DNA of 53,236 bases from an uncultured Fidelibacterota bacterium. Lineage in GTDB: Bacteria; Fidelibacterota; Marinisomatia; Marinisomatales; UBA1611. The translations under genes were made by a program, and so were the position numbers. Location: NCBI GenBank assembly GCA_902562835.1, contig CACEUX010000011.1, positions 1-53,236 of the forward strand, read 5' to 3'. The notes under the pieces were generated by a model. That model saw only the letters and a program-made list of their open reading frames with translations, searched no databases and had not been told where the DNA came from. Of this stretch, positions 1 to 53,236 are shown one piece after another (the first letter of the stretch is position 1; every line of letters starts with the position of its first letter).

Positions 1-686
1 ATTCAATTAAACTAAAAGATGTTTATTATATCTATAATGATTTTGATAGAGTGTTTCACTACAGTTGGAGTTTTGAAGAGAGCGTTCGCAGGATGGAGAA
101 TCGTACAGGAAAGTTATTTACCATCAAAGGCGATACCATAGATTTTATAGATATACAATTCAATGATGATATGATCAAACCCGAGATATTTGTAAAGACA
201 GGAAAAGAACGATCAGAATTCATATCAATGTTAGACATTGAAAAGATCGAAACAGATTTTTCAATCATGTCCTACTCTGTAGAAAGAGGCTTTTATTATT
301 CTTATTATTCTTTTTTACTTTTAGCAACGCTTGATATTGTTCTCCAGTGGGATAAAGAGCGTAGGGCAATTCCCCAGATGTGGGATCAATACAATGACCT
401 TATGCCTATGCTAACACCTATTGGATTTAACAAAAAGCAAGGAACGGGAGTCACCTATCAATCATTTACATCTTTGATACCAATTTCTGTCCTTGTATCT
501 ATGATCTATGATGTATTTAAAGAGAAGAATAAGTTTTATTTTACACCGATATATGAAGAAAAAGAATTTGGTCGGAACATGTATATTTTCTCCTTGAGAC
601 AAGTTATTAATAACCAGTTAAAAAGTATTGTTTTCAAACTTGAAAAAACAAAGTTTGGCAGTAAGGTCATCGGATGGTTTCGATAA
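1..686 (+). CDS. unrecognised protein, 5' partial
   Basis: The reading frame is open from position 3 with no stop before the TAA at 684-686, so the true start lies before the window; the GTG at 51 is probably internal. The visible 227 residues are rich in aromatic and acidic residues, with one moderately hydrophobic stretch (YYSFLLLATLDIVLQW) in the middle. I see no signal peptide in the visible part and no motif I can assign. It lies 21 nt upstream of an Ig-repeat lipoprotein on the same strand and may be co-transcribed with it. Function unknown. Confidence 0.7.
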   Translation, partial: SIKLKDVYYIYNDFDRVFHYSWSFEESVRRMENRTGKLFTIKGDTIDFIDIQFNDDMIKPEIFVKTGKERSEFISMLDIEKIETDFSIMSYSVERGFYYSYYSFLLLATLDIVLQWDKERRAIPQMWDQYNDLMPMLTPIGFNKKQGTGVTYQSFTSLIPISVLVSMIYDVFKEKNKFYFTPIYEEKEFGRNMYIFSLRQVINNQLKSIVFKLEKTKFGSKVIGWFR

Positions 687-707
687 AAAGTAATGTAAAT
701 TCCCACT

Positions 708-2585
708 ATGGCTAGGCAACCAAAATATTTTCTTTTATCTGTTACACTCGTGATGATCCTTATCACCGGTTTTTCTTGCACGGATGACCCTATCGAGATA
801 CCTGAGCCAGATACATCACCTCCTCAGGCGCTTGTCCTTTTCCCTATTGATGGAGACCCTGTTCAGGGAGAGATCATCATCCAAGCGCGTGCAGTAGATA
901 ACGATGAGGTTGACTCAGTACAGTTTCTGATCGATCAGAAAAGAGTATTCACTGACTCAAGCCATTCTGATAATATCTTTAAATATACATGGGATACAGG
1001 TGAATCAGTTATGATCGATGGCGAACTTGTAAAGGTCTTTACGGAAGATGAATTTCATTATATTTCAGTGATAGCATTTGACCCCGCGGGGAATAGCTAT
1101 GCTTCAGTCCCCATACGAAGTAAAGTTGATAATATCGATAGCGAACCACCAGAGGCTTTCTTTCTAAGTCCATTTGCAGGACAATATATTAGCAATGTGG
1201 TCAACATTGAAGTGATCGCCACTGATAATGATAGTATACAATATGTGAGTTATTTTATTAACAATATCCTCCAAGGTTATGTTCAAGAATCACCATATAT
1301 ATTCCCTTGGAATACAAATCTGGTTGAAAGTGGTAACTACTATTCTTTACACGCCAATGTTAGAGACATAAATAATAATACTACAACGATAGCCCCGATC
1401 AGCGTTTTTGTTGATAATGGAATTGAAAATGACATCAGTCCTCCTACAGGCTCTATTGTGAGCCCTCCTGCAGGTTTATCTGTTAGTGGAGATGTACAGA
1501 TCATCGTAAGTGCCAATGATAATCGTGCCATGGGTGAAGTAGCACTTTCAATAAATGGAGTCTATATCACTACCATGGAGCAAGAGCCTTATTATTATAT
1601 CTGGGATACCACACTGGAACAGGAAGATACTGAACATACGATAAGTGTCATATTGATCGATCTAGCTGGTAATGAAGCTCCACTAAATCCAATATCTGTC
1701 CTTGTGGATAATCAACCTTCCGCTGATTCGCAACCACCAAATGTGATCATTATGGAGCCAGCTGCGGGTCAAGAGGTCAGTGGTGTGGTTGATATTGAGG
1801 TAATTGCCACAGATGAATCTGGTATTAGCCACGTTGAATATTTCATAGATGGCCAATCAGATACTACTGACAGCATAGCGCCCTACATTTACAGCTGGAG
1901 CACTGATAGTGTTTCAGATGATATAGAACATATCATTGCAGTTGTAGCGTATGATAGTTCAGGCAATTCCACTCTTGCAACACCAATTGCAGTTTATGTT
2001 GACAATTTTGACAATGTGCCACCCAGTGGACAAATACAAAACCCTTTTCCTGGGCAAACTGTAAATGGTACAGTATCCATAGAGATCACCGCCTCTGATA
2101 ATGAGTATGTAAGCCATATAGAACTATCAATTGATGGACTAGCAAGAGATACTCTTGTCGATCCGCCATTCACATATAATTGGGATACCACTCAAGAAAC
2201 AGATGATGAGGATCACGTGATCAGTGTCATAGTCTCAGATAGCTCAGGGAATATTGGATTTGTCCCACCTGTTAGTGTTTATATAGATAATGAAGTCAAT
2301 GATACCTCACCTCCCACAGGAATAATTTCAAATCCAATTTCTGGGCAGACTGTAAGTGGTACAGTCAACTTTACTGTTGTTGCTCAAGATGATCAAGGCA
2401 TCGCAGAGGTAGAATTATCAATTGATGGTTTGATTGTTTCATTAGATACAGAGGATCCATACCAATACTCTTGGGATACCACTGGGCTAACCAATAATAG
2501 CGAACATACTCTCAGTGCAACTGTTACCGATAATGCTGGACATACTACACTACTTCAACCTGTTCTAGTGACGGTGGTTAACTAA
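708..2585 (+). CDS. lipoprotein with six bacterial Ig-like repeats
   Basis: The 625-residue product begins with a charged N-terminus, a hydrophobic core and a lipobox-like TGFSC at residues 20-24, so it is probably an exported lipoprotein anchored through Cys24. The rest is six tandem Ig-like repeats of about 95 residues. Each starts near a SPPTG-type motif, continues with P.AGQTVSG, has a V.FFIDG-type strand, a YxYxWDT motif, an EH.I...D.SGN motif, and ends in a VDN linker. Such repeats form rigid stalks in surface or adhesion proteins. No enzymatic domain is visible. Its TAA stop overlaps the ATG of the next, paralogous gene by one base (TAATG), which suggests translational coupling. Confidence 0.85.
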   Translation: MARQPKYFLLSVTLVMILITGFSCTDDPIEIPEPDTSPPQALVLFPIDGDPVQGEIIIQARAVDNDEVDSVQFLIDQKRVFTDSSHSDNIFKYTWDTGESVMIDGELVKVFTEDEFHYISVIAFDPAGNSYASVPIRSKVDNIDSEPPEAFFLSPFAGQYISNVVNIEVIATDNDSIQYVSYFINNILQGYVQESPYIFPWNTNLVESGNYYSLHANVRDINNNTTTIAPISVFVDNGIENDISPPTGSIVSPPAGLSVSGDVQIIVSANDNRAMGEVALSINGVYITTMEQEPYYYIWDTTLEQEDTEHTISVILIDLAGNEAPLNPISVLVDNQPSADSQPPNVIIMEPAAGQEVSGVVDIEVIATDESGISHVEYFIDGQSDTTDSIAPYIYSWSTDSVSDDIEHIIAVVAYDSSGNSTLATPIAVYVDNFDNVPPSGQIQNPFPGQTVNGTVSIEITASDNEYVSHIELSIDGLARDTLVDPPFTYNWDTTQETDDEDHVISVIVSDSSGNIGFVPPVSVYIDNEVNDTSPPTGIISNPISGQTVSGTVNFTVVAQDDQGIAEVELSIDGLIVSLDTEDPYQYSWDTTGLTNNSEHTLSATVTDNAGHTTLLQPVLVTVVN

Positions 2586-4915
2586 TGAGTTTTCGCATAC
2601 ATCACTATTTCTTTCTTGTCGTGTTGTTTTTGAGCTGTGAAGGACCGGTGTTTGACGTTCCTGCAGATGAAGACTCTACTCCCCCCACACTGACCATTAC
2701 CTTCCCTGCAGATCAGTCAGTGCTATCAGACACTGTTTTAATAACTGCCTATGCCTTTGATAATGTAGAACTTGAAATGGTCACCTTATACTTAAACGAT
2801 TCAGTCGTACATGAAAGTAAGGAAGGTCCTTATGAATACTCGTGGGCAACTATAAATGATACTGAAGATGAGCACCATACTATACGTGCAAAAGCTCAAG
2901 ACCTATCTGGGAATGTCAATTATACAAATACGATACAGGTCTTGGTTGATAATCAAGATAATATAAACCCTACTGGTGCACTTATTTTCCCTTTTACAGG
3001 ACAAACATTGGCAGGAGAGGTCACAATTATTATCGAAGCAGATGACAATGAAGGTATCTCCTTTATCAACCTTTATATTGATGGAGATTCTGTAGCAACA
3101 TTTGCTGAACCACCCTATAGATACACCTGGAATACAGTCGAAGAGGTTGATGATATTATTTACACGATCCATGCCCATGTTCAAGACATCACAGGGAATC
3201 AGATCACTTTAGGTCCCATCAATGTGACCATTGATAACTATGAAGCAGATGATAATATAGCTCCTACTGGAACTATTATATCCCCTCCTTCAGCCTCTAC
3301 GGTCTCTGGTACGATCGATATTGAGGTAAATGCCTATGATAACGTGCAAATGGGTGCAGTAGATTTTATAATTGACGGTTCTGCGGTGGCAACTGATACG
3401 GTGCCGCCCTACATTTATACTTGGAATACCTTAGATGAGATAGAAGATACAGATCATGTGATCAATGTGAACCTTTCTGATTCTGCTGGTAACACTACGT
3501 CCCTTTTCCCCGTTACTGTTTACGTTAATAATATTTCTGAGCCGGATGTAACCGCACCAACAATAGTGATTTATGAACCTGCGGCAAATCAGACCGTTTC
3601 CGGTACTACTACGTTCTTGACCATTGCAACAGATGAAGTAGGTGGCTCAGGAATAGATCGCGTTGAATTCTATCATGATTATGCATTAGAACATACTGCT
3701 ACATCATATCCCTATAACTATGATTGGAATACAACCACAGTGGCAGAAGACACAGAACACATATGGTATGCAAAAGCATTTGATAATAACGGTAACGAAT
3801 CACAGACCCAACCCATGACCGTTTTTGTTGATAATGTGGATAATATTCTCCCAACTGGTTACATACTGTATCCATACGCGGGTCAGACCGTTTCCGACTT
3901 AATAAATGTACAGATCTCAGCATCAGATAACATAGGTGTGGCACAAGTAGAAATCTTTATTGATGGAAATTCAGTAGCTACAGACCAAGATCAACCATAC
4001 AGCTACGAATGGGACACTTACACCTTTTCAGAAGATGAAGAGCATATTTTATATGCTACTATTACAGATTACGAAGGAAACGCATATGATATTCCCTCTA
4101 TTTCAGTAACAGTGAATAATGATGATTCTCCTGAAAATGATGTTACACCTCCAGTCATTTCTATTTTAACGCCATTGTCATCACAAACGGTAAGTGATAG
4201 TGTCACTATTTCAGGATTTGCTACCGATAACGATGAAGTAGAACAGGTCCAATTCTTTATTGATGATGAGTTAGTAGCAACCTTAACGGATTCACCCTAT
4301 ACTACACTCTGGGGTACCTATGACCTGGTAAATAATTCTGAGCATGTCATACAAATGATGGCAAGTGACCCATCCGGAAATCAATCTTCCGCACAACCAA
4401 TAATGGTCACGGTTGTAAATCAATATACAGGAGTAATTGAAAACCTCGCAGTCTCTGCTGGTGAGAATATTATATCACTTAGCTGGGATACACCATCTGA
4501 TGCTGAATCCTATAAGATATATAAGGATGGACAGTTTATGTCTGAGGTCTCAGAACAGACCTATGAAGATGTTGCTCAGCCAGGGACACAATATTGTTAT
4601 AGCATTTCTGCAGTTAATGGTGTGGGGCTTGAAGGCCCTCAATCCACTGAAGAATGTGCGACTGCCTTATTCCCCGACGCACCAGTACTATCTCTAAGTG
4701 TCAGTGGAACCACAGCGACCCTTCAATGGACATCTATTGCCTCAGCTCAGTCTTATAGGGTATATCAGGATGAAGTATTTCTAATTGAAGTTGAAGACCT
4801 AAATCATTCCCAAGATATAGGAACGGGTATAAATACATGCTTTGAAGTGACATGCGTGAATGGCTTTGATACGGAAAGTCCTGTTTCTAATGAAGAATGT
4901 GGAGAAGGTCTCTAG
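2585..4915 (+). CDS. lipoprotein with six Ig-like repeats and two FN3-like domains
   Basis: The 776-residue product has a signal peptide ending in LFLSC (Cys18), so it is a likely lipoprotein. Residues from about 30 to 610 hold six Ig-like repeats of the same kind as the preceding gene (PTG..., GQTVSG, YxYxWNT, EH.I...D..GN, VDN). About 165 C-terminal residues form two fibronectin type III-like domains (SWDTPSDAESYKIYKDG and QWTSIASAQSYRVYQDE), each with a conserved Cys pair. The shared repeats and lipobox indicate duplication from a common ancestor with the preceding gene, and the FN3 pair is the main difference. A cell-surface binding or structural role is inferred. Its end overlaps the convergent minus-strand gene by 3 bases. 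Confidence 0.85.
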   Translation: MSFRIHHYFFLVVLFLSCEGPVFDVPADEDSTPPTLTITFPADQSVLSDTVLITAYAFDNVELEMVTLYLNDSVVHESKEGPYEYSWATINDTEDEHHTIRAKAQDLSGNVNYTNTIQVLVDNQDNINPTGALIFPFTGQTLAGEVTIIIEADDNEGISFINLYIDGDSVATFAEPPYRYTWNTVEEVDDIIYTIHAHVQDITGNQITLGPINVTIDNYEADDNIAPTGTIISPPSASTVSGTIDIEVNAYDNVQMGAVDFIIDGSAVATDTVPPYIYTWNTLDEIEDTDHVINVNLSDSAGNTTSLFPVTVYVNNISEPDVTAPTIVIYEPAANQTVSGTTTFLTIATDEVGGSGIDRVEFYHDYALEHTATSYPYNYDWNTTTVAEDTEHIWYAKAFDNNGNESQTQPMTVFVDNVDNILPTGYILYPYAGQTVSDLINVQISASDNIGVAQVEIFIDGNSVATDQDQPYSYEWDTYTFSEDEEHILYATITDYEGNAYDIPSISVTVNNDDSPENDVTPPVISILTPLSSQTVSDSVTISGFATDNDEVEQVQFFIDDELVATLTDSPYTTLWGTYDLVNNSEHVIQMMASDPSGNQSSAQPIMVTVVNQYTGVIENLAVSAGENIISLSWDTPSDAESYKIYKDGQFMSEVSEQTYEDVAQPGTQYCYSISAVNGVGLEGPQSTEECATALFPDAPVLSLSVSGTTATLQWTSIASAQSYRVYQDEVFLIEVEDLNHSQDIGTGINTCFEVTCVNGFDTESPVSNEECGEGL

Positions 4916-5670
4916 GGGAAAAGACTGTCTCCGTTGCACGCAGTTTGTGCATGATCGAGTAAAATAGATTCATATTTATCCGAATCAAAAATAATGATCC
5001 CTGCCTCAGGATCTGATAAATCAATGGTGCAATATTCTGGTGCAATCGTATTTGCATACGTGAGGGTGTCATAACTCATACTATCTTCTGACATCTCCAA
5101 CACAGAATAGGTGTAATACATCCATCCGGAAGATGTCCAATAATTTGTGTCTAAGATCATTTCAGGAAAATCCATAATTCCTGCAGTATCTCCTATTGAA
5201 GTGAGAGGTTGACCTAATTCAAGGCGGAACATTTCTGGAGTTGCATAATTTATAGGATCGATACATAGGAACAGTGAATCATACCCTTGAATAGTCCAAT
5301 TACCACCAGGCTTATAACAAAAAATAAATATAGAATCTGAAAAATTTCCAACATTTGTTGATCGATCTTTTGCTCTAATCTTATAAAAAATATTTTCAAG
5401 CCAAATGATGGATGTATCTTTATAATCATGGATAGGAAAGGATACCCTATCTAAAGAATCAAAACTCATGCCCTGATCCATAGATCTGAAAATATGATAC
5501 TCCTTTATATCATCGGCGGGTGGTTTTTCCCAGGACAATTGAATTCTTGCCTGATTATTGCCCATTGTAAAATACCCCTTTAGTCCAACTGGTGGAGTTG
5601 GTGGTTCCTCATCAATCAATTGACAATGCAATATAAGAAAAGAAAAAGAAATATATATAATTCTTTGCAT
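4912..5670 (-). CDS. FN3-containing putative lipoprotein
   Basis: The 252-residue product starts with a short hydrophobic segment ending in LILHC (Cys16), a poor lipobox because His precedes Cys, so lipid anchoring is uncertain though export is likely. Residues about 25-115 resemble a fibronectin type III domain (QLSWEKPPADDIKEYHIFRS ... FYKIRAKDRSTNVGNFSD). The remaining 140 residues, rich in Asp, Tyr and Ser, are not recognised. The gene lies downstream of tRNA-Gly, separated from it by a terminator, so it probably has its own promoter, though I cannot identify one in the 30-nt leader. Its 3' end overlaps the convergent Ig-repeat gene. Confidence 0.75.
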   Translation of the reverse strand: MQRIIYISFSFLILHCQLIDEEPPTPPVGLKGYFTMGNNQARIQLSWEKPPADDIKEYHIFRSMDQGMSFDSLDRVSFPIHDYKDTSIIWLENIFYKIRAKDRSTNVGNFSDSIFIFCYKPGGNWTIQGYDSLFLCIDPINYATPEMFRLELGQPLTSIGDTAGIMDFPEMILDTNYWTSSGWMYYTYSVLEMSEDSMSYDTLTYANTIAPEYCTIDLSDPEAGIIIFDSDKYESILLDHAQTACNGDSLFP

Positions 5671-5700
5671 ACTAGAGATTAGATGTAATCAAATAAAATG

Positions 5701-5722
5701 AAAAGCCCCATAAAGGGGCTTT
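5701..5722 (-). terminator. rho-independent terminator after tRNA-Gly
   Basis: On the minus strand an 8-bp stem (AAAGCCCC / GGGGCTTT) with a 5-nt loop is followed by a T-rich tract. It sits 7 nt downstream of tRNA-Gly and ends that transcript before the FN3 lipoprotein gene. Confidence 0.75.
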
Positions 5723-5728
5723 CATCTG

Positions 5729-5801
5729 AGCGAGAGACGAGATTCGAACTCGCGACCCTCACGTTGGCAACGTGATGCTCTACCAGCTGAGCTACTCTCG
5801 C
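5729..5801 (-). tRNA. tRNA-Gly (anticodon GCC)
   Basis: The minus strand folds as a complete cloverleaf. The acceptor stem is GCGAGAG/CTCTCGC, the D arm GCTC...GAGC, the anticodon stem TCACG/CGTGA with loop TTGCCAA (anticodon GCC), and the T arm GCGAG-TTCGAAT-CTCGT. The discriminator base is T, as is common for bacterial tRNA-Gly. The 3' CCA is not encoded and would be added after transcription. A terminator follows immediately. Confidence 0.95.
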
Positions 5802-5853
5802 ATAATTTAGGTGCAAGCTATTGATTTAAGCTGCGAAAGTTATGATTTGCTGT

Positions 5854-6303
5854 TTATTCTGACAATGGGGTTTTTGGATAAATTTCTAGAACCCTATTTT
5901 TTGAATAAAAAATAATATAGGATGCTCCTAAAAATACAATATTCTCAAGTATCTTTGACCATCCTACCATTTCACCTTCTTTTAATCCGCAACCACACTC
6001 TATATTGAATCCTCTCATCATTGCTTGAAATATCATCAAGATAAAAAGAACCAGTAATCCACCACTAAGGAAAACCGAGCCATCAAGAAATATTCCAAGA
6101 ATAATACCAAAACCGATCAATAATTCGATCCACGGAAGAAAAATCGCAATACTATTCTCAAGCCCAAATGGAACAATATGATAATTAGCTATATCCCTCG
6201 CAAACTTTCCAGGGTCTAGAATCTTATCATAGCTAGCATAAATAAATACAAGCCCTAGAAGGAATCTGATCAATAAAATAAGTGTAGGATTGATTCTATT
6301 CAT
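5854..6303 (-). CDS. DoxX/MauE-like membrane protein
   Basis: This 149-residue protein has four likely membrane helices (about residues 8-24, 50-72, 76-95 and 118-134). The RFLLGLVFIYASYDKILDP start is typical of DoxX and MauE-type proteins, small inner-membrane proteins linked to thiol or sulfur redox partners. A Cys-Gly-Cys motif (Cys103, Cys105) lies in the loop before the last helix, as in MauE relatives that may carry reducing equivalents. Its start overlaps the end of the rhodanese gene by 8 nt, so the two are probably translated together. A role in membrane thiol transfer is inferred, not shown. Confidence 0.8.
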   Translation of the reverse strand: MNRINPTLILLIRFLLGLVFIYASYDKILDPGKFARDIANYHIVPFGLENSIAIFLPWIELLIGFGIILGIFLDGSVFLSGGLLVLFILMIFQAMMRGFNIECGCGLKEGEMVGWSKILENIVFLGASYIIFYSKNRVLEIYPKTPLSE

Positions 6304-6778
6304 GATATTCTATCTCAAGTCCTGCATCTTTCCATGATTTCCAACCACCCCTAAAGACCAGAATATTATTAAACCCTATATCTTGAAAATGATAAGCAAG
6401 CTCTTCACTGGAACCACAATCATCATCACTACAATAGATAACGAACCCTGTATCAAAACCTATCTTTGTCTCTATCTGGTCTGCAAGCATAGAAATATCA
6501 TCACTAGCGATAGCACCTGGAATAAAGCCATCTGAAAGATACTCTTCTGCTCTAGCATCAACGAATAATATTCCTGATCCATGTAGGGCCTTGGCAGTTT
6601 CGATCTCTACTTCTCTGATTGAAGGTTCAGCAAGGAAATCGAGTGCATCCTCAGAATTATTTACAATCTTAATTGGTTCTGCTACCCAGGGAATACCATC
6701 GTCACTTAATGAATTGAAAATAGACCCGATCAATATAGATAGAGCAATAAGGATTATGCTCTGTTTTTGATAGTCCAA
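6296..6778 (-). CDS. membrane-anchored rhodanese-like protein
   Basis: The 160-residue product has an N-terminal membrane anchor (residues about 6-24) and a single rhodanese domain (about 50-155). The motifs FVDARAEEYLSDGFIPGAI, YCSDDDCGSS and FRGGWKSWKDAGL are characteristic. Cys116 occupies the catalytic position that carries a persulfide in active rhodaneses, and Cys121 lies five residues on. The domain should face the periplasm. It lies 16 nt downstream of the selenoprotein gene and overlaps the DoxX/MauE-like gene, so it probably acts with them in sulfur (or selenium) relay. The substrate is unknown. Confidence 0.85.
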   Translation of the reverse strand: MDYQKQSIILIALSILIGSIFNSLSDDGIPWVAEPIKIVNNSEDALDFLAEPSIREVEIETAKALHGSGILFVDARAEEYLSDGFIPGAIASDDISMLADQIETKIGFDTGFVIYCSDDDCGSSEELAYHFQDIGFNNILVFRGGWKSWKDAGLEIEYHE

Positions 6779-6794
6779 GATCTATATAAGGGTA

Positions 6795-7991
6795 TTAATG
6801 ATCATGACCATGATGTGATCTTGAAGATTTTTTTGATTTTTTCTTTGCTTTAGCGGATTCTGCAGATTTTTTTCGATCTAAAGCATTACATATTTTTACT
6901 GACTCATTAACAAATGCTAATAACTCATCATCATCCTCAACCTTATTATTGAGAGGGATGGTCTGAAATTGGATGGTATTTACAGCATCATCTATAGCTT
7001 TTTGTGATACAACCAGGTCTTCTCTATAACGATTTATTAGATTTAATACATTTTGTTTTTCTGCATATATCTCATCAAGTGTTTTATTAGGGTCTTTCTT
7101 TTGAAGCTTATCAAACCTTTTATTAATGGACCTTATTTTTTTCTCTTGTGCAGTAACGTCTATAAATGGCTTTTTAATATCTCTAAGGTTAACATCAAGA
7201 GATAATAAGTACTTTCCTTGCTTCCCGCACGAATACATGTAGGGTCCATCTTCCTTTTGAGGGCTATTTGCTCTGGACATATTCACACTTCCGCTCGTCA
7301 CAATAAAATCAACATTCGGCATTTGATCTACGAGGGCACCCTGTGATCCCCTATCGGCATTGACGAGCATGACAACTATATCAACTTGGTTTGAAAGAAG
7401 TTCAGCATAATGATTAGCAGACTCTATATAGTCATCAGCTAATATTGATCTGCTTGTATCTGGAAGTTGGCTTGTAACACCAGCGACACCGATCTTCAAC
7501 TCTCCTCTATCGATTATGAGATAAGGTTTGAAAATTAGCTCGCTAGTTGAAGCATCCTTTAGATTAGCGGAGATAAAAGGTATATCAGTTTTATTGGATA
7601 TATTTTTTAAGTACTTTAAACCATTCAAGACCTCATAGTGACCAACATTTATAGCATCACCCCCTATCCTGTTGAAACCCTCCAGCATAGCATCAGCACG
7701 AGTCAGTTCTGCATTTTTATTTTGAGCATCAATTTTTTTGGTACTGAAGATAAGGTCTCCTGCATCAAGAATGATCGGATCAATACCTCTGTCTCTTATT
7801 TCTTTTATTTTTACAGACCTTCTGGACAGACCGCCCAGTGGATTCTTTTTTCATCCACATGGATCTAATTGACCATGCATGCTACCAGATAGTACCATTG
7901 TAAAGTCACCATGCCCTGAAGCTTCTGAACATGTCCATGAACTCATTGTAATTATTAATAAAATTGTGAAATGTTTTATGATCGATCTCAT
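6795..7991 (-). CDS. putative selenoprotein, metallophosphatase (5'-nucleotidase) fold, Sec47
   Basis: Read from the ATG at 7991 the gene encodes 398 residues if the in-frame TGA at 7851-7853 is read as selenocysteine. Residues 1-25 form a signal peptide, possibly with Cys21 as a weak lipobox (SWTC). Next comes SGSMHGQLDPCG-Sec-KKNPLGGLSRR, matching the motif I recall as HGxLEPCGC...LGGLARR in metallophosphatase relatives, where Cys stands at the Sec position. A DAGDLIF motif follows. The fold resembles 5'-nucleotidases, but usual metal ligands are altered: DxH is SMH, GNHE is GHYE, and GGHSH is TSGSV. The C-terminus is Lys-rich and ends in HHGHDH. TGA is a normal stop at 9770, 22150, 22818, 30103 and 46797. 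The start lies 7 nt after the yciH stop. A nonsense mutation is the alternative, but the open frame continues with conserved residues and a SECIS is present. Confidence 0.85.
7817..7843 (-). promoter_or_regulatory. bacterial SECIS element
   Basis: Immediately after the in-frame TGA (7851-7853) the minus-strand RNA can form CUGGGC/GUCCAG (7833-7838 with 7822-7827) closing a GGUCU loop (7828-7832). A second short helix (7841-7843 with 7817-7819) lies below a 2x2 internal loop. The loop begins 18 nt after UGA. The fdhF SECIS of E. coli, which binds SelB, has the same GGUCU loop bases at the same distance. The hairpin lies in coding sequence, as bacterial SECIS elements do. Confidence 0.8.
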
Positions 7992-7998
7992 TTTTAAA

Positions 7999-8322
7999 TT
8001 ATCCACCGCTTAATTTTACGTCATATCCTTTTTTTAACAATAATTTTTGAATGATAGGACGTTGATTACCCTGAATCAATATCTCACCATTCTTAAATGA
8101 ACCTCCGGTACCACACTTCTTTTTTAATTCTTTTGTTATTTCCATAATTTTTTCTTTTGGTTCCTTCATGCCTTTAACTACTGTCACAATCTTACCTCCG
8201 CCTTTTCTGTCAAGATGAAGACGTACTTTTTGTTGCGAAGCTCTTACGCTTTTTGTTGTAACACTTTCTTCTAAATTTGATAGTGTTGTATCGGTCGAAT
8301 AAACAAGTTTTGAGTTAGACAT
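7999..8322 (-). CDS. yciH: SUI1/YciH family translation factor
   Basis: The 107-residue protein is a bacterial SUI1 (eIF1-like) protein. The signature KKKCGTGGSFKNGEILIQGN is at residues 67-86, preceded by VRLHLDRKGGGKIVTVVKG. Family members bind the small ribosomal subunit and are thought to influence start-codon fidelity. A TTG at 8340 would add MFVIKL; I prefer the ATG at 8322, which opens directly into the conserved N-terminal YSTD region. It is the first gene of the minus-strand run that contains the selenoprotein, rhodanese and DoxX/MauE-like genes, with only 7 nt to the selenoprotein start, so it may drive their transcription. Confidence 0.9.
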   Translation of the reverse strand: MSNSKLVYSTDTTLSNLEESVTTKSVRASQQKVRLHLDRKGGGKIVTVVKGMKEPKEKIMEITKELKKKCGTGGSFKNGEILIQGNQRPIIQKLLLKKGYDVKLSGG

Positions 8323-8422
8323 CAGTTTTATAACAAACAAAGAAAATAGAAAAATGTTCCCCGCTAAACGGTGTAAAAATACTAATTTTTTGATTCAATA
8401 ACACAATATCAATCCGCTGAAT

Positions 8423-9772
8423 ATGTTTATAAATGAACCAGATCATAGAACGACCATATTAAAAATATTTATTGTTTTAATGATAGCACCTCTTTTTGCA
8501 CAATCAGATGAAAAATATAATGCAACGATCTTTGAGACAGGACTGTATGCCAAAGACCTGCATTTTGATTGGAAGCCACTGAATAGAAAACTGGATATAC
8601 ACTCCGCTGATATTCGAGAAATAAATTTCAGGTTCTCAAATCTAGATCTTAATTATATTGGCAATGACAAAAAGAAAACTGCCTCGATCAAATTCTCAGG
8701 TCCAAATTTATCACTACAAGAATTGACAGTACGGTCAAGCATTCATTCTGAAAATTGGGTAACAAAAGAAAAAATAGCACGTCTAGAAAAAAGAGAGTCC
8801 ATTCCAAAACTTTCTATAGAGTCCATTGCAAGCGGTATAGACCTTTACATGATAGACCATAATACTTTGCCTGGAAATATTAATGAACTCGCAGTCAAGC
8901 AATATATAGATATGAGCATACCACCACTCGATGATTATTCATGGAGCTATACCCTTGACCTTCCAGAACAGATCATTGCAAAACCAAACCATATTAATAT
9001 AAAACCTAGCGCTCACGCAATTTACTATGACTGGCAAACAAGATCGTTCCAATTAGATCCCGAAAAAGATTCACTTTACAATGTACCAATTACTGATTGG
9101 GATTATATTTTTGAGATTGAAAAGATTTCTCAACTTTTTTCATCAACTATAGATCTAGAAATATCTGAGGATAAATCTGAGTTTGACCTGAATATGAAAA
9201 GGGGACAATTTAAAATATCTAAAACATCATTCTCAGCTACTCCAGGAAAGCAATTAGATGATCGTTCTAGTCTAACTTTGCCTGAGTTCCTTCTTGAGGC
9301 AAATGACCTCGTTCTCAATGGTAGTTTCTCTGGTACACCCATAATACACCGCGGTAAAGGAAAATTCAGGATACGTAATTTTGAAATAAAGATTCCAAAA
9401 GGGATAAAAGAAGAGCCTGAAATAGATGCAATGTTAAAAACATTGGGTATATGGAATAACTCGCTTATGATAAGGTTAATAGAGTTTGATATTAATTTGA
9501 TAAATGAATTTACTGGAGATATGGGGTTTAGATTCCAGACTCCTTTCTTAAAAATATCAGTGGATGGTGATTTTAGTCTTCGACAGACTGATTCAATTCC
9601 AAAACTGGTGCTTCATGATACAGAAGTAAGAATACATCCAATTTCACTAGGAATGAGAAAATGGTTAAGAGAGTGGGAGCAAAAGAACGGTAAGGACTTT
9701 GATCGGCAGGGCGCAACAATTGTACTTAAAATCAATGGCCCCATTGAAAACCCCATTATACAGGGCTACTGA
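8423..9772 (+). CDS. exported protein of unknown function
   Basis: The 449-residue product carries a signal peptide (hydrophobic residues about 12-25, cleavage likely after PLFAQ). The rest has alternating beta-rich segments such as LDIHSADIREINFRFSNLDL and FRIRNFEIKIPKG, loosely like AsmA or barrel-periplasmic proteins. Residues about 133-176 (ASGIDLYMIDHNTLPGNI...) resemble the region of type II secretion pseudopilins that follows their first helix. No domain can be named with confidence. It stands alone on the plus strand, with a divergent leader of about 100 nt shared with yciH and a convergent esterase 6 nt after its TGA stop. Confidence 0.75.
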   Translation: MFINEPDHRTTILKIFIVLMIAPLFAQSDEKYNATIFETGLYAKDLHFDWKPLNRKLDIHSADIREINFRFSNLDLNYIGNDKKKTASIKFSGPNLSLQELTVRSSIHSENWVTKEKIARLEKRESIPKLSIESIASGIDLYMIDHNTLPGNINELAVKQYIDMSIPPLDDYSWSYTLDLPEQIIAKPNHINIKPSAHAIYYDWQTRSFQLDPEKDSLYNVPITDWDYIFEIEKISQLFSSTIDLEISEDKSEFDLNMKRGQFKISKTSFSATPGKQLDDRSSLTLPEFLLEANDLVLNGSFSGTPIIHRGKGKFRIRNFEIKIPKGIKEEPEIDAMLKTLGIWNNSLMIRLIEFDINLINEFTGDMGFRFQTPFLKISVDGDFSLRQTDSIPKLVLHDTEVRIHPISLGMRKWLREWEQKNGKDFDRQGATIVLKINGPIENPIIQGY

Positions 9773-9778
9773 TAGATT

Positions 9779-10492
9779 TTAATTGGAATGTTTTAACATC
9801 CAATGATAAACATCATCATTTTCATATGTTTCCGTCCAAGAATCGTGATCAACGCCCCCATAGATTGTCATAATAACGTCATTATTAATAGGCTTTAGAG
9901 CTTGATATATCGATATGGAATTTTCAACCGGAATAACATCATCCTTATCACCATGGAAAAGCCATATAGGCATTTTTTCAAGCCTCTCAATATATTTGAG
10001 ATCAGCACCACCACAAACAGGCACAATAGCCGCAAATAGATCAGGGTCTTTAATAGAGGTCGCTAAAATACCTAAACCACCCATACTGAGTCCTGTTCCA
10101 TAAACCTGTCCCGATCGTATTCTATAATTATTTATTACATCTTTCGTGAGTGATATCAAGGACGAAACATATTCTGGTCTATCCCAGTATCCTTCTTCAG
10201 GACATTGAGGAGCAATAGTTACAAATGGAAAGTTTCTTCCACCCTCAACCAATTTGGGTATACCATGGATCTTTACTAGTTCCAGATCATTACCTCTTTC
10301 GCCTGCACCATGCAGAAATAATACCAGTGGATATGATTCATTATTACTATCATAATCTTCAGGGAGATATATCAGATACTCTAGCTCCCTTTCTTCTTTA
10401 TTATTTGTTTTAAAAGTGGCTCGTTTCTCAATCATAGGGATATCCGCATTAATAATATTTAGTGCTAATAAAGTGGCGATCAATGATTTCAA
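9779..10492 (-). CDS. exported alpha/beta-hydrolase (esterase/peptidase-like)
   Basis: The 237-residue protein has a short signal peptide (residues 1-16) and an alpha/beta-hydrolase fold of the kind found in secreted polyhydroxybutyrate-depolymerase-like esterases and predicted peptidases. FLHGAGERGND (59-69) forms the oxyanion region. Ser136 is the nucleophile in GLSMGG, Asp184 lies in HGDKDDVIP, and His216 lies in GGVDHDSW, giving a complete catalytic triad. The substrate cannot be inferred. It starts 3 nt after the stop of the SMR transporter gene, as the last gene of a tight LRR-SMR-esterase run. Confidence 0.85.
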   Translation of the reverse strand: MKSLIATLLALNIINADIPMIEKRATFKTNNKEERELEYLIYLPEDYDSNNESYPLVLFLHGAGERGNDLELVKIHGIPKLVEGGRNFPFVTIAPQCPEEGYWDRPEYVSSLISLTKDVINNYRIRSGQVYGTGLSMGGLGILATSIKDPDLFAAIVPVCGGADLKYIERLEKMPIWLFHGDKDDVIPVENSISIYQALKPINNDVIMTIYGGVDHDSWTETYENDDVYHWMLKHSN

Positions 10493-10494
10493 GT

Positions 10495-10824
10495 TTAAAG
10501 TTTTATCGACTCTGAATATAAATGTATCACAACTACACCAGATAGGATCAGGAAGATCCCCAATAATGCAGGATAATCAAGTTGTTGTCTATAGAATACT
10601 AACCCAACTATTGAAATAAGGACTATACCAAATCCTGACCATATTGCATAACTAAGACCCATTGGAATCACCTTTAGTACCAGAGAAAGGAAATAAAAAG
10701 ATATAGAATATCCAAACAGGCATATGACGCTTGGAATAGCTTTGGTAAAACCATTAGATGCCTTAAGCATACTAGTTCCTAAAACCTCAGACAGTATAGC
10801 TATTGCCAGATAATAATAGGCCAT
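10495..10824 (-). CDS. SMR family multidrug/small-cation efflux protein
   Basis: The 109-residue protein has four membrane helices and the hallmarks of small multidrug resistance exporters. Glu13 in LSEVLGT corresponds to the essential proton- and drug-binding Glu14 of EmrE, and Trp62 in YAIWSGFG to EmrE Trp63. It would exchange protons for cationic compounds as a dimer in the inner membrane. EmrE/QacE type seems closer than the guanidinium-exporter type, though I cannot settle this. Its ATG overlaps the stop of the LRR gene (TAATG). Confidence 0.9.
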   Translation of the reverse strand: MAYYYLAIAILSEVLGTSMLKASNGFTKAIPSVICLFGYSISFYFLSLVLKVIPMGLSYAIWSGFGIVLISIVGLVFYRQQLDYPALLGIFLILSGVVVIHLYSESIKL

Positions 10825-12620
10825 TACTTCAATAAAATAAGTTTATAGGTCTTAACAGAATTGTCCGTAGATAAAGTACAATAATAGACCCCGGCACTCA
10901 CTGGTAGCCCACTTGAGTTTCTACCATCCCATTGAATTTTCTTTGATCCTGGATATTCAATACCACTTACAAGTGTAACGACCTTTCGACCGATGATATC
11001 AGATATATACATCTGAACCTTTACTTGATATGGAATAGTATATTCTATTGTAGTATAAGGATTAAAAGGATTTGGATAAGATCTAGCTATATTTAAACTC
11101 AATGGCTGAGAATCATCTGAAATGGATACCTCCTCTCCACAGCTTGATGTATCTTGGTCACCCTCAAATCCAATTATGCAGGTTGGGTATGGTTCACAGA
11201 AATTATTATTGGATATATTGAATGTGCTTGGGTCATCCCAGTCAAGTTGAAGTTCGCATACCTCCTCAGGCAGTTCACCTGAAAAATTATTATTATGCAT
11301 TCTCAATCTTTCTAGAGACTGAAGCCCACTTAGTTGCGAGGATATCGTTCCTGAAAACTGGTTGCTATTTAAATATATTTGCTCAAGATTGGTCAGTTGG
11401 TAGAATTCATCAGGTAAAGGACCTTCAAATTCATTTTGATGCATATAAATCCTATTTAGATTACTCAGATTGCCTATTTCAGAGGGTAAGGATCCTGAAA
11501 GATCATTATTATATACATTCAAATATTCTAGATTATTTAACTCCCCTATTTGAGGTGGCAAAGGGCCAGAAAGAGAATTCGCATATAGCCTAAGCTCTGT
11601 CAGGCTATTTAGATCACCAACAGAAGTGGGTATAGATCCAGTTAACTGATTGAATGACAGATTTAAATACTCTAAACTGGCTAGAGAACCAATTTCCTCT
11701 GGAATTGCACCAGATATCTGGTTGTTGGAAAGATCTAATGAATCCAGGTTTACAAAATAACCTATCTCTGCAGGGATAGAGCCTTCTAAGCCAGTTTCAG
11801 ACAGATCTAGATTAATCATACCCTCAGCGTAATAGAGTTCACCCCATAGGTCGTAAACACCCGGACATTCAACAATGCCCTGGTACCTCATGAAAGAAGA
11901 TATACATTGTGGATAAGGAGGACACAACTGGTTGCTATCCACATTAAAGTTATTTATATCGCTCCAATCTAAAGGAATATCACAAATTGCTTCTGGGACC
12001 TGCCCTGTAAGTAAATTATTTTGAAGATATAAAAAGTTTAAACTCTCAAGATTTCCAAGCTGCTCAGGCAAGCTACCAGTTAACTGATTATCATTGGCAA
12101 TGAATTCTGAAAGGTATATGAGTTCTCCTACCTCAGAAGGGATTTCACCGCTGAGACCATTGGCAGATAAATTCATATCAACTAGACCGGTCAGAGAACC
12201 TATTTCTGAGGGTATGGACCCATTCAATTGGTTTTCCGATAAATTAAGGGTCATGAGGCTCGTCAAACTACCAAGTTCGATAGGAATTGAACCAGAAAAC
12301 ATATTATTACTAAGGTCAAGACCTAAAAGGTTTGTTAAACTGCCTAATTCAACTGGTATATCACCCCCTAGCTCATTAAATGAAAGGTCAAGGAACATCA
12401 GGTTTGAAAGAAGTGATATTTCAGCTGGTAGATTGCCAGAGAGCTCCTGTTCTGACAGGTCCAATTCATACGTAAAGTCTATTGAATAACATTCTTCCCA
12501 CAATGCTACTTCCCCATCATCACACTGCCCCCAAAGCATCGCACTATTGATAAGAATGATCATTATATATTTTAACATAAGGTAGTTTACTAATGAACTG
12601 AGAATCTTTCTATGATACAT
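10824..12620 (-). CDS. secreted plant-type leucine-rich-repeat protein with C-terminal sorting domain
   Basis: The 598-residue product has an N-terminal signal region; several Met codons precede the hydrophobic core, and Met15 (12578) is a credible alternative start. Two blocks of LRRs follow, with the plant-type consensus L..L.LS.N.LsG.IP..iG.L..L. Each block ends in a similar Cys-containing cap (CDIPLDW...CPPYPQC and CELQLDW...CEPYPTC). The last 85 residues, from SYPNPFNPYTTIEYTIP to the C-terminal KLILLK, form a FlgD-like Ig domain as used for type IX sorting in FCB bacteria. The protein is therefore probably exported to the surface and binds proteins or glycans. It overlaps the SMR gene by one base. 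Confidence 0.9.
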   Translation of the reverse strand: MYHRKILSSLVNYLMLKYIMIILINSAMLWGQCDDGEVALWEECYSIDFTYELDLSEQELSGNLPAEISLLSNLMFLDLSFNELGGDIPVELGSLTNLLGLDLSNNMFSGSIPIELGSLTSLMTLNLSENQLNGSIPSEIGSLTGLVDMNLSANGLSGEIPSEVGELIYLSEFIANDNQLTGSLPEQLGNLESLNFLYLQNNLLTGQVPEAICDIPLDWSDINNFNVDSNQLCPPYPQCISSFMRYQGIVECPGVYDLWGELYYAEGMINLDLSETGLEGSIPAEIGYFVNLDSLDLSNNQISGAIPEEIGSLASLEYLNLSFNQLTGSIPTSVGDLNSLTELRLYANSLSGPLPPQIGELNNLEYLNVYNNDLSGSLPSEIGNLSNLNRIYMHQNEFEGPLPDEFYQLTNLEQIYLNSNQFSGTISSQLSGLQSLERLRMHNNNFSGELPEEVCELQLDWDDPSTFNISNNNFCEPYPTCIIGFEGDQDTSSCGEEVSISDDSQPLSLNIARSYPNPFNPYTTIEYTIPYQVKVQMYISDIIGRKVVTLVSGIEYPGSKKIQWDGRNSSGLPVSAGVYYCTLSTDNSVKTYKLILLK

Positions 12621-12643
12621 ATCAACATTTTATGAAAATAGAA

Positions 12644-13948
12644 TTAATCGATTGTTAATTCGTCTGCAATAGGAAGAACCCTGTCCAATCTTTTTTTCTG
12701 ATCTAGTTCATACTCCCGTATCAAATATGAATAGAGAACTACTCCTATCAAATAAAGGAATGCCGTAATAAGGAATATTTCAAAATATTTGTATTCTAGT
12801 AGCCTTAACCACTCAAATATTTTTGCACTAAAGAACCAGGAAGCACTCCATAAACTAGAGCTTAACGCACTTATAAGTTCCTGATTGTTCTTTCCTACAT
12901 AATTCATCATTAATTCATTGGAAGCAGGGTGAGCCATATGCATCAATGGCTGTCTTAGTATATAAGCAATCACTGCGATAATGACCGCGTAAGAATAGGT
13001 TGCATACATTTCAGTCATTGCCATAACGACCAAGCAAATAATAGCTAATATCTGGACCACAACAATCGTCATCCAATATCCATACTTTTTTCTAAGAGTT
13101 GGGACTAGTAGAGAGAACATAAAAACAAGCAGTGCCGTAAAACTACCAAGCAGACTAAACTCACTGGATGTGAATCCAAAAATAGAATTGAAGAAAAGAT
13201 TAACAAATGGTATCGTCAGACCAGCACCGATGGATATAAGAATCAATGGAGATATTGCTTTGAATATCAGTTTCCAGTTGTATGTTCTATGCAGTGCAAA
13301 AATATCAACTTTTTGGCCTTCTTCTTCAATATCTTCTTCATTCATTTTTAGAGCAAATACAATGGCACCCATTCCAATAAATGTTATGATCCACAATATA
13401 CCCTGCTCATTGAATGATATCGTCCAATTAGATATATTAAGAAATGATACCCAGTCCAGTCCACTGATTATCAGACCTGAAAATATCGTTGCCAGGGACC
13501 ATGTTGCCGCACTAAGAGACAACGCTTCAGTACTGTTTTCAAAGGTTGTATTACGGATTATAAATGGCAAAGAACATACTCTCATAAGCATCATGCCTAC
13601 GCCCCAACATAAAAATGATAGCTGTATCATGGGCACGATCGAAAAATGAATTGATTCTATTATCATTGCGCTTGTAACAGGTACAATAATAGCCGCTGAC
13701 TTAAAAAAAGGTTTTAATCTTTTTCCTCTTATGTAAATACCAAGAGGCAATGCAAATGCTAGGGCACCTATAAACCTTAGCGAATTGAATGAGGCGATCT
13801 CAGGATCCGTAAATCCCTGCTTCCTGAGGTAGATATTTAGAATCAATATAAAAGCCACATGAATCAGACTCAGGTTGAATTCCAATAGGAACAGAAGATG
13901 GATATTCCTGGGAAGGTCTTTATAACTGCGAAGGATATTTGATAGCAT
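12644..13948 (-). CDS. major facilitator superfamily transporter
   Basis: The 434-residue protein shows about twelve hydrophobic helices, with a charged central loop near residues 200-225 (NEEDIEEEGQKVDIF) separating two six-helix halves. A basic loop between helices 2 and 3 (IYIRGKRLKPFF) fits the usual MFS pattern. No feature reveals the substrate. It lies 23 nt upstream of the LRR gene on the same strand and 79 nt downstream of pepC. Confidence 0.85.
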   Translation of the reverse strand: MLSNILRSYKDLPRNIHLLFLLEFNLSLIHVAFILILNIYLRKQGFTDPEIASFNSLRFIGALAFALPLGIYIRGKRLKPFFKSAAIIVPVTSAMIIESIHFSIVPMIQLSFLCWGVGMMLMRVCSLPFIIRNTTFENSTEALSLSAATWSLATIFSGLIISGLDWVSFLNISNWTISFNEQGILWIITFIGMGAIVFALKMNEEDIEEEGQKVDIFALHRTYNWKLIFKAISPLILISIGAGLTIPFVNLFFNSIFGFTSSEFSLLGSFTALLVFMFSLLVPTLRKKYGYWMTIVVVQILAIICLVVMAMTEMYATYSYAVIIAVIAYILRQPLMHMAHPASNELMMNYVGKNNQELISALSSSLWSASWFFSAKIFEWLRLLEYKYFEIFLITAFLYLIGVVLYSYLIREYELDQKKRLDRVLPIADELTID

Positions 13949-14027
13949 CTGTTGCCTTTAGAGAATGAATTGTTAGATCCTAGAAAGGACCTACTTTAAA
14001 AAGTTACAGAGCTAAATAGATATAGAT

Positions 14028-15371
14028 CTATTTTGCAAGAGCACCCATTGGGTCCCAAGGTTCCAAGCGGACTGCCTCTTCTTTCATGAATAGTTCTAAA
14101 AGATCATCTGGTAGGCAACTTTTATGTACAACAACCTCATAATTATACTCATCAAACCATTTATCTGTCATTATATGATAGCCCTTATCGCCACCTTTAT
14201 TACCCCAGCTGTTTTCCACTCTCCATTTAGTAGGCTCATTCTTCGAATTGAGGTCTACTCCTGTGAATAACATAGCGTGAGTCATCTGACTATCCCCATA
14301 TTCCAGCCTTGCCGCTTTATCCATACCAAATTCCAGATCATAGAATGAATCGTAGTCAAAGAGATCTATATCCATAACACCAAGATCTCGATTAAAATGT
14401 TTGCTCACATCGCATCCAAACCAGACAGGTTCATCGTTTTTCAAAGATCTGATAGTAGCTTCTTTCATTTTGTGACTTTCTACATTAAGATATCTAATTG
14501 GATGTCCTTCAGCGACATTGCCAAGATAATCTACTGTGTAAACCTTATTGTATTCTTTATCAGACATTGGACAATTAATGAGACATACATACTCATCTAA
14601 TTCCAAGCCAACATGCTCTTTATAGAATGATTTAGGTGTAAGCCCTTCAAATCTTAAAAATTTCTTTTTCTTGTCACGGGTCTGCCAATTAAATGAATGT
14701 GGCGGAGTACCCAAATGTATCGTAAGCATCTTATAGACCTCTTCAAGCATGTCAGTCTTCTGCTGTTGAACATCTGAAGCAGATGAACCTTTATCCACAG
14801 AATTTCTTAAGATCATGGCATCTTCGCGGAGCTTTCTTGTAATAAGGCGGTTCATATACCTGGAATTACTAGAAGAATATGATTCGGGCATTTCTGATTG
14901 GGGCACAACACCATATTTGTCGACAAGGTTCACCCACATATCCCACTGTCCACCATCCTGAATTGGGTTGGACAATAGGTGCATAATAAGCCTGCTGTTC
15001 CAATTTTTATCTGCTGTTGCGATAATAGATTCCAAGAAGTAGTTTGACTTCTCTAACTTATCCCAAAACATGAAATAGCTTTGAGAAAACTGAAAGTCTT
15101 TCAAATTGTATTTTCTTCCAAGGTGGATCCGAAAAAGATTTAAGCCGGCAAATCCCCAACATCTGCCACTGGATCTTTGATTTGTGGTGGGCATTTCTCC
15201 TGATACCACATCTGAGAAAGAATGGTCTATTTTTCGGAACTGATCCCAATCCATAGCTACCTCAATTAAATTATTTCGAAATGTTGAGTTTCTTGCTGAC
15301 CTAACATGACCATCTTCATTAGCTTTTTTGTTAAATGACTCTATTGTTTTTAAATCTATGGGGTTTCTCAT
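14028..15371 (-). CDS. pepC: aminopeptidase C / bleomycin hydrolase family (C1B)
   Basis: The 447-residue protein matches papain-like C1B aminopeptidases in length and motifs. Cys71 lies in NQRSSGRCWGFAG, His365 in DSQMTHAMLFTGVD and Asn387 in WRVENSWGNKGGDKGY, giving the complete catalytic triad. There is no signal peptide, in line with a cytoplasmic hexameric enzyme that removes N-terminal residues from peptides. The C-terminus (AVRLEPWDPMGALAK) fits the family's self-blocking tail, which sets exopeptidase activity in homologues. Confidence 0.93.
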   Translation of the reverse strand: MRNPIDLKTIESFNKKANEDGHVRSARNSTFRNNLIEVAMDWDQFRKIDHSFSDVVSGEMPTTNQRSSGRCWGFAGLNLFRIHLGRKYNLKDFQFSQSYFMFWDKLEKSNYFLESIIATADKNWNSRLIMHLLSNPIQDGGQWDMWVNLVDKYGVVPQSEMPESYSSSNSRYMNRLITRKLREDAMILRNSVDKGSSASDVQQQKTDMLEEVYKMLTIHLGTPPHSFNWQTRDKKKKFLRFEGLTPKSFYKEHVGLELDEYVCLINCPMSDKEYNKVYTVDYLGNVAEGHPIRYLNVESHKMKEATIRSLKNDEPVWFGCDVSKHFNRDLGVMDIDLFDYDSFYDLEFGMDKAARLEYGDSQMTHAMLFTGVDLNSKNEPTKWRVENSWGNKGGDKGYHIMTDKWFDEYNYEVVVHKSCLPDDLLELFMKEEAVRLEPWDPMGALAK

Positions 15372-15441
15372 TATTATTTTTTTGTTTAATTGTTATAAAT
15401 AGGTTTGATACTATACTCATATACTAGCCAATGTCGTAAGA

Positions 15442-17544
15442 TCATTTCAATAACAACATTTTACCGTTTCTTGTAATAGAACCAGCTTCTAGAGTATAAA
15501 AATAAAGACCTGCACTAACCCGACGACCATTGTTATCAGTTGCATTCCATTTTACACTTTTTAAACCCGCCTCTTGTTCTCTTTTCAAAAGGTCTTTCAC
15601 TTTTCTACCGTTTATATCAAATATCAAAATATTCACTTTAGTTTTTTGTAATAATTCATATCTGATGTTGGTGACTGGATTGAATGGATTTGGCGAATTA
15701 TCATGACCATTTATCATTGTATCAATATCATTTTCAGCCATTCTAGTATATGATTGATCATAGCATCTAAATTTTAAATGTTTCTTTGCATATGAATGTT
15801 TTGTGGGAATCACAGTAATATCAATATCAGTAAACGGGTTCTTTCTAGTTTGACCATTTGATAATATATCCAGTTGTAGCTCCAGTTTTTCTCCAGCATT
15901 AATGATCGCAGTGCCAGTAAATGTGTCAACCCACATTCTATCATCCTTGATCTTATAAAAGTAAGGTTGGTCATAATCACTTTCGTTTTTTATAGATACT
16001 TTTATATTGTTTTCATCATTTAGGATGATACCATCAGACGTAGTTTCATCCATTATGATTGAAGTAAATGGATCGACCAGTACAGAAAAAGCATCAGGAT
16101 GAATTGAAGGGATTCTGAATGCTCTGTACCATGCATAATATGATGGCGCTCTGAGCTTCCAAACCACCTCCTGTTCATTTGTAACCTCAATGATAGTAGG
16201 GTTATTCGCCGCCCCAAATGAATTACCCCTGGTATAGATCAATCTATTATTATTCTCTAGTACCTGCATGCTTCCACCGGCACGACCAAAAAGGGTATTA
16301 GGCAAACTATAGGACCAGATCATATTAGAAACAGTATCCCCAACCACTTCAAACTCAATAGCACGTGATATTCTTAACCCATGATCGAATAAATAGTTGC
16401 TGATGTTGCCATTATCAAATAATGTAAAATTTCCATTTGGCAATTTTTCAATGTGATGCTGAAAATTGAAAAGCAACTCATTGCCTATACATGAATCGCC
16501 AGAATCTATATAATCTGATGGAAGACCAATATTATATATCACATTACCTGACGGATAGTCTATTTTTGTAATGCGGGATAAATGCCGGCTTGAAAGGTAG
16601 ATAGCACCTTCTTCTTCATCAAAGTATATACTATTCGAGTGTGTCCAATCATACTTCATACTCATATATGCTTGTTCCCAAGTATGACCATGCCTATCGT
16701 GGTCATCTAGAGAAAAATGCTCAAATGGATCCCAACTCCAAATAATATTATTATCTTGGTCAAATTCAATGATCTCTTGTCCATACCAGGGAAATTCATT
16801 TGTAGTGTCATCAGCAAGGAAACCGAGGTCTCTAAATTGATCAACCATTGAGACATCTGATGGAATTGGACCATTGGAAAAGATATTCTTAAGTGTAAAA
16901 AAGGTGTTTTGGGATGTCTCTTTTAATTCATGTGGATCTACCTCTTGATCAGATCGCCACAGGAAATCCATATCATAATTGATCTTTGAAGCACTATAGT
17001 CTGGAAATAAATGATCACTATTACCATAGATCGCACCATAATCGTCAACGTGATTTATTTTAAAACTAAACTCTCCATCATTCCATATCTCATTACCATA
17101 CCTATCGATCACAACAGTATGACGTATAGGGTTTGGTCCACCAACCATTGTCAAACCATCCTGTATGAGTGAGTCTTGATAATTCGTGATATTAACATAA
17201 TGCAGTTTGGATTCTTTAGTAATGAATATTGCAGGCTCTGTCCACTCTCCATATTCATTTGACTGCAATAGACTTCTCACACGCCATTGATAGATCTTAT
17301 TCCATTGTATATTTGACTTATCAATAAAAAGGTTGGTGTTTAGACTATCAATAAGAAAAGTTGAATTGGAATTCAGATCAATTAATTCAATTTGATAATG
17401 ATTTACATCTGGATTCTGCTCCCATTCAAAGAGAACATGGATGTAGTTCAATTCTTGTCCTTGATATGGTCTTATTAATTCACCGATGCAAAAAGAATTA
17501 AATAAAATAAATAATATAATTTGAATCTTTAGACGATATTTCAT
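15442..17544 (-). CDS. secreted arylsulfotransferase-family protein with C-terminal sorting domain
   Basis: The 700-residue product begins with a signal peptide (about 1-21), followed by an FN3-like domain (about 25-110, FEWEQNPDVNHYQIELID). A large beta-propeller region then resembles arylsulfotransferases (ASST): IIEFDQDNNIIWSWDP, DRHGHTWEQ, DWTHSNSIYFDEEEGAIYLS, SRITKIDYPSG and QHHIEKLPNGNF. Repeated His residues in this region suit the family's His-based sulfate transfer, but I cannot identify the catalytic one. The end (PNPFNPVTNIRYELL ... GKMLLLK) is a FlgD-like type IX-type sorting domain. Surface sulfate transfer or another propeller-based activity is inferred. Confidence 0.85.
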   Translation of the reverse strand: MKYRLKIQIILFILFNSFCIGELIRPYQGQELNYIHVLFEWEQNPDVNHYQIELIDLNSNSTFLIDSLNTNLFIDKSNIQWNKIYQWRVRSLLQSNEYGEWTEPAIFITKESKLHYVNITNYQDSLIQDGLTMVGGPNPIRHTVVIDRYGNEIWNDGEFSFKINHVDDYGAIYGNSDHLFPDYSASKINYDMDFLWRSDQEVDPHELKETSQNTFFTLKNIFSNGPIPSDVSMVDQFRDLGFLADDTTNEFPWYGQEIIEFDQDNNIIWSWDPFEHFSLDDHDRHGHTWEQAYMSMKYDWTHSNSIYFDEEEGAIYLSSRHLSRITKIDYPSGNVIYNIGLPSDYIDSGDSCIGNELLFNFQHHIEKLPNGNFTLFDNGNISNYLFDHGLRISRAIEFEVVGDTVSNMIWSYSLPNTLFGRAGGSMQVLENNNRLIYTRGNSFGAANNPTIIEVTNEQEVVWKLRAPSYYAWYRAFRIPSIHPDAFSVLVDPFTSIIMDETTSDGIILNDENNIKVSIKNESDYDQPYFYKIKDDRMWVDTFTGTAIINAGEKLELQLDILSNGQTRKNPFTDIDITVIPTKHSYAKKHLKFRCYDQSYTRMAENDIDTMINGHDNSPNPFNPVTNIRYELLQKTKVNILIFDINGRKVKDLLKREQEAGLKSVKWNATDNNGRRVSAGLYFYTLEAGSITRNGKMLLLK

Positions 17545-17617
17545 TTCATCGAAAATTTTATCTGGATAATAAAAACAATATCCTCATATTCATAATCTAA
17601 ACATCCTTTCATAAACT

Positions 17618-17645
17618 AAAAAACCTCGCAATAGCGAGGTTTTTT
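17618..17645 (-). terminator. bidirectional-looking rho-independent terminator
   Basis: A perfect 12-bp inverted repeat (AAAAAACCTCGC / GCGAGGTTTTTT) with a 4-nt loop ends in a T run on the minus strand. It lies 15 nt downstream of tRNA-Ala and separates it from the arylsulfotransferase-family gene. The A run on the other side would allow function on the plus strand too, but no plus-strand gene ends here. Confidence 0.85.
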
Positions 17646-17660
17646 AGAGTTATCTGTATG

Positions 17661-17733
17661 TGGAGCTGAGCGGGATCGAACCGCTGACCTCATGACTGCC
17701 AGTCATGCGCTCTCCCAACTGAGCTACAGCCCC
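17661..17733 (-). tRNA. tRNA-Ala (anticodon GGC)
   Basis: The minus strand forms a cloverleaf. The acceptor stem is GGGGCTG/CAGCTCC with one G-T pair, the D arm is GCTC..GAGC, the anticodon stem CATGA/TCATG with loop CTGGCAG (anticodon GGC), and the T arm has TTCGATC. The discriminator is A and CCA is not encoded. It starts 21 nt after the stop of the SH3 lipoprotein gene and may share its transcript. Confidence 0.95.
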
Positions 17734-17754
17734 TATTAAATTTTATATCCTAAT

Positions 17755-18903
17755 TTATTGATCCGGTCCGTCTGGCTTACCAGATTCATATAGTTTCCTG
17801 GATGCCAGATTCAGTGGTGCTTTAACAAGCTTATCAACTGATATCATTGCGAACATTGAACCTGTGGTTGGATGAATAGCTACCATATCGTGAAATTCAT
17901 ATTTATCATCTATATCAACCAATTTCAGCTCAGCGTTGTTCATGTGAGTAAAACCAAATTGACCTTTATAATTGATCTTGTACCATTCATCCTCATCTTG
18001 GACATGTTCAAACGTAGCGCCTTTACTTGCGATACCAATTATAGATCCATTTGGACGACTTCGGATGTGTGCCTTGTAGGCCTTGATAGATACATCATAT
18101 TTAGGTTTTAACTGCTTAACACCTTTTATCTTAACAGACTTGAAGTTAGCCTTAAATGTTCTTGCCTCGTCACGAGGTACTGAAATCTGATACTGAGTAT
18201 CGCGCAATATTACTGGGAAGGTCTCATTTTCAGGATTATAACGCCCTATATCAGTAGGTGTGAATTCGATCGGTGAGGATGATTCAGCCATAATATTCTC
18301 TATGACAGACCTTGTCTTTAATTCTTTTTCTTTAGCGACCTGAATCCTCTGTGCTTTCTTTATATCCATTTTCTGAGATGTCATCTGGACGATCTCTTTC
18401 ATGAGCTTCACCTGTTCCGAAACACGTAATTTATATTCGTCCGCTGTTTCAAACTCATCATGAGGAAGGAACATAGCAGGGTTTGCATCTGTAGCAAGCT
18501 CATAGATTGTTTTGACCCTAATATAATTAGAATAAGAGGAACCTTTTTTAGCTTCACTTAGCTTTGGCTTTGCAACTTTTGTCAACGCAGCAACATTTAC
18601 TTTATTTTCATTTGTTGGAACCTTGGTCTCTTTTCCTTTAACAACAGGAGCTCTAACTACCATTTGAGCACTGTTTTTATTTCCCATATTTACGGGAGCT
18701 TTCACGGTCAAAACGTATTCTGGTTTTTTAGCTGCTACCTCTGGCTTTTTGTTTGCAGTCTCATTTAACTTGGCAGCCTCACCTGTTGATTGCTTATCAG
18801 CTATCGTTCTCGCAGGCACCTGTGGCTTTACACCACCACAACTGGTGATTATTGCTAAGACCGTAATTGATAAAAATACTTTTATTATGTAATTAATATT
18901 CAT
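17755..18903 (-). CDS. SH3-domain lipoprotein
   Basis: The 382-residue protein has a clear lipoprotein signal ending in ITSCGG (Cys22). A long Lys/Ala/Pro-rich, low-complexity region (about 25-130) suggests a flexible tether. A charged helical segment (about 150-205) follows. Near residues 268-325 there is a bacterial SH3-like domain (KAYKAHIRSRPNGSIIGIASKGATFEHVQDEDEWYKINYKGQFGFTH), a fold often used to bind peptidoglycan or peptides. It lies 15 nt after the FGE-fold gene, so the pair probably forms an operon. A role in envelope structure is inferred. Confidence 0.8.
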   Translation of the reverse strand: MNINYIIKVFLSITVLAIITSCGGVKPQVPARTIADKQSTGEAAKLNETANKKPEVAAKKPEYVLTVKAPVNMGNKNSAQMVVRAPVVKGKETKVPTNENKVNVAALTKVAKPKLSEAKKGSSYSNYIRVKTIYELATDANPAMFLPHDEFETADEYKLRVSEQVKLMKEIVQMTSQKMDIKKAQRIQVAKEKELKTRSVIENIMAESSSPIEFTPTDIGRYNPENETFPVILRDTQYQISVPRDEARTFKANFKSVKIKGVKQLKPKYDVSIKAYKAHIRSRPNGSIIGIASKGATFEHVQDEDEWYKINYKGQFGFTHMNNAELKLVDIDDKYEFHDMVAIHPTTGSMFAMISVDKLVKAPLNLASRKLYESGKPDGPDQ

Positions 18904-18918
18904 GAGTTATACTCTCGA

Positions 18919-19881
18919 TTAGAGATCTTTGACACAGCGAAAACCAAAATTGGTATCTCTATAATCAGGTTTTAGTTTATACCGCCTTGAGACGTTGCAA
19001 AAAATATCATTGCTGAACCACGAGCCACCTCTTACTACTTTTTCCGTACCATAATCTGGCCCTTGCGGGTTCTCCGGGTCAGCGATCTGAAAATAATCAT
19101 CATGATACCAATCTGCACACCATTCCCATACATTTCCGCTCATATCATATATACCAATAGCATTTGGCTTTTTCTTTCCTACTGGCTGTTTACTCTGTGT
19201 ATTAGCAAGGTACCATGCAACGTCATCAATTTTATTTGACCCAGAATAGGTCTGTTTACCTTTAGCATATGCACCACCACGTGCAGCATATTCCCACTCT
19301 GCTTCAGTTGGCAGTCGCTTTCCAACCTTATTTGCATATGCAATAGCATCAAACCATGAGACATTTTCCACTGGGCATTCCATACATCCAGTGTAGTCGG
19401 ATGCGTATTTACCCATAATGTGTCTGTATTCTCTTTGGGTTACTTCAGTTGCATCCATGAGAAAGCTATTTAACTCTAGAGAGTGTTCAGTTCTCTCTTT
19501 TTTCTTATCATCAATAGAAGTACGTGTATACTTCCCTCCATCAACATAGACCATTCCTTCTGGGATAGTCACAACGCGAAAATTGATTATCTTGCCAATG
19601 ATAAAATCCTTATCGATAAGCAGCCAATTGATCTCGTTATTCTTACCAGGGAGGACATTTGCGCCAAGATCACCATCTGCATTGGTAATAACTGAAAAGG
19701 TCTTACCATTATCCAACGAATAGGTAAGGGCGACCTGGTCACCTCTAAATAATTTTCCCGCCATATCATACTGAACTGTGATTGATAGTCCATCCTGCTT
19801 GGCGCGAACATTCTTGTAAGTTTGTGCTGAGGCTATTGTATAAAAAGACAATGCCAGCGTAAGTATATATTTTATCTTCAT
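18919..19881 (-). CDS. exported formylglycine-generating-enzyme-fold (SUMF1) protein
   Basis: The 320-residue protein has a signal peptide (MKIKYILTLALSFYTIASAQ) and an FGE-sulfatase/SUMF1 domain over about residues 110-320. Visible motifs are MDATEVTQREYRHIMG, CPVENVSWFDAIAYANKVG, RLPTEAEWEYAARGG, GIYDMSGNVWEWCADWY, VVRGGSWF and NFGFRCV. Only one Cys (in DIFCNVSRR) sits where active formylglycine-generating enzymes carry a Cys pair, so it may be structural or act otherwise, as GldK/GldJ-like gliding/type IX proteins do. I chose the ATG at 19881 because the in-frame extension to 19941 only adds residues before the signal peptide. Confidence 0.85.
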   Translation of the reverse strand: MKIKYILTLALSFYTIASAQTYKNVRAKQDGLSITVQYDMAGKLFRGDQVALTYSLDNGKTFSVITNADGDLGANVLPGKNNEINWLLIDKDFIIGKIINFRVVTIPEGMVYVDGGKYTRTSIDDKKKERTEHSLELNSFLMDATEVTQREYRHIMGKYASDYTGCMECPVENVSWFDAIAYANKVGKRLPTEAEWEYAARGGAYAKGKQTYSGSNKIDDVAWYLANTQSKQPVGKKKPNAIGIYDMSGNVWEWCADWYHDDYFQIADPENPQGPDYGTEKVVRGGSWFSNDIFCNVSRRYKLKPDYRDTNFGFRCVKDL

Positions 19882-19999
19882 AATAATCAAATTTCTATGG
19901 ATTTTACTAAAAGAGCAAACAAAATTAACATCTAGAACCATTAAACATAAAATAAAAATAAAAGTAATTAAAATTTCTTAAATTAAATAATAATAATAC

Positions 20000-22153
20000 T
20001 TACAGTTTCTCCTTAAAGAACTCAATCATCTTTTTATAAAGATGCTCTCTGGCACCACCTCCATATATACCATGACTCCGTGCGGGATATTGATACCATT
20101 CCACATCCTTACCGGACCTTAGTGCAGATTGAACAAACTGTGCTGTATGCTGAGCATGAACATTATCATCCTCGATCCCATGCATAAGTAGAATGCTACC
20201 CCGCATTCTATTCATCCATGACATCGCACTTGTTGAATCGTAACCTGCCTTATTTTCTTGAGGCAGGCCCATTGATCTTTCAGTATATGCCGTATCATAA
20301 AGCCTGAAGTCAGTGCAAGGTGCGATAGCTACCCCTGCTTTGAAATATTTTGCATTCCTTGTAAGCATTAGGCAGGTAAAATAACCTCCACCGCTCCAGC
20401 CCCATGCACCGATCCTTTCCACATCAGCGTAACCGCTATCCACTAAATAATTAATTCCTGCAACCTGATCAAGTGTAAGATATTTAGACATATCTCCATA
20501 ACTCAAATTCTTAAAGCCTTCCCCTCGACCACTCATACCACGTGTGTCCATTGAGAACACAATATACCCTTGTTGTGCAAGAAATTGATCCCAGATAGAA
20601 CCCCAACGGTTCCAAACGATCTGTGTACCCGGCATTCCATAACCATGAATGATCACTGGATATTTTTTACCTTTTGTATAATTCGGTGGCAATATCAGCA
20701 TACCATCTAAAATTGTTGTACTATCTAAAGATGGGAAATGTACTATTTTGGGACTTGACCATTCATAATCCACGTATTGCGCAAGATCTGTCTGTCCTAA
20801 GGTTTTAATTACTTTTCCTGTTCTCAATTCTTTAAGTAGTATTGTTCTAGGCTGCGTTAAACTTGAAAATGTATCAATAAAATAATCCTTCGAACCAGTA
20901 ATGCGAACAATATGACTGCCTGCTTCCTTTGTAAGAAGTTTCACCTCTGTGCCATCATATCGGACGGAGTAAAGCCTTTTTTCAAAAACTGACTCCTTGT
21001 TTCCAATGAAATAAATAAGATCGTCATTTTCATCTATGTGAACAATACTTGAAACTTCCCATTTCCCTTCAGTGATAGACCAAGACCTAGAGCCTGAATG
21101 CTTGGACATCCAAATATGTTTATAACCAGAATTTTCTGATATCCATACAACCTTACCATCCTTCAGAAACCTTATCTGCCCATGATTCTCAAGCCACCCG
21201 TCTGGGTCAGATTCAGATAGTATTTTCGTAGATCTTCCAGTCGCTCTGTCAGCAACGAACATATCCCAGTTCTTTTGTTTTCGATCCATTTTAATAAAAG
21301 CAACTTTTTCTTCATTGACCCACTCCATCCATGGCAGATAATCATAATCAACGCTTGCACCCTCTATCCATTTCCTACCTGCACCTTTGATTCGAATAAT
21401 ACCTATTTTTAAAGTAGGGTTAGTTTCTCCTGCTTTTGGATAACGTATTTTTTCAATAGTAGGGTATTGACCTAATTCATTGATCATTGAGAATTCTGGT
21501 ACCATAGATTCATTTTCTTCCCAATATGCAATAGATTCTCCATTAGGCGACCATCTGTAGCCGTCATACCCTGTGAGCTCTTCCTCATATAGCCATCCAA
21601 AATGCCCATTGGAAATTGTCTCCGAACCAGTTGTGGTCAGCTTCCTCTCTCTGTCTCTTTCAAAGTCATACATGTACAGGTTATTGTCTTGCCTTACGTA
21701 GGCAATTTTTTGCCCATCTGGGGAAAATTTCACGTTTCTGAGACTCTTGTTATTGTTTGCAAGAGGCATTAACCTTTTCTTTTCAATATCATAAACATAA
21801 TAGGTTGATATATGTGAATATCTCCATATTTTTTTTGAATCTGTCCTAATAAGGATCTTATCGGCGGACTTTGAAATAGTAAGACCTTCAACAAAAAGAT
21901 CATCTCCACGCCAGTTGAATGCAAGGCTATCCAGAAAAAGTGTTGTATCAGATCTTAGCAGGTCTACTTTAAACCATTTTTTCCAGTCGTCACCTTTTCC
22001 ACGAATAAGAACTGCATCTTCATCTGGGAATGGAATCGTCCATCCAATGGAGGCCGTTTTGAAAGGTGAATTTAAAACTGCCTCTTCATATGTAAGCCAG
22101 ACTGCTTGCAATGATTGTATTGATGCTAAGGTAATTATAAGGATTCGTATCAA
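20000..22153 (-). CDS. dipeptidyl-peptidase IV-like S9 serine peptidase
   Basis: The 717-residue protein has a signal peptide (MIRILIITLASIQSLQA), an N-terminal beta-propeller (about 40-470) and a C-terminal alpha/beta-hydrolase domain. The YEEELTGYDGYRWSPNG segment carries the Glu pair that in DPP-IV holds the substrate amino terminus. The triad is Ser587 (GWSGGGYF), Asp662 (HGIEDDNVH) and His694 (ARSHGIYGG). It should release dipeptides, typically after Pro or Ala, in the periplasm or outside the cell. The start is a TTG whose bases overlap the TGA stop of the upstream glycosylase gene, with AGGA 6 nt before it. Confidence 0.92.
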   Translation of the reverse strand: MIRILIITLASIQSLQAVWLTYEEAVLNSPFKTASIGWTIPFPDEDAVLIRGKGDDWKKWFKVDLLRSDTTLFLDSLAFNWRGDDLFVEGLTISKSADKILIRTDSKKIWRYSHISTYYVYDIEKKRLMPLANNNKSLRNVKFSPDGQKIAYVRQDNNLYMYDFERDRERKLTTTGSETISNGHFGWLYEEELTGYDGYRWSPNGESIAYWEENESMVPEFSMINELGQYPTIEKIRYPKAGETNPTLKIGIIRIKGAGRKWIEGASVDYDYLPWMEWVNEEKVAFIKMDRKQKNWDMFVADRATGRSTKILSESDPDGWLENHGQIRFLKDGKVVWISENSGYKHIWMSKHSGSRSWSITEGKWEVSSIVHIDENDDLIYFIGNKESVFEKRLYSVRYDGTEVKLLTKEAGSHIVRITGSKDYFIDTFSSLTQPRTILLKELRTGKVIKTLGQTDLAQYVDYEWSSPKIVHFPSLDSTTILDGMLILPPNYTKGKKYPVIIHGYGMPGTQIVWNRWGSIWDQFLAQQGYIVFSMDTRGMSGRGEGFKNLSYGDMSKYLTLDQVAGINYLVDSGYADVERIGAWGWSGGGYFTCLMLTRNAKYFKAGVAIAPCTDFRLYDTAYTERSMGLPQENKAGYDSTSAMSWMNRMRGSILLMHGIEDDNVHAQHTAQFVQSALRSGKDVEWYQYPARSHGIYGGGAREHLYKKMIEFFKEKL

Positions 22154-22821
22154 TTTATTTCCTGCTTAACTGTTTTGAGAAAGTCAGTCATCATTTCAAA
22201 ATTCAGTCTACCTGTATTTACATTTCTGGGACTGGGATGAAATGCGCCAAAAAGAACTAGACCATTTGGCAAATCATATCGTACACCATGCCCAAATTTA
22301 TAATCTTTCATTTTAATGGGGTGGGTCTTCCTTACAAATCTCAAGCAAGCATCAAAACCAACCTTACCAAGACCAAGGACCACTTTCAGATGTTTTAAGA
22401 TATAAAACTCCTGCGATAGAAAAGGTTCACAATTCTCTTTTTCCTCTGCAGTAGGTTTATCGCCAGGTGGTACACACTTTACAGACGCGGTAATATATCC
22501 TTCGAGCTCAAGTCCATCATCTCTATGGTCCGAATTAGGTTGACTAGCCATTCCGACATGATGGAGACATCTAAATAAAAAGTCCGCAGATTTGTCACCA
22601 GTAAATACCCTGCCAGTTCTGTTCCCACCATGTGCAGCAGGTGCAAGTCCTAATATCATGAACTTTGCACTGGGATTTCCATAGCCAGGCACAGCTTTTC
22701 CCCAGTAATCCCATTCTTTATATGATTTTCTTTTTTCTCGAGCGACCTTCTCCCTAAAATCGACCAGGCGGTCGCATTTCCTGCACCCAATAATACTTTT
22801 TTCAAGTTTAATGAGACTCAT
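22150..22821 (-). CDS. family 5 uracil-DNA glycosylase (UdgB-like)
   Basis: The 223-residue protein matches family 5 uracil-DNA glycosylases, Fe-S enzymes that remove uracil and some other deaminated bases from DNA. Cys13, Cys16, Cys116 and Cys131 would bind the 4Fe-4S cluster. Motif A is GLAPAAHGGNRTGRVFTGD (58-76), and the second active-site motif is HPSPRNVNTGRL (195-206). Motif A lacks the Asp or Asn used by other families, as is normal here. It overlaps the oxidoreductase gene upstream (ATGA) and the peptidase gene downstream, so it sits in an operon of otherwise unrelated functions. Confidence 0.93.
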   Translation of the reverse strand: MSLIKLEKSIIGCRKCDRLVDFREKVAREKRKSYKEWDYWGKAVPGYGNPSAKFMILGLAPAAHGGNRTGRVFTGDKSADFLFRCLHHVGMASQPNSDHRDDGLELEGYITASVKCVPPGDKPTAEEKENCEPFLSQEFYILKHLKVVLGLGKVGFDACLRFVRKTHPIKMKDYKFGHGVRYDLPNGLVLFGAFHPSPRNVNTGRLNFEMMTDFLKTVKQEIN

Positions 22822-23846
22822 TTTGAAGAGGAAAGAAGTACTTTTCCAAAATTTTTCCTTTCACCAATGTATTTATGTGCATCCGATGCCTTATCTAAGT
22901 TAAATACAGAGTCAATTACCGGTTCGATCGTTCCATCTTCAAGCCAATCAAAAAGTATCTTACCATATTTTGCGACAAGATCTTTTCGTTGTTTTATCAT
23001 TCCCAGATGAAATCCAAAAGCACCTTGATTATTCATCATCATGTGTCTTGGACTAAACTTTGGCATTTTTAAGAACTTGGGTAATATTTTAAAATAGTTT
23101 CGCCTGGGTCCTGTTACAGCTGTGGAGAAACCGTAGGCCCCCACCCTGCCAAACTCAGATAGACAAGCATAACTTTTTCCAAGCTCTTCTCCTCCCAGTG
23201 AATCTAAAATAAGGTCTACACCTTTTCCTTTGGTCATTTCCATTACTTTTTCACTGAAATCTTCTGTTTGGTAATCGATCAACTGATCAACGCCTAATTC
23301 TTTGATCTTACCATGCTTACCACCCGATGCGGTACCAATGACACTCGCCCCTATCTTCTTCGCTATCTGAAGAGCTGCGATACCAACACCTCCACCTATT
23401 CCATGGATCAATATGGTTTCGTCTTCTCTAAGATTTCCTTGGTGTATCATCATAAAATAGGCAGTTAGATAGTTAACTGGTATGGCAGCTGAGACGCTTT
23501 GCCATTTATCATCTATTGTGAATAATTGCTCAGCAGGAACATTCACATGTGTTGAGTACCCACCCGATCGGCACATTCCAACCACCGTTTTCCCGATCAT
23601 CGAACTATATTGATCAGATCCGGCTTTAACCACCACTCCAGCTATTTCCATTCCAATTCTGTATGGAGGCTTGAGTTTAGTGGTATATAAACCCATACGA
23701 CTCATTATATCAGCAAAATTAATGCCTGAAAATTTTACTTCTACTAAGACCTCGTGTTCATTAGGGTCCGATATGGATGCGGATCTTAATTCAAGGACTT
23801 CAGGACCACCATGACTAGTGATGAAAACAGATTGACAATCATTCAT
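22818..23846 (-). CDS. quinone oxidoreductase/VAT1-like medium-chain reductase
   Basis: The 342-residue protein is a zinc-free medium-chain dehydrogenase/reductase. It shows SGINFADIMSRMGLY, PYRIGMEIAGVVV, the NADPH-binding GIGGGVGIAALQIAKKIGASVIGTASG, and SLGGEELGKSYACLSEFGRVGAYG. The arrangement and C-terminal part resemble VAT-1-like quinone oxidoreductases. Zinc ligands of alcohol dehydrogenases are absent. It probably reduces quinones or enones with NADPH in the cytoplasm, with substrate unknown. AGGA lies 9 nt before the ATG. It opens the oxidoreductase-glycosylase-peptidase run and faces the divergent ppiD-like gene. Confidence 0.88.
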   Translation of the reverse strand: MNDCQSVFITSHGGPEVLELRSASISDPNEHEVLVEVKFSGINFADIMSRMGLYTTKLKPPYRIGMEIAGVVVKAGSDQYSSMIGKTVVGMCRSGGYSTHVNVPAEQLFTIDDKWQSVSAAIPVNYLTAYFMMIHQGNLREDETILIHGIGGGVGIAALQIAKKIGASVIGTASGGKHGKIKELGVDQLIDYQTEDFSEKVMEMTKGKGVDLILDSLGGEELGKSYACLSEFGRVGAYGFSTAVTGPRRNYFKILPKFLKMPKFSPRHMMMNNQGAFGFHLGMIKQRKDLVAKYGKILFDWLEDGTIEPVIDSVFNLDKASDAHKYIGERKNFGKVLLSSSK

Positions 23847-23907
23847 AATTAGTCCTGTAAGTTATATCCTTCTTGCTCATTGTTTCATCAAATACCAAAG
23901 TATAAAT

Positions 23908-23937
23908 TTGCCAGCAAAATTTTTATTAAAATATCAT
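23908..23937 (+). promoter_or_regulatory. possible sigma-70-type promoter for the PpiD-like gene
   Basis: TTGCCA (23908-23913) and TATCAT (23932-23937) are separated by 18 nt and lie 34 nt before the start codon, in the divergent 125-nt intergenic region. The match is moderate, and AT-rich DNA gives many such hits. Confidence 0.3.
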
Positions 23938-23971
23938 AATTATGTGATAGCAAATTAATGAAGGTATCTTT

Positions 23972-25804
23972 ATGGCATTAATGACATCCATGCGTGAGAA
24001 AATGCATGTTGTACTTTGGGCTTTACTTGCTCTTTTCCTTTTAAGCATGACCATGGGTGGGCTTGTTGGTGGTGCGAATATTATCGATCAGTTATTTGGA
24101 AATGTAAATCCCCAGACAACTATCGCTCGTATAAATGGACAGGATATTTCACCTGACAATTTTAATAATCGAGTAAATCAGCAACTTCAAAATTCTCGCA
24201 CTGCTGGTCAAAATATAAATGATTTTCAAATTAAGCGAGCTCGGGACACAGCATGGGATAATATGTTGCAGGATGTTCTGGTCTCCCAGGAAGTAGAAAG
24301 GCTTAATATAACTGCAACAGATGAGGAAGTGATGTTTCATTTAGAGAATAATCCTCCCCCATTCCTTACTCAAAATCAATCTTTCCATACAGATGGAAGT
24401 TTTGACATGAGTAAATATTTACAAGCACTTGCAAACCCGGAAGGGAATGAATGGGCACCAATAGAGTCATTTATGAAAAATACATTCATTCCTAATTATA
24501 AGCTCCAGAAAATGTTAGATGAAAGCATTGTGATCACCGAAGAGGATATAAAGATAGAATACATCAAACGAAATATTAATTTTACAGTTACTGGAGCCCA
24601 TATTACTGATGCCCGTGTAGCTAAAGAGGATGCTAAAGCAACTGAAGAGGAGATCCGGACAAAATACAACGAAACGATATCTGACTACTCACATAACGGC
24701 TTAAGATCTATTACATATGTTTCCTGGAAAAAGGAACCATCTTCAGAAGACTCAACCACTGCAATGGTCTTGGCAACAAAATTAATGAAAAGAGCAAAAA
24801 ACGGTGAAGAATTTTCTGCTCTTGCCAATGAATACTCAATGGATCCAGGGAATCAAAATACTAAAGGAGGAGACCTGGGATGGTTTAAACAAGGCAGAAT
24901 GGTCGAGGAATTTGACAGAGCCGCCTTTAGTGCAAAAAAGAATCAGATAATAGGTCCTATTAAATCAAATTTTGGATATCATGTGATCTACGTTAGAGAT
25001 AATCGAACTGATGAGAATGGTGACAAAGAGGTCCTTGCATCCCATATATTGATCCAGACAGAAATATCTCCAACGACTCTTTCTAACCTTAAAAAGGATG
25101 CAACACTATTTAGCTACGATGCTCAGGATGACGGGTTTGACATTGCAGTATCTGAACATGGGCTTGAAACGGGATCATTTGAGAAATTTGATGATGCTGG
25201 CTATTCAGTGACTGGCTTGGGTGGTTTGAGAGCTGCTATTCGCTTTGCCTTTAATAATAAATTGAATTCCGTATCTGACATCTTAGAGAACAATCAATAT
25301 TTTGTAGTTTGCAAATTGGATTCAATTATTCCGGAAGGATATAAAGACTACGAAGAAGTTAGATCTCAAATAGAAATAACACTCAATAGAGAAAAAGTAA
25401 AAAAAGCAACTCTGGAAGATGCAAATAACGTGCTGATAAAACTTTCCAGCCAAGATATTGATCTAAAAGCTCTAATAGAAAGCGAGGAAAATCTTGATGG
25501 ATTTAAAGAAGAATCCAAAACTCTGTTCCAAGGTTTTCAAACTATAGGGAGAAGTCACTTTGTTAACGGTGCTCTCTTAAATGCAAAACCAGGAACTATT
25601 CTTGGCCCACTCGAGACAAACCGTGGACATACAATATTGGAGCTGCTCTCAATTGCAGAATTTGACTCAACGGCATTTTCAGATCAAAAAGAAAAATTAC
25701 GCGAGCTGGTCTTTACGCGAAAGCAAAATGGATATTTTCAAGCATGGATAGATGGGTTAAAGGATAATGCAGAGATCATAGATAATAGAAAATTTTATTT
25801 CTAG
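23972..25804 (+). CDS. PpiD/SurA-like periplasmic chaperone with peptidyl-prolyl isomerase domain
   Basis: The 610-residue protein starts with a short cytoplasmic tail and a membrane anchor (about 13-33). An N-terminal SurA/PpiD-like chaperone region follows, with TIARINGQDISPDNFNNRVNQQ. A parvulin domain occupies about residues 230-340 (SMDPGNQNTKGGDLGWFKQGRMVEEFDRAAFS ... FGYHVIYVRD). A second, weaker rotamase-like region lies near the C-terminus (GTILGPLETNRGHTILELLSI). This is the layout of PpiD, which helps newly exported outer-membrane proteins to fold. GAAGG 7 nt before the ATG supports the start. Confidence 0.9.
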   Translation: MALMTSMREKMHVVLWALLALFLLSMTMGGLVGGANIIDQLFGNVNPQTTIARINGQDISPDNFNNRVNQQLQNSRTAGQNINDFQIKRARDTAWDNMLQDVLVSQEVERLNITATDEEVMFHLENNPPPFLTQNQSFHTDGSFDMSKYLQALANPEGNEWAPIESFMKNTFIPNYKLQKMLDESIVITEEDIKIEYIKRNINFTVTGAHITDARVAKEDAKATEEEIRTKYNETISDYSHNGLRSITYVSWKKEPSSEDSTTAMVLATKLMKRAKNGEEFSALANEYSMDPGNQNTKGGDLGWFKQGRMVEEFDRAAFSAKKNQIIGPIKSNFGYHVIYVRDNRTDENGDKEVLASHILIQTEISPTTLSNLKKDATLFSYDAQDDGFDIAVSEHGLETGSFEKFDDAGYSVTGLGGLRAAIRFAFNNKLNSVSDILENNQYFVVCKLDSIIPEGYKDYEEVRSQIEITLNREKVKKATLEDANNVLIKLSSQDIDLKALIESEENLDGFKEESKTLFQGFQTIGRSHFVNGALLNAKPGTILGPLETNRGHTILELLSIAEFDSTAFSDQKEKLRELVFTRKQNGYFQAWIDGLKDNAEIIDNRKFYF

Positions 25805-25923
25805 AGTTAAAATTAAATCCCCATTTATCATACTTTATATATTCTACTTTTTAAATATAAGTAAATTCGACTGGAATTATAATTAACAGTCAATTGCTAG
25901 AAACCAACTTATAAGCTTTCATA

Positions 25924-27522
25924 ATGGGCATCCTTGAAACAAAGATCAATACAGAATCAGAACAATTTAAATCAAATTATGACCATCATAGGAAGCTTTC
26001 AGATGAGTTAGGTTCTGAACTTAAAACAATTAGGGAAATGGGCCCCGCTAAAAGGGTGGATAAACACAGAGAACGGGGCAAACTCACAGCTAGAGAAAGA
26101 ATTGATAAACTGAAGGATACTGAAACTGAATTCCTTGAGTTTTCAGAATTTGCCGCTTTCAAGGTATATGATGACTACGTTCCTGCTGCAGGCATTATAA
26201 CCGGCATCATTGAAGTAAAGAATCGGTTATGTGTAGTTATAGCAAACGATGCAACTGTAAAAGGTGGAACTTATTACCCTCTTACTGTAAAAAAGCACCT
26301 GAGGGCGCAAGAGATAGCTTTTGAGAATCACCTTCCTTGCCTCTACCTTGTTGATAGCGGGGGTGCATTTTTACCAAAGCAAGATGAGGTTTTTCCAGAT
26401 AGAGATCACTTTGGTAGAATTTTTTATAACCAGGCGCGCATGAGTGCTTCAGGCATACCTCAATTTGCTGTAGTTATGGGTTCATGTACTGCAGGAGGTG
26501 CATATGTACCAGCCATGAGTGATGAAGCGATCATTGTAAATAAAACAGGTACTATATTTCTTGGAGGGCCACCTCTAGTGAAAGCTGCTATAGGTGAAAC
26601 AGCTACTGCTGAAGAATTAGGAGGTGCAAGGTTACATACGAGACTAAGTGGAGTAGCCGACCATTTTGCTGAGAACGATGAGGATGCAATTAAAAAATTA
26701 AGAGGGATCATCGACCATATCCCAAATACCTCAAAGCCAAATAATAAATTCAAAGAACCGATATATGACCAAAACGAATTATTTGGAGTTCTAGAGAAAA
26801 GTCATCAAAAACCCTTCGATATACATGAAGTGATAGCCAGAATAGTAGACGGCTCAAACTTTGAAGAGTTTAAGTCAGACTATGGAAAAACACTTGTAAC
26901 TGGTTTCGCAAAGATCGGCGGAACTCCTATAGGAATCATAGGTAATAATGGTGTTCTTTTCAGTGAAACCTCATTAAAAGGTGCACACTTTGTTGAAATA
27001 TGCTGTCAGAGAAAGATTCCAATACTATTTTTACAAAATATTACTGGCTTTATGGTCGGTAAGAAGGCAGAAGCCGGGGGTATAGCTAAAGATGGTGCAA
27101 AAATGGTCCAAGCGGTAGCTACGGCAAACGTACCTAAGCTAACTGTGATCATTGGGGGTAGTTTTGGTGCAGGCAACTACGCAATGAGTGGACGTTCATA
27201 TCAACCTAGGTTCCTTTGGATGTGGCCAAATGCAAGAATATCCGTCATGGGTGGGGACCAGGCAGCTAACGTTATGGCTACAATAAAGTCAGATCAAGCA
27301 AATCAGGATGGCAAAGAACTTTCTGAAGATGAACTAAAAAGTTTCAAGCAACCCATATTGGATAAATACGAAAATGAGGGAAATCCTTATTATGCAAGTG
27401 CTCGACTTTGGGATGATGGGATTATAAGCCCAATTGATACTAGGAAAATACTTATCCTTGCTCTTCAAGCAACAAAAAACAAACCAATTCCTGATACTAA
27501 TTTCCCTGTTTTCAGAATGTAG
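25924..27522 (+). CDS. mccB: methylcrotonyl-CoA carboxylase carboxyltransferase (beta) subunit-like
   Basis: The 532-residue protein is a biotin-dependent carboxyltransferase beta subunit closest in pattern to methylcrotonyl-CoA carboxylase of leucine breakdown. Examples are [74 protein letters not shown] and [17 protein letters not shown]. These characterise MCC rather than propionyl-CoA carboxylase. The C-terminal half has [21 protein letters not shown] and [22 protein letters not shown]. It needs a biotin carboxylase/BCCP alpha subunit, which is not encoded in this window. A geranyl-CoA carboxylase role is a less likely alternative. Confidence 0.88.
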
Positions 27523-27535
27523 GTAAGAAACCCCA

Positions 27536-28411
27536 GTGCATCATAGAAAGGATATAACATTAATCATCCTTATGGTGTTGGCTATGTTAACATGGGGTCT
27601 ATCTTGGACCAATGCTAAGATCCTAGGGCAATATGCAGATGCACCATTGATCATGGTTTGGAGATTCTTTTTTGCTTCTTTATCCTTCGCGCCATTGCTA
27701 AAGATATCAGGTGATTCCTTAAAGTTATCCAAAGAGAATATTTATTTCATTCTAGGAAATTCATTATGTATGGTTTCTTATAACTATTTTTACTTTAAAG
27801 GAACACAGATCGGACTTGCTGGAGCTGGGGGAGTTCTAGTTACAACACTTAACCCAATTTTAACTACCTTATTCTCAGGTCTATTTTTTAGTGGTATCAT
27901 AAAAAGAAAAGACTGGATTGGACTTGGGCTTGGCCTGGTTGGCGGAGCATTTATTATCAGATTTTGGGAAATGGATCTAAGCTATATAGTACAATCGGGT
28001 AACCTGTTTTTTATTCTAGCATCATTGTCGTGGGTTTGTGTCACCATTATAACATCTAGATCAAATAATACAATTCCGTTCATGGCATATAGTTTTTGGA
28101 GTTTCACGTTTGCTTGTTTAATAAGTATTCCAATTTCTATCAATGAGGATCTCCTTATTATATTCAACTTTGATAGAATTTTTTGGTTAAACCTTATTAT
28201 GTTATCGGTCTTAGCAATGTCTTTTGGTACTACTATATTTTTTCTTGCATCCTTAAAGCTGGGACCAAAAAGATCTAGCTCTTTTATATTCTTAGTACCA
28301 TTAACCGCAATGGGGTTCGCTATGTATTTTTTAGCTGAGACATTGCATTTATCAACCTTGCTAGGTGGGGTATTGGGGATTATTGCAGTATATTTAATTA
28401 ATAAAGAATAA
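27536..28411 (+). CDS. EamA/DMT family transporter
   Basis: The 291-residue protein has about ten hydrophobic helices in two EamA repeats. The first starts at MLTWGLSWTNAKILGQYADAPLIMVWRFFFASL. The second starts at FFILASLSWVCVTIITSR and ends with LVPLTAMGFAMYFLAETLHLSTLLGGVLGIIAVYL. These are drug/metabolite-type exporters whose substrates cannot be read from sequence. The start is uncertain: GTG at 27536 is given, 13 nt after the mccB-like stop, and ATG at 27572 would remove twelve residues. Confidence 0.85.
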   Translation: MHHRKDITLIILMVLAMLTWGLSWTNAKILGQYADAPLIMVWRFFFASLSFAPLLKISGDSLKLSKENIYFILGNSLCMVSYNYFYFKGTQIGLAGAGGVLVTTLNPILTTLFSGLFFSGIIKRKDWIGLGLGLVGGAFIIRFWEMDLSYIVQSGNLFFILASLSWVCVTIITSRSNNTIPFMAYSFWSFTFACLISIPISINEDLLIIFNFDRIFWLNLIMLSVLAMSFGTTIFFLASLKLGPKRSSSFIFLVPLTAMGFAMYFLAETLHLSTLLGGVLGIIAVYLINKE

Positions 28412-28434
28412 TATCTAAACGGATAAGGAATCCA

Positions 28435-29700
28435 ATGGTTTTAAACAAATACAAGTACTCTGAAATGATAATAACAGATCATAACTTTGTCGTTCCACTA
28501 AACTATCAAGATGAAACCGGTAAAAAGATCACCATTTTTGCCAGAGAAGTATGCCGTGCAGAATATAGAGATAAACCCCTCCCTTACCTTATATTTTTCC
28601 AAGGAGGGCCAGGTTATGAATCGCCAAGACCTATAAATAACTCTGGATGGATAAAAAGAGCCAGCGAAGAATATAGGATTCTATTATTTGATCAAAGAGG
28701 CACAGGTCTGAGCACACCTATTACAAAAGAATCAATAGTTGGTTTGAGCGATGAAGAACTTGCAAGTTATTTGACCTTTTTTAGAGCGGACAATATTGTA
28801 CGGGATGCTGAACACGTCAGAGACGTTCTAATTAAAAATAAAAAATGGTCAGTGCTTGGTCAAAGCTTTGGTGGGTTTTGCGCCACTCATTATCTATCTT
28901 TCTATTCTAATAGCTTGGAAAAGGTTTTTATTACAGGGGGATTACCTCCATTGAACGCACACCCAGATGATATATATCGTTCAACGTATAAAAATGTCAT
29001 TAAGAAAAATAATTTATTTTTTAATACTTTTCCTAAGGCACGAGATAATGTTCAAATGATAGTAGAATACCTGCAAAAGAATCAAGTTCACCTTCCTAAT
29101 GGCGATATTTTATCAGCTAAAAGATTCCAACAACTTGGTCTTCAATTAGGTTTTAGTGATGGTATGGCAACACTTAATTATTTACTCGAGAACGCATTTA
29201 TAAATAGCAAACTATCTTACGCATTTTTAAAGAATATTTTATCATTACAAAGCTTTGATACGAATCCAATTTTTAGTGTTTTGCATGAGGCATGTTATGC
29301 GCAAAATTTTGCTACAAATTGGTCAGCGCAGCGAATCATCAACGAATTCCCAGAATTCCTTTCAAATAAAGGAAGTGACATACTTTTCACTGGAGAGATG
29401 ATATACCCATGGATGTTCGATGAATATCAATCATTAAAGCCATTTAAAAAAGCCGCAGATATACTCGCAAAGAAAAGTGATTGGGCTGTCTTATATGATC
29501 AATCTAATCTTTTAGATAATCAAGTACCTGTCGCTGCCGCGGTCTATACAAATGATATGTATGTAGATAGAGTCTATTCAAAAAAAATAGCGGAAGCTAT
29601 TTCAAATTTAAATGTGTGGGAAACAGATCTGATGGAACATAATGCATTACGTTCTGATGGTAAAGTGGTTTTAGAATCACTTTTTAAGCGAATAAATTAA
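28435..29700 (+). CDS. proline-iminopeptidase-like alpha/beta hydrolase (S33)
   Basis: The 421-residue cytoplasmic protein has the S33 layout: FQGGPG (55-60, oxyanion region), LFDQRGTGLS (84-93), nucleophile Ser144 in LGQSFGGF, and a C-terminal His402 in MEHNALRSDG. An inserted cap domain lies between about 190 and 340. Such enzymes cleave N-terminal proline or other residues from short peptides. It follows the EamA gene by 23 nt, with AAGGA before the ATG, and ends one base before the convergent thioesterase gene. Confidence 0.87.
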   Translation: MVLNKYKYSEMIITDHNFVVPLNYQDETGKKITIFAREVCRAEYRDKPLPYLIFFQGGPGYESPRPINNSGWIKRASEEYRILLFDQRGTGLSTPITKESIVGLSDEELASYLTFFRADNIVRDAEHVRDVLIKNKKWSVLGQSFGGFCATHYLSFYSNSLEKVFITGGLPPLNAHPDDIYRSTYKNVIKKNNLFFNTFPKARDNVQMIVEYLQKNQVHLPNGDILSAKRFQQLGLQLGFSDGMATLNYLLENAFINSKLSYAFLKNILSLQSFDTNPIFSVLHEACYAQNFATNWSAQRIINEFPEFLSNKGSDILFTGEMIYPWMFDEYQSLKPFKKAADILAKKSDWAVLYDQSNLLDNQVPVAAAVYTNDMYVDRVYSKKIAEAISNLNVWETDLMEHNALRSDGKVVLESLFKRIN

Positions 29701-29701
29701 A

Positions 29702-30106
29702 TTATATTTTATTTTTTATACTTTCTAAAACAAGGTTGGGAACTCTGGTTGTTTTTCCTGATTGTTTGATAAAAGCATGTACGGTATAACCTCTGGCTAA
29801 GATCTCCTCAGATTGATCATGGAAAACATTATAACTAATTTTTAGTCTTGCTCTTGGAATATCATTTATAGAAGCTTTAACTATTAATTTCTGCTCAAAC
29901 ATTGCACCCTTTAAATATTCACAGTGACTCTCAACAACAGGCAGCCCCACTCCCTCTTTTTCAATTGATGTAACATCTAATCCGATAGAATCAAGTAGCT
30001 CTGTCCGAGCTTCTTCAAAATATTCAAAGTACCTTGAGTAGTAGACGATGCCCATCTTGTCTACATCTTTATAATAAACCTTTAAGTGATGATCGTATAT
30101 TATCAT
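29702..30106 (-). CDS. YbgC/FadM-like acyl-CoA thioesterase
   Basis: The 134-residue protein has a single hotdog domain of the 4-hydroxybenzoyl-CoA thioesterase type. The signature VYYKDVDKMGIVYYSRYFEYFEEARTELLDSIG contains the expected catalytic Asp16. It would hydrolyse short or aromatic acyl-CoA esters in the cytoplasm. Its ATG overlaps the TGA stop of accA by four bases (ATGA), so the two are translationally coupled, which fits a link to acyl-CoA or fatty-acid metabolism. Confidence 0.9.
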   Translation of the reverse strand: MIIYDHHLKVYYKDVDKMGIVYYSRYFEYFEEARTELLDSIGLDVTSIEKEGVGLPVVESHCEYLKGAMFEQKLIVKASINDIPRARLKISYNVFHDQSEEILARGYTVHAFIKQSGKTTRVPNLVLESIKNKI

Positions 30107-31062
30107 GAATTTTCTTTAAAGAATCCAAGAGCATCATATTTATTGATTCTATTGTCTAAAAATTCTGAGGGTTCTATTTTTATTAATGAATTAATCTCCT
30201 CAATTAGTGCTTTTTTTAATGAATCTGCAGAAGATTCAAAATCACGATGTGCGCCACCATTTGGCTCCTCGATTATTCTTTCACATATTCCCATTTTTTC
30301 AAGATCTGTGGGCATAGGTTTTAATGCTTCTGCTGCATCTTCAGCACGTTTTGCATCTCTGAATAAAATAGACGCACACCCTTCTGGACTAATTACAGAA
30401 TACCAGGTGTTTTCCATCATTAACATTTTATCACAAACACCAATACCCAATGCTCCTCCGCTAGCACCCTCACCTATAACAACACTAATGATCGGAACTT
30501 TTAAAGATGCCATTTCTAAGAGATTCCTTGCTATAGCTTCTCCTTGGCCCCTTTCTTCAGCTCCAATTCCAGGATAAGCTCCAATTGTATCTAGAAATGT
30601 CACAACTGGTAAATTAAATTTTTCAGCTAATTTCATCACACGCATTGCCTTACGATAGCCCTCCGGACGCATCATTCCAAAATTTCTATATAGATTATCT
30701 TTTGTATTCCTTCCCTTTTGTTGCCCTATCCATGCAATTTTATATTCATCCATATGGCCAAGACCAGCGACAACTGCATGATCATCCATGTAGTGGCGAT
30801 CACCATGTAGTTCAATAAAATCATGTGAAAAGTAGTTGATGTAGTCTAATGAAAATGGTCGATTTGGATGCCTGGCAAGTTGTATACGCTGCCATCTTGA
30901 TAAACCTGAATAGATTGTTTGAATTAATACTTTCCGTTCTTCTTTTAATTTTGATATTGAAAGAAGATCTTCTTTACTAGGTTCTGCTAGTGAACTTAAC
31001 GATACAATTTGATCATCAAGTTCTTTTACTGGTTTTTCAAAATCAAGATAATAATTTGACAT
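30103..31062 (-). CDS. accA: acetyl-CoA carboxylase carboxyltransferase subunit alpha
   Basis: The 319-residue protein matches AccA in length and order of motifs: an N-terminal coiled segment (LDFEKPVKELDDQIVSLSSL), then WQRIQLARHPNRPFSLDYI, FIELHGDRHYMDDHAVVAG, FGMMRPEGYRKAMRVMKLAEKF, DTIGAYPGIGAEERGQGEAIA, GEGASGGALGIGVCDKMLMMEN and SVISPEGCASILFRDA. With AccD it transfers carboxyl groups from biotin to acetyl-CoA for fatty-acid synthesis. accD is not in the window. It lies 5 nt after the WecA/MraY-like gene. Confidence 0.96.
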   Translation of the reverse strand: MSNYYLDFEKPVKELDDQIVSLSSLAEPSKEDLLSISKLKEERKVLIQTIYSGLSRWQRIQLARHPNRPFSLDYINYFSHDFIELHGDRHYMDDHAVVAGLGHMDEYKIAWIGQQKGRNTKDNLYRNFGMMRPEGYRKAMRVMKLAEKFNLPVVTFLDTIGAYPGIGAEERGQGEAIARNLLEMASLKVPIISVVIGEGASGGALGIGVCDKMLMMENTWYSVISPEGCASILFRDAKRAEDAAEALKPMPTDLEKMGICERIIEEPNGGAHRDFESSADSLKKALIEEINSLIKIEPSEFLDNRINKYDALGFFKENS

Positions 31063-31067
31063 AAGAA

Positions 31068-32117
31068 TCAGGAATAATTTTTATCTAACATAATCAAAAT
31101 AGTTAGCCCTAAGAATAAGGTAAGACAAAAAACAATATTCGCAAAAATAACGGGTAAATTTAGACACAAATAACCAACCATACTCATCACTAAAGATACG
31201 CCATGTAATATCAATACTGAATGATGGATGGGTATTCCTCTTGAAGATAAACGATGATAGGTATGATCTCGTGATGCTTTATGAATCATCTTTTTTCTTC
31301 TTATCCTGGACAAGACGACTAATATGAGGTCAAATAAGGGCACGTAGAATATAAGGATTGGGACAAACCAAGTTGATGACTGTATTCCAGTATTTGGATT
31401 ATAGACTATAGCAATCGCAGCTAAAAGGAAACCAAGAGTTTGTGCACCAGAATCTCCTAGAAACAGTTTGGCTGGGTAAGAGTTAAAAAAATATAATCCG
31501 ATGCAAACACCCAAAAGAAGAGCACAAAAATATATAATGGTTGTTTGCCCTGTAGATAATGAAATGACCAAGAAGAATGCAGCCGAAAGTCCACTGAGAC
31601 CAACAGATAACCCATCTGAACTATCTATAAAATTGAATGCATTCGTTAATGTAACCAACCATAAAACTGTTATAAACAGATTTAGCCAAACATCTAAGCT
31701 TGAACCAGTCCTATATATAAATTCGGGAGAATCAAAGATATTTACCTGTACACCTAAGTATATCAGAGTGACTGCGCCAGATAGTTGACCTATTAATTTC
31801 GTAGTAGGTCTTAGATGAATAAAATCATCTACGAGTCCGAAAATATTGATAATTAAACCTGAAATTGCGATAGCCCAGATCTCAGACTCTTGCCACAATC
31901 CAGTGATAAGCATCATTATGATCAAAGTATCAATTAAAACAATTCCACCAGTCAGCGGAACCGGATTACTGTGATTTTTATGCTCTGCACTGCCTGGAAC
32001 ATCCATTAAACCGACCTTTGGGGCAATTTTTATACTAAATAAAGCAAGAATAACTGAAATAGTTATGCTACCTAATAAAAGTAACATCACGTTATCCATG
32101 TATTGAAATTGTTCCAT
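31068..32117 (-). CDS. WecA/MraY-like polyprenyl-phosphate sugar-1-phosphate transferase
   Basis: The 349-residue integral membrane protein has about ten helices and the family motifs GGIVLIDTL, LVDDFIHLRPTTKLIGQL, NAFNFIDSSDGLSVGLSG, LFLGDSGAQTLGFLLA and a C-terminal cytoplasmic HLSSRG-like motif (YHRLSSRGIPIHHS). It would load the first sugar phosphate onto undecaprenyl phosphate for cell-surface polysaccharide. WecA-like is favoured over MraY because of the polysaccharide gene neighbourhood and the absence of other peptidoglycan genes. It abuts the GT2 gene. Confidence 0.88.
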   Translation of the reverse strand: MEQFQYMDNVMLLLLGSITISVILALFSIKIAPKVGLMDVPGSAEHKNHSNPVPLTGGIVLIDTLIIMMLITGLWQESEIWAIAISGLIINIFGLVDDFIHLRPTTKLIGQLSGAVTLIYLGVQVNIFDSPEFIYRTGSSLDVWLNLFITVLWLVTLTNAFNFIDSSDGLSVGLSGLSAAFFLVISLSTGQTTIIYFCALLLGVCIGLYFFNSYPAKLFLGDSGAQTLGFLLAAIAIVYNPNTGIQSSTWFVPILIFYVPLFDLILVVLSRIRRKKMIHKASRDHTYHRLSSRGIPIHHSVLILHGVSLVMSMVGYLCLNLPVIFANIVFCLTLFLGLTILIMLDKNYS

Positions 32118-32981
32118 CTATTGTTTGATCATGTATGTGGTTTCAGCAACAATCAGTTTACAGATCATAACACAAAAGTAAAATATGTTAAAAATGCTAG
32201 AATAATCATTAGCAAAATTTTTGTAGTAATACCTTACATATGACCTATGCCATTCAAATATTGCTCTAGTTGGAAACGAATTAGAGCCACCTTGTCCTCC
32301 AATATGCTTGACAATTGCGTCAGGGTGATAATATATCTTCCATCCATTTTTACTGGCTGTTAAACAGTAGTCTGAGTCCTCTTGGTATGCAAAATATCGT
32401 TCATCAAAGTAGCCTATAGTATTAATAACATCCTTGCGAATAACCATACATGACCCAGAAACCCCGCCTACTTCATTAGTTTCATTAGGGCTCAAATGAT
32501 TAAGATGATAGCCTGTGTATTTTTCATTTGATGGATACAATCTAGAAAAACCAAGAAAATATGAAAATACAGCTACCGGCCGCGCAATACCTCTTCTACA
32601 AGATTTCTGGAAAGATCCTGTGCTATCAATAACCTTTGGCCCTGCAATGCCGATATTCTCATCCGAACTTATAAAAGTCAATAATTTTGAAATAGAGTCT
32701 GGCATTAATATAGAATCAGGATTAAGAACAACTTTATAACTACCTCTACTAACTCTCAATGCTTGATTGATTGCTTTTGTATAACCTTCATTTCTAGAAT
32801 TAATTATCCAATGAACAGTAGGATATTTATCTTGAATATATTCTACTGAACCATCCATTGAATTATTATCAATGATAATTATTTCATATGAAAGTTTTTT
32901 TAGTGATCTTGGTATCGATTCAATACAATCATTTAAATGCTTTTTTGCATTCAGGTTAACAATACAAAAAGAAACATCCAT
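32118..32981 (-). CDS. GT2 family glycosyltransferase (WbbL-like)
   Basis: The 287-residue protein is a GT-A fold glycosyltransferase like those that add rhamnose or related sugars in O-antigen synthesis. It shows VSFCIVNLNAKKHLNDCIES, EIIIIDNNSMDGSVEYI, NEGYTKAINQALRVSRGSYKVVLNPDS, GGVSGSCMVIRKDV and FDERYFAYQEDSDYCLTA. The ATG at 32981 is preferred because the fold begins there and it lies 7 nt after the preceding stop; a longer frame to 33047 would overlap the Dpm1-like gene. The neighbouring rfbD suggests a dTDP-rhamnose donor. Confidence 0.85.
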   Translation of the reverse strand: MDVSFCIVNLNAKKHLNDCIESIPRSLKKLSYEIIIIDNNSMDGSVEYIQDKYPTVHWIINSRNEGYTKAINQALRVSRGSYKVVLNPDSILMPDSISKLLTFISSDENIGIAGPKVIDSTGSFQKSCRRGIARPVAVFSYFLGFSRLYPSNEKYTGYHLNHLSPNETNEVGGVSGSCMVIRKDVINTIGYFDERYFAYQEDSDYCLTASKNGWKIYYHPDAIVKHIGGQGGSNSFPTRAIFEWHRSYVRYYYKNFANDYSSIFNIFYFCVMICKLIVAETTYMIKQ

Positions 32982-32988
32982 ATTTTCA

Positions 32989-33702
32989 TTATATCCAGCC
33001 AAATATTTTCCATATTCGTAAGCGCCAAACCATCCATATCGCCTCATACATTATAGTTTTTGACATTTTTGATTCACCAATGGTTCGATCTACAAAAATA
33101 ATAGGCTCTTCTTTGATTCTAGCACCAAGCCTCCATGCTCTGAAGTTCATTTCAATCTGAAAAGAATATCCCTGAGATCTAACTTTTTTAAGTTCTATTT
33201 TTTGTAATATTGAAATATTCCAAGCTTTAAAACCTCCGGTTCCATCATTAATGGGCATACCAGTAATAAAACTGGAATATATATTTGCACCATAGCTTAA
33301 AATCAACCTACGAATAGGCCAGTTAACGACGCTTACTCCTTCTACATATCTGCTACCAATGATTAGATCATGATTCTTTAATTGCGATATTAATCTAGGA
33401 ACATCATTTGGATCATGTGAAAGATCTGCATCCATTTGAACGACAGCATCATAACCATTTTTTAATGCCCAATTAAATCCAAATAGGTATGCAGTCCCGA
33501 GACCTGCCTTACCAGGTCTCTCTTCTAAATGTAGATTATCAAAAACAGACTTTAATTCCTTAACCTTTTCTGCTGTACCATCTGGAGAGTTATCGTCAAT
33601 GATCAAGAGATGATAGCTAGGGTCTAATTTGAAAATCTGTTCGACTAAACTCTGAATATTCTTAACCTCATTATATGTAGGTGATATAATTAGTGTTTTC
33701 AT
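32989..33702 (-). CDS. Dpm1-like polyprenol-phosphate glycosyltransferase
   Basis: The 237-residue GT2 protein closely follows the dolichol-phosphate mannose synthase pattern: SPTYNEVKNIQSLVEQIF, LLIIDDNSPDGTAEKV, GLGTAYLFGFNWAL, VVQMDADLSHDPNDVPRLI, IIGSRYVEGVSVVNWPIRR, NDGTGGFKAWN and RSQGYSFQIEM. It would transfer a hexose from a nucleotide sugar to polyprenyl phosphate at the inner membrane. It lacks the C-terminal membrane helices found in some homologues. Its start overlaps the rfbD stop, so it belongs to the same operon. Confidence 0.9.
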   Translation of the reverse strand: MKTLIISPTYNEVKNIQSLVEQIFKLDPSYHLLIIDDNSPDGTAEKVKELKSVFDNLHLEERPGKAGLGTAYLFGFNWALKNGYDAVVQMDADLSHDPNDVPRLISQLKNHDLIIGSRYVEGVSVVNWPIRRLILSYGANIYSSFITGMPINDGTGGFKAWNISILQKIELKKVRSQGYSFQIEMNFRAWRLGARIKEEPIIFVDRTIGESKMSKTIMYEAIWMVWRLRIWKIFGWI

Positions 33703-34565
33703 TACTTATCTTTTTCTATAATGGCTGTAAGACAATCGTCAATGGATGGCGGTATAACATTAAGTATTTTAACAATTTTATCTGTAATTAATCCAGATTG
33801 TAAAGGTCTATCTGCTTCTTGTGATAGTTCTTCAGTAAGTATTGGTGAGATCAAGGATGTATTCAAAGAATATTTCTCAGCGATCATTAATGCAAAATCA
33901 TAACGGCTAATATAATCTGAATCTCCCCAGTGTATGATACCTTTAACATCCTTATTAATACAAAGTTCAATAATATCTGCCATTGATCGTGTCCAGGTAG
34001 GGTTATTGAATTGATCTTTCACAACTTTTATTTTTTGGTTATTCTTTAATGATTCAACTACCCAGTTTAAGAAACTTGCTTTGGTATAGCTTATATTGTC
34101 ATATAGTACATTACCTCTGATAATCAAATGATCAGTGCTATCATTCATTAATAATTGCTCTGAAGCTAACTTTGTTTGACCATAAACTGAAATTGGACAA
34201 ACTTTATCATTTTCCGAATAGGGGCCATTTTTACCATCAAAAACATAATCAGTTGAAATATGAATAATCTTGCCATTGAAAGAATCGCAGAGATGTTGTA
34301 CTCCTGCAATATTTATTTCCCTTGCAAGTTTTGGTCTTTTTTCACAATCATCAACATTGGTCATCGCCGCAAGATTAATAACTATATCAGGAGATACAGA
34401 AGTAATAACTTCATTAAGATGAACCTTATTTTGAATATTGGCCAATAACCCATTCTGGCCATTTGGAATCACCAAACCAGTACGAATCAGATCATGATTG
34501 TTTGATAGGACCTTATCCAAGGCAAAACCCAATTGTCCAAAGGCACCTGTGACCATAATCCTCAT
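33702..34565 (-). CDS. rfbD: dTDP-4-dehydrorhamnose reductase-like
   Basis: The 287-residue extended SDR protein has the nucleotide-binding GAFGQLG (7-13), NLAAMTNVDDCEKRP, the active-site STDYVFDG (104-111), and the Tyr128/Lys132 pair in YGQTKLASE. This is the classic pattern of RfbD/RmlD, the last step of dTDP-L-rhamnose synthesis. The rfbA, rfbB and rfbC genes are not in the window. It overlaps the upstream DUF4837 lipoprotein gene by four bases and leads into two glycosyltransferase genes. Confidence 0.88.
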   Translation of the reverse strand: MRIMVTGAFGQLGFALDKVLSNNHDLIRTGLVIPNGQNGLLANIQNKVHLNEVITSVSPDIVINLAAMTNVDDCEKRPKLAREINIAGVQHLCDSFNGKIIHISTDYVFDGKNGPYSENDKVCPISVYGQTKLASEQLLMNDSTDHLIIRGNVLYDNISYTKASFLNWVVESLKNNQKIKVVKDQFNNPTWTRSMADIIELCINKDVKGIIHWGDSDYISRYDFALMIAEKYSLNTSLISPILTEELSQEADRPLQSGLITDKIVKILNVIPPSIDDCLTAIIEKDK

Positions 34566-35581
34566 GTAGTATGTATTCTAAATGATTTAACGACCATATC
34601 TAATTGTCTCATGAAAATAGATTTATCATTACCGGGATGATGGATCAGATAATTTAAATGATATGTCTTATCTTCTTTTGAATCGTAGAATAAATAAGAT
34701 CTGAAAGGTCCTCCTTTTGATTCTATTAGGTCTATTGTTTCCCAAATACCTTCTGCCCTCCATGCTGGGTAATTATTATGTGATGACTTATCCAATTTGA
34801 ATTTATAATCGTTGAACTGGATATTCCCGTAATTCTTAATAGGCCAATTCCATATATACTCACCAACTGATAGATCGTCGCCAACTATATCGCCTTTTGT
34901 CCAGCCGATACCTATCCATTGGAACGGCATTTCTTTACCCAGCCATATAAAGTTTGAATCAGGGCGTTTTTTGATCATTTCCCAACCCCAAGGAATTTTT
35001 AATGTCCATCCAAATTCCATACTTAATGAATCTTCAAGATCTTTATTCCGATCTGCTCCAAATATATATCTGCCTTGACGCTCAATAAATTGTTCATGGA
35101 AATGTTTTCTTACATTTGCTTGTTTCTTATTTACTGTCGACATTAATTGATCAACAGAATTAGCATTAATAATCATAAATAATTGTTTTTTTGCATATAT
35201 GTCCTTGCCCAGGATAATAGGATCTTGATCTTCTGTTAAACTAAACTGCTCTGGTGAAAGAATCTGCTTGACTAGTTGATACCCTGGGTTACCCACATCT
35301 CGTGTCAAGGCAGCCACTACAACTTGTGACTGCGATCTAAGATCAACATAAGTGCTTGGATCAGAAAATTTTAGATGATAATAAGGCTCTGGCTCAGGAG
35401 TATAAAGTGTATCTGTAAAGATGGCTGAGAGATATTTTCTAATAGCTTCACGGTCTACTTCAGAACAGATTACACGTATTTCATTATCAGCACCTAACGC
35501 TTCTCGCTTATTATCGCAACTTATATTAAAAAATAAAAAAATAATACATAGTAGCAGTCTTTTTAATGGGAATGAATACAT
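34562..35581 (-). CDS. DUF4837-like lipoprotein
   Basis: The 339-residue protein has a lipoprotein signal ending in NISCD (Cys22) and motifs I associate with the DUF4837 family of FCB bacteria. These include GADNEIRVICSEVDREAIRK, YTPEPEPYYHLKFSDPS, WTLKIPWGWEMIKKRPDSNFIWLG, PAWRAEGIWE and GGPFRSYLFYD. The function of this family is unknown; its members are envelope lipoproteins. It lies between the Omp85-like gene (32-nt gap) and rfbD (overlap), bridging the envelope and polysaccharide blocks. Confidence 0.8.
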   Translation of the reverse strand: MYSFPLKRLLLCIIFLFFNISCDNKREALGADNEIRVICSEVDREAIRKYLSAIFTDTLYTPEPEPYYHLKFSDPSTYVDLRSQSQVVVAALTRDVGNPGYQLVKQILSPEQFSLTEDQDPIILGKDIYAKKQLFMIINANSVDQLMSTVNKKQANVRKHFHEQFIERQGRYIFGADRNKDLEDSLSMEFGWTLKIPWGWEMIKKRPDSNFIWLGKEMPFQWIGIGWTKGDIVGDDLSVGEYIWNWPIKNYGNIQFNDYKFKLDKSSHNNYPAWRAEGIWETIDLIESKGGPFRSYLFYDSKEDKTYHLNYLIHHPGNDKSIFMRQLDMVVKSFRIHTT

Positions 35582-35613
35582 CCTACAAATTACTTCTATT
35601 TTCAGATTGATTT

Positions 35614-36942
35614 CTATAGACGTGAAATCAATTTGATATGAAGTTTTCCCCTACTCATAGTCGTACTTGAAAGTGCATATTCAATTTTTAAGACAGAGTC
35701 CTCATTAATCTGGCTCAAACCAATGCCATATCCTGTAAGGCTTTCATCCAAAATATTAACTCTATCTGAACCAATATCAATAAAAGATGTTAATTGCATT
35801 TTACTAAAAGGGACATACCCTATCTCAGCAGATATGACATGAAACTGCGTTGCACTTAATACCAACTCATCATATCCTCTAATGGTTGATGTACCACCAA
35901 ACCTCTCGTATCTACTTTTTGGCACAGCGGACTTATGATAATACATACCTTTTCCGACCCATTTTAATTTAAAAAGTAATTTATGCTGGGAATAAAACTT
36001 GCTAATTTCATATGAACTGCCAATAAATCTTAAGCCTTCAGCAAAGCCCCCATCAATTCCAATATCAATGATACCGCCCTTGGTCGGCAGAAATCTATTA
36101 TTTGTATCATCCATTCTAGTATTCAAGGTGAATGCCTGGTAGTTTGTTTTTTGAAAACCATTCATAACTCCTTTATCTGTTGGAGAGATGATACCTTTTA
36201 CATACCCTATACCAAGATTATTAAAAATTGGTACAAATGAGTTGACCATAGATCTATTCTCCATCATTGTATACATACCGGCAAAAACTTCATGATGATA
36301 TTTTATATTTATACCTGTATTCCATCCAAATGGATGCGGGATAGAAAACCCCATTCTAATAACTTGAGATATAGAATCTTTTCTCTTCCAAAAAAAATCT
36401 ATATTGTCAGCGCTCTTAAAATAATTTTCCAGATGTAAATTTGATTCTCCATTTAGAATCCATTTATTCTCAACCCTATTCATGCCTACAATTCCAGAAA
36501 AATGACTTTCAAATGTAGGAACAAACTCAATCACAGCACCAATTAGGTCTTTTCCTAAAAGACCAAACTTATATTGTGGTGGTTTATTTATAAAGTAATA
36601 GCGTGCAACAAGATCTTTCCCTGTTTGATTATACATGTCACCAATTGGAATGGTCCTATACGGATTTATGATTTGTTCTAAAATGCTATTTTGAATCTCA
36701 CTATCAGAGTTAAATAATAGTGAATCTGCAAATTTTTCTTCTTTTACAACTCTGTAGACAGACACTGAATCATTAAGTGAAAATGATCTCAATTCATATC
36801 TATTTGATAATTCAGATATATCTTGTGATATATTATTAACCAATTGTGATACCGTATCTGAATCAATGGACCTAATATGAATTAGTTCATCTTGAGAAAA
36901 TAAAATTGTAAATGAAAAAATAGTTAGACTAAAAATTCGCAC
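35614..36942 (-). CDS. Omp85/BamA-like outer-membrane barrel protein
   Basis: The 442-residue protein has a signal peptide (MRIFSLTIFSFTILFSQ), an N-terminal region of about 100 residues too short for a full POTRA set, and a beta-barrel-like remainder. RYERFGGTSTIRGYDE contains the RGY (355-357) typical of the surface-antigen/Omp85 barrel, and the protein ends in an aliphatic strand. The GTG start at 36942 follows AAGGGG by 6 nt; a longer frame to 36990 would overlap the previous gene by 62 nt and lengthen the signal peptide. It may insert or secrete proteins, perhaps the large barrel-like protein encoded just upstream. Confidence 0.75.
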   Translation of the reverse strand: MRIFSLTIFSFTILFSQDELIHIRSIDSDTVSQLVNNISQDISELSNRYELRSFSLNDSVSVYRVVKEEKFADSLLFNSDSEIQNSILEQIINPYRTIPIGDMYNQTGKDLVARYYFINKPPQYKFGLLGKDLIGAVIEFVPTFESHFSGIVGMNRVENKWILNGESNLHLENYFKSADNIDFFWKRKDSISQVIRMGFSIPHPFGWNTGINIKYHHEVFAGMYTMMENRSMVNSFVPIFNNLGIGYVKGIISPTDKGVMNGFQKTNYQAFTLNTRMDDTNNRFLPTKGGIIDIGIDGGFAEGLRFIGSSYEISKFYSQHKLLFKLKWVGKGMYYHKSAVPKSRYERFGGTSTIRGYDELVLSATQFHVISAEIGYVPFSKMQLTSFIDIGSDRVNILDESLTGYGIGLSQINEDSVLKIEYALSSTTMSRGKLHIKLISRL

Positions 36943-39900
36943 GTATTTCCCCTTGGAATGAGATAAAATCCTTATATCTGCTGTCATCAATTGTACTCAA
37001 AGAGAAAATCATAGAGATAGTTCTGCTCAAAAAATAGTTCATACTTGAATTTGACCTAAGGCTAATGCCTAACGGGTAGCCATTTAAAGCCTCAGGCGGT
37101 ATAAATGCTGAATTATCTTTTTCATTTACATTTATCAAGCTAATCTCTGTTTGAAACCTGCCATTATTTTTATACAAAATTTTATTTATTAGTTTTATTC
37201 CATATGCAAAACCAGAAAATGAATTATCCTGTTGGATCCCAGATTCAGTGCCAATCATTAATCCAATATCGAGATCTATAGATTGGTTATATCGTAAAAG
37301 TATTTGAAGATCGTTCCACCATCCTTCCATAGAACGGTCTCTTAAACTTGAAATATTTGATACAATAGAATTTGATTTTAGGGTAAAACGATTTTTTAAT
37401 GAAAAATTCCTAAACAATGCCCTTTGTAGTTCTAGTCCCATTTCACTCGTATTGGTAATATCATTACCCCTGGGGTCAAATCCATTAAGGGTATGGTTTT
37501 TTTCCAACCAATTGGTGATTCTAGTCTTCCCTGAAAAAATGGATTCTACCCTTAAATAATTATTAGAATGAGTAATCAAGCTGTCATTAATATCTGATTG
37601 AAATATACTTTTGAAGTTTGGCTTACTACCTCTGAATAGTTGTTTTGAATTTGCACGAATTATAAGGTCTGGGAAATCACCCATCTTACCAAGATCCAAG
37701 GTTAGCTTTTGAGCCCCTTGTAAATTTGTATTTGGAGTTTTATCGCCGGTATAAATTGAATAAGCGACATAAGAACCATTTGGATCTGCAATGTAGGTAT
37801 CAAATACTGGATCGAAACGATATTGCCCCAAACCGACACCAACAGAATCATATATAATTGCCCGTTGTTTTGTAAGCGTCTCTTCCTGCCTTAGCTGTAT
37901 CTCCCATCTAGTTGGTTGATTTGTATTGTATTTCCCAATATCCACATCCAGTAATAAATAATCATGATTCATTCCCTCGGAACCTGATTTCATTCGCTTA
38001 TTTATAATAATATTTTGCTTAAAACCATTGTTAGTTCTTTTATTGATCTGTAAAAACCCAACAATATCCTCTGTTTCGCCACCCCATGTGCCTCCTGAAG
38101 ATAAAATCTGGTCTTTACGAAGGTTGACACCTGACCTAATAGTCATATTATTTTTATCAGCGCTCATTCCAATTCCACCTTTCCAAAAACGATTCGAAAA
38201 AGGGTCTTGTTCTGCTAAATAACTAATGAATGGAGAATAAACATTCATATTTAACTGAATTTTACCATTGTATCTGTAAAATTTATTTTGATCACTGTTG
38301 ACAGAAATTATCTGAAAAAAGGAATGGTTAAAGGTTTTAGTATGCAATCTCTGTTCAATACTTACCCTTGAACGTGAATTATTATTGAAATCAAGATTTG
38401 CTAATTCAAGTTGTGTAGTTCCTATTTGATCCAAAATCAGCTCAGAACTGAATGACGTTTCTTGTAATCCTTTTGTTACCGATGAATCCAAATTCCATAA
38501 TCGCGTATGCAATATATTATTTTCTCTATCCATTGAATGATATTTACCACCTCTTTTCCAATCTTGTAATGAAAAATTCATCATGACCGTACCAATATCT
38601 AAGGAATCTATTTTAGCTGATACCTTGTATGAACCATCTTCGTCTCCATTTCTATAGTTCAGAGCATTCCTATCTAACACAGAACCTAAAAATTTACCTT
38701 TTAAGCTTATATGATCACCCAATCGGTACTGGCTATCAAAATATCCAAATCTATGCGATTTAGGAGCATTTACAATCCTATAGGGACTATATAGGTCCGC
38801 ACTTTGAGCCCTATCAATTTCCTGGACATATTCATAATATATTTGTCCCAAATCAGATATTTCTCTTTTGTATTCTCCTGCTATATCATGCTGGAATACA
38901 ACCGTAAATCTATTTGTAGTATCACTGTGATAAACGTGTGGCTCATAGATATAAATAGATTCTTCTAAAATATAATCCCCATAATTATTCTCTACCGCAG
39001 TACTTAGTTTCAAAGAGCCTTTAGTGATTATTTTAAGTGAATCAAGAACCTCATTATTTAAATTATTTTCTTGAAATTGATCAGATTCACTATAAAGCCC
39101 TATTTCCAATGAATTCTTTTCATCCCATTTACTTTTTATACTACCACCAATAAATCCTTTTGTGTATTCTTGATCAGAGTATTGGTATTCAATTAATATA
39201 TCAGTATCAAAGTCAATCAATATTTTTGGAGTAAAAATGATATGAGCTAAAGAATAATCAATTGAATAGTCATGATTTTTTCCTCGCACAAGTTCTTTGC
39301 CATTGACCCAGACCTTTTCAGTACCTGAAAGAATTATAATTTCACGCTCACCATCTTTCCCAATCAATTGATAGGGCCCCTGGTCACCATCACGACCTTT
39401 AAGTTCCAGCATTCTATAGTAGCCTTTTGAATTTGCCAAAACTGAGGAACCTGACACATTATTTATATTAAAGTAATTGTTTATACCTACTAGCTTTCTA
39501 TTGATATTATTATTTTTATATAATATATCGCCAGCATCTAAAATGAAATTTTTATGAGAAATAGTTAGATAGACCTTGTCCAATTCTTCTAACTCGCGAG
39601 TTGTACCCTCTGGCTGAAATGGAACATCTTGGTCAGTCAGTACCCCACTGATACTCATTGTCTCTGAAAGTTTTCCATTGATCTGCATTTGTAGTCCACC
39701 ATTAAATTCTGATCCGCCTAATGGCGATAATGATATCTGCCTAAATAAACTACCTGAAGAAAAAACATTCGTTCTTTCAATTTTTAAAGGTGAACTATTT
39801 GCATCCCATGATTTTTTAAAAATATCTTTATCATTTTTAATAAAATCTAAAGATTTCCATTTAGGTCCTATTGTAATTGGTAGACCTTTTGCTAGAAATT

Positions 39901-40162
39901 CATAGTTAAATATAAGTGTTTGTCCCGCTAATGAATCATCAAGTTCAACCTCACCTTTTATTGGAAATATGGTTTTTGGAATTACTTCATTATTCTCGCC
40001 TCGAATTTGTAAGGATGATTCAATAATGAAAGGTTTTCGTAATCTAATGATATTGCTAACCCCATTGTAATATATCGTATCAACGGTGCTAATTGTTTGA
40101 TTATAAACTTGGGAAGAAAGAATAATTAGCAGGTAATAAAGAGTACCTGTTTTATTTAACAT
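36929..40162 (-). CDS. large outer-membrane beta-barrel-like surface protein
   Basis: The 1077-residue protein has a signal peptide (about 1-21) followed almost entirely by beta-strand-rich sequence. Near residues 255-325, GKDGEREIIILSGTEKVW and GKELVRGKNHDYSIDY precede an FTP...DILIEYQYSD stretch, a domain I recall from large surface proteins of FCB and related bacteria. The C-terminal half shows alternating aromatic strands and turns (SIDLDIGLMIGTESG, FAYGIKLINKILYKN), and the protein ends in ANF, as many barrels do. It overlaps the propeller gene upstream and the Omp85-like gene downstream, so these form one envelope operon. A SprA-like role is possible but unproven. Confidence 0.75.
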   Translation of the reverse strand: MLNKTGTLYYLLIILSSQVYNQTISTVDTIYYNGVSNIIRLRKPFIIESSLQIRGENNEVIPKTIFPIKGEVELDDSLAGQTLIFNYEFLAKGLPITIGPKWKSLDFIKNDKDIFKKSWDANSSPLKIERTNVFSSGSLFRQISLSPLGGSEFNGGLQMQINGKLSETMSISGVLTDQDVPFQPEGTTRELEELDKVYLTISHKNFILDAGDILYKNNNINRKLVGINNYFNINNVSGSSVLANSKGYYRMLELKGRDGDQGPYQLIGKDGEREIIILSGTEKVWVNGKELVRGKNHDYSIDYSLAHIIFTPKILIDFDTDILIEYQYSDQEYTKGFIGGSIKSKWDEKNSLEIGLYSESDQFQENNLNNEVLDSLKIITKGSLKLSTAVENNYGDYILEESIYIYEPHVYHSDTTNRFTVVFQHDIAGEYKREISDLGQIYYEYVQEIDRAQSADLYSPYRIVNAPKSHRFGYFDSQYRLGDHISLKGKFLGSVLDRNALNYRNGDEDGSYKVSAKIDSLDIGTVMMNFSLQDWKRGGKYHSMDRENNILHTRLWNLDSSVTKGLQETSFSSELILDQIGTTQLELANLDFNNNSRSRVSIEQRLHTKTFNHSFFQIISVNSDQNKFYRYNGKIQLNMNVYSPFISYLAEQDPFSNRFWKGGIGMSADKNNMTIRSGVNLRKDQILSSGGTWGGETEDIVGFLQINKRTNNGFKQNIIINKRMKSGSEGMNHDYLLLDVDIGKYNTNQPTRWEIQLRQEETLTKQRAIIYDSVGVGLGQYRFDPVFDTYIADPNGSYVAYSIYTGDKTPNTNLQGAQKLTLDLGKMGDFPDLIIRANSKQLFRGSKPNFKSIFQSDINDSLITHSNNYLRVESIFSGKTRITNWLEKNHTLNGFDPRGNDITNTSEMGLELQRALFRNFSLKNRFTLKSNSIVSNISSLRDRSMEGWWNDLQILLRYNQSIDLDIGLMIGTESGIQQDNSFSGFAYGIKLINKILYKNNGRFQTEISLINVNEKDNSAFIPPEALNGYPLGISLRSNSSMNYFLSRTISMIFSLSTIDDSRYKDFISFQGEIRANF
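36949..36954 (-). promoter_or_regulatory. strong RBS fixing a GTG start
   Basis: AAGGGG on the minus strand lies 6 nt before the GTG of the Omp85-like gene, inside the end of the upstream coding sequence. It argues for the short start over the in-frame codons further upstream. Confidence 0.7.
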
Positions 40163-40994
40163 CTAAAATAAGTATATGATCTTTTGTTAAAACGGCCATG
40201 GATTGATCCAATGTTTTAATATCTGTTACCGGGACACTTGAATTCGGTATAAAAAGTTGATCACCAGAATTGATTGATTCACCCTTCCCTTGACGATTGA
40301 AGACCAACCAATCATTTGCTAATGCGACTAAGAATGAAGGATCATTAATTTTTGTAAAAGTAGAAAATTTTATTTTACCATTACGACTATACTGCTTTAC
40401 GGAACCATCACAAAAAAGGACAGCCAGGTCGCCATCTTGATTTGAAGCAAGATCAGTGATGCAGTAAAATGATTGATCTTCTTTAGAAAGATCAATAAAT
40501 GGTATTGTATTTAGTTCCGCTCTTTCAAATATAAAAATACCATTATAGGATTTCGAATAGAGATAAATCCTACCCCAAGGATCTATAGTCGCTAATTCTG
40601 GAAATATTCTATGCTCTAAAGTAATTGTTTGAATGGGGTTTAATCTATAATCTAGGAAAATTATTTCATTTTCAATTCGATCTATAAGCCGTATTCCATT
40701 AGGAGCCACACCCATCCATATCAGCTCTCCAAAACGAGAATTTGGGTTTGAGAATCCGCTTGTTAGGCTCAAATTACCATAGTGATCTAATGATATCAAA
40801 TCAGTCCTATTTTCATCAAGCAATAAAAATTTATTTACTAGTGACCATTCGAGTTGAGTCGGTTCAATCCCCAGACTAAATATTTTCTCTGGAAAGGGTT
40901 TATAGTCAGAAATTGTCAGTTTTAACCCTTGCCCTATACAAAAGCTAAAACAAAGATAAATAAATACAAGAAAGTTACGAGGTGTCAGATACAC
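40152..40994 (-). CDS. exported beta-propeller-like protein
   Basis: The 280-residue protein begins with a signal peptide ending near FCIGQG. It is made of repeated short strands (LISLDHYGNLSLTSGF, ATIDPWGRIYLYSKSYNGIFIF, ASNQDGDLAVLFCDGSVKQYSRNGKI) resembling NHL- or TolB-type propeller blades, enough for about six. No catalytic residues are visible. It begins with GTG inside the last 20 nt of lgt and ends overlapping the large barrel-like gene by 11 nt. It is probably a periplasmic partner of the barrel proteins. Confidence 0.7.
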   Translation of the reverse strand: MYLTPRNFLVFIYLCFSFCIGQGLKLTISDYKPFPEKIFSLGIEPTQLEWSLVNKFLLLDENRTDLISLDHYGNLSLTSGFSNPNSRFGELIWMGVAPNGIRLIDRIENEIIFLDYRLNPIQTITLEHRIFPELATIDPWGRIYLYSKSYNGIFIFERAELNTIPFIDLSKEDQSFYCITDLASNQDGDLAVLFCDGSVKQYSRNGKIKFSTFTKINDPSFLVALANDWLVFNRQGKGESINSGDQLFIPNSSVPVTDIKTLDQSMAVLTKDHILILDVK

Positions 40995-41766
40995 TTTTAT
41001 TCAAGGGATTCATTAAAAAGTATATTCCAATAACTATCATAAAAAGAGAAATTATCTGAGCACCAGAGAGGCTATTGAACAAATATTTTTCATTGGTTCT
41101 TATAAATTCTATAAAAAACCTTTCAATTCCCGCAAAAATGAGATACTTAAAGAAATAACTTCCTGAAACTCTAGGTTCATTCCTTCTACTCCAGAGATAA
41201 TAAAATAATGTTCCACAGATTATGGTCTCATATACTTGTGTTGGATGCACTGGTATATTTGTTGGAGGTAAACCATCTGGGAATGCCATTGCCCAAGGCA
41301 GATCTGATGGAACACCATAGTCGTCGCCAACCAAGAAACATCCTATTCTTCCGATTGCATACCCCAGAAATATGAGCGGTGCTATGATATCCGCAAACTT
41401 CAACCATGGAACATGATACTTTTTAAGCACAAAAGTGACAGCTATTATAGCGCCTATTAGTCCTCCTAAAAAAACAAGACCCGATCCGCTAAATATATGT
41501 GACATGGGACGCTGTGATGCCATAATTTGATCCAAGTTCTCAATTATATGGTACACTTTTGAACCAACAATACCCCCGACAGCAGACCAAAATATTATAT
41601 CTGAAGCTAGCTTTTCATCATACCCCATATCCTTTAAATCACTATCTAAAAAAAAGTAACAACTATAAAATGCTACTACTAACATGAGGCCAAAGGAATA
41701 TATCGCTAGATGAAATTGAAATCCGAAAATATCAACTATCCCAAAATCAATTATGACTGGATACAC
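40975..41766 (-). CDS. lgt: prolipoprotein diacylglyceryl transferase
   Basis: The 263-residue membrane protein has about seven helices and the Lgt signature region GYAIGRIGCFLVGDDYGVPSDLPWAMAFPDG, with IPVHPTQVYE following. A Cys replaces the more common Asn after RIG, a variant I believe occurs in other FCB bacteria. Lgt attaches diacylglycerol to the lipobox Cys of prolipoproteins and serves the many lipoproteins here. The GTG start is fixed by an AAAGGAG 7 nt upstream. It is the first gene of the envelope operon. Confidence 0.93.
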   Translation of the reverse strand: MYPVIIDFGIVDIFGFQFHLAIYSFGLMLVVAFYSCYFFLDSDLKDMGYDEKLASDIIFWSAVGGIVGSKVYHIIENLDQIMASQRPMSHIFSGSGLVFLGGLIGAIIAVTFVLKKYHVPWLKFADIIAPLIFLGYAIGRIGCFLVGDDYGVPSDLPWAMAFPDGLPPTNIPVHPTQVYETIICGTLFYYLWSRRNEPRVSGSYFFKYLIFAGIERFFIEFIRTNEKYLFNSLSGAQIISLFMIVIGIYFLMNPLNKSVSDTS

Positions 41767-41773
41767 GAAATTT

Positions 41774-41780
41774 CTCCTTT
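41774..41780 (-). promoter_or_regulatory. strong RBS for lgt (GTG start)
   Basis: AAAGGAG lies 7 nt before the GTG on the minus strand. It is one of the best Shine-Dalgarno matches in the window and decides the start. Confidence 0.8.
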
Positions 41781-41914
41781 AAAATTTAATTGAATACAAT
41801 AAATGATCATTTGATTGCAATTCTTATGGTATTAACAAATAAAACATATGACTGGTTCCAATTCATAAAAACATAATTTTTTTTTAAATAAAATCTATCA
41901 ATCAATAGTAGTTC

Positions 41915-42631
41915 TTACTGGGTCGTGATCCTTGTAAGTATGATCAAATCATAAATCGCATGTGCCCATGCCGTAATTCCAAAACCACGTATGAAATACA
42001 AAACCCCTAATAATATTCCAGCTAAAAACCTTACCATAAAAATATTAAATGAAAAGTAATCTCCAAATTCCCCAATGAAGTGGAAGGATGAGAATATACC
42101 CGCTGCAATTATCATCGCTATCCAATTTCTAAGCACTTGGTTCCATTGAAAGATAAAGCCAAGTAGACTTCCAATAGCCGCAATCAGTATAACGCGAAAC
42201 AATATCTCCTCATATATGCCAGCACCTACAGCTAATGTAACCTGTTGAATCAATATAGAGCTGGTCGGATTCATTAGCAGTATATATACATTTGCCATAA
42301 AAAAGTAGAGCCCAATAGCCCATAGAAGACTTTCACCCATCATAACAAGGAGATAATCACTATGAATCTCTATGTCTTTCCAATACTTTCTATGGTAAAT
42401 AAAAACGGAAGTAAAACCCAAAAAGAATATCACTCCTATCCAATAAAATCCATTTAAGCCAAATGCGGATAAAATCTGTCTCATTAAGGCATCAGCTCCA
42501 TTACGCATATATATCATATCAATGGAGGATGTTAAAAAAATACCTATCTCATAAATAAAAAATAAAGGTACTGTAAAAAGAAAGCTATAGAGCGGCGTGC
42601 GGGTATTATTCCAGTATTGATTAATCCACAT
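41915..42631 (-). CDS. CPBP family intramembrane metalloprotease
   Basis: The 238-residue membrane protein has seven or eight helices and the CPBP/Abi motifs: EEILFR in AGIYEEILFRVILIAAIG, FSSFHFIGEFGDYFS, and the final AWAHAIYDLIILTR. These place two Glu and two His residues in the membrane, as in Rce1-like glutamic or metal-dependent intramembrane proteases. The substrate is unknown. Its ATG overlaps the end of lepA (TAATG), suggesting coupling. Confidence 0.88.
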   Translation of the reverse strand: MWINQYWNNTRTPLYSFLFTVPLFFIYEIGIFLTSSIDMIYMRNGADALMRQILSAFGLNGFYWIGVIFFLGFTSVFIYHRKYWKDIEIHSDYLLVMMGESLLWAIGLYFFMANVYILLMNPTSSILIQQVTLAVGAGIYEEILFRVILIAAIGSLLGFIFQWNQVLRNWIAMIIAAGIFSSFHFIGEFGDYFSFNIFMVRFLAGILLGVLYFIRGFGITAWAHAIYDLIILTRITTQ

Positions 42632-44433
42632 TAATCATTTTCTACTTGTAATACTGCTAGTAGGGCTTCCTGAGGTACTTCTACTTTTCCTATCATCTTC
42701 ATACGCTTTTTACCCTTTTTTTGCTTTTCCCATAGTTTTCTTTTTCGTGTTATATCACCTCCATAGCATTTAGCAGTAACATTTTTCTTTAGGGCTCTTA
42801 CTGTTGTTCTAGCAATTATACGATTATTTAAAGCTGCTTGAATGGCAACTTCGAACATCTGCCTGGGAATCAATTCTTTTAATTTACTACATAATGCAAC
42901 ACCTCGATGATAGGCATCGTCGGAATGACAGATGATAGATAAAGCATCTACAGGTTCACTATGAATCAATATATCTAATTTCTGTAGACTTGCCTTTGAA
43001 AATTTTTTGAACTCATAGTCAAAAGAAGCATATCCACTTGAGATTGATTTTAATTTATCATAGAAATCAAAAATGATCTCGCCCAGAGGTAAATCATAAT
43101 GCAATTGCGCTTTCTCAGGAGAAAGATAGTGCGTTGTTTTATAGACTCCTCGTTTTTTTTGGCAAAGTGTCATTATACTTCCAATATATTCTTTTGGGGT
43201 TAGTATTTCTGCTGATACAATTGGCTCTAAAATAGAATGAATATCGCCAGTAGATGGCATTTTTGCTGGTGTATCAACTGTCAATGTCTTATTGTCTCTT
43301 GTATGTACCTCATATATCACGTTTGGCGTTGTGGTCACAAGATCTAAATCAAATTCTCTCTCTAATCTTTCTTGTATTATCTCCATATGTAATAGGCCTA
43401 GAAATCCACACCTAAAACCAAACCCAAGTGCCTCACTTGTTTCAGGCGTGAACTCTAATGAAGCATCATTTAATTTTAATTTTTCTAAAGCTTGTCTTAA
43501 TTGGTCATAATCATCAGCATCAGCAGGATAGAGGCCAGAAAATACCATGGGTTTAACCTTTTTATATCCTGGCAGGGGGTCTTTAGCCATGCTACTCTTC
43601 ACAGTAATAGTATCTCCTGGTTCAATATGCCCCATATCTCTTATACTTGCTACTATATACCCTACATCTCCAGAACGCAATTCTGAAGTTTTAACTTTAT
43701 CTAAAACAAAATGCCCGGTTTCAGTAATCTCATATTCTCTATCGTGAGCAAAAAATTGTGCTGTCATACCTGGTTTAATCACACCATCAAAGACTCTTAC
43801 ATAAGGAATTGCACCCTTATAATTATCGTACATTGAATCAAATATCAACGCCCTACAATCATCATCAGCTTTATTTAATGGAGAGTCTATTCGTTTAATT
43901 ATAGCATCAAATATATTTTTGATACCAATACCGCTCTTTGCACTGGCCTCAATAATCTCATTTTCATCACAGCCAATCAATTCCATCATCTGTATTTTTA
44001 CATCTTCAATCATAGCAGAAGGAAGATCAACCTTGTTAATAATTGGAATAATAGTAAGATCGTTTTCAATAGCAAGATATGTATTAGAGACTGTTTGTGC
44101 CTCAACACCTTGTGCAGCATCAACTAATAACAAGGCCCCTTCACAAGCAGCAAGTGATCTCGATACTTCATAAGAAAAATCTACGTGACCTGGTGTATCA
44201 ATTAGGTTTAATATGTATTCATTGCCATCAGTGTGCTTAAATGTCATACGTATTGGATGACTTTTTATTGTGATGCCTCTTTCACGCTCTAGTTCCATAC
44301 TATCTAGAACCTGTTCTTTCATTTTTTTCTTTGAAAGTGTTTTTGTTTCTTCTAATAAACGATCTGCAAGAGTTGATTTCCCATGATCAATGTGAGCTAT
44401 GATGCAAAAATTTCTTATTAGTTCTGAATTCAT
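42631..44433 (-). CDS. lepA: elongation factor 4 (LepA)
   Basis: The 600-residue protein is a full-length LepA. It shows the G1 motif AHIDHGKSTLADRLLE, DTPGHVDFSYEVSRSL, NKVDLPSA, an EF-G-like domain (GLYPADADDYDQLRQALEKL) and the LepA-specific C-terminal RTTVRALKKNVTAKCYGGDITRKRKLWEKQKKGKKRMK. This ribosome-dependent GTPase acts on stalled or mistranslocated ribosomes. No unusual residue was seen. Confidence 0.97.
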   Translation of the reverse strand: MNSELIRNFCIIAHIDHGKSTLADRLLEETKTLSKKKMKEQVLDSMELERERGITIKSHPIRMTFKHTDGNEYILNLIDTPGHVDFSYEVSRSLAACEGALLLVDAAQGVEAQTVSNTYLAIENDLTIIPIINKVDLPSAMIEDVKIQMMELIGCDENEIIEASAKSGIGIKNIFDAIIKRIDSPLNKADDDCRALIFDSMYDNYKGAIPYVRVFDGVIKPGMTAQFFAHDREYEITETGHFVLDKVKTSELRSGDVGYIVASIRDMGHIEPGDTITVKSSMAKDPLPGYKKVKPMVFSGLYPADADDYDQLRQALEKLKLNDASLEFTPETSEALGFGFRCGFLGLLHMEIIQERLEREFDLDLVTTTPNVIYEVHTRDNKTLTVDTPAKMPSTGDIHSILEPIVSAEILTPKEYIGSIMTLCQKKRGVYKTTHYLSPEKAQLHYDLPLGEIIFDFYDKLKSISSGYASFDYEFKKFSKASLQKLDILIHSEPVDALSIICHSDDAYHRGVALCSKLKELIPRQMFEVAIQAALNNRIIARTTVRALKKNVTAKCYGGDITRKRKLWEKQKKGKKRMKMIGKVEVPQEALLAVLQVEND

Positions 44434-44482
44434 GGTAAGAAAATAAAGGTCTTAATATGCTGTTTAAATCAAGAAATTGATA

Positions 44483-44749
44483 TTATTCAAACATATAATG
44501 TTTTTTGACAGGCTTGCTTACATTCCAATTACAAGATAGTCCTTTTGGAAAAATAACAAAATCCTTCTTTCTAATATTTATAGTCTGATAATCAGTTATA
44601 ATGAGAATCTCACCTTCTAAAATAAAACAGGATTCTTTTTGATCATAGGTCCAAGGAAATTTTGATACTCCACATGACCATATTGGCCATGAAAATACTT
44701 CGAGTTTTTTAATTTGATCATCATTTAATCTATTAATTTCAATTAAAAT
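44483..44749 (-). CDS. small cupin (DUF861/Cupin_3-like) with apparent ATT start
   Basis: The minus strand encodes 88 residues whose pattern is that of short DUF861 cupins: LEVFSWPIWSCGVSKFPW, ESCFILEGEILI, DFVIFPKGLSCNWNV and PVKKHYMF. There is no in-frame ATG, GTG or TTG between the TAG stop of the preceding gene and the conserved core. GGAG at 44757-44760 is followed 7 nt later by ATT (44749-44747), which would give the expected short N-terminus. Classical cupin metal-binding His residues are absent. The role is unknown; relatives may bind small molecules. A sequence error near the start is the alternative. Confidence 0.7.
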   Translation of the reverse strand: MLIEINRLNDDQIKKLEVFSWPIWSCGVSKFPWTYDQKESCFILEGEILIITDYQTINIRKKDFVIFPKGLSCNWNVSKPVKKHYMFE

Positions 44750-44756
44750 AATATAT

Positions 44757-44760
44757 CTCC
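44757..44760 (-). promoter_or_regulatory. RBS pointing to an ATT start
   Basis: GGAG on the minus strand lies 7 nt before ATT 44749-44747, with no standard start codon nearby in the cupin frame. A second ATT (44752-44750) is only 4 nt away, which is less suitable. Confidence 0.5.
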
Positions 44761-44764
44761 GGAT

Positions 44765-45190
44765 CTATTTATTATATTTTTGTTGAGCACGCAATAGACG
44801 GGCATTTGCAATTTTTTGTTCTCCATCTTGCATTAATGATACAACCCTCAGAGCTTCCATAACTGGGATATTTAAATTATCGGAGTTTGTATAGAACGCA
44901 TCCAAATGCATTGCAATTATTTTGATGTTATAACCAACTTCATGAGATAGATATTCATCTGCAATATCATAAAAGCGTTCAATATAATAAGGCTCAACCC
45001 AATTATCATCATGAAGGTATTGCTTACGAACTTCTACTTTATGATGTGCCTTTAATTTAGCTAAAGCACCATAAGCTCCATTAATGAATGCAATTTTTTC
45101 ATTTTGGTCATATTGTTTCCAAAATTCCGATGGTTTTGTATCTTGACCGACTACAAAAGAATAAAAGAAAAATAATATGATTTTTTTCAT
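44765..45190 (-). CDS. small exported protein of unknown function
   Basis: The 141-residue product has a signal peptide (MKKIILFFFYSFVVGQ) and a mature part of about 125 residues that looks mainly helical (EKIAFINGAYGALAKLKAHHKVEVRKQY, EALRVVSLMQDGEQKIANARLLRAQQKY). No family recognised. It lies 5 nt downstream of nadE and directly upstream of the cupin gene, whose frame continues from its TAG stop. The three are probably co-transcribed. Confidence 0.7.
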   Translation of the reverse strand: MKKIILFFFYSFVVGQDTKPSEFWKQYDQNEKIAFINGAYGALAKLKAHHKVEVRKQYLHDDNWVEPYYIERFYDIADEYLSHEVGYNIKIIAMHLDAFYTNSDNLNIPVMEALRVVSLMQDGEQKIANARLLRAQQKYNK

Positions 45191-45195
45191 AAAGG

Positions 45196-46800
45196 TTATG
45201 ATTTAAAATGGTTTACTATTGGAAACCGTCTTCCCATACCAAAGGCTTTTGCCGAAACTCTAAGACCAGGGGCTGCTTGTCTACGTTTATACTCATTTAA
45301 CCTGATTCTGTTATAGGTCGAATTTACTATAGTTTTTTCAATGCCAGACTCTACCAATTCCCTTACAGTTTTCCCCTCTTCAACTATAGCATCAACCAGA
45401 GGGCTAATAATCTCGTAGTCAAACGGGTCTACTTGATCTGGAGCCAGTTCTGCTGATGGAGCTTTCTTTATCGAACCTAAAGGTATTCGATCTGATTTGA
45501 TGGTATTAATCCAATTAGACAATGCATAAACATCAGATTTACTCAGATCAGATATTACTGACAGCCCTCCACTCATATCACCATACAATGTACAATAGCC
45601 CAATGCCAACTCGGTTTTATTTCCAGTCGATAATACCATCCAACCAAATTTATTTGAAAGAGCCATTAGTATATCACCTCTTATTCGAGACTGGATATTT
45701 TCTTCTGCTACATTTCGTTGCATTCCTAGAAAATGTGGTTGTAATAATAACTCTAATTCATCCACAGCTTCTTGAATTGGTATTATTCTGTAATCTAAGC
45801 CAAGGTTCATGGCTAATTCTTTTGCATCTGATAGACTATGGTCACTAGAAAACTTTGAAGGAAGTGATATACAATGAACATTCTCAGGTCCCAAAGCGTC
45901 ACTTGCTATAGAAGCTACCAATGCACTATCTATACCACCAGATAAACCCAAGACTGCCTCCTTGTGACCTGTTTTCAAAAAATAATCTTTCAACCCAAGA
46001 CAGAGTGCATTGTACATTTTTTCTTCGCGAGGTTGAATTTTGATATCAATCTTATTTTTTGATCTAAGATCAACCATTATTATCTCTTCTTCAAAAGCGG
46101 TACCATAGCCAATCACAATGCCCTTTTCAGAAAATGCCAAAGATTGACCATCAAATATTAATTCGTCTTGTCCTCCAATTGCATTACAATAAAAAAATGG
46201 TAAACCCGTTTCTTGAACTTTATTTAAAATGATATCTTTTCTTTTAAGTAAACGATTCTGTTGATAAGGTGAAGCTGAAATATTTACTATAAAATCTGCC
46301 CCCATCGCTTTTTGTATCCTACTTACTTTACAGTCATATTCTTGGTCCCACAAATCTTCACATATCTGTACCCCTACCTTTAGTTGAGCACCTTTAAAAG
46401 GTATATTTATTATTTTAGGATGCTTGCCACTTGTAAAATAACGTTCTTCATCAAAAACATCATAGGTGGGTAAAAGTACTTTGTCATAAGTAGACTGTAT
46501 CTGACCATCATAACAAACAGCTGCTGAATTATATATATTTAAATTTTCTTTTCTAATATACCCAATGATGAGCGGAACTTTGGACTCTCTTGCAATATTT
46601 TCTAAAACCTTGCTATTTTTTTCTATGAATCCTTCTTGAAAGAGAAGGTCTTGAGGAGGATATCCTGATATACATAATTCTGGGAATATAATGATGTCCG
46701 CATTTTTATTAATGCAATTATAATAATTATCTAAAATTTTACCGTAATTATGATCAAAGTCGCCTACGGTCGTATTTATTTGGCATAAAGCAATGTTCAT
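45196..46800 (-). CDS. nadE: glutamine-dependent NAD+ synthetase
   Basis: The 534-residue protein has two domains. The N-terminal nitrilase-type glutaminase has the catalytic triad Glu41 (FPELCISGYPP), Lys107 (YDKVLLPTYDVFDEERYF) and Cys147 (VGVQICEDLWDQEYD). The C-terminal synthetase has the PP-loop LGLSGGIDSALVASI and STGNKTELALGYCTLYGDMSGGL. It makes NAD+ from deamido-NAD+ using glutamine nitrogen. Its ATG overlaps the TGA stop of the acylphosphatase gene (ATGA). Confidence 0.96.
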   Translation of the reverse strand: MNIALCQINTTVGDFDHNYGKILDNYYNCINKNADIIIFPELCISGYPPQDLLFQEGFIEKNSKVLENIARESKVPLIIGYIRKENLNIYNSAAVCYDGQIQSTYDKVLLPTYDVFDEERYFTSGKHPKIINIPFKGAQLKVGVQICEDLWDQEYDCKVSRIQKAMGADFIVNISASPYQQNRLLKRKDIILNKVQETGLPFFYCNAIGGQDELIFDGQSLAFSEKGIVIGYGTAFEEEIIMVDLRSKNKIDIKIQPREEKMYNALCLGLKDYFLKTGHKEAVLGLSGGIDSALVASIASDALGPENVHCISLPSKFSSDHSLSDAKELAMNLGLDYRIIPIQEAVDELELLLQPHFLGMQRNVAEENIQSRIRGDILMALSNKFGWMVLSTGNKTELALGYCTLYGDMSGGLSVISDLSKSDVYALSNWINTIKSDRIPLGSIKKAPSAELAPDQVDPFDYEIISPLVDAIVEEGKTVRELVESGIEKTIVNSTYNRIRLNEYKRRQAAPGLRVSAKAFGMGRRFPIVNHFKS

Positions 46801-47072
46801 TTATGTATCTCAAATGAAGAGAATTGCCTTTCAGGCAATTCTTCCCACTCAACGCTTATCTTTTCAATAGTGGCATTTGGAGGACCTGTTGTAAGCCAAC
46901 CTGCAAAAATAGCTAATTCATCTCTTTTTCCTTCTGCTTCAATCTCAACAGCATTAGAAAAAAGGTTCTTCACCCAGCCCGTTAATTTTAATTCATTAGC
47001 TTTATCTTGAGCACTAACCCTGAACCACACACCTTGAACATCTCCAGATATCATTACATGTATCTTATACAT
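46797..47072 (-). CDS. acyP: acylphosphatase
   Basis: The 91-residue protein matches acylphosphatases over its whole length. GDVQGVWFRVSAQDKANELKLTGWVKNL contains the phosphate-binding loop, the catalytic Arg18 and Asn36. It hydrolyses the carboxyl-phosphate bond of acyl phosphates in the cytoplasm. It overlaps nadE by four bases and lies 82 nt after asnS on the same strand. Confidence 0.94.
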   Translation of the reverse strand: MYKIHVMISGDVQGVWFRVSAQDKANELKLTGWVKNLFSNAVEIEAEGKRDELAIFAGWLTTGPPNATIEKISVEWEELPERQFSSFEIHK

Positions 47073-47154
47073 ATTTTATATCCTCCTTTAATTTATTGAC
47101 AACATCAATCAGCGAATTAATCCTCACAACAGATTCAATTTCCCAGTTTATTTT

Positions 47155-48450
47155 TTAAGGTTCAAGCCTTGACATTGTTCTGGGAAAAGGAATTGTTTCG
47201 CGAATGTGTTTTGTACCACATATCCAAGCAACTGTTCTTTCTAAACCAAGCCCAAAACCTGAATGAGGCACCGAACCATATTTTCTTAGATCAAGGTACC
47301 ATTGAAAAGGTTCTAGTGGAAGGTCATGATGCCGTATCCTATTAACTAATATATCTAAATCATCTTCCCTTTGTCCACCTCCTATTATTTCTCCATATCC
47401 TTCTGGTGCTATCATGTCTACACCTAAGGCAAGGTCACTATCATGCTCATCACGTTTCATATAAAATGCTTTTATTTCAGCGGGCCAACGATGAATTAAG
47501 ATTGGCTTATCGAACTTTTCAGATAATAGGGTTTCATCTGGCGCTCCAAAATCGCTGCCATATTTAAAATCACTACCGTTATCTTTTAGAAGGTTTACTG
47601 CCTCATCATACGTCATTCGAGGAAATGGAGGTACTACTGCATTTAATTTGTCAATATCTCTTTCGAGGGTTGATAATTCTACTTCACAATTTGCTAAAAC
47701 CTGCTTTACAATATAGCCTACTAGATTCTCTGCCCATGTCATATTCTCATCAAGGTTAACATACGCCATTTCTGGTTCTACCATCCAAAATTCAGTTAAA
47801 TGACGACGAGTTTTTGATTTTTCGGCACGAAAAGTTGGACCAAAACAATATGTTTTTCCAAAGGCTGTTGCTCCAGCTTCTTGATATAATTGACCACTTT
47901 GAGTTAGGTACGCAGACCGTTCAAAATAATCGACTTCAAAAAGTGTTGTAGTACCTTCTACCGCATTGCCAGTAAATATTGGAGAATCAATAAGTGTGAA
48001 ACCATTGTTATCAAAAAAGTTTCTTATGGCTCTGACAACCTGATGTCTAATCCGCATTATTGCATTTTGTCGTTTAGATCGAAGCCATAAATGTCTATTA
48101 GACATTAAAAAATCTGCACCATGCTCCTTATGTGAGATTGGAAATTCATCCGTGACATGTTTTACAACTTCAATTTCTTTTACTCCTAATTCATAGCCAC
48201 CAATCGACCTAGGTTCCTTGCGTACAGTTCCATTAAGAATTATAGAATCTTCTTGGTTCAAATCATTCTCTAGTAAAAATGATTCATCAGTGGCCTCACC
48301 TTTAACTACAACACCTTGCAATAGCCCAGTACCATCCCTAAAGATGATAAACCAAAGCTTGCCAACATTACGAGTATTATAAACCCATCCTTTTAATTCT
48401 ACATCTTGACCTTCATATTCACTTAATTGATTAATCGTTACAGTCTTCAT
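47155..48450 (-). CDS. asnS: asparaginyl-tRNA synthetase
   Basis: The 431-residue class IIb synthetase has an N-terminal OB-fold anticodon-binding domain (VELKGWVYNTRNVGKLWFIIFRDG). The catalytic core contains FRAEKSKTRRHLTEFWMVEPEMAY (motif 2) and GFGLGLERTVAWICG (motif 3). The sequence EGTTTLFEVDYFERSAYLTQSGQLYQE is typical of AsnRS rather than AspRS. It charges tRNA-Asn with asparagine directly. It lies 10 nt downstream of the lptE-like gene. Confidence 0.95.
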   Translation of the reverse strand: MKTVTINQLSEYEGQDVELKGWVYNTRNVGKLWFIIFRDGTGLLQGVVVKGEATDESFLLENDLNQEDSIILNGTVRKEPRSIGGYELGVKEIEVVKHVTDEFPISHKEHGADFLMSNRHLWLRSKRQNAIMRIRHQVVRAIRNFFDNNGFTLIDSPIFTGNAVEGTTTLFEVDYFERSAYLTQSGQLYQEAGATAFGKTYCFGPTFRAEKSKTRRHLTEFWMVEPEMAYVNLDENMTWAENLVGYIVKQVLANCEVELSTLERDIDKLNAVVPPFPRMTYDEAVNLLKDNGSDFKYGSDFGAPDETLLSEKFDKPILIHRWPAEIKAFYMKRDEHDSDLALGVDMIAPEGYGEIIGGGQREDDLDILVNRIRHHDLPLEPFQWYLDLRKYGSVPHSGFGLGLERTVAWICGTKHIRETIPFPRTMSRLEP

Positions 48451-48460
48451 TTTAATTCCT

Positions 48461-49009
48461 TTACCAGGTTGTCATAATATCATTTAAAATATCTTCTGCA
48501 ATTTTACTAACAGCTACATTTGTTGCAAAACTTCTTGGTTCTCCAAACTCATCATCATCCATATCATCTATTTTACCATCATTATCATTATCAATTCCAT
48601 CAGAACCAATATCACCACTTAAACCATATGCTCCAAAACCAGAGTATACACCTTCAAAAATGTTCTTTTCTTCTAAAATATCATACCACTCAATTTTTAC
48701 ATCAATCTTATACCTATATTCTGAAACAGATTCTTGTTTACTATATGTATATGGACCTTCACTAACCTTTTTAATTGTACCCTTTAAAATAGAGTGAGCA
48801 GATTTTTCATCAGATATCCTAAGTATTCCTGCATCATTGAACTGCTCAATGATTCCATCAGTAATATCTTCGGCTAAACCAAACTCAGCTGTCTGGTTGT
48901 CCATCAATGGGATAGCAATAGATTTAATATGAGGCGGAATAGATCCTGCCATTGAATAAAACCCACAAGAGATAAAAAATATTTGACTCAAAATAATGAA
49001 ATACTTCAC
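48461..49009 (-). CDS. lptE: LptE-like lipoprotein with Asp-rich insert
   Basis: The 182-residue protein has a lipoprotein signal ending in ISCGF (Cys15). SIPPHIKSIAIPLMDNQT and FGLAEDITDGIIEQFN (about 23-58), followed by a beta-rich half (YRYKIDVKIEWYD), are typical of the LptE that plugs the LptD channel for lipopolysaccharide export in FCB bacteria. Residues 135-154 hold an unusual Asp-rich run (DGIDNDNDGKIDD) resembling calcium-binding thrombospondin type 3 or EF-hand loops. The GTG at 49009 is chosen over upstream in-frame codons because it opens the signal peptide and follows the regulator's stop by 4 nt. Confidence 0.85.
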   Translation of the reverse strand: MKYFIILSQIFFISCGFYSMAGSIPPHIKSIAIPLMDNQTAEFGLAEDITDGIIEQFNDAGILRISDEKSAHSILKGTIKKVSEGPYTYSKQESVSEYRYKIDVKIEWYDILEEKNIFEGVYSGFGAYGLSGDIGSDGIDNDNDGKIDDMDDDEFGEPRSFATNVAVSKIAEDILNDIMTTW

Positions 49010-49013
49010 AGTC

Positions 49014-50237
49014 TCATTTACTTTTTTTGATTTTTGGTTCGATGCCAAATTCCTCAATTTTTCTATATAATGTTCTTTCACTCATGCCTAGTGACCGCGC
49101 TGCTTTTCTTCGATTATTATTGAAATATTTTAAGGTACGCTTGATGGCCTCTTTCTCAAGGTCTTTTAATAACATATCTCCAATTGCATCATCACGAATG
49201 AAACGATATCCATCCTCAACAATCTCCATAGACTTTTGAGGTAAAGAAATTCCATGTTCCAATGAATTTACATTAGGATAAGAAGTAGCTTCAGGTGAAT
49301 GATGATTGTTATTATTTAAAAGCATATTTTGAATTAACTCAGTATCTTGTTTTAGCATAAAGAGTTGACGCAGAATTAAATCTATTTCAGCTCTATCTGA
49401 TGGGTTATTTATAACAACTGGTAAAGCAGGGTTATGATTGGAACTTAATGGCATTAGATCCATCAATTCTTTTTCAACGATTTGAGCTGTTATTCGTTCG
49501 CCTCTTTCTAAAACAAGCACCTTCTCAACGAAATGCTTTAATTCTCTAACATTACCTGGCCATTCGTATTGTTTCATTATCCGAACTGCATCAGGCATAA
49601 ACCCACGATATGCGATGTCATTGGAACGGGTGAACTCCAATGCGAATCGCTCAATAAATGGACCGATATCTTCAACACGTTCACGGAGTGCCGGAATATG
49701 AATATTCACAGTTTTTAATCGAAAATATAGGTCTTGTCGGAATTGATTATTTTTTACTAATTCCGATAGATTTTTATTTGTTGCTGTAATAACTCTGACA
49801 TCTGTTCTTCGAGTTTTAGCTTCTCCTACCCGCATGAACTCCCCACTCTCTAGAACCCTAAGAAGCTTGACTTGAGTTTCAAGAGGAGCTTCACCAATCT
49901 CATCTAAAAATATGGTACCCTTATTTGCTTCCTCAAAGTATCCTTTTCTATCTGACCCCGCTCCCGTGAATGAGCCCTTTTTATGCCCAAATAATTCTGA
50001 TTCAATTATCCCCTCCGGTATGGCACCACAATTCACAACAACTAGGGAATCATTATATCTTTTACTAGATTTATGAATAGCTTTTGCCACTATCTCTTTC
50101 CCTGTTCCTGACTCCCCAGTAATAAGAACAGAAATATCTACTGGAGCTACTTGAGAGATCATTTCTAAGACTTGACTAATGCCATCAGATGTCCCAATTA
50201 TTCCAGATTGTTTTTGAAGTCTATCTAAATCTACCAT
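49014..50237 (-). CDS. sigma-54-dependent transcriptional activator without receiver domain
   Basis: The 407-residue protein starts almost directly with the AAA+ domain. Walker A is GESGTGKE (41-48), the sigma-54-contacting loop is GSFTGA (88-93), and Walker B is GTIFLDE (107-113). RERVEDIGPFIERFA and WPGNVRELKHFVEKVLVLERG follow. A Fis-type helix-turn-helix is at the C-terminus (IKRTLKYFNNNRRKAARSLGMSERTLYRKIEEFGI). No receiver, PAS or GAF domain is present, so activity must be set by another protein or by its level. Residues about 260-340 are a low-conservation linker with an Asn/His-rich patch. I recall that a sigma-54 activator next to lptE also occurs in Bacteroidetes. Confidence 0.93.
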   Translation of the reverse strand: MVDLDRLQKQSGIIGTSDGISQVLEMISQVAPVDISVLITGESGTGKEIVAKAIHKSSKRYNDSLVVVNCGAIPEGIIESELFGHKKGSFTGAGSDRKGYFEEANKGTIFLDEIGEAPLETQVKLLRVLESGEFMRVGEAKTRRTDVRVITATNKNLSELVKNNQFRQDLYFRLKTVNIHIPALRERVEDIGPFIERFALEFTRSNDIAYRGFMPDAVRIMKQYEWPGNVRELKHFVEKVLVLERGERITAQIVEKELMDLMPLSSNHNPALPVVINNPSDRAEIDLILRQLFMLKQDTELIQNMLLNNNNHHSPEATSYPNVNSLEHGISLPQKSMEIVEDGYRFIRDDAIGDMLLKDLEKEAIKRTLKYFNNNRRKAARSLGMSERTLYRKIEEFGIEPKIKKSK

Positions 50238-50323
50238 ATCATTAAATCTCCTAATATTTTAAAAAATAAATTGTATTATTTTTAAAAATAAAGGTTTGTA
50301 ATTATTTATTTTGGCTACGTATA

Positions 50324-52345
50324 TCATGTTACAGCAATGCCAAGATCTTTTTCGAATTCTAATATTTCATCACGTATCTTTGCTGCTTTTTCAAATTTTA
50401 ATTCTTCAGCTGCATTCAACATAGCTTTCCTAAGTTCATCTAAAATCACCTCTTTATCTTCATTGCTAATCTGTGAAATGTCCATTACCGGAATATAATT
50501 TTCATCATTATCTTTCATTGTATCAGCAACAGATGTACTGCCCATTATATCATCAATTGATTTATGAATTGTCTTAGGTATAATATTATTCTTTTTATTG
50601 AATCTACTTTGTATAGCTCTACGCTCTTGACTTGTTTCAATTAAATGATTCATAGCTTCAGTCCTCTTATCTCCATAAAGTATGACTAAGCCCGTCTCAT
50701 TTCTCGCAGCGCGACCAGCTACTTGTAGCAATGAACTCTTAGAACGAAGGAATCCTTCCTTATCTGCATCTAAAACAGCAACTAAGCTCACTTCTGGTAA
50801 ATCCAAGCCTTCCCTTAAAAGGTTTATACCAACCAAAACGTCAAATTCACCAATTCTTAATTCACGAAGAATTTGTACCCTTTCCAAAGTACCAATTTCG
50901 GAATGAAGGTATCTGACACGTATGTTCAGTCCAGAAAGATATTCCGTAAGGTCTTCTGCCATTCGCTTGGTCAAAGTGGTTACCAAGACTCTTTCCTTTT
51001 TTTTAGCTCTGTAACGTATTTCACCAACCAAATCATCCATTTGACCTCTAGACTCTCTTACATCAACTTGCGGATCTAGTAAGCCGGTCGGACGAATAAC
51101 CTGCTCAACAACTACTCCTTTACATAAGTTTAATTCTCTTTCTGAAGGAGTGGCAGATGTGAAAATTACCTGATTTTGAGCTGAATGAAACTCATCATAC
51201 TTTAGTGGACGATTATCCAAGGCACTGGGTAGCCTAAAACCATGCTCAACCAATGTCTCTTTTCGCGCACGGTCTCCGTTGTACATGGCTTGTATCTGCG
51301 GAAGTGTAACATGTGATTCATCCAAAATAGTAAGGTAATTATCAGGAAAAAAATCAATAAGGGTATATGGTTTTTCTCCAACCTTTCTACCAGAAAAAAA
51401 TCTAGAATAATTCTCAATTCCTGAGCAATAACCAAGTTCTATCATCATTTCAATATCAAAGTGAGTGCGCTGCTCTAAACGTTGAGCCTCAAGTAGTTTG
51501 TGATTAGTTCTTAAAAAATCAAGCCTTTCAGCTAATTCCCTACGAATCTCTTCGATCACTCTGAGTGTGGCCTCTTTATCTGTTACAAAATGCTTTGCAG
51601 GGAAAATGACTATATTTTCAATTATTTCTTTAATTTCTCCAGTCAGTGGATCAAACATGCTTATTTCATCAATTTCAGAACCAAACAGTTCAATTCTAAT
51701 GCATGAATCCTGATAAGCTGGATAAATTTCAATCAGATCACCACGAACACGTATATTTCCTCTTTCCAGAACCTTATCATTTCTAGCATAGTGAATGTGA
51801 ACTAATTTTGCTAAAAATGATCTACGATCAAGAATCTCACCCTTAGTTACTTTTACAGTTCCTTTAGAATAATCATCTGGACTTCCAATACCATAGATGC
51901 AAGAAACAGAACTAATAACTATTACATCATCACGAGACATTAAAGAACTAGTTGCCTTCAACCTTAATTTGTCTATTTCTTCATTAACGGACATATCTTT
52001 TTCAATAAATGTATCTGTAACTGGCAGATAGGCCTCAGGTTGGTAATAATCGTAGTAACTGATGAAATACTCAACTGCGTTATCTGGAAATAATTGTTTG
52101 AATTCACCATATAGCTGCGCCGCTAATGTTTTATTATGAGACATGATCAAGGTAGGCTTTTGAACACCTTGGATAACATTTGCAATAGAAAATGTTTTAC
52201 CCGAACCAGTTACTCCTAATAAGGTCTGGTACTTATCACCCGCATTTACACCATTTACCAATGATATAATCGCTCCAGGCTGGTCTCCTTGAGGAGAAAA
52301 TTCAGATTGCATTTTAAATTCTGCCATATTGGCTAATTTACCCAT
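50324..52345 (-). CDS. uvrB: excinuclease ABC subunit B
   Basis: The 673-residue protein is a full-length UvrB. Walker A is GVTGSGKT (44-51), and the beta-hairpin region is YFISYYDYYQPEAYLP. Helicase motifs DESHVTLPQ, FTSATPS and QVAGRAARNETG follow, with the C-terminal UVR domain (EELKFEKAAKIRDEILEFEKDL) that contacts UvrC. It verifies DNA damage in nucleotide excision repair. Met1 at 52345 is used; Met7 is an equally possible start. It lies 56 nt downstream of uvrC. Confidence 0.97.
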   Translation of the reverse strand: MGKLANMAEFKMQSEFSPQGDQPGAIISLVNGVNAGDKYQTLLGVTGSGKTFSIANVIQGVQKPTLIMSHNKTLAAQLYGEFKQLFPDNAVEYFISYYDYYQPEAYLPVTDTFIEKDMSVNEEIDKLRLKATSSLMSRDDVIVISSVSCIYGIGSPDDYSKGTVKVTKGEILDRRSFLAKLVHIHYARNDKVLERGNIRVRGDLIEIYPAYQDSCIRIELFGSEIDEISMFDPLTGEIKEIIENIVIFPAKHFVTDKEATLRVIEEIRRELAERLDFLRTNHKLLEAQRLEQRTHFDIEMMIELGYCSGIENYSRFFSGRKVGEKPYTLIDFFPDNYLTILDESHVTLPQIQAMYNGDRARKETLVEHGFRLPSALDNRPLKYDEFHSAQNQVIFTSATPSERELNLCKGVVVEQVIRPTGLLDPQVDVRESRGQMDDLVGEIRYRAKKKERVLVTTLTKRMAEDLTEYLSGLNIRVRYLHSEIGTLERVQILRELRIGEFDVLVGINLLREGLDLPEVSLVAVLDADKEGFLRSKSSLLQVAGRAARNETGLVILYGDKRTEAMNHLIETSQERRAIQSRFNKKNNIIPKTIHKSIDDIMGSTSVADTMKDNDENYIPVMDISQISNEDKEVILDELRKAMLNAAEELKFEKAAKIRDEILEFEKDLGIAVT

Positions 52346-52401
52346 ATTTGCCGTCGACGGTCAATGGCAGACTTATATATGATTAGTCAAAGTAATTTAG
52401 A

Positions 52402-53236
52402 CTAGATAGTTTTTGCTATCTTAATTACTTCTTTAACTATTTTAATAGGTATTGCAGTTTCTGCATTTATCACCTCGGGCGTCAATTTTGATATTTGTTC
52501 TGGTCCATCAAAAGCTATTAGCAACTTTTCTTGTCTTTTTTTACCCATGCCTTTGATACTTGAAAAGACAGACTCGATCATTTTCTTATTTCTTTTCTGT
52601 CTTTGGTATGTTACTGCAAATCTATGAGCTTCATCTCTTATTCTTTTTAAGAGTGCTAATCCCGGGCTCGACTTATGGATAATTTGTGAATCTGAATTTC
52701 CAGGTACAAAAATCTCTTCTAATCTTTTTGCAAGTCCAACTACAGGAATATAGTCAAGACCTAATTCTCTTAATGCTGATACTGCCATACTTAGTTGACC
52801 TTTACCACCATCGATTAAAATAAGGTCAGGTGTAGGCTTGTCTTTGTTTTTTACACGTTTATATCTCCTATAAACCACTTCTCTCATAGCTGCGAAATCA
52901 TCTATACCCTCAACTGTTTTTATATTGAATTTTCTGTATTCTGTTTTCCTTGGACGAGCATCAATAAAACATACTAAAGACGCTACCGTATTAGTACCTC
53001 CAAGATGAGAAATGTCGAAAGCTTCAATTCTACGAGGAGGTATTTCTAGGGACAGGTCATCTTTTAATTGCTCAAGAATTTTTGGGACCAAATCTTTTCT
53101 TTTTTTCCTGTTAATCATCCACTCACCAAGCAGCAACCGTGCATTTTGCTTAGTAATTCTTAACTCTTTAGCTTTTTCACCTTTTTGTGGATAAATAAAT
53201 CTTACTGCACCTTTTCTCTTTTTTCTTAACCAAATA
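52402..53236 (-). CDS. uvrC: excinuclease ABC subunit C, C-terminal part
   Basis: The gene runs off the right end of the window with an open frame to 53235; the visible 277 residues are the C-terminal part of a protein usually about 600 residues long. They include RIEAFDISHLGGTNTVAS and ILIDGGKGQLSMAVSAL of the RNase H-like 5' endonuclease domain, and the C-terminal helix-hairpin-helix region (SSIKGMGKKRQEKLLIAFDGPEQI). The GIY-YIG domain would lie outside the window. UvrC makes both incisions with UvrB, and the adjacent uvrB suggests joint expression. Confidence 0.95.
   Translation of the reverse strand, partial: IWLRKKRKGAVRFIYPQKGEKAKELRITKQNARLLLGEWMINRKKRKDLVPKILEQLKDDLSLEIPPRRIEAFDISHLGGTNTVASLVCFIDARPRKTEYRKFNIKTVEGIDDFAAMREVVYRRYKRVKNKDKPTPDLILIDGGKGQLSMAVSALRELGLDYIPVVGLAKRLEEIFVPGNSDSQIIHKSSPGLALLKRIRDEAHRFAVTYQRQKRNKKMIESVFSSIKGMGKKRQEKLLIAFDGPEQISKLTPEVINAETAIPIKIVKEVIKIAKTI

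Follow-up and report, generated by a model that had tools for sequence, protein, structure and literature searches.

The question that this locus raises is whether a TGA codon inside a gene of an uncultured Fidelibacterota bacterium is read as selenocysteine, and, if it is, what kind of enzyme the resulting selenoprotein might be. In the window, by which we mean the whole stretch of 53,236 nucleotides that was analyzed (contig CACEUX010000011.1), the minus strand carries an UshA-like frame of 398 codons that runs from an ATG at 7991 to a TAA stop codon at 6795-6797, and its sole interruption is one TGA at 7851-7853, which occupies residue 47 in the peptide LDPCG-U-KKNPLGGLSRR and would complete a P-C-G-U motif. 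A standard gene caller reports instead an ORF of 297 aa (6795-7688), and thus both the continuous frame and the truncation described in the first-pass annotation are found as it stated. The hydrophobic N-terminal signal segment (7929-7991, minus strand), which that annotation had also recognized, ends by eye in a lipobox-like SWTC that contains Cys21; a cysteine is present at the lipobox position in most rows of our alignment A1, and the protein is probably a lipid-anchored, secreted one. At the other end, the C-terminus has a His-rich tail, SHHGHDH (6798-6818), with similar tails in several close relatives (for example HDGHNH in L001 and HSGHNH in L003), although it is missing from many other rows of A1; metal binding by this tail is possible. 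When non-overlapping ORFs of 100 aa or more are counted across the window, 9 of 44 end in TGA, which is therefore still a stop codon here; the code is not altered generally, in agreement with the earlier view that any recoding is local.

A candidate SECIS hairpin of the SelB type lies within the coding sequence at 7822-7838 on the minus strand, with a 6-bp stem (CUGGGC/GUCCAG, including one G-U pair) that closes a GGUCU loop at 7828-7832, and it would direct selenocysteine insertion at the TGA. The loop begins 18 nt after the TGA, and when measured from its sequence the fdhF gene of Escherichia coli K-12 also has GGTCT at 18 nt, confirming the likeness to fdhF in loop and spacing that had been claimed, although the two differ in stem sequence, in fold details, and in the protein encoded. 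Among the 2,511 TGA triplets on both strands of the window, 10 are followed by GGTCT at 17 to 19 nt, and only the one at 7851-7853 combines this with a stem of at least 3 bp. When the peptide and the codon use of the gene are held fixed, 507 of 20,000 synonymous versions contain the loop with a stem of at least 6 bp, and the 61-nt fold at the site has a z-score of -1.94 (12 of 200 shuffles are as stable), its minimum-energy form containing five of the six stem pairs. An Rfam search of the site gave no meaningful match, returning two chance matches to eukaryotic RNAs. The window hairpin alone is modest evidence for recoding, and it is the comparative evidence that settles the matter.

Two sets of loci, which overlap in their genomes, provide this comparison. 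The first came from searching 61 related genomes with the NCBIfam profile NF041198, 49 loci being read out of a longer list of matches, and the second, of 61 loci, from a contig scan for homologues. TGA is present in 44 loci of the first set, the window's own included, and the Cys loci there are two orthologues (G046 and G056) and three tetrahaem paralogues (L076-L078); in the second set there are 59 TGA loci, with the status of L113 and L138 taken from protein lines, and two TGC loci (L137 and L146). Both sets together contain 103 TGA and 7 Cys among 110 loci, duplicates between sources included, and the exchange of cysteine and TGA anticipated for the column of residue 47 is thus observed. 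In the second set, 47 of the 61 loci are recorded as Candidatus Marinimicrobia/Neomarinimicrobiota, 6 have an unspecific assignment (TMED46 among them), and the remaining 8 are from Deltaproteobacteria, Myxococcota, or other Proteobacteria. In our tree, G046 and G056 are sister to the 47 selenocysteine rows of Marinimicrobia, with several branches flagged as long.

Because the two sets overlap, distinct sequences were counted, and the 102 usable TGA sequences (L138 being dropped for an N) reduce to 67 distinct 39-mers. GGTCT stands at 18 nt in 66 of them, the exception being L027, which is shorter by one codon, with GGTCT at 15 nt. The stem in these 66 is 7 bp long in 21, 6 bp in 25, 5 bp in 14, and 4 bp in 5, and in L114 it has 0 bp, with a closing C-A. 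Pair 15-27 of the stem shows strong compensatory change, varying on both sides, as GC in 39 sequences, AT in 17, CG in 5, GT in 3, and TA and TG in one each. Pairing is thus kept in all 66, where shuffled sequences average 43.3 and none of 1000 shuffles, which ignore relatedness, reaches this count. Pair 14-28 is formed in 61 of the 66, which 8 of 1000 shuffles of the same kind reach, and each of the remaining stem pairs shows little or no variation, varies on one side alone, or pairs no better than in shuffled sequences. A synonymous-codon null across the homologues gives 289 in 33,000. A full hairpin is present in none of the seven Cys loci, the nearest being L137, which has GGTCT with a 3-bp stem. 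This Marinimicrobia homologue of the Cys type (4001-5098, TGC) contains GGCGGTCTGCC, with the loop 15 nt downstream, and from its sequence the loop is perhaps the remnant of a SECIS.

The selenocysteine machinery is partly present in the organism's own genome (G000; 1.83 Mb in 97 contigs, 77.7% complete). There is a tRNA-Sec at 64.6 bits with anticodon UCA and a selD over cut-off at 380 bits (locus L149, G000:C5:72141-73067), and the latter, with an in-frame TGA in GSG-U-ACK, is by its sequence a selenoprotein gene itself. Of the machinery genes looked for, selC and selD are thus found, and neither selA nor selB was found in this 77.7%-complete MAG. Both are present in the two genomes of the same genus, G001 (the same assembly as L086, TMED46), in which selA, selB, selD, and tRNA-Sec are all over cut-off with selB and selA adjacent, and G002, which has selA, selB, and selD and a borderline tRNA-Sec match of 47.1 bits. 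The 18-kb stretch around the selAB genes of G001 has a single 42-bp match in G000, so that this whole region, rather than two genes alone, is missing from the assembly. Across the 61 genomes, selA is over cut-off in 54, selB in 53, selD in 49, and tRNA-Sec in 41, the last comprising 36 matches of at least 57 bits and another 5, regarded as borderline, at 47.1 to 49.0 bits, where the scores may belong to other long-armed tRNAs. Specificity at the tRNA-Sec cut-off is incomplete, since it is also passed in 5 of 14 control genomes.

The eight genomes in which selB is not over cut-off are G000, G004, G014, G028, G031, G046, G049, and G056. A TGA homologue is present among the loci read in three of these, which are 78% (G000), 60% (G004), and 55% (G014) complete. 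The nearly complete genomes G046 (98%) and G056 (96%) have none of selA, selB, selD, or tRNA-Sec over cut-off, and their homologue has TGT and no hairpin; the pair serves as a natural control in favor of recoding. The rule that links selenocysteine or cysteine to selB is not a perfect one, however: the genome of L137 (Cys) has no selB over cut-off, while that of L146 (Cys) has one and that of L141 (Sec) has none.

These data leave little room for the reading in which the TGA is a real stop, with the gene either a pseudogene or expressed as the internal 297-aa ORF. The ordinary use of TGA as a terminator in the window and the missing selA and selB are in its favor, but it is very improbable given that TGA recurs at the same codon in 44 related loci (own included) with the homologous frame continuing beyond it, that the hairpin is conserved and covaries across these relatives, and that an internal start would lose both the signal segment and the invariant motif. 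A base-calling or assembly error masking a true TGC, TGT, or TGG, conceivable for a codon seen in one MAG contig, is refuted by the same TGA in independent assemblies of relatives, such as L086, whose protein is 97% identical to that of the window, L087, and L088, with the preponderance of TGA in the second set and the lack of a full hairpin at every Cys locus also against it, and its probability is negligible. The TGA at 7851-7853 is thus almost certainly decoded as selenocysteine, and for recoding together with the UshA fold and the extracytoplasmic nature of the protein we would give a probability of roughly 0.9, a figure from which the substrate is excluded.

The first-pass annotation had hinted that no selenoprotein of this family was described, and in this respect it does not hold. 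The best family match of the window protein is NF041198, "UshA-like (seleno)protein" (UshA_like_PCGU), at 222.9 bits against a curated cut-off of 275, with profile positions 2-403 of 519 aligned; the cut-off is passed in none of the 61 related genomes. The window protein has the UshA-like N-terminal domain with its PCG(U/C) motif, while it contains no CxxCH corresponding to the multihaem C-terminal part (profile positions 403-518), which we take as defining NF041198 from the profile length and from L140 and L141. These two, the selenocysteine members from outside Marinimicrobia that were scanned, pass the cut-off at 305 and 283 bits, respectively, and L146, of the Cys type, scores 38.5 bits and lacks CxxCH. 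The family corresponds to an entry in the 2008 GOS survey, "COG0737, UshA-like, CxU" (PMC2398784), for which the survey gives the figures 76, 20, and 92, taken here as selenocysteine sequences, samples, and Cys homologues, and in which the UshA-like family, SelD, and FdhA are named as exceptions among the major families having conserved Cys-based redox motifs. It also appears in two reviews (PMC9312934 and PMC13188914), in the second of them as NF041198. A second profile for UshA-like selenoproteins, NF049981 (UshA_like_Sel_2), gives the window protein 29.4 bits, where its cut-off is 140, and its motif is CxxU (tabulated in PMC13188914) rather than CxU.

The gene is very probably a genuine selenoprotein gene of a known, uncharacterized family, with which the Marinimicrobia clade shares the N-terminal domain, the P-C-G-U/C motif, and the position of the SECIS. 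It differs in that its members end without the four-CxxCH cytochrome tail of L140 and L141, fall below the cut-off, and mostly lie beside rhodanese and MauE genes. No account of this haem-less clade or of its gene order was found in the accessible portions of the open-licence literature, including PMC2398784, PMC13188914, PMC9312934, PMC8318568, and PMC5029168, and a literature search on periplasmic MauE with rhodanese gave nothing related by title; the haem-less subgroup, with its conserved neighborhood and its eroded metal site, is apparently new.

An AlphaFold2 model, built from the window protein together with 41 others encoded at loci of the second set, has a mean pLDDT of 89.7 and a pTM of 0.84, and its top Foldseek match is E. 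coli UshA (2ush; E 3e-20, TM 0.51 by query), so that the predicted fold is that of the UshA 5'-nucleotidase. The two proteins diverge at what in UshA is the metal site. In the hhalign alignment, residues P44-C45-G46-U47-K48 stand opposite a gap in UshA, which lacks the PCGU insertion, just after its D41-x-H43 strand, and MAFFT places the same gap one residue earlier. The ligand and catalytic positions of UshA, which we take to be D41, H43, D84, N116, H217, H252, and Q254, plus H117 (the residues of seven of the eight were checked in the alignment), are retained at two of eight in the window protein (H43 and D84), and thus the two-metal ligand set of the calcineurin-like/5'-nucleotidase metallophosphatases is not found in it. 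Over 45 rows, for which the H252 and Q254 columns were mis-set by MAFFT and were moved by hand, no position is kept in 5 rows, one in 9, two in 26, three in 1, four in 3, and five in 1; all eight are together in none, and the row with five is L141. Across the 42 rows of alignment A2 there is no variation at C45, G46, or residue 47 (with U written as C); the scan patterns that brought in these rows lean towards the PCGU motif region. The tetrahaem paralogues L076, L077, and L078 have E-N-C-L-C in place of P-C-G-U and keep four of the eight UshA positions, and L076 has four CxxCH.

Immediately downstream of the selenoprotein gene on the same strand are a rhodanese-domain gene with the active-site loop YCSDDDCG (6296-6778; PF00581, 43 bits) and a gene for a MauE/DoxX membrane protein with an ECGCG motif (5854-6303; PF07291, 98 bits), and directly upstream, ending 7 nt before the ATG, is a SUI1/YciH gene (7999-8340, minus strand; PF01253, 70.6 bits). 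Of the 61 loci of the second set, contig-end cases included, 42 have a relative of the window rhodanese and 40 a MauE relative, in each case downstream and on the same strand; the 19 and 21 loci, respectively, where no such relative was found include some that are cut by contig ends. SUI1 is present in 41, directly upstream in 35 (34 by the neighbor scan, with L135 added from coordinates) and about 1.4 kb away in 6. None of the three was found at the 8 loci from outside Marinimicrobia, at the PCGU paralogues L106, L107, L114, and L134, or at L137. The rhodanese loop is YC-x4-C in 41 of the 42 loci, L131 being cut, and the CGCG pattern occurs in 27 of the 40 MauE stretches. That the neighboring rhodanese might itself be a selenoprotein was considered and rejected on the strength of this loop; the only TGA within a matched rhodanese stretch, in L123, falls near codon 154 of 160 and is by position the terminal stop.

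Outside Marinimicrobia the partner is a fused cytochrome. Four CxxCH are present in a C-terminal extension in six of the eight loci (L138, L140, L141, L142, L143, and L144), and among the selenocysteine members there, six of seven are fused to such a four-CxxCH cytochrome, with L145 cut by a contig end. Other associations proved to be local ones. Directly before the PCGU paralogues of L106 and L107 is a gene of the thioredoxin fold (AhpC-TSA/ResA-like; L106:3233-3898 and L107:3342-3980), that of L106 being ResA-like by NCBIfam under its cut-off, and a general link to ResA-like genes was dropped, as it holds for 2 of 61 loci. In G046 and G056 a PepSY_TM-like gene precedes the Cys gene, with no rhodanese or MauE match in the 10 kb read, and a general link to PepSY genes was likewise dropped, since PepSY_TM occurs only at these two Cys loci (L148 is under the Pfam cut-off).

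From the CGU insertion at the former two-metal site, the loss of most ligands, and the redox and sulfur proteins that are neighbors or fusion partners, we infer that the protein is not a nucleotidase. The main competing possibility is that the selenocysteine is real but structural or metal-binding, and that the protein has kept a metal-dependent activity as a nucleotidase or esterase. The UshA fold is consistent with this, and the retention of D79 in 37 of 45 rows and of H39 in 25, together with five of eight positions in L141, makes some metal binding possible; however, the equivalents of N116 and H117 are kept in 2 and 1 of the 45 rows and those of H217 and H252 in 5 each, and a Pfam search of the window protein gave no match with E of 0.05 or lower, Metallophos and the nucleotidase C-terminal domain included, and we consider this possibility unlikely. 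SoxB is a two-metal enzyme, and a role like that of SoxB on SoxY, with an UshA-fold protein acting on a sulfur-loaded carrier, could be suggested by the adjoining rhodanese gene and by profile matches that include the thiosulfohydrolase SoxB (TIGR04486, 50.8 bits against a cut-off of 550; 4uwq, 40.1 bits), but UshA scores higher among the PDB sequences (81.7 bits) and most of the two-metal ligand positions, in UshA numbering, are changed, such that this role is quite improbable.

A redox function rather than a phosphatase one is the reading that we favor with reasonable though not high confidence, and it is drawn mainly from the redox and sulfur proteins that are encoded next to, or fused with, members of the family. 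The two-metal site would have been dismantled and replaced by the inserted C-G-U motif, and the product would be an extracytoplasmic Sec/Cys redox enzyme with C45 and U47 as the redox pair, which might act as a reductase of sulfane sulfur, a disulfide, or another oxidized substrate, with the rhodanese as a sulfur-transfer partner and MauE as a membrane thiol partner. Sulfane sulfur in particular as the substrate is a tentative and rather doubtful suggestion. The fuller proposal, in which a phosphatase fold has become a selenocysteine-dependent reductase outside the cytoplasm, with a Cys-Gly-Sec loop replacing the two-metal site, a fused tetrahaem cytochrome feeding it in Deltaproteobacteria and Myxococcota, and separate rhodanese and MauE proteins doing so across Marinimicrobia, has in our judgment a little less than an even chance of being correct.

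Of the 15 families sampled from this marine, largely uncultured group, the tree shows the selenoprotein clade in at least 13; standard gene calling would truncate its genes, and its members fall under the curated NCBIfam cut-off. Three SAR406 single-cell genomes are given as "orphan SelD" in Table 1 of PMC5029168, and since selA and selB are each found in most of the relatives studied here, these cells may instead be incomplete selenocysteine users. For the uncharacterized UshA-like CxU selenoproteins, function now becomes testable, as redox chemistry with named partners against nucleotide hydrolysis.
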